NCBI GenBank assembly: GCA_946479785.1
Contig: CAMLHQ010000025.1
Span: 1 to 38,711 of the forward strand
Direction of reading: 5' to 3'
From: an uncultured Nitrospira sp.
GTDB lineage: Bacteria > Nitrospirota > Nitrospiria > Nitrospirales > Nitrospiraceae
Length of the DNA stretch: 38,711 bases
A model generated the notes under the pieces. The model ran no database searches. It worked only from the letters and a program-made list of their open reading frames with translations, and was not told the DNA's origin. The position numbers and the translations under genes were made by a program. This document shows, piece by piece, positions 1 through 38,711 of the stretch; within the stretch, counting starts at the first letter, position 1; each line of letters starts with the position of its first letter.

Positions 1-1
1 G

Positions 2-424
2 GTACGAACCCAGCTCGTGGAGCAGCACCTCGAGTTGATCGTCGGGACCGTTCGGCTTTTTCAGTTGCCGATCAAAGAGACGGACGTGCTGGCAAAATAC
101 GGGAAACGGTTGGGGCAAGACCTGTTCGATCCGCCGAATGTGAAGGGTTGGCCCGGCGGCACAAGATGGATTACGAGCGCGACCCTCCTGAATCGCTGGC
201 AGTTCCTCCAACGTGGCTTGCGAGGTTCCGAGATGGGCGGGCACATGCACGATGGACACGGGACGGACATGATCCATGGACCGGCCTGGCTGGCCAACGA
301 AAGTGTCGAGACACTGCAAGCGGTCCTCGCGCCCATTCCACCGGTGAACCCTTTGCCTGACATCGCCGACAAGTGGCGTGCGGCGCAGGAACTCGCAATG
401 GACCCCGTCTATCAACTGAAGTGA
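2..424 (+). CDS. DUF1800 domain protein, C-terminal part (cut by window start)
   Basis: The frame is open from the first bases, so the true start lies left of the window; the GTG at 17 is probably internal. About 140 residues are visible. They contain the hallmark C-terminal stretch of DUF1800 proteins, FDPPNVKGWPGG followed by W-I-T-S-A-T-L-L-N-R. DUF1800 proteins are large, usually secreted and functionally uncharacterised. They are nearly always encoded next to a DUF1501 protein, and that partner begins 9 nt downstream here. A His/Met-rich patch (GGHMHDGHGTDMIHG) follows the motif; metal binding there would be speculation. Family assignment is confident, function unknown. Confidence 0.85.
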   Translation, partial: VRTQLVEQHLELIVGTVRLFQLPIKETDVLAKYGKRLGQDLFDPPNVKGWPGGTRWITSATLLNRWQFLQRGLRGSEMGGHMHDGHGTDMIHGPAWLANESVETLQAVLAPIPPVNPLPDIADKWRAAQELAMDPVYQLK

Positions 425-433
425 GGGCTCACG

Positions 434-1624
434 ATGACCAGACGTGAATTGCTGAAGCTGGCTGCGACGCTGCCATTGGTCCTACTCGTCCATTCTCGTC
501 CCCATGACCTGTTCGCCGTCACAACGAAACCAGCGAAGAAGGAGCGATGGGATCGCGTGCTGATTTTGGTCGAGCTGAACGGCGGTAACGACGGGTTGAA
601 CACGCTTATTCCCTACGGAGACGATCAGTACTATCAGGCTCGTCCCCGGTTGGCGATCCCACGGGAGCGTGTGTTACAGCTCAACGAAAAGCTCGGGCTC
701 CATTATGCGCTCGAGCCACTTCTGCCCCTGTGGCAGGCAAAGGAACTGGCCTGGGTGCAGGGCGTCGGGTATGCGAAACCAAATCGGTCGCATTTCCGCT
801 CCATCGAGGTCTGGGAAACCGCGTCGGACAGCGAGCAGATTCTCGATGAAGGATGGCTTGCGCGACTGTTTGAGATTCATCCACTCCCGGCCGAGTTCAC
901 CACTGAAGGCATCGTGCTCGGTCGGCGCGATGCGGGACCGCTGAGTGGCAGGACTGTCAGGACCATCGCGCTGGAAGAGCCGCAACAATTTTTGCAACAG
1001 GCCAGCCGGGTCCGCGCGGTTGAGCAGATCAGCTCAAATGCCGCACTCGCTCATATTCTGCAAGTCCAGCGGGAGCTGACCCATGCGGCTGGAGATCTTG
1101 CGTTGCGGCTCCAGCACGCACCGTCCCTTCAAGGTACCTTTCCCTCATCGCCGATAGGCAAGCAGCTTGAAACGGCTGCGCAGCTCTTGGTGGCCAACGT
1201 CCCGGTCGCCGTCATCAAGGTCTCGCATGGGAGTTTCGATACCCATGCGGGCCAACTGGGGCATCACGAGCGGCTCTTGAAGGATTTGGCCGAAGGATTG
1301 GTCGCGTTTCGTAAGACTGTACAGAAAGCTGACCTCTGGGATCGCGTGCTTGTCATGACCTATTCGGAATTCGGTCGGCGGGTCGGGGAGAATGCCAGCT
1401 CTGGGACCGACCACGGAACCGCCGCACCTCACCTCGTGCTGGGAGGCAAGGTCAAGGGCGGGTTGTACGGCGCCACACCTTCCCTCATGGACTTAGATGA
1501 GGGTGACCTTAAGCACCAGGTCGATTATCGCAGTCTCTATTCAACCGTTGTCAAAGATTGGTGGGGTTTGCCAGCGACCTTGTTCGATTGGCGAGATTTT
1601 CCTGCCTTAGGTTTCTTGGCCTAG
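434..1624 (+). CDS. DUF1501 family protein with Tat-type signal
   Basis: This 396-residue protein starts with a twin-arginine motif (T-R-R-E-L-L-K-L) before a hydrophobic stretch, as expected for a Tat-exported DUF1501 protein. Family landmarks are LVELNGGNDGLNTL near residue 45, the S-H-G-S-F-D-T-H segment near residue 260, and Y-S-E-F-G-R-R followed by GTDHG near residues 315-330. The fold is related to sulfatase/alkaline-phosphatase-like proteins, but no substrate is established. It follows the DUF1800 gene by 9 nt, so the two are almost certainly co-transcribed. Its stop codon overlaps the stop of yacG on the opposite strand. Confidence 0.88.
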   Translation: MTRRELLKLAATLPLVLLVHSRPHDLFAVTTKPAKKERWDRVLILVELNGGNDGLNTLIPYGDDQYYQARPRLAIPRERVLQLNEKLGLHYALEPLLPLWQAKELAWVQGVGYAKPNRSHFRSIEVWETASDSEQILDEGWLARLFEIHPLPAEFTTEGIVLGRRDAGPLSGRTVRTIALEEPQQFLQQASRVRAVEQISSNAALAHILQVQRELTHAAGDLALRLQHAPSLQGTFPSSPIGKQLETAAQLLVANVPVAVIKVSHGSFDTHAGQLGHHERLLKDLAEGLVAFRKTVQKADLWDRVLVMTYSEFGRRVGENASSGTDHGTAAPHLVLGGKVKGGLYGATPSLMDLDEGDLKHQVDYRSLYSTVVKDWWGLPATLFDWRDFPALGFLA

Positions 1625-1824
1625 TCGCTCGACTGCTTATCTGCGTCCTCCTCTCCCCAGTGTGGATCCTGAGTGGGAAGTTCCATCATCAGGCTCGAGC
1701 CAGGAACGCGATACTCTTCCGCAGCCCAGGTACCGAGATCTGTCAGTTGACAGCGCTCGGAACAGAAAGGACGCCAGGGGTTGCCTTCCCAGGTGATTTG
1801 CTGGTGACACAGGGGGCAGGTCAT
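1621..1824 (-). CDS. yacG: DNA gyrase inhibitor YacG-like zinc protein
   Basis: A 67-residue protein with a C-P-L-C pair near the N-terminus and a C-S-E-R-C-Q-L-x-D-L-G-x-W segment around residues 20-33, ending in an acidic tail. This is the YacG layout: a small zinc-binding domain with four cysteines and a disordered acidic C-terminus. E. coli YacG binds GyrB and inhibits gyrase; that role is taken from the family. The gene is convergent with the DUF1501 gene and no operon partner is obvious. Confidence 0.85.
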   Translation of the reverse strand: MTCPLCHQQITWEGNPWRPFCSERCQLTDLGTWAAEEYRVPGSSLMMELPTQDPHWGEEDADKQSSD

Positions 1825-1866
1825 GCCCCCTATTCTAGCACGCTGAACTGGGTCGATCAGGGGAGG

Positions 1867-2202
1867 TTAGCTCGGGCGGATCTGGTAACTGGTCTTGGCT
1901 TGCAGTAGCCGGTGCAGCCGGTTCTGGTCGATCTCCGAAACTCCAAGAAATTCCACCCCAAACTCCCCATACTTGCTCCATCGGACCGCGGCGGATTCAA
2001 TCGTAATGGGGGAGCCCAGGTCAGTGGCGCGAATGAGGATTCGGACCGCCGAGCCGGCCTGCATGGAAGTCATACTCGTGACGGCGCAGCCTCCAGCAGA
2101 GAGATCGAACATCGTTCCCTCACGGATGGAGGTATTACCGGTTGTGGAAAAATAGACTTGCAGATCTACCGGAACGCGTGGGTATTGGCGGCATTCGATC
2201 AT
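1867..2202 (-). CDS. Single-domain PilZ protein, predicted c-di-GMP receptor
   Basis: A 111-residue protein made of one PilZ domain. Both c-di-GMP-binding motifs are intact: R-Q-Y-P-R near residue 5 (RxxxR) and D-L-S-A-G-G near residue 33 (DxSxxG). No transmembrane or output domain is attached, so it probably acts by binding c-di-GMP and then a protein partner. No pilus or cellulose genes lie nearby, so its target cannot be read from context. It lies between yacG and glnS on the same strand but with gaps, so it may have its own promoter in the 268-nt region to its right. Confidence 0.85.
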   Translation of the reverse strand: MIECRQYPRVPVDLQVYFSTTGNTSIREGTMFDLSAGGCAVTSMTSMQAGSAVRILIRATDLGSPITIESAAVRWSKYGEFGVEFLGVSEIDQNRLHRLLQAKTSYQIRPS

Positions 2203-2470
2203 CTTCGACTCCTTCTGCCCTCGTGAGTTTAGTCTGGCCGGATGCCTGTTCTCTTCCAGTGTAGCAAACCGCCTTCTCTGGTAAAGAAAACTTAGAAATC
2301 CATCCAGTCAGGAAAACTGGGAGGATGTGAGGGCTATGCCACGTGGCGTCACGCTTTCAAGCTTAGCAGGGATGCTTAGTCTGTAAAGAGAGCATAAACT
2401 GGCGGAAATCAGGAAATTTTGAGCAGTCGGAATGAGCGGATAGGCGGTGAAGAAGGATTATCGGGGCGAG
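2203..2470. other. Intergenic region between the PilZ gene and glnS
   Basis: No supportable gene was found in these 268 bases. They contain a perfect 10-bp palindrome, GCCACGTGGC, at 2338-2347, and an imperfect stem-loop at 2362-2379 (CTTAGCA, loop, TGCTTAG with one mismatch). Either could be part of the PilZ control region or the end of the glnS transcript. The hairpin lacks a T tract, so I do not call a terminator. Confidence 0.35.
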
Positions 2471-4153
2471 CTATCCTTTTTCAATCTTGGCCCAGGCGTC
2501 TTTAAGGGGAACAGTGCGGTTGAAAATAGGAGAGTCCGCCGTGGACTCGATGTCGACGCAGAAGTAGCCGAGACGCTCGAATTGGAATCGGCTGCCCGGC
2601 GCAACTCCCATAAGGCTTGGTTCGATTCGGCATCCCGTGAGTCGTTCCAAGGACTGCGGATTGAGATATGTCGTCCAATCATGGTCTACCGGGACTTTCG
2701 AAAGGTCAGTCTTGAGCAACGGATTGTAGAGACGAACCTCCGCTTCAATGGCATGGCCTGCCGATACCCAATGGATCGTGGCTTTCACCTTTCGCTGCGC
2801 TTCGGAGGCACCGCTTCTTGTCATCGGATCGTAGGTGCAATGCAATTCGCTGATATCACCTGTCAGTGGATCTTTGGCCGCGCCTACGCATTTAATGATA
2901 TAGGCGTAGCGGAGCCGGACTTCCCGGCCCGGTGCGAGCCGGTAAAACTGCTTTGGCGGATCTTCCATAAAATCGTCTCGTTCGATATAGAGGGTGCGGG
3001 AGAAGGGAACTGTTCGCGTGCCTGCCGAGGCATCTTCCGGGTTGTTCACGGCCTCTAGCTCTTCGACAGTGCCCTGCGGATAGTTATCGATGACGATCTT
3101 CAAGGGCTTCAGTACCGCCATGACCCGCTGCGATCGCCTGTTCAACTCCTCTCGGATGAAATGTTCGAGCAGCTGCATCTCTACAACAGCATCCCGTTTT
3201 CCGACGCCAATGTGTTCGCAGAAGGCTCGGATCGCGTCCGGCGTATATCCACGGCGGCGAAGTCCTTTGATGGTGAGGAGACGAGGGTCGTCCCAACCGG
3301 CTACGAGCTTCCTTTCCACCAGTTCGAGCAATCTCCTCTTGCTCATGACGGCGTAGCTGATGTTCAAGCGGGCAAATTCGATTTGCTGCGGACGATGCGA
3401 CGTGCCCGCCTGTTCGACAACCCAATCGTAGAGCGGCCTGTGATCCTCAAATTCCAAGGTGCAAATCGAATGGGTCACGCCCTCGATCGCATCGGACAGC
3501 GGGTGAGCATAGTCGTAAGCCGGATAGATGCACCAGGCACTACCGGTCCGATAATGGGAGGTCTTCCGGATGCGATAGAGTACCGGATCGCGGAGGTTGA
3601 TGTTGGGTGAGGTCATGTCGATCTTCGCCCGCAGGACGTGCGCTCCGTCGGGATAATCGCCCGCGCGCATGCGGCGAAAGAGATCCAGATTCTCCTCCGT
3701 GGAACGGTCGCGGTAGGGACTGTTCTTCCCGGGCTCGGTCAATGTTCCGCGATAGCTTCGCATCTCGTCGGCCGTGAGGCTATCGACGTAGGCCGCGCCC
3801 TTTCTGATCAAGCCCTCCGCGAATGCGTAGAGCTGCTCGAAGTAGTCCGACGCGAAAAACAGTTTGTCTCCCCAATCGAATCCCAGCCAGCGAACATCAT
3901 CTTGAATTGCATGGACGTACTCAGGATTTTCTGTCGTGGGATTGGTATCGTCGAATCGCAGATGGCAGATCCCGCCGGGATTGTCCTGAGCCAATCCGAA
4001 GTTGAGGCAGATCGATTTCGCATGGCCGATGTGCAAAAAGCCGTTCGGTTCGGGGGGAAAGCGTGTGACCACCCGACCGCCATGCTTGCCGGCCGCACGG
4101 TCGGCGGCGACGATCTCTCGGATAAAATTGGAGGCGCTCGTTCCCTCAGCCAT
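2471..4153 (-). CDS. glnS: Glutaminyl-tRNA synthetase
   Basis: This 560-residue class I synthetase charges tRNA-Gln with glutamine in the cytosol. The HIGH signature is at residues 41-44 within [15 protein letters not shown], which distinguishes GlnRS from GluRS. The second ATP-binding loop appears as V-M-S-K-R-R-L near residue 270. The length matches E. coli GlnRS (about 554), and the C-terminal half has the expected anticodon-binding beta-barrel pattern. Its presence suggests direct charging of tRNA-Gln rather than sole reliance on GatCAB. The ATG at 4153 gives a complete N-terminus. No partner gene is apparent. Confidence 0.95.
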
Positions 4154-4285
4154 GATCTGTTATCAATCCTCGTGGACGCAGAACAGGGAATCACTGCGTG
4201 GGTGCGGGCAGTTCTACCACAAGAGCCGGGGGAGGGAGAAGGGCTCAATCTCGGGCGACAACAGCGGAGGAGCAGCGGGGACCGG

Positions 4286-4699
4286 TTAGGCTGTCTGATG
4301 GGTCGACATTTGCATCACGTTGAAATCTTTTTGGGCGATCAGGTGCCCTTCCATTTTGAGGCGGAACTCGTAACGCCCAGGAGCCGGGAAGATCAGCGAA
4401 GGAATATTGATCCCGAAATCAGAGATCTGCAGCCGATCGCCGATGACGATATTGGGGAGTGTAGCGCGACACACGAGTTGTTCACTGTTGAGATAGATCA
4501 AGTCGATGTCAAACTGGTACGTGCCTTCCGCATCGGTGAGGCAGAAGTAGAGACCCATTTGTTGATGTTGGAAGGGAAAGCTCAGAGCTTGTAGGTGCGT
4601 GAACAATCCGATGAGGCTCTTCTTCTTGGTCACGCTGTCCTCGATGACCTGGTCGCAGACCAAGAAGGCCTGGATGCTGGGCTTCGCGATGTCCGACAT
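4286..4699 (-). CDS. Uncharacterised cytosolic protein (DUF6941-like)
   Basis: A 137-residue protein without signal peptide or membrane segment. It reads as an all-beta domain (FLVCDQVIED, then alternating hydrophobic strands and G-R-Y-E-F-R-L near the end). It vaguely recalls DUF6941 proteins, but I cannot confirm this. It has a strong promoter directly upstream whose predicted start site falls at or next to the ATG, suggesting a leaderless message. Neighbours (glnS and another unknown) give no functional hint. The gene is convincing from its own promoter and protein-like composition; the function is unknown. Confidence 0.7.
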   Translation of the reverse strand: MSDIAKPSIQAFLVCDQVIEDSVTKKKSLIGLFTHLQALSFPFQHQQMGLYFCLTDAEGTYQFDIDLIYLNSEQLVCRATLPNIVIGDRLQISDFGINIPSLIFPAPGRYEFRLKMEGHLIAQKDFNVMQMSTHQTA

Positions 4700-4706
4700 A
4701 ACTTCT

Positions 4707-4734
4707 ATTCTACGGGAGTCTTCCCCGCTGTCAA
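4707..4734 (-). promoter_or_regulatory. Sigma70-type promoter, minus strand
   Basis: On the minus strand TTGACA (4729-4734) is followed after 16 bp by TAGAAT (4707-4712). Only 7 bases separate the -10 box from the ATG ending at 4699, so transcription should begin at or within a base or two of the start codon. Confidence 0.65.
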
Positions 4735-4789
4735 AGGGATCTACCTTTCATGCGGTTTCTAAGGAATGACGGGAGAAAAAAGAGCGTGT

Positions 4790-5332
4790 CTAGCCGATCA
4801 CCGCGATGCCCCCGCGGCTTTCTACGACATCACCGAACCTCGTCAACCCGGTTCCGATACGGCAATAATGAGGGCTGATCGAGACGAGCTCACCCTTATG
4901 CGTGTAGAAGTTCCCACAGGTCAACCGGATCTTTCTTCGTTGGAACAAGTACACTTCAATGGTCGTGTTGCCCATCGCTCGATCTGACACTGTCACTGTC
5001 AAGGGGTCGTCGATGGTCGCGTCGGGGGCTGTCGTGATGGACACGGCAAAGCGGCTTGATCCGGCTGCCGAGAGCTGGTTCCGTCTGAGATGACCGATGC
5101 GTTGGCCCTGCTCGTCATAAAAATCCATCGTCAACAACAAGGCCGGAGCTTGCGGTTGGACTTCCAGCACGATCTGTTCCTTGCCTTGTAGCTTGATGAC
5201 GCCGTTGGTGCTGCGAAACACGTTCGAGCCAACATGCAATTCCAAACCCTGCTCAGGCTTGGCTTCTTCGACGGTCACTTCCGTGCCGTCGAGATCCATT
5301 GTGTGGGCATCGGTCTGAAAGGGGTTGTTCAT
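4790..5332 (-). CDS. Uncharacterised protein, beta-rich
   Basis: A 180-residue soluble protein with no recognised family. It reads as beta strands with polar loops (for example L-E-L-H-V-G-S-N-V-F-R, then an L-L-L-T-M-D-F-Y-D-E-Q-G-Q-R-I-G segment). No signal peptide, transmembrane segment or cysteine motif is visible; two isolated cysteines lie in the last third. It is followed by the DUF6941-like gene on the same strand after a gap containing that gene's own promoter, so the two may be separately transcribed. A TTGACA box lies upstream. Function unknown. Confidence 0.65.
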   Translation of the reverse strand: MNNPFQTDAHTMDLDGTEVTVEEAKPEQGLELHVGSNVFRSTNGVIKLQGKEQIVLEVQPQAPALLLTMDFYDEQGQRIGHLRRNQLSAAGSSRFAVSITTAPDATIDDPLTVTVSDRAMGNTTIEVYLFQRRKIRLTCGNFYTHKGELVSISPHYCRIGTGLTRFGDVVESRGGIAVIG

Positions 5333-5381
5333 CTAGAAGACACCTTTGACCCTCAGGACAAGACGCAATGAAGCTTTGCGA

Positions 5382-5410
5382 AAAGTAGGCCAACCCACCG
5401 TTGCTGTCAA
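5382..5410 (-). promoter_or_regulatory. Possible promoter for the 4790-5332 gene
   Basis: A perfect TTGACA (minus strand, 5405-5410) with 17-bp spacing to TACTTT (5382-5387). The -35 box is excellent and the -10 box poor (3 of 6). The predicted start would give a leader of about 40 nt. Confidence 0.4.
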
Positions 5411-5435
5411 GATGCTTTTTTGTAAAAACTGTGCC

Positions 5436-5513
5436 CGAGGATAATAACAGTCTGATCGCCAGGAATTGAAAACCCCGAGTTCTCCGTGGTACCGTCAGCC
5501 AGTATTATCCTCG
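5436..5513. repeat. 11-bp perfect inverted repeat upstream of tRNA-Glu
   Basis: CGAGGATAATA at 5436-5446 is repeated in inverted form as TATTATCCTCG at 5503-5513, with 56 bases between the arms. The right arm ends 13 bases before the tRNA. The left arm contains GATAAT (5440-5445), a good -10-like hexamer for the tRNA promoter, although no well-spaced -35 box was found. Confidence 0.6.
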
Positions 5514-5526
5514 CATTGCTGCCTCC

Positions 5527-5604
5527 GGTCCCATCGTCTAGCCTGGCCTAGGACGGAGCCCTCTCAAGGCTCAGACACGGGTTCGAATCCCGTTGGGACC
5601 ACCA
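5527..5604 (+). tRNA. tRNA-Glu (anticodon CTC)
   Basis: A full cloverleaf is visible. The acceptor arms GGTCCCA (5527-5533) and TGGGACC (5594-5600) pair fully. The anticodon stem GAGCC (5556-5560) pairs with GGCTC (5568-5572) around loop CTCTCAA, placing anticodon CTC at 5563-5565, which reads GAG. The T arm is ACGGG-TTCGAAT-CCCGT. Discriminator A and an encoded CCA (5602-5604) follow. The sequence resembles bacterial tRNA-Glu genes, including the CATCGTCTAG D-arm start. Confidence 0.96.
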
Positions 5605-5607
5605 GAC

Positions 5608-5620
5608 CGCACTTCGTGCG
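5608..5620 (+). terminator. Short hairpin just after tRNA-Glu
   Basis: CGCAC-TTC-GTGCG forms a 5-bp stem with a 3-nt loop 3 bases after the tRNA CCA end. There is no T tract, so it may be a processing or weak termination element rather than a classical terminator. Confidence 0.3.
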
Positions 5621-5750
5621 ACCCGCCAGCTCGTCACCGCCTGTGACTAATTCCATCGGATGATTGCTCTTGTGTGTGTATCTTTGCAGGCCGTCGCATG
5701 CAGGTCTTACAGTTCTATTCACTCTTCTTTTCGACGCACCTCTTCATTCG

Positions 5751-5780
5751 TTGACGCCTCTAGTACCGGTTGTGTATAAC
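5751..5780 (+). promoter_or_regulatory. Strong sigma70-type promoter of the polyamine block
   Basis: TTGACG (5751-5756) and TATAAC (5775-5780) are separated by 18 bp, with 5 of 6 matches in each box. The predicted start near 5787 lies after the ATG at 5783, which argues for translation from the ATG at 5828. Confidence 0.65.
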
Positions 5781-5827
5781 GGATGCTCTCGTTGTTGTTC
5801 CACTTCCCCCGGCAGGTAGACTCACTC

Positions 5828-6934
5828 ATGGGTGCACGTGAATTTCATGATGGCGCGAAAGACGGTCTCGAAGCACTCGAGCCGCTGAATCCCGAAACAA
5901 TCGGTTCATTCGACGAACTGTTGGTCGCCATGCGTAAGACCGCGTTCGGCGGGCGTCGTCTGGGTGAAGCCTACGAAGTGCTGTGGGCGATGATCGAAGA
6001 TCCGGATTGTTCGGTCGTGATGACCCTCTCCGGCGCAATGACGATCGCCAAGATGGGCAAGATCATCAGCACCATGATCGACCGCGGCATGGTGCAGTGC
6101 GTGGTGTCGACCGGGGCGCTGATTGCCCACGGCCTCACCGAATCCATCGGCAAGACCCACTATCGGGCTCCTAGGTCGATGAGTGACGAGGAACTCTTTA
6201 AGAAAGGCTACAACCGGGTCTATGACACGCTCGAGATGGAGGCCAATCTCAATTACGTCGAGCATGTCGTCGGACAGACGATGAAACGGATCAGTCCCGA
6301 TCAGGCCCTTTCATCTGAAATCCTCACCCGCGAACTGGGGAGGACGCTGGCGGAAGAATTTCATGGCGACGGGATTCTGAAGAGCGCCTATCTGAAAAAG
6401 GTCCCGGTGTACATCCCTGCGTTTACCGATTCCGAGATGGGCCTAGATGTTGGAACATGGGCGATGGGGCGGGTGGTGGATCAAGCGCGTGCTCAAACCA
6501 AAGGCGGGAGCGATCTCGACATTCTTCGCACGATCAATAAGTCGTATCCGTTGTTTAATCCCTATCAGGATCTCAACAGCTATACCACCCACATCACGTC
6601 AGCAAAGCGCCTCGGCATCTTCACCATCGGCGGCGGGGTCCCTCGCAACTGGTCGCAACAAGTCGGCCCCTATATCGAGATCAGCAACATGCGACTCGGA
6701 CTTGGGGTGAAGCCTCCGCGGTTTCAGTATGGGGTGCGCATTTGCCCGGAACCGGATTATTGGGGTGGCTTGAGTGGCTGCACCTATCAGGAAGGCATTT
6801 CGTGGGGAAAGTTCGTGCCACCTGAAGAAGGCGGACGCTTTGCCGAAGTATTGAGCGATGCCACGGTCGTGTGGCCGCTGCTCATGGCCGGATTGCTTGA
6901 ACGCATGAAGGCCAAGCGCGCCACGCGATCATGA
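5828..6934 (+). CDS. Deoxyhypusine synthase family protein, probable homospermidine synthase
   Basis: A 368-residue member of the deoxyhypusine synthase (DHS) family, the same length as human DHS (369). The catalytic region is intact: E-G-I-S-W-G-K at 322-328, where Lys328 aligns with the Schiff-base Lys329 of human DHS. The NAD-binding F-T-I-G-G-G-V and the V-W-P-L-L helix near the C-terminus are also present. In eukaryotes and archaea DHS modifies eIF5A/aIF5A. Bacteria lack that substrate, and bacterial relatives have been linked to homospermidine synthesis from putrescine. The downstream arginine decarboxylase and agmatinase genes, which would make putrescine, support that role by inference. 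I chose ATG 5828 over 5783 because the promoter at 5751-5780 would start transcription after 5783. The gene overlaps the next by 4 nt (ATGA). Confidence 0.9.
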   Translation: MGAREFHDGAKDGLEALEPLNPETIGSFDELLVAMRKTAFGGRRLGEAYEVLWAMIEDPDCSVVMTLSGAMTIAKMGKIISTMIDRGMVQCVVSTGALIAHGLTESIGKTHYRAPRSMSDEELFKKGYNRVYDTLEMEANLNYVEHVVGQTMKRISPDQALSSEILTRELGRTLAEEFHGDGILKSAYLKKVPVYIPAFTDSEMGLDVGTWAMGRVVDQARAQTKGGSDLDILRTINKSYPLFNPYQDLNSYTTHITSAKRLGIFTIGGGVPRNWSQQVGPYIEISNMRLGLGVKPPRFQYGVRICPEPDYWGGLSGCTYQEGISWGKFVPPEEGGRFAEVLSDATVVWPLLMAGLLERMKAKRATRS

Positions 6935-7578
6935 GGGGCGCGGGAGTCATGCCTCGGGCAGTGCTGTTGCTTCTGCTGAGCTTCGTGCTGTTCAGTGCAA
7001 GCGAATCCAGCGCCGGATCGATTGAGGACGACGGACGTATCAGGGGCCGCGCCGATGCCCCGCTGACATTGATCGAATATTCTGACTTTACCTGCGGCTA
7101 TTGTTTGAAGTTCTTTAAGGAGACCTTGCCTCGCTTGCAAGCCGCATACATCGATACCGGGAAGGTCAAATTCGTGTACCGCGACTATCCGAGAGCGGAC
7201 CGCGGAGTTGGAGTCGAGGCGGCAGTGGCAGCCCGTTGCGCGGGCGCGCAGGGACGCTATTGGGCCATGCATGATCGGTTGTTTGGCGAAGGCGGCCGAC
7301 TGGATTCCGGTACATTCAAGGGTTTTGCGAAATCTATTGGCTTGGATCAGGCCCAGTTCGGAAAGTGTTTCGACGAACGGCGCCACTTGGAATCGATTTT
7401 TCAGGACCGTCAAGAGGCGAATCGGTGGGGATTCCACGGGACACCAGGGTTCATCTTGATGCAGACGACGGCGGGGCCGACGGAGAAGGATCCGGCTATT
7501 GCGATTCCCGGAGCTTTTCCGTTTGACGCCTTCGCCGAGGAAATCGATCGCATGCTCTCGAAGGTGTCGGGTTCCTAG
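6931..7578 (+). CDS. DsbA-like periplasmic thioredoxin-fold protein
   Basis: A 215-residue protein with an N-terminal signal peptide (hydrophobic run around residues 8-22, then A-S-E-S-S-A-G) and a thioredoxin fold of the DsbA/DSBA-like class. The redox motif F-T-C-G-Y-C lies near residue 55 and the cis-proline segment G-T-P-G-F near residue 170. It should act in the periplasm as a thiol oxidase or isomerase. Its first four bases overlap the stop of the DHS-like gene, so the two are translationally coupled. An alternative ATG at 6949 would give a neater signal peptide. A link between disulfide chemistry and polyamine synthesis is not obvious. Confidence 0.88.
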   Translation: MRGAGVMPRAVLLLLLSFVLFSASESSAGSIEDDGRIRGRADAPLTLIEYSDFTCGYCLKFFKETLPRLQAAYIDTGKVKFVYRDYPRADRGVGVEAAVAARCAGAQGRYWAMHDRLFGEGGRLDSGTFKGFAKSIGLDQAQFGKCFDERRHLESIFQDRQEANRWGFHGTPGFILMQTTAGPTEKDPAIAIPGAFPFDAFAEEIDRMLSKVSGS

Positions 7579-7644
7579 TCCTGCTCCTGAATTGAAGGCA
7601 GTGTTGAGCAAGTAGAACCTAATCTCTTTACGAAGGATAACTGT

Positions 7645-7914
7645 ATGTCTGATACACAGTCGTTTTGGCCCGTCCCACAACGTGAAGGGGAACCACCCTT
7701 CTGGGTCTGCATGTCCTGTCTTTCGGAAGCCTTCTATCGCAAGGTGCCGATGCCCGATTGCCCGGGTTGTCATGGAGTCTCGACGTATGAAGCGTTCGCA
7801 ATCGAGGCTATCGCCGATTGGGGCACGGAAGACTTGGTGGCTAAGGCCAAAGCCTCGGAACAGGCGGCGAACGTGGAGTCGGCTCCCGCATCTTCTGTCG
7901 AGTCCGCGTTGTAA
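7645..7914 (+). CDS. Small zinc-ribbon-like protein
   Basis: An 89-residue protein with a C-M-S-C pair near residue 23 and a C-P-G-C pair near residue 39, which together could hold one zinc ion. The rest is an acidic helix (Y-E-A-F-A-I-E-A-I-A-D-W) and a low-complexity Ala/Ser/Glu tail. There is no signal peptide. An AAGGA ribosome-binding site precedes the ATG, so the gene is credible. It sits between the DsbA-like and aldehyde dehydrogenase genes in the polyamine block. I do not recognise the family. Confidence 0.75.
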   Translation: MSDTQSFWPVPQREGEPPFWVCMSCLSEAFYRKVPMPDCPGCHGVSTYEAFAIEAIADWGTEDLVAKAKASEQAANVESAPASSVESAL

Positions 7915-7941
7915 GCCTTCTTCCAGCAGCGGAGCGTCTTC

Positions 7942-9381
7942 TTGCAGGGACCACGTCCATTTCTCATCGGCGGCCAGTGGCGCCAGGGGAACACAGCCGC
8001 TCCTGTACACGATCCCTTCACCGGGAAAGTCTTTGCCGAAGTCTCGCAAGCGAGCGAGACCGATGCCGAGGCGGCGATCCAATCGACGGCTGACGCAGCC
8101 AAGGCGATGGCAGACCTTCCCTCTCACGCTCGCTACCATCTTCTCCAGAAAATCGCCGGATCGCTCCATGATCGCCGTGAGGAATTCGCCCGCGTAATGA
8201 CCGCTGAAGCAGGAAAGCCGATCACGGACGCCAGGCGGGAAGTGAATCGGGCCGTTCAGACCTTCACTGTGGCGGCGGAAGAAGCCAAGCGCATTCCAGG
8301 TGACGTGATTCCACTGGATTGGACGCCTGGAACCGATTCCCATCTGGGCATCCTCCGCCGGTTTCCGATCGGTCCTATCCTGGGCATCACCCCGTTTAAT
8401 TTTCCGTTGAATCTTGTCGCTCATAAGGTCGCGCCCGCCCTGGCAGCTGGCAATCCGATCCTTATCAAGCCGGCCCCGCAAACACCGTTGACGGCGCTGT
8501 TGCTGGGAGAAGTGGCGGTGGAAGCTGGGCTGCCTCCCGGCGGCCTCAACGTCCTTCCGTGCGACAATCGCGTGGCGGAGCGATTGGTCGTCGATCCACG
8601 CTTCAGGCTTCTGAGCTTTACCGGTAGCGCAGCGGTGGGGTGGATGCTGAAGGAAAAATGCGGAAAGAAAAAGGTGGTGTTGGAATTAGGCGGCAATGCC
8701 GGCGTCATCATCGAGCCGGACGCCGACTTGGACTTCGCGGCGCAACGTTGCGCCGCCGGTGGATTCGGCTATGCCGGCCAAACGTGCATTTCCGTCCAAC
8801 GAATCTTCGTCCACCACTCCATTACCGATCTCTTTACGACGAAATTGTTGCTCCAAGTCGCCCGTTTGAAAGCCGGCGACCCCAGTGACGATGCCACGGT
8901 GGTCGGGCCTCTGATTGACCAGAAGGCGGCGCATCGCGTGGAGGAATGGATCGGGGAAGCGGTCGCGCAAGGCGCGCGTCTGCTGTTAGGCGGCAAACGC
9001 ATGGGCTCGGTTGTGGAAGCCACCGTGTTGTCCAATGTCACACCGTCGATGAAGGTTTCCTGCCAGGAAGTCTTTGGGCCGGTGGTCACGGTCACGCCTT
9101 ATCGTCACTTCGATGAAGCAATTCAGGTGCTGAACCGCTCCGACTACGGGTTACAAGCCGGTGTCTTCACGCAGGATGTCAACAAAGTGTTTCACGCGTT
9201 CCGGCATGTGGAGGTCGGGACCGTCCTTGCCAACGAGGTTCCCACATTCCGGGCTGACCATATGCCATACGGCGGAGTGAAGGATTCCGGCATGGGTCGT
9301 GAGGGCCTGCGGTCGGCCATCGAAGATATGACCGAACCCCGGTTACTCGTAATGAATCTCAGGCCGCCGATGGACGCTTAG
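7942..9381 (+). CDS. NAD(P)-dependent aldehyde dehydrogenase
   Basis: A 479-residue ALDH-superfamily enzyme oxidising an aldehyde to the acid in the cytosol. The catalytic cysteine is C282 in Y-A-G-Q-T-C-I-S-V-Q. The general base is E248 in V-L-E-L-G-G-N. The P-F-N-F-P-L-N-L cofactor-binding motif is near residue 153. The I-S-V-Q-R-I-F-V context recalls the lactaldehyde/glyceraldehyde-3-phosphate branch, so substrate is open. Its position beside polyamine genes makes an aminoaldehyde such as 4-aminobutanal a reasonable guess. Translation starts at TTG 7942, preceded by GGAG at 7931-7934. Confidence 0.9.
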   Translation: MQGPRPFLIGGQWRQGNTAAPVHDPFTGKVFAEVSQASETDAEAAIQSTADAAKAMADLPSHARYHLLQKIAGSLHDRREEFARVMTAEAGKPITDARREVNRAVQTFTVAAEEAKRIPGDVIPLDWTPGTDSHLGILRRFPIGPILGITPFNFPLNLVAHKVAPALAAGNPILIKPAPQTPLTALLLGEVAVEAGLPPGGLNVLPCDNRVAERLVVDPRFRLLSFTGSAAVGWMLKEKCGKKKVVLELGGNAGVIIEPDADLDFAAQRCAAGGFGYAGQTCISVQRIFVHHSITDLFTTKLLLQVARLKAGDPSDDATVVGPLIDQKAAHRVEEWIGEAVAQGARLLLGGKRMGSVVEATVLSNVTPSMKVSCQEVFGPVVTVTPYRHFDEAIQVLNRSDYGLQAGVFTQDVNKVFHAFRHVEVGTVLANEVPTFRADHMPYGGVKDSGMGREGLRSAIEDMTEPRLLVMNLRPPMDA

Positions 9382-9529
9382 CAGAAAAATCGTACGGCAT
9401 ATTGCGATCCGCGGGCATTCTTGATACAACAGCGACCCTGTGCCAATAGAAATCTCGCCGTGGGCTTGACGATTCAGCGGGCAAAGACTCGCCCCGCCGC
9501 TCGTCGGAGGAAGTAAGGGAGAAGAGACG

Positions 9530-10099
9530 ATGGTACCTACGCATATGTTTCTGACCAGAGGAGTCGGCGTACACCGGGAGAAGCTGGCCTCCTTCGAGCA
9601 AGCGCTGCGCAGCGCCGGTGTCGCTTACTGTAACCTCGTCAGTGTCTCGTCGATCTTACCTCCCAATTGCAAAATCATTCCACGAAAGCGCGGGGAGACT
9701 TTGTTGAACCCGGGCGAGATCACGCACTGCGTGATGGCGCGTTCGGAAACCAACGAGCGGAACCGATTGATTTCCGCTTCCATCGGCTTGGCGATTCCGA
9801 CGGATCGCCGCACGTACGGGTATCTTTCGGAACATCACGCCCACGGCGAAACTGACGAAGAGACCGGCGAATACACAGAAGATCTTGCCGCGCAGATGTT
9901 GGCGACGACCTTGGGCGTGGAATTCGATCCGAACATCGCCTGGAAAGAACGAGAACAAGTGTTCAAGATGGGCGGTAAAATCGTGCGCACACTGAATATT
10001 ACACAGTCGGCGATTGGAAAGCCCGGACGGTGGACGACTGTCGTCGCATTGGCAGTGTTCATTCCTCTAGAGAATCTACCGAAACGGAGCCGCCGCTAA
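9530..10099 (+). CDS. pdaD: Pyruvoyl-dependent arginine decarboxylase
   Basis: A 189-residue proenzyme of the PvlArgDC family. It should cleave itself between Ser40 and Ser41 in V-S-V-S-S-I-L-P-P, converting Ser41 to the pyruvoyl cofactor. This matches the V-S-S-I-x-P-P site of the archaeal enzyme. Other family landmarks are G-E-x-x-x-C-V-M-A-R and G-Y-L-S-E-H-H-A. It decarboxylates arginine to agmatine and needs no PLP. The agmatinase gene follows after 60 nt, completing arginine to putrescine. A GGGAGAAG ribosome-binding site precedes the ATG. This archaeal-type enzyme has a patchy bacterial distribution. Confidence 0.93.
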
Positions 10100-10159
10100 A
10101 CACGCCTGACAGAAGTGGGCCGCGCAGTGGCCCATCCCGCAGCCTGTGAGTACATACCC

Positions 10160-11092
10160 ATGACGCTTCCCGCCGGATGGGAAGGCTATCAGCATAACTT
10201 CCTGGGGCTTGAAGAACCCTGGTGTCACCCGGATCAAGCGGGTGTTTACGTCCTTCCCGCACCCTACGAACATACCTCGAGTTATGTGCCTGGCTCGGAT
10301 CAAGGACCCTCCGCCATCATCGAGGCCTCGCATCAGGTCGAGTGTTATGACGAGATGCTTCGCTGCGAACCCTTTCGCGATTGGGGTGGAATTGCGACGG
10401 TCACCCCGCTCGATCTCAGGGGGAAGGTCGACCGAGAGGCTGTGGAAGCAATCGAGGGTTTTGTACGCCCTCATGTCGGAGCCGGTCGATTCATCGTCAC
10501 GCTGACCGGCGAGCACACGGGTGCCTTGGGAGCCATCAGGGCCCATGCGAAACGTTATCCTAATCTGAACGTCGTCCAGATTGATGCGCACGGCGATCTG
10601 CGCCATGCCTACCAAGACAATCCTTACAGCCATGCGAGTGTCATGGCGCGTGTCGTCGACGACGGCTTGCCGTTGGTTCAGGTCGGTATCAGGTCGATCT
10701 GTCCGGAAGAAATCGAACGAATTACAAGCAGCGATCGCATTTCCACGTTCTTTGCCGCTCAGCTTTTGGATCCTTCCGGTCCTTATGAGGGGAAGTCCCC
10801 GCGTTGGATTCCCGATGTCGTCAAGGCCTGCCGCGGCCCGGTCTATTTAACGTTCGATTGCGACGGCCTCGATGCCTCATTGGTTCCTGCTCTGGGCACG
10901 CCGGAGCCCGGTGGGCTCGGCTGGTACGATACGCTGAATCTCATCACAGCGCTCGCCGATGGGCCCGGCATTCTCGGGATGGACGTCAGTGAGATTGCCC
11001 CGATCGAAGGATTCGTGGCTCCGCAGTTTTGCATTGCGCGTTTGATCTACCGAATTCTCGGCCGTGTTCGGGCTGGCCGCCGCGTTCACTGA
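10160..11092 (+). CDS. speB: Agmatinase / ureohydrolase
   Basis: A ureohydrolase of about 310 residues that should hydrolyse agmatine to putrescine and urea. Metal-binding motifs are present: G-E-H-T-G-A (GGDH equivalent), I-D-A-H-G-D-L-R, S-H-A-S-V, and F-D-C-D-G-L-D-A-S followed by G-T-P-E-P-G-G-L. These are the Mn2+ ligands of arginase/agmatinase enzymes. A GTG start at 10115 is possible and would add 15 residues; ATG 10160 gives the usual N-terminus (M-T-L-P-A-G-W-E-G). Close linkage to pdaD favours agmatine as substrate over arginine or guanidinobutyrate, though sequence alone cannot decide. Confidence 0.9.
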   Translation: MTLPAGWEGYQHNFLGLEEPWCHPDQAGVYVLPAPYEHTSSYVPGSDQGPSAIIEASHQVECYDEMLRCEPFRDWGGIATVTPLDLRGKVDREAVEAIEGFVRPHVGAGRFIVTLTGEHTGALGAIRAHAKRYPNLNVVQIDAHGDLRHAYQDNPYSHASVMARVVDDGLPLVQVGIRSICPEEIERITSSDRISTFFAAQLLDPSGPYEGKSPRWIPDVVKACRGPVYLTFDCDGLDASLVPALGTPEPGGLGWYDTLNLITALADGPGILGMDVSEIAPIEGFVAPQFCIARLIYRILGRVRAGRRVH

Positions 11093-11109
11093 AGGGCCTA
11101 CCTTCTGCT

Positions 11110-11859
11110 GTGACAGATACCATCCGCATCAATAAATTCTTTACCCAGCACGGCATCTGTTCGCGGCGCGAGGCCGATCGTCTTGTTGAGGCCGGACGTG
11201 TCACGATCAACGCAGTCGTCGCGAAGCTCGGCGATCAGGTCGGGCCTCGCGACGTGATTGCCCGCGATGGGCAGGTCATTCCCTGGGGGCAGGCGTCGAT
11301 TTACATCAAGTATCACAAGCCTGTCGGCGTGACGACGACGAGCGAAGCCCACGTTCCGCGCAATATTGTTGCGGAGATCGGCCACCCGGAACGGATTTTC
11401 CCGATCGGGCGGCTCGATAAAGATTCCTCGGGCTTGATTCTCTTGACCAACGATGGCGACATCGTGAACGAGATTTTGCGGACCGAGTTTGGTCATGAAC
11501 GGGAATACGAAGTCCTGTTGGATCGCCCGTATGATCAAACCTTTCTTGATCGCATGGCGGCGGGAGTCGTCATCCTTGGGAGCAGGACCAAGCCGTGCCG
11601 GACCGAACGTCTCGGGCCCAAACGGTTTCGAATCATTTTGACGGAGGGACGCAATCGGCAAATTCGGCGGATGTCTCGGGCGCTGGGATACCGTGTGGTT
11701 GCGTTGCATCGCGTTCGCATCATGCATCTGACCCTTGCCGGATTGCCGGCGGGGAGTTGGAAAGTGCTGACGCAAGGTGAAAAGAAGGAACTTTTCCAAG
11801 CCGTTCAACGTGATCAGAGGCAGGGCAGCAGCGATGCCGAAGCAGATTCTGGTCGCTAG
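11110..11859 (+). CDS. RluF-like rRNA/tRNA pseudouridine synthase
   Basis: About 250 residues. An S4 RNA-binding domain at the N-terminus (R-I-N-K-F-F-T-Q-H-G-I-C-S-R-R-E-A-D) is followed by an RsuA/RluB/RluE/RluF-type catalytic domain. The catalytic Asp lies in F-P-I-G-R-L-D-K-D-S-S-G-L-I-L-L-T-N-D-G-D. Later segments (G-V-V-I-L-G, then G-R-N-R-Q-I-R-R-M) resemble E. coli RluF more than RsuA. It should convert uridine to pseudouridine in 23S rRNA or tRNA. GTG 11110 is the likely start because the open frame farther upstream overlaps agmatinase. It lies 17 nt after that gene and may be co-transcribed. Confidence 0.88.
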   Translation: MTDTIRINKFFTQHGICSRREADRLVEAGRVTINAVVAKLGDQVGPRDVIARDGQVIPWGQASIYIKYHKPVGVTTTSEAHVPRNIVAEIGHPERIFPIGRLDKDSSGLILLTNDGDIVNEILRTEFGHEREYEVLLDRPYDQTFLDRMAAGVVILGSRTKPCRTERLGPKRFRIILTEGRNRQIRRMSRALGYRVVALHRVRIMHLTLAGLPAGSWKVLTQGEKKELFQAVQRDQRQGSSDAEADSGR

Positions 11860-11864
11860 AAATT

Positions 11865-12647
11865 TTACGCGGGGCGCTGCTGATCGCCGGCGGTCCGGAG
11901 GGGCAAGGCCGGACGCAGCGGTTGCGGAGCAGATTCGGATGACAGGTCTGCGTCGTTCTGGCGCGGGGCGCGGGGTTTGGTCAAGAACAAATTGAGCAAG
12001 GCGATGAAGAAACTTCCTCCTACCAGCATCACGCTCGTCCACTGAATCGCTTTCGTCCCTTCGTCCCTCATATCTTTGGCCACGTCGGCGACGGTATCGA
12101 GCAGTCGGTCCAAGGCCAGGCTGACCTGGATCATCTTGGGACCGCCATTATCGGCGGCATGTTCCTCTGCCTTGCGTCGAAGACGATCACGTTCCGCTTG
12201 AGAGGGAGCGTTCCACACTCGTGACAGGAGATCAATCGTCGTACTGGCCACCGAAAAGTACTGATCGAGACTTTTGCGGACGGCTTCGATGTCTTCCGGT
12301 TCGCTTCTACCACTACGTGAAACGCGAAGCCCGGCGGCTGCATAGCGATCCACGGCCAGTTGTACGCGTGCCCGTTGTCCAGGGAGCGATTCCGTGATGC
12401 GCTCAAAGTCTTTCTTACTGTCTGCTTCTAAAGCGCGGATGATCGTATTACGGTAGCGCATGACATCCGCAGAGATGTGAGCAAGATCCGCCGCTCCGAG
12501 GGTGTACTCGGTATACATGATGCGCAGGTCCTGATCGACGCCGCTGAGGGCTCCGCCGCTCATCCAGCCGAGACCTGCAATCAGGAGGCTGATCAGTACC
12601 TGTGATCCGCTCGGACGGAACGAGCGCAGCCACCGAAAGAGAAACAC
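11865..12647 (-). CDS. Two-helix membrane protein, four-helix-bundle sensor-like, no output domain
   Basis: A 260-residue protein with one transmembrane helix near residues 15-35 and another near 205-225. Between them lies an all-helical segment of about 165 residues resembling the periplasmic four-helix-bundle sensor domain of chemoreceptors (4HB_MCP-like). It ends in a short polar, proline-rich cytoplasmic tail without HAMP, methyl-accepting or kinase domain. It is the last gene of the HlyD-TolC-ABC operon, 10 nt after the ABC gene. It may be a sensor or accessory subunit of that exporter; this is inference. Confidence 0.75.
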   Translation of the reverse strand: MFLFRWLRSFRPSGSQVLISLLIAGLGWMSGGALSGVDQDLRIMYTEYTLGAADLAHISADVMRYRNTIIRALEADSKKDFERITESLPGQRARVQLAVDRYAAAGLRVSRSGRSEPEDIEAVRKSLDQYFSVASTTIDLLSRVWNAPSQAERDRLRRKAEEHAADNGGPKMIQVSLALDRLLDTVADVAKDMRDEGTKAIQWTSVMLVGGSFFIALLNLFLTKPRAPRQNDADLSSESAPQPLRPALPLRTAGDQQRPA

Positions 12648-12657
12648 AGGCTCCTCC

Positions 12658-14325
12658 TTATTCCAAAATCAGCCGCCGATCAACGTGCGGCGTCAAGTTC
12701 GGATCATTCGACACAAAAAGCACCGACCAGGGTTCATCTTTGGAACACAGCCGCCGGAGCAGCGTCTCGCGCAGGACGGGCTGCAAGTTGTGGATGATGC
12801 CGTCGAAGATCAGGATCTGCGGACGGCTCAGAATGGCGCGGGCCAGCAAGATGCGCATGATGTGCGTCGGAGCCAAGATTTTTCCGGGAGCCCGAATGGG
12901 CGTCTTGAGCCCCTGCGGGAGCGCATCCACATCTTCTTCCAGTTCTGCAAAGCGCAGGGCCCAACGGACGTCACTGTGCGGGATGTAAGAGCGGCCTAGC
13001 ACAATGTTGTCCTCGATCGTGCCTTCGAACAACGTCAATTGTGAATCAATCATGAAGCCGCGGCAGCGATTGATGGCGTGCATGTCGATGTGGCGAAGAT
13101 CGACGCCGTTGTACCGAATGACCCCGCTCGTCGGAGCCTCGAGTCCTGCCAATACGCGGGCCAGAGCCGTCTTGGCCGCCGTCGTCCTCGCGTAGATGCC
13201 GATCTTTTCGCCGGGAGTCACTTCCAGATTGAACCGTTCGAAGATCGCCGGTACCCCCGGATGGTGAATCGCAAGATCTTTACACGTTACACGAATACCG
13301 TGCACGGTAGGATCGGGAAGGGGAACAGACAAGGTTGCGGAGCTTTGATCTTTCGGGAGTGACAGGACGAAATCCAGCTCGGCCAAGCCGGTCATGAAAT
13401 AGAAGATATGCCCCATGCGTTTGATGACTTCGTCGAAACTGGCCAGCAGTCCGCTCACGACGACTTCGGCGGCGACGAGCTGTCCTAATGTCAATTGGCC
13501 GATCGAGAGCAGCCAAGCGGCGGTGGCGATCAGCCCGCCATGGGCGATCGCTTGCCATCCCACGGATCCCAGATATTGCCGGATGAGAATCCCAAACCTG
13601 GTTTGCCTGGTTTCGATGTATTTGCCGACCAATTCATCCGTGCGTTGCATCAAGATGGCCTGGCTGTCCGTTGCTTTGAAATGCAGTAAGTTGTACGAGA
13701 TCTCCTGCATCCAGTGAAGCGTGTCGTATTTAGCGTGTGACATGTTGATGGTGGCCTTGAGACCCCCGTGCGACAGCAGAAATACGACGTTGAACCCTGC
13801 GAGGAGCAGCGCGTTGTACAGCAAGAAATACGGGTGGTAGAAGACGAGAATGGTCATCCCAACGGCGCCGCCCACCACGACATTGATGAGGTCCACGAGG
13901 AGGACGGAAAGTGCCCGCTGCATGAAGACCGTTTCCATAAAGTGGTTGGCGTAACGGGGCTTGAACCCGAGAAACTGCAAATGTGGAATTTGCTGAGCCA
14001 TCCCGATAGCGACACGGGCGAAGAGTCGCCGTTCCAGTACCTCGACGGCATAATATTGCAATGTGCGGAACGCGCCGACGAAGAGCAGGGCCGCGATCAT
14101 GATGCCGGACAGGGTCACGATGGTCACTGGTTGAATGGCAAAGGCGAACGTGTTGGTCAGCTCCTGGACGGTCAGGGGGACGATCAAGGAGAACAGACCG
14201 ATGGCTAATGAGTAGGAAACGATGAGAGTGAGAACACGGCGCTCGAGATGAAGGAGCAGGCCGACATATCCGACGACCGACTGGAACAGGTTTGGTTGAT
14301 CGTTAACATGACTCTGCACGGACAC
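12658..14325 (-). CDS. ABC exporter (fused membrane and ATPase domains) with degenerate nucleotide-binding domain
   Basis: A 555-residue half-transporter: five to six transmembrane helices (about residues 30-320) followed by an ABC ATPase domain. The layout matches type I secretion/HlyB-like exporters, but catalytic motifs are eroded. Walker A reads A-R-T-T-A-A-K-T, keeping Lys385 but losing the glycines. The signature LSGGQ is replaced by L-A-P-T-H. Walker B is I-L-I-F-D508-G509, lacking the catalytic glutamate. The switch histidine is Asn540. A Q-loop-like S-Q-L-T-L-F-E-G-T-I-E-D-N-I remains. The frame is uninterrupted, so this is a maintained protein. It lies between tolC-like and sensor-like genes and downstream of hlyD, so it should form an envelope-spanning system. 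ATP hydrolysis is doubtful. Confidence 0.88.
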   Translation of the reverse strand: MSVQSHVNDQPNLFQSVVGYVGLLLHLERRVLTLIVSYSLAIGLFSLIVPLTVQELTNTFAFAIQPVTIVTLSGIMIAALLFVGAFRTLQYYAVEVLERRLFARVAIGMAQQIPHLQFLGFKPRYANHFMETVFMQRALSVLLVDLINVVVGGAVGMTILVFYHPYFLLYNALLLAGFNVVFLLSHGGLKATINMSHAKYDTLHWMQEISYNLLHFKATDSQAILMQRTDELVGKYIETRQTRFGILIRQYLGSVGWQAIAHGGLIATAAWLLSIGQLTLGQLVAAEVVVSGLLASFDEVIKRMGHIFYFMTGLAELDFVLSLPKDQSSATLSVPLPDPTVHGIRVTCKDLAIHHPGVPAIFERFNLEVTPGEKIGIYARTTAAKTALARVLAGLEAPTSGVIRYNGVDLRHIDMHAINRCRGFMIDSQLTLFEGTIEDNIVLGRSYIPHSDVRWALRFAELEEDVDALPQGLKTPIRAPGKILAPTHIMRILLARAILSRPQILIFDGIIHNLQPVLRETLLRRLCSKDEPWSVLFVSNDPNLTPHVDRRLILE

Positions 14326-14437
14326 CCGCCTTTTCCTTCAACCGGACGGCACTCTGAGTTCGTCAGAGACTTCCGAAGGAACAGCGCTATCGTCTAACGC
14401 TATCAAAGTACAGAGGAAAAAGCCAACTCTTCCCTAA

Positions 14438-15922
14438 TCAGTCACGCGCCCGATAGGTGACAGGGACAGCCGAAGGCGTCGCCTTTCCCCAGGCGCCGAT
14501 GGCCCATTGATACAGCGCCAAAGCCTTCTGATAGTCGGCTTTAGCGCGAATGACTTGCCCTTCTGAATCCACGGAGTTCCGTTCGCGGAGGTTGACGAAC
14601 AGCACGCTGGTGGCGCCAAGACTAAACCGGAACCGTTCACCCTCCTCCAGCGTTTTGGCCAGACGGAGCGACTCTACTGCCGCGGCAATCCGTTCTTTGG
14701 CCCGCTCAATGGCCGACAAGGCATTGTCCACATCAATCACAACCTGTTGCTCACGGAATTTTTGTGTCAGCACAAAACGATCGGCCTTTCCCTGGGCCTC
14801 CAGGACCTCGCCTCGGCTCTTCCGTTGAAGAATAGGAATCTTGAGCTCGAGCCCGAAACGATAGCCCAGGCCTAACACGAACTTCTCGGGTGCGCGCGCC
14901 GGGGCTGCTTCGGCGTCCAGGCTAGGCAGGAGATTGTTTTTTGCCAGTTCGAGATCGATGTTGTTGATCTTCGCCTCAATGTCGATTTCCTTGATCTCCG
15001 GCCGGTCGGCCTTGGCTTGGATCTTGTGAGCCTTGATCGTTTCCGGCGTCGGCACCAACATCTGTGACGGAAAGTCCGGCACCCGCTCCATCGGCGGATT
15101 CATCGGAGCGTTGTTTTCCCACAAAAACATGGACAGTTTAAACTGCTCTTGCTCGACAAAGCGTTGTGCGGCGATTGCGACCTCGCGCCTTCGCTGGACC
15201 TCCTGGTTGGCTTCAACGACGTCGAGCGGGGCCACCGCGCCGGCCTTTGCTCGGCCCTCGACTTGCTTAAAGCGATCCTCTGCGACGCCAACGGCTCTCC
15301 GTTGCACATCGGCAAACTTCGCCGCCGCGACCCAATCCCAGAACTGTGTGGCTGCAGCGAGGAAGAGATCCTGCCGAGTTTGGGCGATTCGTATGTCCGC
15401 GCGGGGGTCCGCAAATTCCGATCGCTGCAGCTCTGCATTGTCCGGATTGACCATGAGTCCGCGCAGCAGAGGAAAGAATCCACCCAGGATCACTTGATTG
15501 TTGCCTCCGCCGAACGACAGGTCGGGAATCTTGGCATCACCGATCGCTTGCCGGATGCCGGCGCCATACTTGAATCCCCACGGGTGCCGGGCCTCCACCA
15601 GCGTGTCGTTGAAACCCACGGTCTGAGTGCCTGCGGCCGGATTCGTGCTGGAGATGAATCGCTCGACCTCTGTATCATTGATCACATTGGGCTCGAAGGC
15701 CCCTAAGGCCTTCAGCATTTTCCCCCGTGCCATGATCTTTTCTGTTCCCGCGCCTTTCAGCAGAGGGTGAGCACGATCGATCCAGGCGTGGATTTCATCG
15801 ACGCTTAACGGTATGGGGGGAAGGCCCTTCGCGTTCGATGGTTCCGCTGCCGTTGCGATGATCGGCAGGACGCCCATGAACGCGAGCAGACCGAGAAGAA
15901 GAAGCAATGATCGATAGCTCAT
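14438..15922 (-). CDS. TolC-family outer membrane efflux protein
   Basis: A protein of about 494 residues with an N-terminal signal peptide (S-L-L-L-L-L-G-L-L-A-F-M-G, cleavage near A-T-A-A-E). A long helical body with two repeated halves is typical of TolC/OEP channels (for example A-V-G-V-A-E-D-R-F-K-Q-V-E-G-R-A and R-V-I-x-A-K-A-D-Y-Q-K-A). It would form the outer-membrane duct for the HlyD/ABC pair. ATG 15922 is chosen over an upstream in-frame start at 15955 because AAAGGAG sits 8 nt before it. It lies between hlyD-like and ABC genes with the same orientation. Confidence 0.88.
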   Translation of the reverse strand: MSYRSLLLLLGLLAFMGVLPIIATAAEPSNAKGLPPIPLSVDEIHAWIDRAHPLLKGAGTEKIMARGKMLKALGAFEPNVINDTEVERFISSTNPAAGTQTVGFNDTLVEARHPWGFKYGAGIRQAIGDAKIPDLSFGGGNNQVILGGFFPLLRGLMVNPDNAELQRSEFADPRADIRIAQTRQDLFLAAATQFWDWVAAAKFADVQRRAVGVAEDRFKQVEGRAKAGAVAPLDVVEANQEVQRRREVAIAAQRFVEQEQFKLSMFLWENNAPMNPPMERVPDFPSQMLVPTPETIKAHKIQAKADRPEIKEIDIEAKINNIDLELAKNNLLPSLDAEAAPARAPEKFVLGLGYRFGLELKIPILQRKSRGEVLEAQGKADRFVLTQKFREQQVVIDVDNALSAIERAKERIAAAVESLRLAKTLEEGERFRFSLGATSVLFVNLRERNSVDSEGQVIRAKADYQKALALYQWAIGAWGKATPSAVPVTYRARD

Positions 15923-15930
15923 AGAGCACA

Positions 15931-15937
15931 CTCCTTT
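15931..15937 (-). promoter_or_regulatory. Ribosome-binding site deciding the tolC-like start
   Basis: AAAGGAG on the minus strand, 8 nt upstream of the ATG at 15922. The in-frame start at 15955 would lie upstream of this site and is therefore unlikely. Confidence 0.75.
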
Positions 15938-16044
15938 CGTAATAGCGGACAACACCGTGCCGCGAGTGTTACGCCGACTGCGGCATGACCATGTTCAGAG
16001 AAAAAGGAGACAGTCGAGACGAGCGAAGAAATACGGCAATGAAC

Positions 16045-17481
16045 CTATTTCGCACCTCGTCCTGCCTTCGGCAAGAGGGTGTCGATGAGGCTCGGTGGAC
16101 GTTCTTGATAGTCCGGCGGGAAGAGGTTGAAGCGCCGCCAGAGTTCATACCACAAGGGAACACGATTCAGAATGACCCATCCCATGACCTTGGTGCCTTG
16201 ACGCACGTGCTCTTGAGGAGGCCAGGGTTTCTCTTCTGGATCAGGAACAACCCAAAACCGGAAGTTCCCTTTGCCATCATCCACTTGGTCAATAACCTTG
16301 ATGACGCCGCCGTAGGTGCCTGCCATGAGTTCCGGCCAAGCTGGCAGCGGAATAGCAGGAATGCCGTAAAAGAGGATCTTGACCTTGCGGCCGACATTCA
16401 GCAATGGAGCATCGATTCCATCCGCCACCATTTCGATGGCTTTGTCTGCACTCGCTGGTGAAATCCTTACCAGCTTGTCGCCCGGCCTGACCGTTTCCCC
16501 TACGCCTGATTCCGCCATCTTGACGACCGTACCGTCGATAGGGGCCAGAATGCGACCGGCTACGCGACGCTGTTCCGCATTTGACATTCGCAATGACACG
16601 TCAGCTAGCTGGTCGGTCGCTTTGGCGGCTTCGGCAACCGACGCATCGCGGGAGGCTTCGGCATCCAGTAAGCGCTGCAGGACTTCGGCGCTGACCTGCT
16701 CCCGCCCGAAGCTGAGCGCCTTCATCGCTTGTTCGGCGGCTTTGAGACCGGCTTGCGCACCGGTCAAATCGGCCTTTGTCCCAATCGCCGATTGGATGGT
16801 TACTTCGAGTTCGCGTTGCGAAACGAGACCTTGCTCGGCGAGTTGTTTATGACGGTCGACGTTCAATTCGGCGGTGGCGACGGTGATCTTTGCCGCTTCC
16901 ACCTTCTGATAGGCTTCTCGGACCTTGTTTTCTGCTTCGATCACTCGGGCTTGGGCGGAAGGGACGGCCGCTTTGACGAGGTTCTGCATCTCCTTGATAC
17001 GCTTATCCAACTGCTCGGCTCGTCCCAGGGCGGCCTGTCGCATTTCCGTCAGTGCTTTTTTGCGTTGCTCCAGCAATGAAAGCAGATCCGGCGACATAAA
17101 ATTAGGGTCATAATCATCCAATTCGAGGATCAAGTCCCCTTGTTTGACACGCACGCCCTCGAAGATGTGCCACTTTTTAATGCGGCCGGTGATTTGCGCT
17201 TCGATGTCTTGCGGCCGCTCGTAGGGCGTATAGGCGGACAATTGGCCGCTCACCGTAATCGTCTGCGTCCAGGGCACGAAAACGATGATCAGGAGAAACA
17301 GCAAGACTAGCTTGATCGCCAGCCGTGAAGAGAACTTGAGACGTTCGGGGATTTGAACGGCTTCCCAGGCTTGGAGTTTGCTGGAGGTGGCAAGATCGTC
17401 CACCGCGATCTCATCCAATCCCGAGGGTCGCTGGACAAGCGAGCGGACTTTTTGGCGCAAACTTTGTCCTAGACCTGCCAC
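16045..17481 (-). CDS. HlyD-family periplasmic adaptor (membrane fusion) protein
   Basis: A 478-residue adaptor. It has a cytoplasmic N-terminus, one membrane anchor near residues 54-72, a first half lipoyl-like motif (G-R-I-K-K-W-H-I-F-E-G-V-R-V-K-Q-G-D), a long coiled-coil hairpin from about 125 to 300, and a second lipoyl half (I-L-A-P-I-D-G-T-V-V). It should link the inner-membrane ABC protein with the TolC-like channel. It is the first gene of a four-gene minus-strand operon and has a good promoter. Start is GTG 17481, preceded by an AAGAGGA ribosome-binding site. The C-terminal 100 residues are longer and more Trp/Pro-rich than in classical HlyD. Confidence 0.88.
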   Translation of the reverse strand: MAGLGQSLRQKVRSLVQRPSGLDEIAVDDLATSSKLQAWEAVQIPERLKFSSRLAIKLVLLFLLIIVFVPWTQTITVSGQLSAYTPYERPQDIEAQITGRIKKWHIFEGVRVKQGDLILELDDYDPNFMSPDLLSLLEQRKKALTEMRQAALGRAEQLDKRIKEMQNLVKAAVPSAQARVIEAENKVREAYQKVEAAKITVATAELNVDRHKQLAEQGLVSQRELEVTIQSAIGTKADLTGAQAGLKAAEQAMKALSFGREQVSAEVLQRLLDAEASRDASVAEAAKATDQLADVSLRMSNAEQRRVAGRILAPIDGTVVKMAESGVGETVRPGDKLVRISPASADKAIEMVADGIDAPLLNVGRKVKILFYGIPAIPLPAWPELMAGTYGGVIKVIDQVDDGKGNFRFWVVPDPEEKPWPPQEHVRQGTKVMGWVILNRVPLWYELWRRFNLFPPDYQERPPSLIDTLLPKAGRGAK

Positions 17482-17519
17482 CGAGTCCTCTTCGGTAGAG
17501 GGGAACGATTTGACGATTC

Positions 17520-17549
17520 ATCATAGAGGAAAGTGGTTCAACGGGTCAA
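17520..17549 (-). promoter_or_regulatory. Sigma70-type promoter of the export operon
   Basis: On the minus strand TTGACC (17544-17549) and TATGAT (17520-17525) are 18 bp apart, each with 5 of 6 consensus matches. The predicted start, near 17513, gives a leader of about 30 nt to the hlyD-like gene. Confidence 0.65.
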
Positions 17550-17589
17550 TTTCTCTTCAAGAACTGGTGTTTGCTGCGTTTCTATGAAC

Positions 17590-17618
17590 TTGACCGGTAT
17601 ACAGAGAGCCGCTAATGT
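17590..17618 (+). promoter_or_regulatory. Possible promoter for purE-purK
   Basis: TTGACC (17590-17595) is followed after 17 bp by TAATGT (17613-17618). The -35 box is good and the -10 box weak. The start would lie near 17625, which fits translation from TTG 17655. Confidence 0.4.
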
Positions 17619-17641
17619 GTCGACTCGAGAGTGCTCCGCAC

Positions 17642-17648
17642 GGAGGAG
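17642..17648 (+). promoter_or_regulatory. Strong ribosome-binding site deciding the purE start
   Basis: GGAGGAG lies 6 nt upstream of TTG 17655. A GTG at 17631 is in frame but lies upstream of this site, so TTG is the better start. Confidence 0.75.
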
Positions 17649-17654
17649 TGTTCG

Positions 17655-18230
17655 TTGGCTGGAATTGTAAAACGGACAGGATCACAATCATCAGGGCGCG
17701 CGGCCACTCGTTCACATCCATTGGTTGGCGTGCTCGGCGGCAGCAAATCTGATTTTCCGATCCTGGAGAAAGCCGTCACCGTGCTGACCGAGTTGGGGAT
17801 ACCCAGTGAGCTCCTGGTCGTCTCCGCCCATCGTACTCCGGACCGCTTGTTTGCCTATGCCGAGCAGGCGCCGGTTCGGGGCATCGAAGTGATTATTGCC
17901 GGTGCTGGAGGCGCGGCCCATCTGCCCGGCATGCTGGCGGCGAAGACGCATCTGCCGGTGATCGGGGTGCCGATTCCGACCGAGAATCTTCGGGGGCTTG
18001 ATTCTTTACTTTCCATCGTCCAAATGCCGCGCGGTATTCCCGTAGCGACCGTCGCCATCGGTGGTGCAGAGAATGCCGGTTTGCTCGCGGCGCAGATCTT
18101 GGCAGGCCACTATCCTGATATCGGCGTTCGCGTGAAAGCCTTCCGCAAAACTCAGACCGACGGTGTGCTGCAATCGCCCGAAGCCAAAGGGGCAACCGCC
18201 GGTTTCCTTCCTTCTCGTCCTCGGTCGTGA
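17655..18230 (+). CDS. purE: N5-carboxyaminoimidazole ribonucleotide mutase
   Basis: A protein of about 191 residues of the class I PurE family. It converts N5-CAIR to CAIR in de novo purine synthesis. Signatures are [34 protein letters not shown] and [15 protein letters not shown]. The N-terminal 25 residues are polar and not part of the fold. It starts at TTG 17655 with a near-perfect ribosome-binding site and ends in a GTGA overlap with purK, the standard coupling of the two steps. Confidence 0.95.
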
Positions 18231-19399
18231 ATCCAATATCAATTGAACCAGGTTCCGTGCTCGGCGTGCTTGGGGGAGGCCAGTTGGGCTCCATGTTCGC
18301 AAGTGCGGCAACCCAGATGGGGTTCCGCATCGCGGTCTGGGATCCGGACGCGGATGCCCCGGCGCATCGCCTCGCCACTCATTCCTTTCCGAAGCCGTTT
18401 ACCGATCGACAGGCGTTGTCGCAGTTCGCCGGCCTGGTCTCGGTTGTGACCTACGAATGGGAGAATGTGCCGGCTGACCTCTGTCGGCAACTCGAACAGA
18501 CAAAGCCCGTGCGACCATCGAGTGGCATTTTGCGTATCATCCAAAATCGTCTCGTACAAAAACAGTTTCTTGTCGAACGGGGATTCCCTGTTCCCCGATT
18601 TGCAGCCATGACCAACCTCAATCAGTTGGAACAGGTCGTTCAGCAGCTCGGTTGTCCGGCACTCTGTAAGACAGCCACAGCAGGCTACGATGGGAAGGGG
18701 CAATGGAGGATTAGCGAACTATCGAACCTGTCTGAAATCCAACAGTCCTTGCGCGCATCCGCTCAATCCGGAATGGAATGGATCGTCGAATCGTTCGTCC
18801 CCTTCGAACGGGAACTTTCGATCCTGGTCGCTCGTGGGATCGACGGACAATCTGTCGTCTATCCGCTCGTTGAGAATGAACATGAAGAAGGCATCCTCCG
18901 TACAACGATCGTCCCCGCGGAGGTACCTTCATCCGTCATGGAGCGGGCAGCCGAGCTTGCGCGCGGACTCATCGAACGTATGGAAGGGGTCGGTCTCTTT
19001 TGCATCGAACTGTTTCTGCTGCCGGGAGGCGAACTCCTGATCAACGAAGTCGCTCCTCGTCCGCATAATTCCGGCCATTACACGCTGGATGCGTGCAGCC
19101 GATCACAATTTGAGCAGCAAGTCCGAGCGGTTTGTGGAATGCCGTTAGGAGAGGTCCGATTGTTAAGCCCCGCCGCCATGGTCAATCTCATCGGAACCGA
19201 TGCCGAGACGATCAAGACCGACCCCGAATGTCGCGCCCTGCTGGACCTTCCCGGGACGCATCTGCATCTGTATGGAAAACGGGCCGTCCGTCCTCGCCGA
19301 AAGATGGGACATGTCACATTTCTTGCTGATCAGCGACGCACGGCTCATGATCGAGCCGTACAATTTCGCCAGAGTCTTCTCCCACGGCAACGACTCTGA
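18227..19399 (+). CDS. purK: N5-carboxyaminoimidazole ribonucleotide synthase
   Basis: A 390-residue ATP-grasp enzyme that makes N5-CAIR from AIR, bicarbonate and ATP, the step before PurE. The start shows the PurK signature [10 protein letters not shown]. The ATP-grasp region includes [12 protein letters not shown] near residue 145 and [12 protein letters not shown] near residue 270. GTG 18227 overlaps the purE stop by 4 nt. The C-terminus (H-L-Y-G-K-x-x-x-R-P-x-R-K-M-G-H) is normal, so the gene is complete. Confidence 0.95.
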
Positions 19400-19431
19400 T
19401 GCGAATGGATTGATTCCAGCCGAATCTCTCA

Positions 19432-19452
19432 CAGTGCCGTTTTTCGGCACTG
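19432..19452 (+). terminator. Hairpin after purK
   Basis: CAGTGCCG (19432-19439) and CGGCACTG (19445-19452) form a perfect 8-bp GC-rich stem around a TTTTT loop, 32 nt after the purK stop. No T tract follows, so it may be a weak terminator or an mRNA-end stabiliser. Confidence 0.45.
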
Positions 19453-19606
19453 ACCCGCCTGTTCCATTTTGTGACTGCCTGTAGGATCAGAGTCCAATCT
19501 GTCCATCGGCTGAGGAGCCGGGGATGAGGAAAATCAGGCTTCTCCTGCCTGAGAGGACCGGTACGGGACTTGCTCGTTCCTGCTTCGGAAATTACGTCGA
19601 GGAACA

Positions 19607-21427
19607 ATGCACAGCGCTCTCGTTACATCTCAAGAACAATCTACAGAACGACAAACTGATGATTCGTCCGGCAGGGGCGGAGTATCGCGCGCGCGATACG
19701 TCATCTTGCAATCGCTCGTGGGCATCATGTTGGGGTACCAGCTGTGGTTCGGCCCTGAGCCGGTTGTGACCCGTGTGACCAGTGAGCTCATCGTCGGCGG
19801 GTTGATGCTGCTGATCGGCTTCCTGCTGGTCGTTCCATCCTCCATGCTTCAAGCGGCCTGGTTCAGCGGAACACTCATCACGATCGACACGGCCTTGGTC
19901 ACCGGCATCATGTATCTATCCGGTCATGCCAGATCGGAATTATATCTGTCCTATTTCATTCTCATGCTGATTGCTGCATCGCTGCGGCGATTGTCGCATG
20001 TCATTGCCTTTTCTCTCTTGCTCTGCGCCGGCTATGGTGTCGTGCTGTATCAAGGCAGCGTTCAGACAGGGACGCTTTCCGTGGGACATCTTTTGGGCGT
20101 ACCAGTGCTCTTGGTGATGGCGATGTTTTATGGGATGGCTCTGGAGACGATCGGAGCGGAGCGGCAGCAGAAAACGCAATTGCTCCACAACATTGAAGAA
20201 CTCAAGAAGGCCGAGAGCGCGCTCCAGGCTTCTCGCGAACAGCTGGAGATTCGCATCAAAGGACTGAAAGAGGATCTCTGGAAGGCCAACGCGCTGGTCC
20301 AGCAGGAAAAGTCCGAACGAGAAGGGCTCGAACGGCAGCTCTCCGAGGCGCAAAAGATGGAAGCGATCGGCCGGATGACGAGCGGCCTGGCCAACGAGTT
20401 CAGTCATCTCTTCTCGGTCATCGGCAAGCAGACCGGCGTCGTCTTATCTCATCTTCTTCCAGAGGACCCCTTATATAGACCGGTCGATGAGATTTTCCGG
20501 ACCGGCGAGCAGGCGGCCGCGCTGACGGCGCAACTGGCGACGCTCGATCTTCACCATCGACAATTCCGGCACGTGCTTTCCATGCGGACCGTGATGGAGG
20601 ATCTGAGCGGAGTCATTCGCGGGCTCCTGCCAGAGCGGATCGATTGTCAAATTTCGATCGAGCCCGGGCCGCTCGACGTAGAGGTGGATCGTGAAGGCAT
20701 CGAACAGGTGTTGTTGAATTTGGCGTTGAACGCCCGTGATGCGATGCCTCAACGAGGCCGGCTCACGATCGATATCGGGCCGACTGAGAGCGACCGAACC
20801 TCGGCGGTACGGGTCCAGGTGTGCGATACCGGCAGCGGGATGACGAGAGATACACAGGCCCGGATGTTCGAGCCGTTTTTTTCGACAAAAGAAACCAACG
20901 TCGGCCTCGGATTGACGGCAGTATATGGGGTGGTCAAACAACACGGGGGACACGTGGATGTCACGAGCCAGCCCGGTCATGGGACCACCGTCCGCATTTT
21001 TCTGCCCGCCGTCGCGGCGGACGTGACTTCCCGCCATCCGGGCGAATCATCGGTGGCGGCTAAAGGCCAAGAGACCGTCTTGTTGGTCGAGCCCCACGAA
21101 ATCGAGCGGAAGCTCGCGCTCTCGACGTTGCAGCGCCATCGCTATCAGGTCTTGGAAGCCAGCTCTCCGGTCGAAGCCATCATGCTTGCCCGGGAGTATA
21201 CCGGTGCCGTGCATGTGACGGTCAGCGGGCTCATCATGCCGGAAATCAGCGGACGTGAGCTGGCCAAGCGATTGTTGCAACAGCATCCAAGGATGAAAGC
21301 CTTGTTCGTGTCTGGTTACGACGACGAAGCGATCATTTCGCACCGAATCAATCGGCGGTTTTTGCTGAGGCGGCCCTACCGACAGACGGGATTGGTGGAG
21401 AAAGTTCGTGAGCTGATCGATGCCTAA
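19607..21427 (+). CDS. Membrane hybrid histidine kinase with phospho-His and receiver Asp both missing
   Basis: A 606-residue protein. Residues 30-185 hold five or six transmembrane helices. A coiled coil (about 190-255), a HisKA-like dimerisation segment, a HATPase domain (about 350-475) and a C-terminal receiver (about 490-605) follow. In this kinase class the HisKA box reads A-H-D-F-N-N; here it is A-N263-E-F-S-H, so the phosphoacceptor His is Asn. The HATPase motifs look intact (N-L-A-L-N-A-R-D-A-M, D-T-G-S-G-M, G-L-G-L). The receiver has Gly541 where the phosphorylated Asp belongs, V-E-P-H in place of the acidic pair, and Arg for the conserved Lys. It probably works without His-Asp phosphotransfer. 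No partner regulator is adjacent. An AGGA ribosome-binding site precedes the ATG. Confidence 0.85.
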   Translation: MHSALVTSQEQSTERQTDDSSGRGGVSRARYVILQSLVGIMLGYQLWFGPEPVVTRVTSELIVGGLMLLIGFLLVVPSSMLQAAWFSGTLITIDTALVTGIMYLSGHARSELYLSYFILMLIAASLRRLSHVIAFSLLLCAGYGVVLYQGSVQTGTLSVGHLLGVPVLLVMAMFYGMALETIGAERQQKTQLLHNIEELKKAESALQASREQLEIRIKGLKEDLWKANALVQQEKSEREGLERQLSEAQKMEAIGRMTSGLANEFSHLFSVIGKQTGVVLSHLLPEDPLYRPVDEIFRTGEQAAALTAQLATLDLHHRQFRHVLSMRTVMEDLSGVIRGLLPERIDCQISIEPGPLDVEVDREGIEQVLLNLALNARDAMPQRGRLTIDIGPTESDRTSAVRVQVCDTGSGMTRDTQARMFEPFFSTKETNVGLGLTAVYGVVKQHGGHVDVTSQPGHGTTVRIFLPAVAADVTSRHPGESSVAAKGQETVLLVEPHEIERKLALSTLQRHRYQVLEASSPVEAIMLAREYTGAVHVTVSGLIMPEISGRELAKRLLQQHPRMKALFVSGYDDEAIISHRINRRFLLRRPYRQTGLVEKVRELIDA

Positions 21428-21455
21428 CGGTTGCCGTGTTGCTGACCGTCTTTTT
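21427..21455 (+). terminator. Weak rho-independent terminator after the kinase
   Basis: ACGGT (21427-21431) pairs with ACCGT (21445-21449), with partial inner pairing, and is followed by CTTTTT. The stem is short, so confidence is limited. Confidence 0.35.
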
Positions 21456-21477
21456 GAGCCTCCTGAAGAGAGATGTT

Positions 21478-22185
21478 TCAGCTGTCCCAGCGGCTGACTC
21501 GCTCCGGCGAGAAGAAGGGTACCTCCGGACGTTTGAAGAATCCGATCAGCACCATTCCCGCGACAAATCCGCCGATGTGGGCGAAGAACGCCACCCCTCC
21601 ACCGGTAGTGCCGATACTCATTCCGCCGCTTAGGAGCTGCAAGACGAACCACATGCCCAACACGATGAAGGCTGCAACTCTCGTCATGCCGATCCCCGGC
21701 ATAAATACAAGCACGTGCGCGCGCGGAAACAGCAGCACGTAGGCACCCAGCACGCCCGAGATGGCTCCGCTCGCCCCGACCATCGGAATGGTTGAGGACG
21801 AGTCGGTTATCGCGTGACTTAAGGCAGCCAACACTCCACAGGTGAGATAAAAGACGATGTATCGTGCATGGCCCATGACATCTTCTATATTGTTCCCAAA
21901 TACCCATAGGTACAGCATGTTGCCGATCAGGTGCATCCACCCACCGTGGAGGAACATGCTTGTGACCAACGTGGCATAAGCAGGGATGGCCACGGAGATC
22001 GTCGCGGGCAGATCGACCTTTCCAAACAGCAGCGCCGGGATCGCGCCATATTGAAAGATAAACATTTCACCTGGCTGTAGGGGGAGGCTTGATTGATAGA
22101 GAAAGACTAGGGTGCAGGCGACAATGAATGCGATCGTGACGACGGGCGTACGTTCGGTCGGATTGTCGTCGTGGAGCGGGATCAT
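21478..22185 (-). CDS. Rhomboid-family intramembrane serine protease
   Basis: A 235-residue polytopic membrane protein with about six helices. The catalytic dyad is visible: Ser139 in G-A-S-G-A-I-S-G and His203 in A-H-I-G-G-F-V-A-G. The H-G-G-W-M-H-L-I-G-N-M-L-Y-L-W segment before them is also diagnostic. Rhomboids cleave transmembrane helices of other proteins; the substrate is unknown. The N-terminal M-I-P-L-x-D-x-N-P-T is typical of the bacterial subfamily. It is convergent with the kinase gene and lies 18 nt downstream of the DHH gene on the same strand, so those two are likely co-transcribed. Confidence 0.93.
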   Translation of the reverse strand: MIPLHDDNPTERTPVVTIAFIVACTLVFLYQSSLPLQPGEMFIFQYGAIPALLFGKVDLPATISVAIPAYATLVTSMFLHGGWMHLIGNMLYLWVFGNNIEDVMGHARYIVFYLTCGVLAALSHAITDSSSTIPMVGASGAISGVLGAYVLLFPRAHVLVFMPGIGMTRVAAFIVLGMWFVLQLLSGGMSIGTTGGGVAFFAHIGGFVAGMVLIGFFKRPEVPFFSPERVSRWDS

Positions 22186-22203
22186 GCCGCTGCTCGCTTA
22201 TGA

Positions 22204-23073
22204 TCAGTTGCGACGGCGGTTGATAACGGATCGAGGAAGTGCCGGATTCTGCGGAAGCGATCCATCGAGGCTAAGCGGCACAGAAAAGCCCGCCGCATGC
22301 GTATGGCCGCCGCCGCCGAAGGAAGCGGCGATCGCGCCGACGTCCGTTCCGTCCTCGCGCGACCGCATACTGTAATACCGCCGGCCGTCACGGTCGTGCC
22401 AGATAATGCAGAAGGGCGCCTCGGCGGAGAGCCGTTCGCCAATCTGGCTCGTCAGTACGGCGCTTTGAACGGAAGGCACGGTTTCGCCGTGGAATTCGAC
22501 CAGCACCGCCTGCCCTGCCAATTTATTCACGAGTTCATGTTCATACCGTAGGATCGCGCGGCCTTCCTGTTCCAAGTCTTTCTGCTTGAAACTGCTCCAG
22601 AGTTGAAACTCGAAAGGATGGGAGGCCACAGCCGCGTTGATTTCCCGGCTCAGCGGCAGAGCCCATGTCCACAGGTCTTTGTCTTGAATGTACTCGAGGA
22701 GCCAGGGAACCGGATGGTCGTGCGCCCATTCCCAGGCCAGGACGGCACCGGACTTTTTCAAGTCGAAATAGGCGTAGGGTAATCCGGCCAGCGCTTTTTC
22801 TGCCGTAATATGGTGATCGAGCACTAACAGCTCATTCGTCTGCCGGCGCATGGATTCGAGTGTCTCGCGAGCATAGCTGAAATCCACGATGACGACACGC
22901 TGGCCGTTCAGCCCGTCCGGAGGCGGATTGCCATGCTTGACCGGAATGAATTGCGACTGAGGGAACTGACGCCAGATGGCCCAGGCAGCGCCGAATCCGT
23001 CGGCACATTCGGCATGGTAGAGCACCGCGGTTGGGGTCTGAGAAAAATGATGTCGTGAATGGGAGCCGGCCAT
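22204..23073 (-). CDS. DHH/DHHA1-family phosphoesterase
   Basis: About 289 residues. Motifs of DHH phosphoesterases appear in order: H-A-E-C-A-D-G-F-G-A-A (motif I), V-I-V-D-F-S (motif II), V-L-D-H-H (motif III) and, in the C-terminal DHHA1 domain, G-G-G-G-H-T-H-A-A-G. These bind two metal ions and hydrolyse phosphodiesters; nanoRNases and c-di-AMP phosphodiesterases are relatives. The substrate cannot be chosen from sequence. I prefer ATG 23073; a GTG at 23091 would add six residues and neither has a convincing ribosome-binding site. Confidence 0.85.
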   Translation of the reverse strand: MAGSHSRHHFSQTPTAVLYHAECADGFGAAWAIWRQFPQSQFIPVKHGNPPPDGLNGQRVVIVDFSYARETLESMRRQTNELLVLDHHITAEKALAGLPYAYFDLKKSGAVLAWEWAHDHPVPWLLEYIQDKDLWTWALPLSREINAAVASHPFEFQLWSSFKQKDLEQEGRAILRYEHELVNKLAGQAVLVEFHGETVPSVQSAVLTSQIGERLSAEAPFCIIWHDRDGRRYYSMRSREDGTDVGAIAASFGGGGHTHAAGFSVPLSLDGSLPQNPALPRSVINRRRN

Positions 23074-23149
23074 TGGAACGGAGCATACCACGGGCTTCGC
23101 CGAGACTAAAGGCTCATTTCGTGAGGATCCTTCATATGACGTACTCGAG

Positions 23150-24208
23150 TTAGAGGCGATTCAGGTGGTCAATCAACCGGCGCAATCGGGCGGCGCTGCG
23201 GCGATTCGAGGCAAAGACCAGGCGAGGTAAGTCTTTTAAATCCGGCTCGTCAAGTTCTTCGGGCAGGGCGCCGCGAAGCTCGAACGTGCCTTCCAGCAAG
23301 AGATCCGCAAATTGCTCATGAATCACCGCTACCTGCTCGGCCGAAATACGGCTTTTCAACCGCATAGCCAACTGGCGACCGACATATCGAATCGAATGAA
23401 ACCGTGCATAAAAGGTTCGGATTTCATCGATCGCCTCGTCGACCGAACTCGTGATTTTAAAGAGGGCGAGATCTTCCGGGCTGATGAGGCTTCGATTCAA
23501 CAGCTGGCGCGTGATAAAGCCGTACCAGTCATCCCAATAGTCGCAGCCGGGAGCTTGGAGGCAAACAATCGGCTGAGGATCGCTCTTGCCGGTCTGCGCG
23601 AGGGTCAGGATTTCGAAGCCTTCGTCATGGGTGCCAAAGCCGCCGGGAAAGAGCGCGATCGCGTTGGCTTCCTTCTGAAAAATCAGTTTTCTGGTGAAGA
23701 AATACTTGAAGGTGACCAGTTTCGGATCGTCCGCAATCGTGGTGTTGGGACCTTGCTCAAACGGCAACATGATGTTCACGCCGAAGCTGTTCTCCCGGCC
23801 GGCTCCTTCTTGGGCGGCGCGCATGATGCCGTCTGCTCCACCGGTGATGACCATAAAGCCCTCTTCGACGATCCGGCGGCAAAAGTTGAAGGCAATCTGG
23901 TAGTTCGGGTCGTCGGATGCGGTACGGGCCGATCCAAAAATACTGACCTTTTTTCGGCCATGGTAGTCACGAAATACGCGGAATGCATGGCGAAGCTCTT
24001 TCACCGCTCGGTTGACGATTTTGAGGTCGAGGGAGTCGAGGTGGGCATCATGGAGCTTGAGCATGCCTGCCAGGATTTCCTTCACCAGTGCCGCCGGAAG
24101 ATCGTCGTCCGGACACTCCAGGAGCGAGCGGATTTGGCTCAATATTTCATCGTTTGACGGTATCGTACGGGGAGGACGACTTGGCGTAGTTTTCATCGAG
24201 TGATCCAT
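23150..24208 (-). CDS. LOG-family (TIGR00730-type) Rossmann protein
   Basis: A 352-residue protein. The diagnostic motif is P-G-G-F-G-T-H-D-E-G-F-E near residue 185, with G-G-A-D-G-I-M-R-A-A near residue 123. These mark LOG-type phosphoribohydrolases, once misnamed lysine decarboxylases, which release free bases from nucleoside 5'-monophosphates (cytokinin activation in plants, PpnN-like nucleotide turnover in bacteria). It is longer than minimal LOG proteins, with N- and C-terminal extensions. It has its own promoter. An internal ATG at 24196 is an alternative start. Confidence 0.85.
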   Translation of the reverse strand: MDHSMKTTPSRPPRTIPSNDEILSQIRSLLECPDDDLPAALVKEILAGMLKLHDAHLDSLDLKIVNRAVKELRHAFRVFRDYHGRKKVSIFGSARTASDDPNYQIAFNFCRRIVEEGFMVITGGADGIMRAAQEGAGRENSFGVNIMLPFEQGPNTTIADDPKLVTFKYFFTRKLIFQKEANAIALFPGGFGTHDEGFEILTLAQTGKSDPQPIVCLQAPGCDYWDDWYGFITRQLLNRSLISPEDLALFKITSSVDEAIDEIRTFYARFHSIRYVGRQLAMRLKSRISAEQVAVIHEQFADLLLEGTFELRGALPEELDEPDLKDLPRLVFASNRRSAARLRRLIDHLNRL

Positions 24209-24256
24209 TCGTGTGGCTGGTGAACGGTGATTGATGAGTCTCGGCTTGAGAGAAAA

Positions 24257-24285
24257 ATTCTATCAGTTGATGGTCGTTTGGTCAA
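24257..24285 (-). promoter_or_regulatory. Sigma70-type promoter of the LOG-family gene
   Basis: On the minus strand TTGACC (24280-24285) and TAGAAT (24257-24262) are 17 bp apart, with 5 of 6 matches in each. Start near 24250, about 40 nt before the ATG. Confidence 0.65.
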
Positions 24286-24304
24286 AGACGTTGTGCGAGA
24301 ACAA

Positions 24305-25078
24305 TTATGTGCGATCGGAGGAGGGCGGGATTGCCTGTAATGCCCAGGCTTTGAGGCGGGCAAGATCGGCATTCGTGAGATCGGCGAACTGGATTTCGAT
24401 AGCAACCTTCTTCTGCCCGTGGTGAGGGGGCTTTCCTGAGGATGGAGAGTCGGACGTCATAACTTTTCCATGAATGGTTAACGGTGTGTTCTGTCCCGGT
24501 AAAGAAAAGGCCAGCACCACGCGTGTCTTGGTGTTCAACTTTGAAGCTGATTCGATGCGGGCGCCCGCATGGCTGAGCTGCACGATCGTCGCATTATATG
24601 CCTGCCGATGATTGAGATCTTCGCCGATGACGCTCACGACTGCTGGGATGTTCGTCTGGCGTCGGGGAGGTGCGAGCATCAGGTCTTGCGCGCTCAATAT
24701 GCCGACCGGCTGGTTCTGCTTCGTGACAATCAGAAGAGACGCGCCGGTCGCCACCATCATCGTGGAGGCCTCTTCAAGGGCTTCGTCGTACTCGATGAAC
24801 TGCACGGGGCGCGTCATGATGCTGCGCACCTCGATGTCGTGGGGTTCCAACCCCTGGGCGACGACTTTTTTCACGATGTCGGTCGGTGTCATGAGCCCGA
24901 ACACAGTCTCGGTCTCTTTCACGAGCAGGCACGGTGCATGTTCCCGCTCAAGAAGCAGCGCGGCTTCGCTGACAGACACATCGCCCGGAATCTGTACGAC
25001 CCCTGGAGTCATCATATGGGCTACCACAGTTGGTACGAGATGAAAGGCCTGTGGGGGTGGTTCGTTTGGACCGGGCAT
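24305..25078 (-). CDS. Tandem CBS domain protein with degenerate PilZ domain
   Basis: About 257 residues: two CBS repeats (from V-A-H-M-M-T-P and R-S-I-M-T-R-P) followed by a PilZ-like beta-barrel. CBS pairs bind adenine nucleotides. The PilZ part lacks the c-di-GMP motifs: the RxxxR region reads R-R-Q-T-N-I-P and DxSxxG reads Q-L-S-H-A-G, so binding is doubtful. It may sense nucleotides and relay to a partner. I start at ATG 25078 because GGAGAGGGG lies 7 nt upstream; ATG 25108 is possible. A TTG at 25198 is upstream of the predicted promoter and unlikely. Confidence 0.8.
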   Translation of the reverse strand: MPGPNEPPPQAFHLVPTVVAHMMTPGVVQIPGDVSVSEAALLLEREHAPCLLVKETETVFGLMTPTDIVKKVVAQGLEPHDIEVRSIMTRPVQFIEYDEALEEASTMMVATGASLLIVTKQNQPVGILSAQDLMLAPPRRQTNIPAVVSVIGEDLNHRQAYNATIVQLSHAGARIESASKLNTKTRVVLAFSLPGQNTPLTIHGKVMTSDSPSSGKPPHHGQKKVAIEIQFADLTNADLARLKAWALQAIPPSSDRT

Positions 25079-25085
25079 CGGTGGA

Positions 25086-25094
25086 CCCCTCTCC
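25086..25094 (-). promoter_or_regulatory. Ribosome-binding site favouring the CBS-PilZ start at 25078
   Basis: GGAGAGGGG on the minus strand ends 7 nt before ATG 25078. No comparable site precedes ATG 25108. Confidence 0.55.
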
Positions 25095-25148
25095 GATTCG
25101 TGCCTCATTGACGACTCGTGAGGGGCCGGCCCCCTGCGGCGTAAGCCA

Positions 25149-25157
25149 AGTATAGCA
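25149..25157 (-). promoter_or_regulatory. Extended -10 element for the CBS-PilZ gene
   Basis: TGCTATACT on the minus strand matches an extended -10 box (TGn plus TATACT). No good -35 box is at 17 bp, as is common for extended -10 promoters. Start near 25142. Confidence 0.45.
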
Positions 25158-25188
25158 GACAGGGTCTCTTCCCCCTCATCGGCATGTT

Positions 25189-25205
25189 CCCTTGTCAAAC
25201 AAGGG
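25189..25205. promoter_or_regulatory. Operator-like 17-bp dyad in the divergent promoter region
   Basis: CCCTTGT-CAA-ACAAGGG is a perfect inverted repeat with 7-bp arms. It overlaps the proposed -35 box (25192-25197) of the DUF692-family gene and lies about 40 bp upstream of the opposing -10 element, a typical place for a repressor site. Confidence 0.5.
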
Positions 25206-25221
25206 CTTCGAAGACTAGACT
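25192..25221 (+). promoter_or_regulatory. Possible promoter of the MNIO-dus-maf operon
   Basis: TTGTCA (25192-25197) and TAGACT (25216-25221) are 18 bp apart (5 of 6 and 4 of 6 matches). Start near 25228, before GTG 25256. Confidence 0.45.
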
Positions 25222-25255
25222 AGGCCAATTATTGTCTCAGCACAAGAGGTGTGCG

Positions 25256-26740
25256 GTGGGAAGTCTCAGCTCGATCGAACAGAGGTTCCAGAGTCGCGTG
25301 GAGGACATTCCCAGGCTCGGCCTGGGTTTGTCCGTCGACGTCTATTCGCCGGACCTGTTCGAGTTGATGGACCGCTTTCTGAGCCAAGAGCGTCGACCAT
25401 CCTATCTCGAAATCTTTCGGGCAACTGCGACGGCTCTCCAGGCGGTGCGCCTGCACCTCCCCGCCATTCCATTGGCCTATCATGGCGAGGGGCTGTGGAT
25501 TACCCAACCGGATTTCACTGCCCACGCCTTTGTGGAGAAGGAACTCGACGATGTCGCCTCACAACTGGCCATTCTCAAAAGTCCGTGGCTCAACCATGAA
25601 TGTGCCACCAAACAGATGGCAGGCTACTCGTTCGGCACGTATCTCCCACCTTTGTATACCGCCGAGAGCGCCAGAGTCGTCGCCGACAACATCGCCTCGG
25701 TGCAAGAGAGGATGGATCGGGGATCCCGATCAGGAGAAGCATTCGGACCATTGTTCCTCTTGGAGATGCCGCCGCTCACCTATTTTATGGCCGGGACCAT
25801 GTCAGTCCCGCAGTACTTTCGGCTCGTGACCGATCTGGTTCCCTGTGGACTCGTCCTCGACATCGGGCATCTCTGGACCGTCTACCGCTACACGGCCGCC
25901 AGACGGCAGTCGTCGCTTGAGCAGTTCGTCCGGCAGTTCCTAGACGAATTTCCCATGGAGCGGGTCATTGAAGTCCATGTCGCGGGGTTGGCGCAACATG
26001 AAGCGGCAGTCCCACGCCGGTCGCCGGACGCAGACCTTGAATGGATCGATGCGCACGCCGCGCCAATTCAGCTGGTGTCCTGGACGATGCTGGAACAGGT
26101 GTTGGCCCATCCTCGGCTGGTCAATCTTCGCGGGGTGGCGCTGGAAGTCGACACGAAACCGATCGACCGTATCCTCGAAGAGTTCCACGAGGCCAGCCTG
26201 CGCTTTGCCCCGATGATTCGACACAGATTGGCAAATGGCTCGACATCCATCGATTCGGTCCCGAAGCGGGCGGAACCATGTCCTGAAGAGCACCTTCTAA
26301 GCGAGGTTCATCGGCAACGATTGCAAGCTGACTATGCCCGCTATGCGCAGATCATCTCGGGGCAACGACCGCCGACCGGTCCGGAATGGCAAGAGGTGGC
26401 GGGAGATCCTGCCGGTCTCGACCGGTATATTCACAACTATATGCCGCACGAGATTCTTTACTGGGGCGGAGCTATCACCGAGATGTTTCCTGAAACTTGC
26501 CGCGTGATAAGTGAGAAAGGGGTGTCGCTTGAGGAGTTCGTGCCCTGGTGGTTCCAGATAGCCCGCCCGGTCGATCGATCATACGATTTTTTCCTCCTCA
26601 AGATTGACCGCGTGCTGGAATTTGTCGCAGAACGAGCACCCGCAGTTCTCAAACAGGCCGAACGAGAAGCGGACGCGTTACGCACAGCCTATGCGGACGC
26701 CAACGATGTGGTGCGACCGATCATGGAGCCGACCAGATGA
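25256..26740 (+). CDS. Divergent DUF692 (MNIO-type) protein with C-terminal DUF2063-like domain
   Basis: About 494 residues. Residues 20-325 read as a DUF692 TIM barrel, the family of multinuclear iron oxidases (MbnB, TglH, HvfB). Candidate metal ligands occur in family order: H76 (Y-H-G-E-G-L), H114-E115 (N-H-E), E170 (L-L-E-M-P), D202 and H205 (D-I-G-H), H241 (E-V-H-V-A-G), D265/H267 (D-A-H-A-A-P) and E297. The D-I-G-H replaces the usual D-x-N-N, so it is a divergent member. Residues about 345-470 (Y-I-H-N-Y-M-P-H-E-I-L-Y-W, then F-P-E-T, then S-L-E-E-F-V) resemble DUF2063/HvfC, the usual separate partner. GTG 25256 is chosen for the AGAGGT ribosome-binding site; the in-frame start at 25184 precedes the proposed promoter. 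It overlaps dus by 4 nt. No precursor peptide is seen nearby. Confidence 0.75.
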   Translation: MGSLSSIEQRFQSRVEDIPRLGLGLSVDVYSPDLFELMDRFLSQERRPSYLEIFRATATALQAVRLHLPAIPLAYHGEGLWITQPDFTAHAFVEKELDDVASQLAILKSPWLNHECATKQMAGYSFGTYLPPLYTAESARVVADNIASVQERMDRGSRSGEAFGPLFLLEMPPLTYFMAGTMSVPQYFRLVTDLVPCGLVLDIGHLWTVYRYTAARRQSSLEQFVRQFLDEFPMERVIEVHVAGLAQHEAAVPRRSPDADLEWIDAHAAPIQLVSWTMLEQVLAHPRLVNLRGVALEVDTKPIDRILEEFHEASLRFAPMIRHRLANGSTSIDSVPKRAEPCPEEHLLSEVHRQRLQADYARYAQIISGQRPPTGPEWQEVAGDPAGLDRYIHNYMPHEILYWGGAITEMFPETCRVISEKGVSLEEFVPWWFQIARPVDRSYDFFLLKIDRVLEFVAERAPAVLKQAEREADALRTAYADANDVVRPIMEPTR

Positions 26741-27918
26741 ATTTTTGGTCGACCCTTCCCACGCCGATCATCGGGCTGTCTCCCATGGATGGCGTGACGG
26801 ACGCCACCTTTCGCCGCATCGTCGCCTGGCAGGGGAAACCGGACGTCACCTTTACCGAGTTTACGCACGTCCATGACGTGTGCCGCGGTCCTGAGTTTCT
26901 CTTGGACTCCCTCCATTATCACGAGGCCGAACGGCCGATCGTGGCTCAACTCTACGGGAAAGATCCGGCGCTGTTTTATCAAGCAGCGCATGCCGTCTGC
27001 GAGTTGGGATTCGACGGGTTGGATATCAATATGGGCTGTCCCTCTCGAAACGTGGCATCGTCGGGCTCCGGAGCCGGTCTGATCAAAACGCCGGACCTGG
27101 CCCATGCCATTATGCGTGCGGCACGGCAAGGTATTGCCGATTGGACAGCCGGCCAAACATTGGAAGCAGCCGGTCTCAAACCAGTAAGGGCTGACGCGAT
27201 CCGCAGATTGAACGAGCATCGAGGGGCGGCTGCTCTGTCCGTTCGAAAGCCCATTCCGCTCTCTGTGAAAACTCGACTCGGCTACGACGAAGTGATCGTG
27301 GAACGCTGGATCGAACATCTGTTGATCGAATCTCCGAGAGTGATTTCACTGCATGGAAGAACTTTGCAGCAGATGTATCGAGGGGAGGCTGATTGGTCGG
27401 CGATCGCCCGTGCAGCTGAGATTGTCCGTGGCAGCGGGACGATGTTGTTCGGCAACGGCGACGTCCAGAGTCTGTCTGAAGTTGTCCGTCGTGTGCACGA
27501 GACTGGCGTCGACGGCGTCCTCGTGGGTCGCGCGGCATTGGGGGCACCTTGGTTTTTCCGAGGCAAGGAAGAAGCCCGACAATGTGCTCGGTCGGCAAGA
27601 AGTGCCGAAACAGAGCACTGGATGCCGTCGCTGTCAGTCAGGTTTGAGATCCTTCTCGAGCATGCCAAACAATTTGAAGCGAACTGGGGCCGAGAGCAGT
27701 TCAGACGCATGCGCAAACATCTCGGCTGGTATTGCAAAGGTTTCCCTCATGCCGCAGCGCTCAGGGCGAGGATGTTCAGCGTATCCTGCGTCGGTGACGT
27801 AGAAGCTGCCCTGGCAGAATTCCAAACTCACCAGACCTTCGAGACGCACCAGAATGCGGCGGCCTTTGCGCCTGATGATGTCGACGCAATGACTCCGCTG
27901 GCATCACGATGCGGCTAG
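26737..27918 (+). CDS. dus: tRNA-dihydrouridine synthase (Dus family)
   Basis: A 393-residue flavoenzyme that reduces uridines in tRNA. The start S-P-M-D-G-V-T-D and the motif D-I-N-M-G-C-P-S with probable catalytic Cys101 are diagnostic. V-K-T-R-L-G-Y-D and the C-terminal R-K-H-L-G-W-Y-C-K-G are DusB-like. Compared with E. coli DusB (about 321 residues) it carries an insert of roughly 40 residues near 130-170 (R-Q-G-I-A-D-W onward). Which U is modified cannot be told. It overlaps the DUF692-family gene by 4 nt and maf by 10 nt, indicating one operon. Confidence 0.92.
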   Translation: MNFWSTLPTPIIGLSPMDGVTDATFRRIVAWQGKPDVTFTEFTHVHDVCRGPEFLLDSLHYHEAERPIVAQLYGKDPALFYQAAHAVCELGFDGLDINMGCPSRNVASSGSGAGLIKTPDLAHAIMRAARQGIADWTAGQTLEAAGLKPVRADAIRRLNEHRGAAALSVRKPIPLSVKTRLGYDEVIVERWIEHLLIESPRVISLHGRTLQQMYRGEADWSAIARAAEIVRGSGTMLFGNGDVQSLSEVVRRVHETGVDGVLVGRAALGAPWFFRGKEEARQCARSARSAETEHWMPSLSVRFEILLEHAKQFEANWGREQFRRMRKHLGWYCKGFPHAAALRARMFSVSCVGDVEAALAEFQTHQTFETHQNAAAFAPDDVDAMTPLASRCG

Positions 27919-28535
27919 TGTTGGCTTCGACGTCGCCGCGTCGTCGAGAACTTCTCTCGCTCCTCGGCATTCCTTTTGAAGTCCGGAATCCGATATGTGA
28001 AGAACGTCTCGTTCCTGGCCGATCCGCTGATGATCTCGCCGCCCATTTTGCCCAGAGCAAAGCCGATTCTGTGGCGCAACAAGATCCGGACGCCCTTGTG
28101 CTGGCCAGCGACACCCTGATTCAATTGGATGGGGAAGTGTTGGGAAAACCCGGCGATGTGGCCGAGGCCCGGGCCATGCTTCGGCAAATGGCCGGCCGTG
28201 AGCATCGCGTCCAGACCGCCGTGTCGCTGGCCTGCCTTGCGCGTCGGATCGAAATCACCCAAGTCTCAGTTGCCTGCGTGCGGATGAAGTCATTCGATGC
28301 CGAAGCGCATGAGCGCTATCTGGCGACCCTCGACAGTCTTGGAAAGGCCGGAGCCTATTCCATACAAGGTCCAGGCGCCGAATTGGTCGAACGGCTCGAG
28401 GGAGACTTTACGACGGTCGTGGGCTTCCCTCTCCGCCTCGTGGTCAGACTGTTGGCGCAGGCCGGGGTGACGGTTCCCGTCGATGTCGAGGCGCTGTATG
28501 TGCTGAAGCCATACGGGAACTGGGCCCGCTTCTGA
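27909..28535 (+). CDS. maf: Maf family nucleotide pyrophosphatase
   Basis: A 208-residue Maf/YhdE-type protein that hydrolyses non-canonical or bulk NTPs (dTTP/UTP or modified nucleotides) to NMP and pyrophosphate. The N-terminal L-A-S-T-S-P-R-R-R-E-L-L, the middle A-S-D-T-L and G-K-P motifs and G-K-A-G-A-Y-S-I-Q-G near residue 140 are all intact. Length is normal. The first 10 bases overlap dus. YhdE-like or YceF-like specificity is not decided. Confidence 0.93.
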   Translation: MRLVLASTSPRRRELLSLLGIPFEVRNPICEERLVPGRSADDLAAHFAQSKADSVAQQDPDALVLASDTLIQLDGEVLGKPGDVAEARAMLRQMAGREHRVQTAVSLACLARRIEITQVSVACVRMKSFDAEAHERYLATLDSLGKAGAYSIQGPGAELVERLEGDFTTVVGFPLRLVVRLLAQAGVTVPVDVEALYVLKPYGNWARF

Positions 28536-28564
28536 TTGCAAAGGAAGAAGGCTTTTCGTAAAAT
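28536..28564 (+). promoter_or_regulatory. Sigma70-type promoter before the secreted unknown protein
   Basis: TTGCAA (28536-28541) and TAAAAT (28559-28564) are 17 bp apart (4 of 6 and 5 of 6 matches). Start near 28571; GGAGGA at 28588-28593 then precedes ATG 28598. Confidence 0.55.
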
Positions 28565-28597
28565 GCCGCTTTCATTCGCTTTTTTACGGAGGATTTC

Positions 28598-29251
28598 ATG
28601 GTAGCTCAAGAAAAGAGAGGAATAGGTGGTGTGCTAGGCTTGGTCGGAGTCTGTGCCATGGGGATCATTCCAGCGTTCGCGATCGATGTGAAGTTATCCA
28701 TGGAAGAGGCACAGAAGGCCCTTGAAGCCGGCCGTGCGCCGATGGACAAGGCCAATAGTCCTGAAGAGGTGAAGAAGGTCCTCCAGCAAGCCTCACTGGC
28801 CACGCGCGTGGGCGCCGATCCCGAAAAAGATTCCTGCGGGGCCAGCGCGATCCTAAGAACCAAGCGCTATAGACTGGAGGCCTTCGGCCGGCAGGAAGCC
28901 TCGGAGTCCAAGAAACGCAAGACAGACATCCGCATGCCGGACGAGTTCATCAAGAAGGTCGTCGATATGCCGAATATGGAAGTCGAGGTACAACTCTGCG
29001 GCGACGACGAATACTTTGCCGAGGGTGCGGTGATCGAGATGCAGCAGGGCAGTAAGAAAGTGAAAGCCATCGACGTTGGAAAGGCGGAACGTGGGCGCAA
29101 GAACGAAGGCAGCGGGCCCGCGTACCGGTCCCGATTTACCGCAGTCTTCGCCTATGAGAGTTTCGATCCCAATGCTGCATCGGTGTTTGTCATTAATCAG
29201 CAAGACGGGAAGGAAGTCCGTATCCCTGCTGATTTCTCGAAGGTGAAATAG
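28598..29251 (+). CDS. Uncharacterised exported protein
   Basis: A 217-residue protein with an N-terminal hydrophobic segment (residues 10-26) ending in P-A-F-A, a plausible signal peptidase site. The mature part starts with a charged helical region (K-L-S-M-E-E-A-Q-K-A-L-E-A-G-R) and continues as a mixed domain with two cysteines (D-S-C-G-A-S and Q-L-C-G-D-D) that could form a disulfide. I recognise no family. It has its own promoter and a strong ribosome-binding site, so it is very likely expressed, and it precedes two other envelope genes. Confidence 0.75.
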   Translation: MVAQEKRGIGGVLGLVGVCAMGIIPAFAIDVKLSMEEAQKALEAGRAPMDKANSPEEVKKVLQQASLATRVGADPEKDSCGASAILRTKRYRLEAFGRQEASESKKRKTDIRMPDEFIKKVVDMPNMEVEVQLCGDDEYFAEGAVIEMQQGSKKVKAIDVGKAERGRKNEGSGPAYRSRFTAVFAYESFDPNAASVFVINQQDGKEVRIPADFSKVK

Positions 29252-29282
29252 GCCACGTCTCATTTCCGTTGATAGTCTGCTC

Positions 29283-29311
29283 TTGCGAGAAACGCGGCGA
29301 CCGGTTATAAA
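29283..29311 (+). promoter_or_regulatory. Sigma70-type promoter for pal
   Basis: TTGCGA (29283-29288) and TATAAA (29306-29311) are 17 bp apart (4 of 6 and 5 of 6). The leader to ATG 29389 is about 70 nt. Confidence 0.45.
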
Positions 29312-29388
29312 GTCCCCAGTTTGTTCAATCCCCCGCGAGTCGGTGACAAGAGGGGGCATGTGCCATCCACCATACAGAGAGGTGGGGA

Positions 29389-30033
29389 ATGACAAGACGG
29401 GTGAGTCCACGTACCCTATCGGTGACTGTACTGTGCCTGATGATGCTTGGGACCCTATGGGGCTGTTCGGGAAAACGGGTCGCATCGTCATCCGGCGATG
29501 CGACCTCGACGACAAAGGAGAAAAGCGCCGCGGCTCCGGTAGAGACCATCAAGCCCGAGAGCATGGCCACAATACCAGCAGCACCAGAGGATCGGCCATC
29601 AACGCTTGAGGCGTCCCGTGCGCCCCTTGACACTCCGTCGTCGAGCAGGAGTATGGAGAGTCCATCGCCAAGCGCTCCGTCCTCGCTGGCAACTGGTGGA
29701 GGTTCGGGCTTGGGAGATATCTTCTTCGATTTCGACCAGTATGCGATCAGAAGAGATGCCCAGCCGGTTCTGGAGGCCGATGCAGCTTGGATCAAGAGTG
29801 CGGCGGCGAAATCGATTCTCATTGAAGGACATTGCGACGAGCGGGGTACGCAGGCCTACAATCTTGTGCTTGGAGAAAAACGTGCCCGCTCGACCAAGCG
29901 CTATCTCGAAGACCTCGGGGTTCCTATGTCGCGATTGAAGACCATCAGCTACGGCGAGATGCGGCCGTTCTGCAAAGAGCTCGACGAAACCTGTTATCAG
30001 AAAAATCGACGGGCGCATTTTGTCGTGCGATAG
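29389..30033 (+). CDS. pal: Peptidoglycan-associated lipoprotein (OmpA-C domain)
   Basis: A 214-residue lipoprotein. The signal peptide ends in a lipobox L-W-G-C with the acylated Cys near residue 26. A Ser/Pro/Ala-rich linker of about 75 residues follows. The OmpA/Pal domain (about 105-214) starts I-F-F-D-F-D-Q-Y-A-I and holds the peptidoglycan-binding I-E-G-H-C-D-E-R-G-T-Q-A-Y-N. It ties the outer membrane to peptidoglycan, normally with Tol proteins; no tol genes are in this window. Other OmpA-like lipoproteins are possible, but the E-G-H-C-D-E-R-G-T motif is the Pal form. Confidence 0.9.
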   Translation: MTRRVSPRTLSVTVLCLMMLGTLWGCSGKRVASSSGDATSTTKEKSAAAPVETIKPESMATIPAAPEDRPSTLEASRAPLDTPSSSRSMESPSPSAPSSLATGGGSGLGDIFFDFDQYAIRRDAQPVLEADAAWIKSAAAKSILIEGHCDERGTQAYNLVLGEKRARSTKRYLEDLGVPMSRLKTISYGEMRPFCKELDETCYQKNRRAHFVVR

Positions 30034-30075
30034 CACCGGGAACAGAGGCTGACAGGACAAGGAAGAGGAGGGGTT

Positions 30076-30699
30076 GTGGAAATGAAGCGAGTAGGACGAG
30101 CAGCGGTCGCCTGCCTGTGTATCCTAGCAGGATGTGCGACCGCGGGTGAGCGGGTTGACGTCGCAATTCCGGGAAGCTCTACGAGCGCCGCTCCTATGGC
30201 CTCCAACAGCGCCGGGCCTCGTGTGGCTGTGAAACCATTTGACGATGCGCGGTCGGATCGGATGCATCTGGGGAGTCGCTCGCATCTATGGGGTAGCACC
30301 AGTTATTTCGATTTGCCGAAAGGAACGGCCGGAGAAGCCGTGGCCAAATCACTCGTCCAACAACTGAACAGACGGGGGTGGCAGGCAAGCCTGGCCGGCC
30401 AAAGTGGGTCAGCGCAACCAGACGCGACGATTTCCGGAACTATCCAGGACTTATCGGTCAACGCCATCAGCAAGTTTGGCCGCACCGAAATTGCTGCGAA
30501 GAATACTATGATGGTCCGTGTGGCCAATCACAGCGACGAAAGCACTATTCAAGAGCGGGTGTTGGGAAGCGGGAGCGATGAAGTCTTCTGGTTCGATCCC
30601 GAAGATGCGCAGCAGCTTATCAACGAAGTCCTTGAAAAGAACATCGAAAAGTTCGTCGCCGACACGAAGGTCGATGGGAAAACTGTCAGATTGCGATAG
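30076..30699 (+). CDS. Outer-membrane lipoprotein, YajG/DUF4410-like
   Basis: A 207-residue protein with a signal peptide and lipobox L-A-G-C near residue 20. The mature domain has the pattern of YajG-like proteins: a strand with V-A-V-K-P-F-D-D-A-R, a helix with A-K-S-L-V-Q-Q-L-N-R-R-G, then A-T-I-S-G-T-I-Q-D-L. Function of this group is unclear. GTG 30076 or ATG 30082 may be used, both served by the AGGAGG at 30065-30070. It follows pal by 42 nt, so the two are probably co-transcribed. It shares a layout with the lipoprotein at 37500-38066. Confidence 0.75.
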   Translation: MEMKRVGRAAVACLCILAGCATAGERVDVAIPGSSTSAAPMASNSAGPRVAVKPFDDARSDRMHLGSRSHLWGSTSYFDLPKGTAGEAVAKSLVQQLNRRGWQASLAGQSGSAQPDATISGTIQDLSVNAISKFGRTEIAAKNTMMVRVANHSDESTIQERVLGSGSDEVFWFDPEDAQQLINEVLEKNIEKFVADTKVDGKTVRLR

Positions 30700-30724
30700 T
30701 GATGTTATCTCGACAGTCCCAGTG

Positions 30725-31723
30725 TCAGGGTTCGACCGTCACGGTGATTTCGTGCAGGCCTGAAGCGCCATCCGGCGCCGGATCCTGCTCGATGGAGGTT
30801 TGGAGCTTGCCGGTTCTGTCGGTCGCTCGCACGAGCAGGGCGTAACGACCTGCCTTGGGGACTTTCCAGTGGCAGTGCCAAAAAATCCACGAATAGGGTG
30901 AGAGAGGTGCATGAAGGACCGCCGGCATCCAGCTCTCACCGCCGTCGGTGCTGATTTCCACGTGCTTGATCCCTCTCGTGCCGGCGAATGCGAGTCCCGC
31001 CACGGTCTGTTGAAGTCCGCGAATCGTCGTTCCATGTCCAGGCATATCGATGCGCGAGGTTGTCTTGACGATGGCCTCGTCTGTCCAGCCTTTCTGCGCG
31101 TAGTAGCCTTTGTAGTCCTGATCGACGACTTCGATTTCAGTGAGCCATTGCACACTCTTCATGCCGTAGTGACCCGGCACGATCATACGGGCGGGAAAGC
31201 CGTGACCTGCCGGCAACGGCACATTGTTCATGGTGTGCGCGATCATCACATCACCCGCCATCGCACGATCAAGTCGAATGCTGTCTGAATAGCCGTCCGC
31301 CGCGCGAAACACGACATCATATGCGTCTATTTTGGCGCCGGCTTTCTCCAAGAGCGAGTGTAGAGCAGGCCCTTCCCACTGAGCCGTGCTGATGAATTCT
31401 CCGGCCACCGTGTTGCCGACACATTCAAGCGTGACGATGTGGGAGACGGAGGCTTCAGCAACGAGCTGATCATAGGTCAGCGTGACGGGCCGTTCGACCA
31501 GTCCTCGGATCGAAAGAGACCAGTCGTGGATCCGGATTGTCGGCGGACTTCTATAGGACGTGACATAGAATTGATCGTTAGGTGTGATCGGCTTGGTGAG
31601 CGTTGATTCGGAATGACCGAAGACACGATCAAGCAGTCCGGCTAAGCCAGGTGCCGGTAGGGCAGAGACCAGCAAAAAGCTCCCGGCAGCTTTCAGGAAA
31701 GTCCGTCGTGACGGTCTCGGCAT
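30725..31723 (-). CDS. Tat-exported sulfite-oxidase-family molybdenum enzyme
   Basis: A 332-residue periplasmic oxidoreductase. It begins with a Tat signal, S-R-R-T-F-L-K-A. The oxidoreductase molybdopterin domain follows, with molybdenum-ligating Cys101 in T-L-E-C-V-G-N and the G-F-P-A-R-M-I-V-P-G-H-Y-G-M-K-S-V-Q-W segment. The C-terminal 100 residues fit the Mo-co dimerisation domain (G-V-K-H-V-E-I-S-T-D-G-G-E-S-W type). Thus it resembles SorA/SorT-like sulfite dehydrogenases more than YedY/MsrP, which lacks this domain. No cytochrome subunit is adjacent, and the substrate is unproven. Confidence 0.88.
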   Translation of the reverse strand: MPRPSRRTFLKAAGSFLLVSALPAPGLAGLLDRVFGHSESTLTKPITPNDQFYVTSYRSPPTIRIHDWSLSIRGLVERPVTLTYDQLVAEASVSHIVTLECVGNTVAGEFISTAQWEGPALHSLLEKAGAKIDAYDVVFRAADGYSDSIRLDRAMAGDVMIAHTMNNVPLPAGHGFPARMIVPGHYGMKSVQWLTEIEVVDQDYKGYYAQKGWTDEAIVKTTSRIDMPGHGTTIRGLQQTVAGLAFAGTRGIKHVEISTDGGESWMPAVLHAPLSPYSWIFWHCHWKVPKAGRYALLVRATDRTGKLQTSIEQDPAPDGASGLHEITVTVEP

Positions 31724-31890
31724 CTGTTATGAATGTTCGGCCACTACTGTCTTGATGAATTGTTCCGTTTCTTGATAGCCGCCTTCCCATACATATCCCA
31801 ACCCGAAAAGTTATTGTCAATGGGGATGGTTAGTGGGTTCATGGACCCGGTTCCGGCCATAGAGGACACCTTGGTAAAAATGGAGAGTGC

Positions 31891-33225
31891 TTAAGAGGAA
31901 AGGGGTTTGTCTTGGAGCACATTGACGATGTCTTGCACGATCTTCACGGTTGCCCCTTGATTGTCAGTCACGACGTGGCGGGCACGGTCTCCCATCACGC
32001 GGGCCTCTTGAGGATCCGCCAATAACCGATGACAGGTTGCGTAGAGGTCTTCCTCATTTCTCGCTTGAACGGCGCCTCCGGCGTCAATGAGCCATTTTGA
32101 CACATCCGGAAAGTCGTGCATGTCTGGTCCGAACAGGACTGGTTTCCCGCAAGCCGCCGGTTCGATCGGATTCTGTCCGCCCTTGGGAACAAAACTGCCC
32201 CCGACCACTGCAATGTCGGCCAGCGCATACAGGCGGCTCAGATACCCCATGCGATCCACAACGACGACGACCGGAATTGATCGACTCGGGTGAGAGAGCA
32301 ACGCGGTTTCGATGCCGTCATTGCGAAACAGATTCAACACCTCGCCGCCGCGTTCCGGACGGCGGGGCACGAGGATCAACCGAAGGGCCGGAAAGTCGTT
32401 CCTCAGCTTGAGGAAGCATGAGCGGATGATGTCTTCCTCTCCCGGATGGGTGCTTCCTGCAATCAGGATACGTGAGTCGGATTGGATATTAAGTTCCCGC
32501 CGAAGAGACGCCAATGCATCCGCTCCCTGTATCGTCAGCGCCACGTCGAATTTCAGGTTGCCGATGCTCCGCAGCCTGGCTGGCTCGAGCCCGATTGCAA
32601 GAAACCGCTCGGCCTCGCGAGACGACTGCGGATAGACCCAGCGAAATGTGTTGAACGCTGGTTCGAAGAGGACGCGAAATGAATTGTAGCTGCGGAACGA
32701 TTCGGGAGACAGGCGTCCGTTGACCAGCAGACAAGGAATCTTGCGCCGACGGACTTCGTCGAGAAACCCGGGCCAGATGTCGGTTTCAATCAGCACGAGC
32801 AGCGACGGATTGATCTTGTTGAGGCCTCGCGTTACTGAAAACGCGATGTCGTAGGGAAAGTAGAACAGGCCGTCGCAGAAACGGGTGAATCGTTCGGTCG
32901 CAATGCTAAAGGCTGACAAGGTTGAGACCGACAGGTACAACGGACGATCTCCGATCGCACGACGCACCTGCGCAATCAGATTTCCCCCCGACAACAACTC
33001 GCCGATCGACAGCGCATGGATCCAGACCGGTTTGTAAGAAGACTGCCGCGCATGAGGATAGTCTTGCCATCCCAATCGTTTGAACAGCGTGGTTCGGCGT
33101 TTGGGGGTGAATATCCAGAGGGGAAATATGATGACGAACAACAGGAGAACCAGAGCGAAGAGGATGCGGTAGAGTGCGAGAACGATCCACTGGCGCCAAC
33201 GAAGCTTCAAGAGCTCTCCTGTCAC
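31891..33225 (-). CDS. waaA: Kdo transferase (lipid A)
   Basis: A 444-residue GT30 enzyme that transfers Kdo from CMP-Kdo to lipid A at the inner membrane. A membrane anchor covers residues 15-40. The catalytic base is likely Glu76 in H-A-L-S-I-G-E-L. Other hallmarks are L-I-E-T-D-I-W-P-G, A-G-S-T-H-P-G-E-E and G-G-S-F-V-P-K-G-G-Q-N-P-I-E-P. Whether it adds one or two sugars is unknown. Given kdnA/kdnB/kdsB close by, its natural donor may be CMP-Kdo8N (inference). Its start overlaps the stop of the heptosyltransferase gene by 4 nt. Confidence 0.93.
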   Translation of the reverse strand: MTGELLKLRWRQWIVLALYRILFALVLLLFVIIFPLWIFTPKRRTTLFKRLGWQDYPHARQSSYKPVWIHALSIGELLSGGNLIAQVRRAIGDRPLYLSVSTLSAFSIATERFTRFCDGLFYFPYDIAFSVTRGLNKINPSLLVLIETDIWPGFLDEVRRRKIPCLLVNGRLSPESFRSYNSFRVLFEPAFNTFRWVYPQSSREAERFLAIGLEPARLRSIGNLKFDVALTIQGADALASLRRELNIQSDSRILIAGSTHPGEEDIIRSCFLKLRNDFPALRLILVPRRPERGGEVLNLFRNDGIETALLSHPSRSIPVVVVVDRMGYLSRLYALADIAVVGGSFVPKGGQNPIEPAACGKPVLFGPDMHDFPDVSKWLIDAGGAVQARNEEDLYATCHRLLADPQEARVMGDRARHVVTDNQGATVKIVQDIVNVLQDKPLSS

Positions 33226-34301
33226 TTCGGCGCGGCGATCGGTGCCGCCGCTAATCTCTCCAGCACCGCGCGCGCAACCTCGTCCACACTCAGGCGCTTC
33301 ATACAGGCCCGCTCTTCGTATTCAGTAGTCAGGCACTGTTTCTTGAAACAGGGACTACAGGTGATTCCTGCCCGCAACACGGTATGGTTCTGGCCATAAG
33401 GCCCTGTCCGCCAGGGAGCGGTCGGGCCGAACAAAGCGATAACCGATGTTCCGACCGCCGCAGCCAAATGCATGGGTCCGCTGTCTGTCGTGACCAGTAC
33501 CTGCGTTCGCCGATAAATTGCCGCGAGAGTCTTGAGGTCGGTTTTACCATCGAGCCGGCGGCTCCGGCTTGTCATCAGCCGGCAGATCTCATCAATCGAC
33601 GATCGATCGTGTGGCCCGCCGGTGAAGACGGCGCGGACGCCCTCTCGTTCCAGCCGATCGGCCAGCGCCGCGAAAAAAGCCGGCTCCCACAACTTGGTCG
33701 GCCAACGGGCCATGGGGTTAAGCGCCACCAATAGATCCCGTTCGCTGACACCCGATACGTACAGCAGGGAGGCAGCCTCGGATTCATGTTCAACAGATGA
33801 GGGAAGGTCATACCGAATGCCGGCCGACGGAACTCCAATGCCTTTCAGCAAGAGCAAGCTCCGGTCGATGGCGTGCTGATTCATATCGACCGCAGGCACC
33901 GGCTCGTTCAATACCAGATAACTATGTTCAGCATGTTCCATCCCGCGGCCGAACCCCACTTTGCGGATTCCCTTGGCCAGGAAGACCCAGACCGCGCTCT
34001 TGAGCAACCCTTGAAAGTCGATCACCAGATCGTAGCGAGTGTCTCTCAGAAGACGGACGAATCGCACGCACTCCCGGAGTGCGCGAACCAGGTGTCCGGC
34101 TCGCAAGTCGGCGAGCCACTTCTTACGGCTGGCGACAAGAACACGATTCAATGCGGGATGGCCGGTGAGGAGATCGGCCGCCGCTTCTTCCACCAACCAG
34201 GCGATGTGCGCATCGGGATAGTGGGAGCGTAGCGACCAGAGCGCGGGGAGCGTATGGATTACATCTCCAATCGCGCTGGTTTTCACGATAAGAATGTTCA
34301 C
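33222..34301 (-). CDS. LPS heptosyltransferase (GT9), WaaC-like
   Basis: A 359-residue GT9 glycosyltransferase. The N-terminus I-V-K-T-S-A-I-G-D-V-I-H-T-L-P-A-L matches WaaC/RfaC (heptosyltransferase I), and the C-terminal domain has T-D-S-G-P-M-H-L-A-A-A and A-L-F-G-P-T-A-P. It should add L,D-heptose to the inner core. Near the C-terminus C-S-P-C-F-K-K-Q-C plus another Cys could bind a metal or form disulfides, a feature shared by some relatives. It overlaps waaA by 4 nt. WaaF-like acceptor specificity cannot be excluded. Confidence 0.88.
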   Translation of the reverse strand: MNILIVKTSAIGDVIHTLPALWSLRSHYPDAHIAWLVEEAAADLLTGHPALNRVLVASRKKWLADLRAGHLVRALRECVRFVRLLRDTRYDLVIDFQGLLKSAVWVFLAKGIRKVGFGRGMEHAEHSYLVLNEPVPAVDMNQHAIDRSLLLLKGIGVPSAGIRYDLPSSVEHESEAASLLYVSGVSERDLLVALNPMARWPTKLWEPAFFAALADRLEREGVRAVFTGGPHDRSSIDEICRLMTSRSRRLDGKTDLKTLAAIYRRTQVLVTTDSGPMHLAAAVGTSVIALFGPTAPWRTGPYGQNHTVLRAGITCSPCFKKQCLTTEYEERACMKRLSVDEVARAVLERLAAAPIAAPK

Positions 34302-34379
34302 AGGTCGGATCAGTCTGCCTCGGAGCGTGCGAGCACGGATAATGGCGTCATCGATGAATACCGGCAGGCGTCAACGATC

Positions 34380-35459
34380 TTACATTTTCACATACAACGA
34401 GCGGATCTTCTCGCGGGTGATGAGCTGTTTCCAGTTGTCTCCGAGCGCGTTCTTCCACAGGGGCTCCAGCCCCAGCGCGGTATCGATCATCTTGTTCATG
34501 CCCGCTTCGTCGATTCCCTTGGTGACGCCCGCAGGCAGGTCGATGCGGTTCTTCTGAATCATCTGCTGAAACTCGCGCACGTCTTTGCCGTAGTACTCGT
34601 CCAGCTGGTTGAACACAATGCAGTTGCCCACGCCGTGACGCACCCCGAGCACATAGGAAAGTCCATAAGAGAGAGCATGACAGACTCCGACTTGCGAATA
34701 CGCGATGCTCAAGCCGCCGAAATAGGACGCCACCATCAGCCGTTCGTCGGCCACGACACCGTCGCAGTTGTTCAAGAATACGTCGCGGCAGATGTCGCGC
34801 GCGCTTTCCGCGAAGGCGCGGCTGAACTCGTTGATGAACGTGCCCCCTAAGGATTCGCAGGAGTGGATATAGCAATCCATCGCCGTGAAGAACCGCTGGT
34901 TCGACGGCACGCTCGCGATCAGATCCGGGTCCATGACGATTTGGTCAAACGGCGTGAAATCGGAATTGATGCCGAGCTTTTTAATCGGTCCCGTCAGCAC
35001 CGCGGTGCGTGAGACTTCCGCGCCGCTTCCTGCCAGAGTCGGAATGCCGACGTGGTAGATCGCCGGGTATTTCACCAGATCCCAGCCTTGGTAATCGGCG
35101 GCGGAGCCGGGATTGGTCAGCATGATCGAAACGGATTTGGCCAGGTCCATGGCGCTCCCGCCTCCGATCCCCACGATCGCGTCAGGCCGGCGGTTCGAAA
35201 AGGCCTTCACGCGCTCTGTGAGTTCGTCGACGTACTCCGTCTTGGGCTCTGTTCCGACATCCACCAAGATGATCAGATCGTTGGCGCGCAGCGGGAGTTT
35301 ATGGATGAACGGCCGTTTTTCGTGGACCGCGTCGATGAGAAACACGACGGCAGATCCGGCATCCGTCCGTTGCTTAGTCAAGATGTCGCCGAGCTGATTG
35401 ATGCTGCCTCGCCCGAAGATCAATTGGGGAACCAAACGCAGGTTTCGATACATAGTCAT
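34380..35459 (-). CDS. kdnB: Iron-dependent Kdo 8-oxidase (alcohol dehydrogenase family)
   Basis: A 359-residue iron-containing alcohol dehydrogenase. The NAD site is G-I-G-G-G-S-A-M-D-L-A-K. Metal ligands are in A-M-D-C-Y-I-H-S-C-E, V-G-V-C-H-A-L-S-Y and L-G-V-R-H-G-V-G-N. Fe-ADHs have many substrates, but this one lies beside kdsB and a DegT-type aminotransferase. That trio is the KdnB-KdsB-KdnA set described in Shewanella, where KdnB oxidises the C8 hydroxyl of Kdo to an aldehyde. The function rests largely on this context. A second ATG lies 6 nt after the first. Confidence 0.85.
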   Translation of the reverse strand: MTMYRNLRLVPQLIFGRGSINQLGDILTKQRTDAGSAVVFLIDAVHEKRPFIHKLPLRANDLIILVDVGTEPKTEYVDELTERVKAFSNRRPDAIVGIGGGSAMDLAKSVSIMLTNPGSAADYQGWDLVKYPAIYHVGIPTLAGSGAEVSRTAVLTGPIKKLGINSDFTPFDQIVMDPDLIASVPSNQRFFTAMDCYIHSCESLGGTFINEFSRAFAESARDICRDVFLNNCDGVVADERLMVASYFGGLSIAYSQVGVCHALSYGLSYVLGVRHGVGNCIVFNQLDEYYGKDVREFQQMIQKNRIDLPAGVTKGIDEAGMNKMIDTALGLEPLWKNALGDNWKQLITREKIRSLYVKM

Positions 35460-35484
35460 GCCCTAGGACTTTTTCAACATTTGG

Positions 35485-36243
35485 CTAATGAGACGGAAAT
35501 CGTTCGGTCACCACTTGTTCAAACTCAACGGCCTGCTCGGGAGTGTCGATCTCGATCAACGCGTCTTTCGTGATACCCACTTTGATGCGGTGCCCCCGTT
35601 CCATCGCGCGCAGCATCTCCAATTTCTCGACCTGTTCAAGCTTTCCGGGGGTGAGAGTACAGAACAATTCCAAGAATGAAGCCGTATAGGCGTAGAGTCC
35701 AAGATGGATCAACACCGGAATGCTCGCCGCGACATCGGCTTCAAAGGCCCCATGCGTATCGCGGAAATAGGGAATCGGTGCGCGAGAAAAATAGACGGCA
35801 TAGCCTTTCTCGTCGCAGACGAGTTTCACATGGTTCGGGTTGCGGTAATCCTTGTCGTAATGGACCGGCGCGCCCAGGGTTGCCATCTCCGTGCCATGTT
35901 GGATCAGCTCGACCAGTTGGCGAATCTGACCTCCGGTGACCAGCGGTTCATCTGCCTGCACGTTGATCACATATTTTGCCTTGAGACGACGGTTGGCCTC
36001 GGCAATTCGGTCCGTGCCGCAGGAATGGCCGGGATCGGTCATGATCGCGTCATACCCATCTTTTCGGAGCACCTCGGCCAGAGATTCGTGATCGACGGCA
36101 AAGTAGAGGGGAAATTCCGGTGCCTCTTTCTTGATGCGGTCGGCGGTCCAGACGATGACCGGTTTGCCTTTGATCCGGTGGAGCAGTTTCTTGGGGAAGC
36201 GTGTCGAGCCGATACGAGCTGGAACGATAATCGCGACGTTCAT
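35485..36243 (-). CDS. kdsB: CMP-Kdo (or CMP-Kdo8N) synthetase
   Basis: A 252-residue cytidylyltransferase activating Kdo with CTP. Motifs are I-V-P-A-R-I-G-S-T-R-F-P-K-K-L-L at the start, H-x-C-G-T-D-R-I-A-E-A, and N-V-Q-A-D-E-P-L-V. The length matches E. coli KdsB (248). Sitting between kdnB and kdnA, it probably prefers 8-amino-Kdo, as shown for the Shewanella enzyme; in this organism that is inference. It lies 25 nt upstream of kdnB. Confidence 0.93.
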   Translation of the reverse strand: MNVAIIVPARIGSTRFPKKLLHRIKGKPVIVWTADRIKKEAPEFPLYFAVDHESLAEVLRKDGYDAIMTDPGHSCGTDRIAEANRRLKAKYVINVQADEPLVTGGQIRQLVELIQHGTEMATLGAPVHYDKDYRNPNHVKLVCDEKGYAVYFSRAPIPYFRDTHGAFEADVAASIPVLIHLGLYAYTASFLELFCTLTPGKLEQVEKLEMLRAMERGHRIKVGITKDALIEIDTPEQAVEFEQVVTERFPSH

Positions 36244-36272
36244 GGATATGCTCGAATTGAAAAGAGAAGGAG

Positions 36273-37457
36273 CTAGGCTAACACCGATTTCATCCGGGCG
36301 AGTCTATCACGCACCTGTTCCTGCGTCCACCGCAGTTTGATCAGCATTGAAATCGTCCGGCTCATGATCCCGTCGGATTGGGGCAGCGCGATCTTGGTGA
36401 GGTCGGCGCCGTACCCCAAGCGGTTGATCGGCAAGGGGCCCGGAGAAGCAAACGTCTTAATATGATCCCACTTCCGGTGATAATGCCAGTTGTTGTCGTA
36501 CCAAAAGAAACAGCCGTCGACACCGGCCGTTCCCAGGGCCTGGGTGGCCTGGCGGGCTTCCTCCTCGGTCGGCAACAGAAAACTCAGGAAGGTGGCCGAA
36601 TCGCCGGCAGGATCGGGCACCTCGCGGAACGTGAGGCGACGAAGTCCCGCGAGTCCCTCCTTGAGAAACGCTTTATGGGTGCGTTGAACGTCCAGGATGT
36701 GGTCGAGTTTCGCCACCTGTGCCACACCGACGGCCGCATTGAGTTCGCTGAGACGAAAGTTCGTGCCGATGTGCGGATGCTTGTCCGCTCCTCGATCGGC
36801 GCCGAGATGATCGTGGCCGTGGTCGGTGAAAGCCTGCGCCAAGGTGTAGACCTCTTCATCGTCGGTGATGATTGCGCCTCCTTCGCCACAGGTGACGGTT
36901 TTCACATAGTCGAAGGAGAAGCACCCGATCTTGCCAAACGTGCCCAACGGCTTGCTACGAAAGCTCGCCCCGGCCGCCTGAGCCGCATCCTCAATCAAAA
37001 TCAGCTTGTGTGTACGGCACAAGTCAACCAATGCGTCGATCCGCGCCATGGAGCCGCACATGTGGACGACGAGGACTGCTTTTGTCTTCGGCGTGATCGC
37101 AGTCGCGACTGACCGAGGATCGAGGCACAGTGTATGGTCGATCTCGGCAAAAACCGGCACGGCGCCGGCGAGCAGCACTGTTTCCAGATCGGCGACGAAG
37201 GTAAAGGGCGGAAGAATGATTTCGTCACCCGCGCCGATGCCGCAAGCCGCCAGTGCCGTACTGAGGGCGGCCGTACCGCTGGAGCAGACGTGAGCATGTC
37301 GCGCGCCGAACCGCGCGACCAGTGCCCGCTCGAGTTCACGCGACTTCCATTGACCGTTCCTGGCGGCATCGAATCCGTAGCGCATCAACACGCCGGAGTC
37401 GAGAACTTGCAACACCTCGCGCCTCTCTTCTTCGCCGATCAATTCAAATCCGGGCAT
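36273..37457 (-). CDS. kdnA: PLP-dependent aminotransferase for 8-amino-Kdo
   Basis: A 394-residue DegT/DnrJ/EryC1 aminotransferase. The PLP lysine is Lys186 in F-S-F-D-Y-V-K-T-V-T-C-G-E-G-G-A, with Asp157 in I-E-D-A-A-Q-A-A-G. Family members aminate sugar aldehydes or ketones. With kdnB and kdsB in the same block it should transfer an amino group from glutamate to the C8 aldehyde of oxidised Kdo, giving Kdo8N. A strong ribosome-binding site (GAGAGGGAG) is 3 nt before the ATG. It is the first of the kdnA-kdsB-kdnB-waaC-waaA run. Confidence 0.88.
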   Translation of the reverse strand: MPGFELIGEEERREVLQVLDSGVLMRYGFDAARNGQWKSRELERALVARFGARHAHVCSSGTAALSTALAACGIGAGDEIILPPFTFVADLETVLLAGAVPVFAEIDHTLCLDPRSVATAITPKTKAVLVVHMCGSMARIDALVDLCRTHKLILIEDAAQAAGASFRSKPLGTFGKIGCFSFDYVKTVTCGEGGAIITDDEEVYTLAQAFTDHGHDHLGADRGADKHPHIGTNFRLSELNAAVGVAQVAKLDHILDVQRTHKAFLKEGLAGLRRLTFREVPDPAGDSATFLSFLLPTEEEARQATQALGTAGVDGCFFWYDNNWHYHRKWDHIKTFASPGPLPINRLGYGADLTKIALPQSDGIMSRTISMLIKLRWTQEQVRDRLARMKSVLA

Positions 37458-37499
37458 GGTCTCCCTCTCATAAACTGTTTTGCAGTGCCGTCCTCATTC

Positions 37500-38066
37500 T
37501 TATAACGCACCGGCCGCTTGCGCACTTTTCATGAATGCATCGATACAGTCTTTAACGCCTCGTTGGATGAGCGACCCGCTCTTCATCCAATCTTTGACTT
37601 GCTGTTGCTCCGAGTGGCACGACGTGGTGAATGTGGGAGCGTCTTTGCGCGCAATCTGGAACGTCGTCTGGATGATAAACCGCTGGTCATGCTGGTCGAC
37701 ATAGTCGAGAAAGAACTGTTCGATCGTGCCGGAAGCCGTTCTCGTCGAGTCCGCCCGGAGTTCGTACCCGGCCAATGCCAACTCCTTCTTGAGCGCGCCG
37801 GCGAAAAATTCGCCGATGTCCTGTGATAAATAGAGCGCCTCAGGGTCCCGTGAACCGGATTGCAGTTCTTTCTCCTTCATCAACCCTGTCGGATGGCCGG
37901 CATACGCAAAAGTATCGATCCGTATCGGCCCGCTCCCTTTAATCGACGTCGAGGGTTGATAGTTAAGATACAAGACGCGGGGACAGCCTGCCAACAGGAC
38001 CATCATCGTCAAGAGGACGGCGAGAATCCATCGATGGTGCGGAAGATGTGGAATCACAACTTTCAC
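37500..38066 (-). CDS. Lipoprotein, YajG-like layout
   Basis: A 188-residue protein starting at GTG 38066, with a hydrophobic signal and lipobox L-L-A-G-C near residue 28. The mature part shows I-R-I-D-T-F-A-Y, a helix L-K-K-E-L-A-L-A-G-Y, then T-A-S-G-T-I-E-Q, the same order as in the lipoprotein at 30076-30699. Two later cysteines (T-S-C-H-S and V-K-D-C-I) could pair. It lies 42 nt before kdnA on the same strand, but a role in LPS assembly is only a guess. Confidence 0.72.
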   Translation of the reverse strand: MKVVIPHLPHHRWILAVLLTMMVLLAGCPRVLYLNYQPSTSIKGSGPIRIDTFAYAGHPTGLMKEKELQSGSRDPEALYLSQDIGEFFAGALKKELALAGYELRADSTRTASGTIEQFFLDYVDQHDQRFIIQTTFQIARKDAPTFTTSCHSEQQQVKDWMKSGSLIQRGVKDCIDAFMKSAQAAGAL

Positions 38067-38193
38067 GCCAAGCGTGGATCGGACATTGCCTCGGAATGCA
38101 TGGAGAGCCTACGGAGAGAGAGGTCGGCTGTCAATAGCGAATCGGGCTGTTGTCCAGAGTGTGACGCGCAGGTGGGAGGTCGGTAACCGAGGA

Positions 38194-38711
38194 TTATTGA
38201 GGAAGCGGCCTGACTTCGACCGCTCTTGCCCGCATCCGGAGGAAGCGCAGCCGCAGGCGGTCCAGATATAGATAGACGACAGGAGTGGTATAGAGGGTCA
38301 GCAGTTGACTGACGAGCAATCCTCCGACGATAGCGATCCCGAGGGGCCGGCGCAACTCCGATCCCACTCCCGTTCCGAGCGCCAAAGGCAGGGCGCCGAA
38401 CAAGGCCGCCATCGTCGTCATCATGATTGGCCGGAAGCGGAGCAGGCACGCTTCGTAAATCGCCTGTTCCGGCCGCTTGCCGTCCTTCCGTTCAGCGTCC
38501 AGCGCAAAATCGATCATCATGATGGCGTTCTTCTTCACGATGCCGATCAGCAGAATGATGCCGATCAGTGCGATCATGCTCAATTCGCTCTTAAAGAGCA
38601 GTAACGCGAGCAACGCGCCGACACCAGCGGACGGCAGGGTGGAGAGAATCGTCAATGGATGGATATAACTCTCGTAGAGAATTCCCAACACGATATAGAC
38701 CGCGATGAGCG
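38194..38711 (-). CDS. RND efflux transporter permease, C-terminal part (cut by window end)
   Basis: About 172 residues at the C-terminus of an AcrB/MdtB-type inner-membrane pump; the frame runs off the right edge. Readable landmarks are [35 protein letters not shown], and R-F-R-P-I-M-M-T-T. These are typical of the heavy-metal/multidrug HAE1 group, and the Y-I-H-P-L-T version recalls MdtB/MdtC. The tail ends normally at 38194. Confidence 0.93.

What the first reader, a model, noticed from the sequence alone, without database searches (positions are those of the whole stretch)
25256..26740. DUF692 (MNIO) protein that seems to carry its DUF2063-like partner in one chain, with no precursor peptide nearby
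The N-terminal 300 residues match the order of metal-binding segments of DUF692/MNIO enzymes, but one site reads D-I-G-H instead of D-x-N-N. The C-terminal segment (Y-I-H-N-Y..., F-P-E-T, then S-L-E-E-F-V) looks like DUF2063, which in known systems is a separate gene (HvfC, or MbnC/TglI-type partners). MNIOs usually modify cysteines of a RiPP precursor, yet this gene overlaps dus and is followed by maf, with no precursor seen. It could be an MNIO with a different substrate, possibly housekeeping or RNA-linked.
Basis: partly seen in the sequence, partly recalled or inferred. Interest (0 to 1): 0.75.

Follow-up and report, generated by a model that had tools for sequence, protein, structure and literature searches.

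The report
Iron oxidase fused to its partner
Nitrospira bacteria carry a widely conserved gene for a member of an iron-dependent peptide-modifying enzyme family that seems to have its usually separate helper domain built in, an altered metal site and no recognisable substrate gene next door, so what it modifies is an open and testable question.

The parts
25256..26740 (+). MNIO-partner fusion gene, 494 aa (GTG start; alternative ATG at 25184, 518 aa), stop included
25256..26233 (+). N-terminal MNIO (DUF692) TIM barrel, residues 1-326
   Evidence: PF05114; fold
25481..25483 (+). His76, aligned with TglH His71 (Fe1)
   Evidence: invariant in 269
25598..25600 (+). Glu115, probable substitute for TglH His107 (Fe1/Fe2)
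   Evidence: invariant in 269 while His114 varies; spacing; ligand
25763..25765 (+). Glu170, bridging Glu (TglH Glu151)
   Evidence: invariant
25859..25870 (+). D202-I-G-H205: bridging Asp (TglH Asp184) and His in place of the Fe3 Asn (TglH Asn187, VcMbnB Asn168)
25976..25978 (+). His241 (TglH His216)
26048..26056 (+). D265-A-H267 (TglH Asp229, His231; Fe3)
26144..26152 (+). E297-V-D299: Glu ligand (TglH Glu258, VcMbnB Glu238) and the Asp aligned with the VcMbnB base Asp240
26234..26287 (+). low-confidence linker, residues 327-344
   Evidence: pLDDT
26288..26737 (+). C-terminal all-helical domain, residues 345-494, TglI-NTD-like; no RRE strands
26737..27918 (+). dus (tRNA dihydrouridine synthase family), neighbour in the Nitrospira lineage only
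27909..28535 (+). maf, neighbour in the Nitrospira lineage only
28598..29251 (+). exported-looking protein with two conserved Cys; weak substrate candidate

Best explanation
The protein is a divergent MNIO-family metallo-oxidase whose partner domain is fused to its C-terminus. SHOWN by computation: an MNIO barrel; conserved metal positions and MbnB base Asp; a His at the Fe3 Asn position; a Glu, probably, at one Fe1 His position; a separate helical C-terminal domain; no DUF2063 gene found in 117 of 142 genomes that hold it. INFERRED: the C-terminal domain does what the N-terminal domain of TglI does, packing on the barrel loops to complete the catalytic pocket and to set the iron oxidation state. 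With two or three irons and O2 it oxidises a residue, most likely a cysteine, of a peptide or protein. No RRE is seen, so a leader peptide is probably not read in the usual way; the substrate may be a protein encoded elsewhere in the Nitrospira genome. In the Leptospirillia-like lineage it may be the two-cysteine lipoprotein encoded next to the gene.
Confidence: 0.62

Rival explanations
1. The barrel is MNIO-like, but the C-terminal domain is an unrelated helical domain (dimerisation or its own substrate dock), so the fused-partner reading is wrong.
For: No significant Foldseek hit (none at E <= 0.001); no Pfam hit; untrimmed hhalign 1.8%; invariant charged residues (D444, K449, E471) not seen as invariant in the 25 DUF2063 proteins.
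Against: The top PDB match is an MNIO partner in both structural comparisons; collinear profile alignment above 60 shuffles; MNIO genes usually come with such partners.
Confidence: 0.2
2. The enzyme has left MNIO oxidation chemistry: with His at site 3 and Glu at site 1 it acts as a metal-dependent hydrolase, lyase or isomerase like other barrels of this superfamily.
For: D-x-x-H plus D-x-H recalls endonuclease IV (recalled, no call); endonuclease IV and sugar isomerases share the fold; no precursor nearby.
Against: MNIOs stand clearly above the other barrels; the base Asp of MbnB is invariant; an MNIO-type partner fold is attached.
Confidence: 0.15
3. In Nitrospira the substrate is the exported two-cysteine protein encoded at 28598-29251, the gene after maf.
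For: It follows maf in all 21 of the loci L001-L022 that reach so far; both Cys invariant in A3; N-terminus looks like a signal peptide (by eye); most known MNIO precursors have Sec signals (abstract).
Against: Present in 20 of 395 genomes without a long-MNIO match and absent in 23 of 142 with one, 21 of them the Leptospirillia-like lineage; two Cys may be a plain disulphide; the whole region is syntenic, so linkage says little.
Confidence: 0.1
4. The gene is linked to tRNA or nucleotide housekeeping through dus and maf.
For: Conserved overlap with dus and closeness to maf in the Nitrospira lineage.
Against: Neither gene was seen beside it in 11 lineage-B and 20 lineage-C loci; other genes around it are syntenic too.
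Confidence: 0.04

Closest known systems
TglH-TglI (3-thiaglutamate pathway; PDB 8HI7, 8HCI)
   Different: Two separate chains; TglI also has an RRE; Fe3 Asn and Fe1 His instead of His205 and, probably, Glu115; own precursor pathway
MbnB-MbnC (methanobactin; PDB 7DZ9, 7FC0, 7TCR)
   Different: Separate partner with substrate binding by MbnC; Asn168 and His91 in place of His205 and Glu115
HvfB-HvfC, bufferin MNIOs with PME-type-1 (DUF2063-RRE) partners
   Same: PF05114 family; related Nitrospira genomes also carry canonical ones
   Different: PME-type 1 has the DUF2063 Pfam signature and an RRE; the one-chain HvfBC is an engineered construct
PME-type-2 partner proteins
   Same: DUF2063-like helical domain known by structure without the Pfam signature, often without a full RRE (section read)
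   Different: Described as separate proteins encoded after the MNIO gene, not fused
MovX and ChrH
   Same: Named as MNIOs that carry an extra domain (passage)
   Different: MovX has a fused RRE and ChrH a domain of unknown function; not described there as a fused DUF2063-like domain

Membership tests
MNIO / DUF692 (PF05114) | Score over the Pfam cut-off | tested here: met
   56.3 bits, cut-off 25
MNIO / DUF692 (PF05114) | TIM barrel closest to MbnB, TglH and 3BWW | tested here: met
MNIO / DUF692 (PF05114) | Seven of the nine metal-ligand positions of TglH identical, plus the MbnB base Asp | tested here: met
   His76, Glu170, Asp202, His241, Asp265, His267, Glu297, Asp299 by alignment
MNIO / DUF692 (PF05114) | Fe3 Asn and second Fe1 His as in characterised members (a trait of those members, not what defines the Pfam family) | tested here: not met
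   His205 for the Asn; Glu115 probable for the His
MNIO / DUF692 (PF05114) | Binds two or three irons and oxidises a substrate with O2 | not testable with these tools
   needs purified protein
MNIO / DUF692 (PF05114) | RiPP precursor gene nearby (usual, not defining) | tested here: not met
   none found around the window gene; lineage C has a candidate lipoprotein
PME-type 1 (DUF2063, PF09836) | PF09836 signature | tested here: not met
   no hit at E up to 10, though HMMER's filters drop most matches above about 0.1
PME-type 1 (DUF2063, PF09836) | RRE domain after the helical domain | tested here: not met
   no strands predicted after the barrel
PME-type 2 | Helical domain structurally related to TglI or 3DEE without the Pfam signature | tested here: inconclusive
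   TglI ranks first but weakly; 3DEE not among the rows shown
PME-type 2 | Separate protein encoded after the MNIO gene | tested here: not met
   one chain in the window; two overlapping ORFs in a single locus, L100

The most novel reading that the evidence does not exclude
A widely conserved enzyme of Nitrospira and Leptospirillia-like bacteria is a self-contained MNIO. Its pocket is completed by a built-in partner domain and it needs no RRE or leader. Its metal site is re-liganded, carboxylate-rich at site 1 and histidine-rich at site 3, so that the reactive di-iron pair may sit in sites 2 and 3 instead of 1 and 2. It oxidises cysteines of exported proteins or lipoproteins rather than RiPP precursors.
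Probability: 0.25. Interest if true: 0.8.

Novelty: new variant of a known kind. Interest (0 to 1): 0.6.

Why it matters
[quoted passage not shown] A natural one-chain version would give a 1:1 system, and one without an RRE would separate pocket completion from leader binding. The natural His-for-Asn and probable Glu-for-His changes would test which irons do the work. Its wide presence in the Nitrospira family (a PF05114 match in 167 of 175 genomes, long type in most of those listed) without a visible precursor hints at a conserved protein modification that a search for precursor genes would miss.

Tried and rejected
DUF2063 by sequence: no Pfam or NCBIfam hit for the C-terminal part; hhalign 1.8% with full alignments; only the trimmed local comparison stands above shuffles, and its global mode does not (7.2 against up to 13.8). 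PDB by sequence: none for the single protein; with the C-terminal profile nothing below E 0.5. 3DEE, the DUF2063 crystal structure, is not in the rows; absence from a list is not evidence.

Substrate search: the gene at 28598 fails as an obligate partner. The lineage-C lipoprotein (A8) is found at E below 1e-40 in 19 of the 21 lineage-C genomes; in the other two the MNIO gene lies at a contig end. In G192 and G233 it is not next to the MNIO gene, and in G240 the pieces are on different contigs. The other 11 genomes hit are weak (E 6e-5 or more). So it cannot explain Nitrospira, and its co-occurrence may be plain common descent.

RNA link through dus: set aside as lineage synteny. Promoter and terminator scan: all 5 terminator-like sites are on the - strand (5.2 expected); + strand promoter-like matches at 25192 and 28536 score 9 of 12.

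H114 against E115: MAFFT and hhalign also put Glu170 one place off against the bufferin MNIOs, so the Glu115 call rests on the aromatic-x(3)-His spacing of 3BWW, TglH, MbnB and bufferin MNIOs and on conservation. No model coordinates were at hand. HvfB Asn175 was not matched by number (3BWW and HvfB numbers differ by one at D-x-H in my count); TglH Asn187 and VcMbnB Asn168, both D+3, were used.

Selection: A1 (17 rows), A2 (44), A5 (27) and A6 (27) are hand-picked from what was fetched. One search used 4 lineage-A, 9 of 11 lineage-B and 16 of 20 lineage-C loci; L100 and L101 (split or broken) and L075, L078, L083, L087 were left out, and two canonical MNIOs were added. One search used 240 of 241 database proteins (the 241st is the window's own, already in) plus those 29 rows; most are Nitrospira and not independent. 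The match lists are cut, and one search scored at most 3 candidates a genome. One search saw only ORFs of 50 aa or more closed by a stop, within about 6 kb. Searches show 120 of about 1200 hits each, so other phyla are not excluded; (a Leptospirillia-like query) gave 45 proteins, and the few with an organism name are called Leptospirillia, Nitrospirae or 'Leptospirales'.

Papers: PMC12452194 abstract, passages, section 18; PMC13419390 passages, section 23 (19, 93); PMC10880893 abstract, sections 6 and 8 (101, 103, 104); PMC8888699, PMC12636315, PMC13174530, PMC12141560, PMC10214503 passages only. That no paper holds DUF692 or MNIO together with Nitrospira rests (0 papers each, held library only); searches list 15 of 235 and 15 of 187 and are not conclusive.

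Full report
OBSERVATION. The frame 25256-26740 (+) encodes 494 aa from a GTG, or 518 aa from an upstream ATG at 25184. Pfam finds one family, PF05114 (MbnB/TglH/ChrH, formerly DUF692), E 3.8e-15, 56.3 bits against a cut-off of 25, residues 57-313, and nothing for the C-terminal part at E up to 10. NCBIfam equivalogs for BufB, ApyH and HvfB match far under their cut-offs. The overlaps with dus and of dus with maf are as described. The relatives with a named source are Nitrospira, Nitrospirota or Petrachloros.

METAL SITE. The TglH paper assigns Fe1 and Fe2 to His71, His107, Glu151, Asp184, His216, Glu258 and Fe3 to Asp184, Asn187, Asp229, His231. The MbnB paper gives the matching set in VcMbnB plus Asp240 as general base. 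By alignment the window protein has His76, Glu170, Asp202, His241, Asp265, His267, Glu297 and Asp299 at these places, with two differences. The Asn three residues after the bridging Asp is His205. At TglH His107 (P-W-V-A-N-H) the window protein reads P-W-L-N-H-E, so ungapped alignment puts Glu115 there. In 269 aligned sequences Glu115 and His205 never vary, while His114 is Q, L or V in 11. This favours Glu115 as the ligand but does not prove it. D-x-x-H plus D-x-H recalls endonuclease IV (from memory), so DIGH looks like a filled site, not a lost one.

DISTRIBUTION. In the bacterial family of Nitrospira defluvii (genome of L009), 167 of 175 genomes have a PF05114 match. In the listed rows most are the long type; 30 genomes have the canonical type (over 340 bits), one of them (G038) that match only. 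In the two canonical loci read, the gene sits with a DUF2063 gene and, by eye, precursor-like and DoxX-like genes. In the phylum, 142 of 395 genomes match the long-type profile and 28 of 395 have DUF2063; 25 have both, so 117 of 142 show no DUF2063 gene by six-frame search. Three lineages appear. A (Nitrospira): 31 loci fetched; 29 reach far enough and all have dus next, 28 with maf as well; L106 ends within maf's place, L003 and L108 end too soon; in L020 dus is in two ORFs. B (about 40% identity): in 9 of 11 loci the gene follows a gltB-like (by eye) and a gltD-like gene. C (about 30% identity; the few named relatives point to Leptospirillia): in 16 of 20 loci a lipoprotein gene follows, overlapping the MNIO stop by 4 bases in L072 and L080; of the other four, two end at the contig edge and two have the lipoprotein elsewhere. 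No lineage-B or -C locus showed dus or maf. The constant is the fused protein, not a neighbour.

SPLIT CASE. In L100 the gene is two overlapping ORFs, 314 and 156 aa, parted in the linker. It may be a natural two-gene form or a sequencing fault; one case proves nothing.

HOW IT LIKELY WORKS (inferred). [quoted passage not shown] HvfC is needed for the mixed-valent iron state. A fused domain would supply the first function in cis, at 1:1. Without an RRE the second function must come from elsewhere, or the substrate is recognised directly, as ChrH-like MNIOs do by a C-terminal motif, on substrates that include lipoproteins and proteins over 30 kDa (abstract and passages). The lineage-C lipoprotein has a lipobox-like Cys (by eye) and two further invariant Cys in 13 sequences, which makes it the best candidate there. 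For Nitrospira I have none that passes; the gene at 28598 occurs in 20 genomes without the enzyme.

VERDICT. Observation confirmed; interpretation partly supported. A new variant: an apparently partner-fused, probably re-liganded MNIO conserved in Nitrospira and kin. The substrate is unknown.

Noticed in passing
window 28598-29251 (+): Strongly conserved exported-looking protein without a Pfam hit, two invariant Cys, after maf in 21 of 21 loci that reach it; found in 139 of 395 Nitrospirota genomes.
   Followed up: partly
L072 7290-7691, L080 5135-5536, L088 7182-7703 and others (lineage C): Lipoprotein with two or more conserved Cys beside the fused MNIO gene in 16 of 20 loci; candidate substrate.
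   Followed up: partly
L029, L030: Some Nitrospira-family genomes also carry canonical MNIO operons with a DUF2063 gene and, by eye, a Cys-containing precursor-like and a DoxX-like gene.
   Followed up: partly
L100 5995-7379: The fused gene is split into two overlapping ORFs in the linker between the two domains.
   Followed up: partly
window 24305-25198 (-): Divergently transcribed CBS-PilZ protein, next to the MNIO gene in most Nitrospira loci.
   Followed up: no
window 5783-6934, 9530-10099, 10115-11092 (+): By eye these look like a deoxyhypusine-synthase-like protein, a pyruvoyl arginine decarboxylase and an agmatinase, a possible polyamine set (names recalled, not tested).
   Followed up: no
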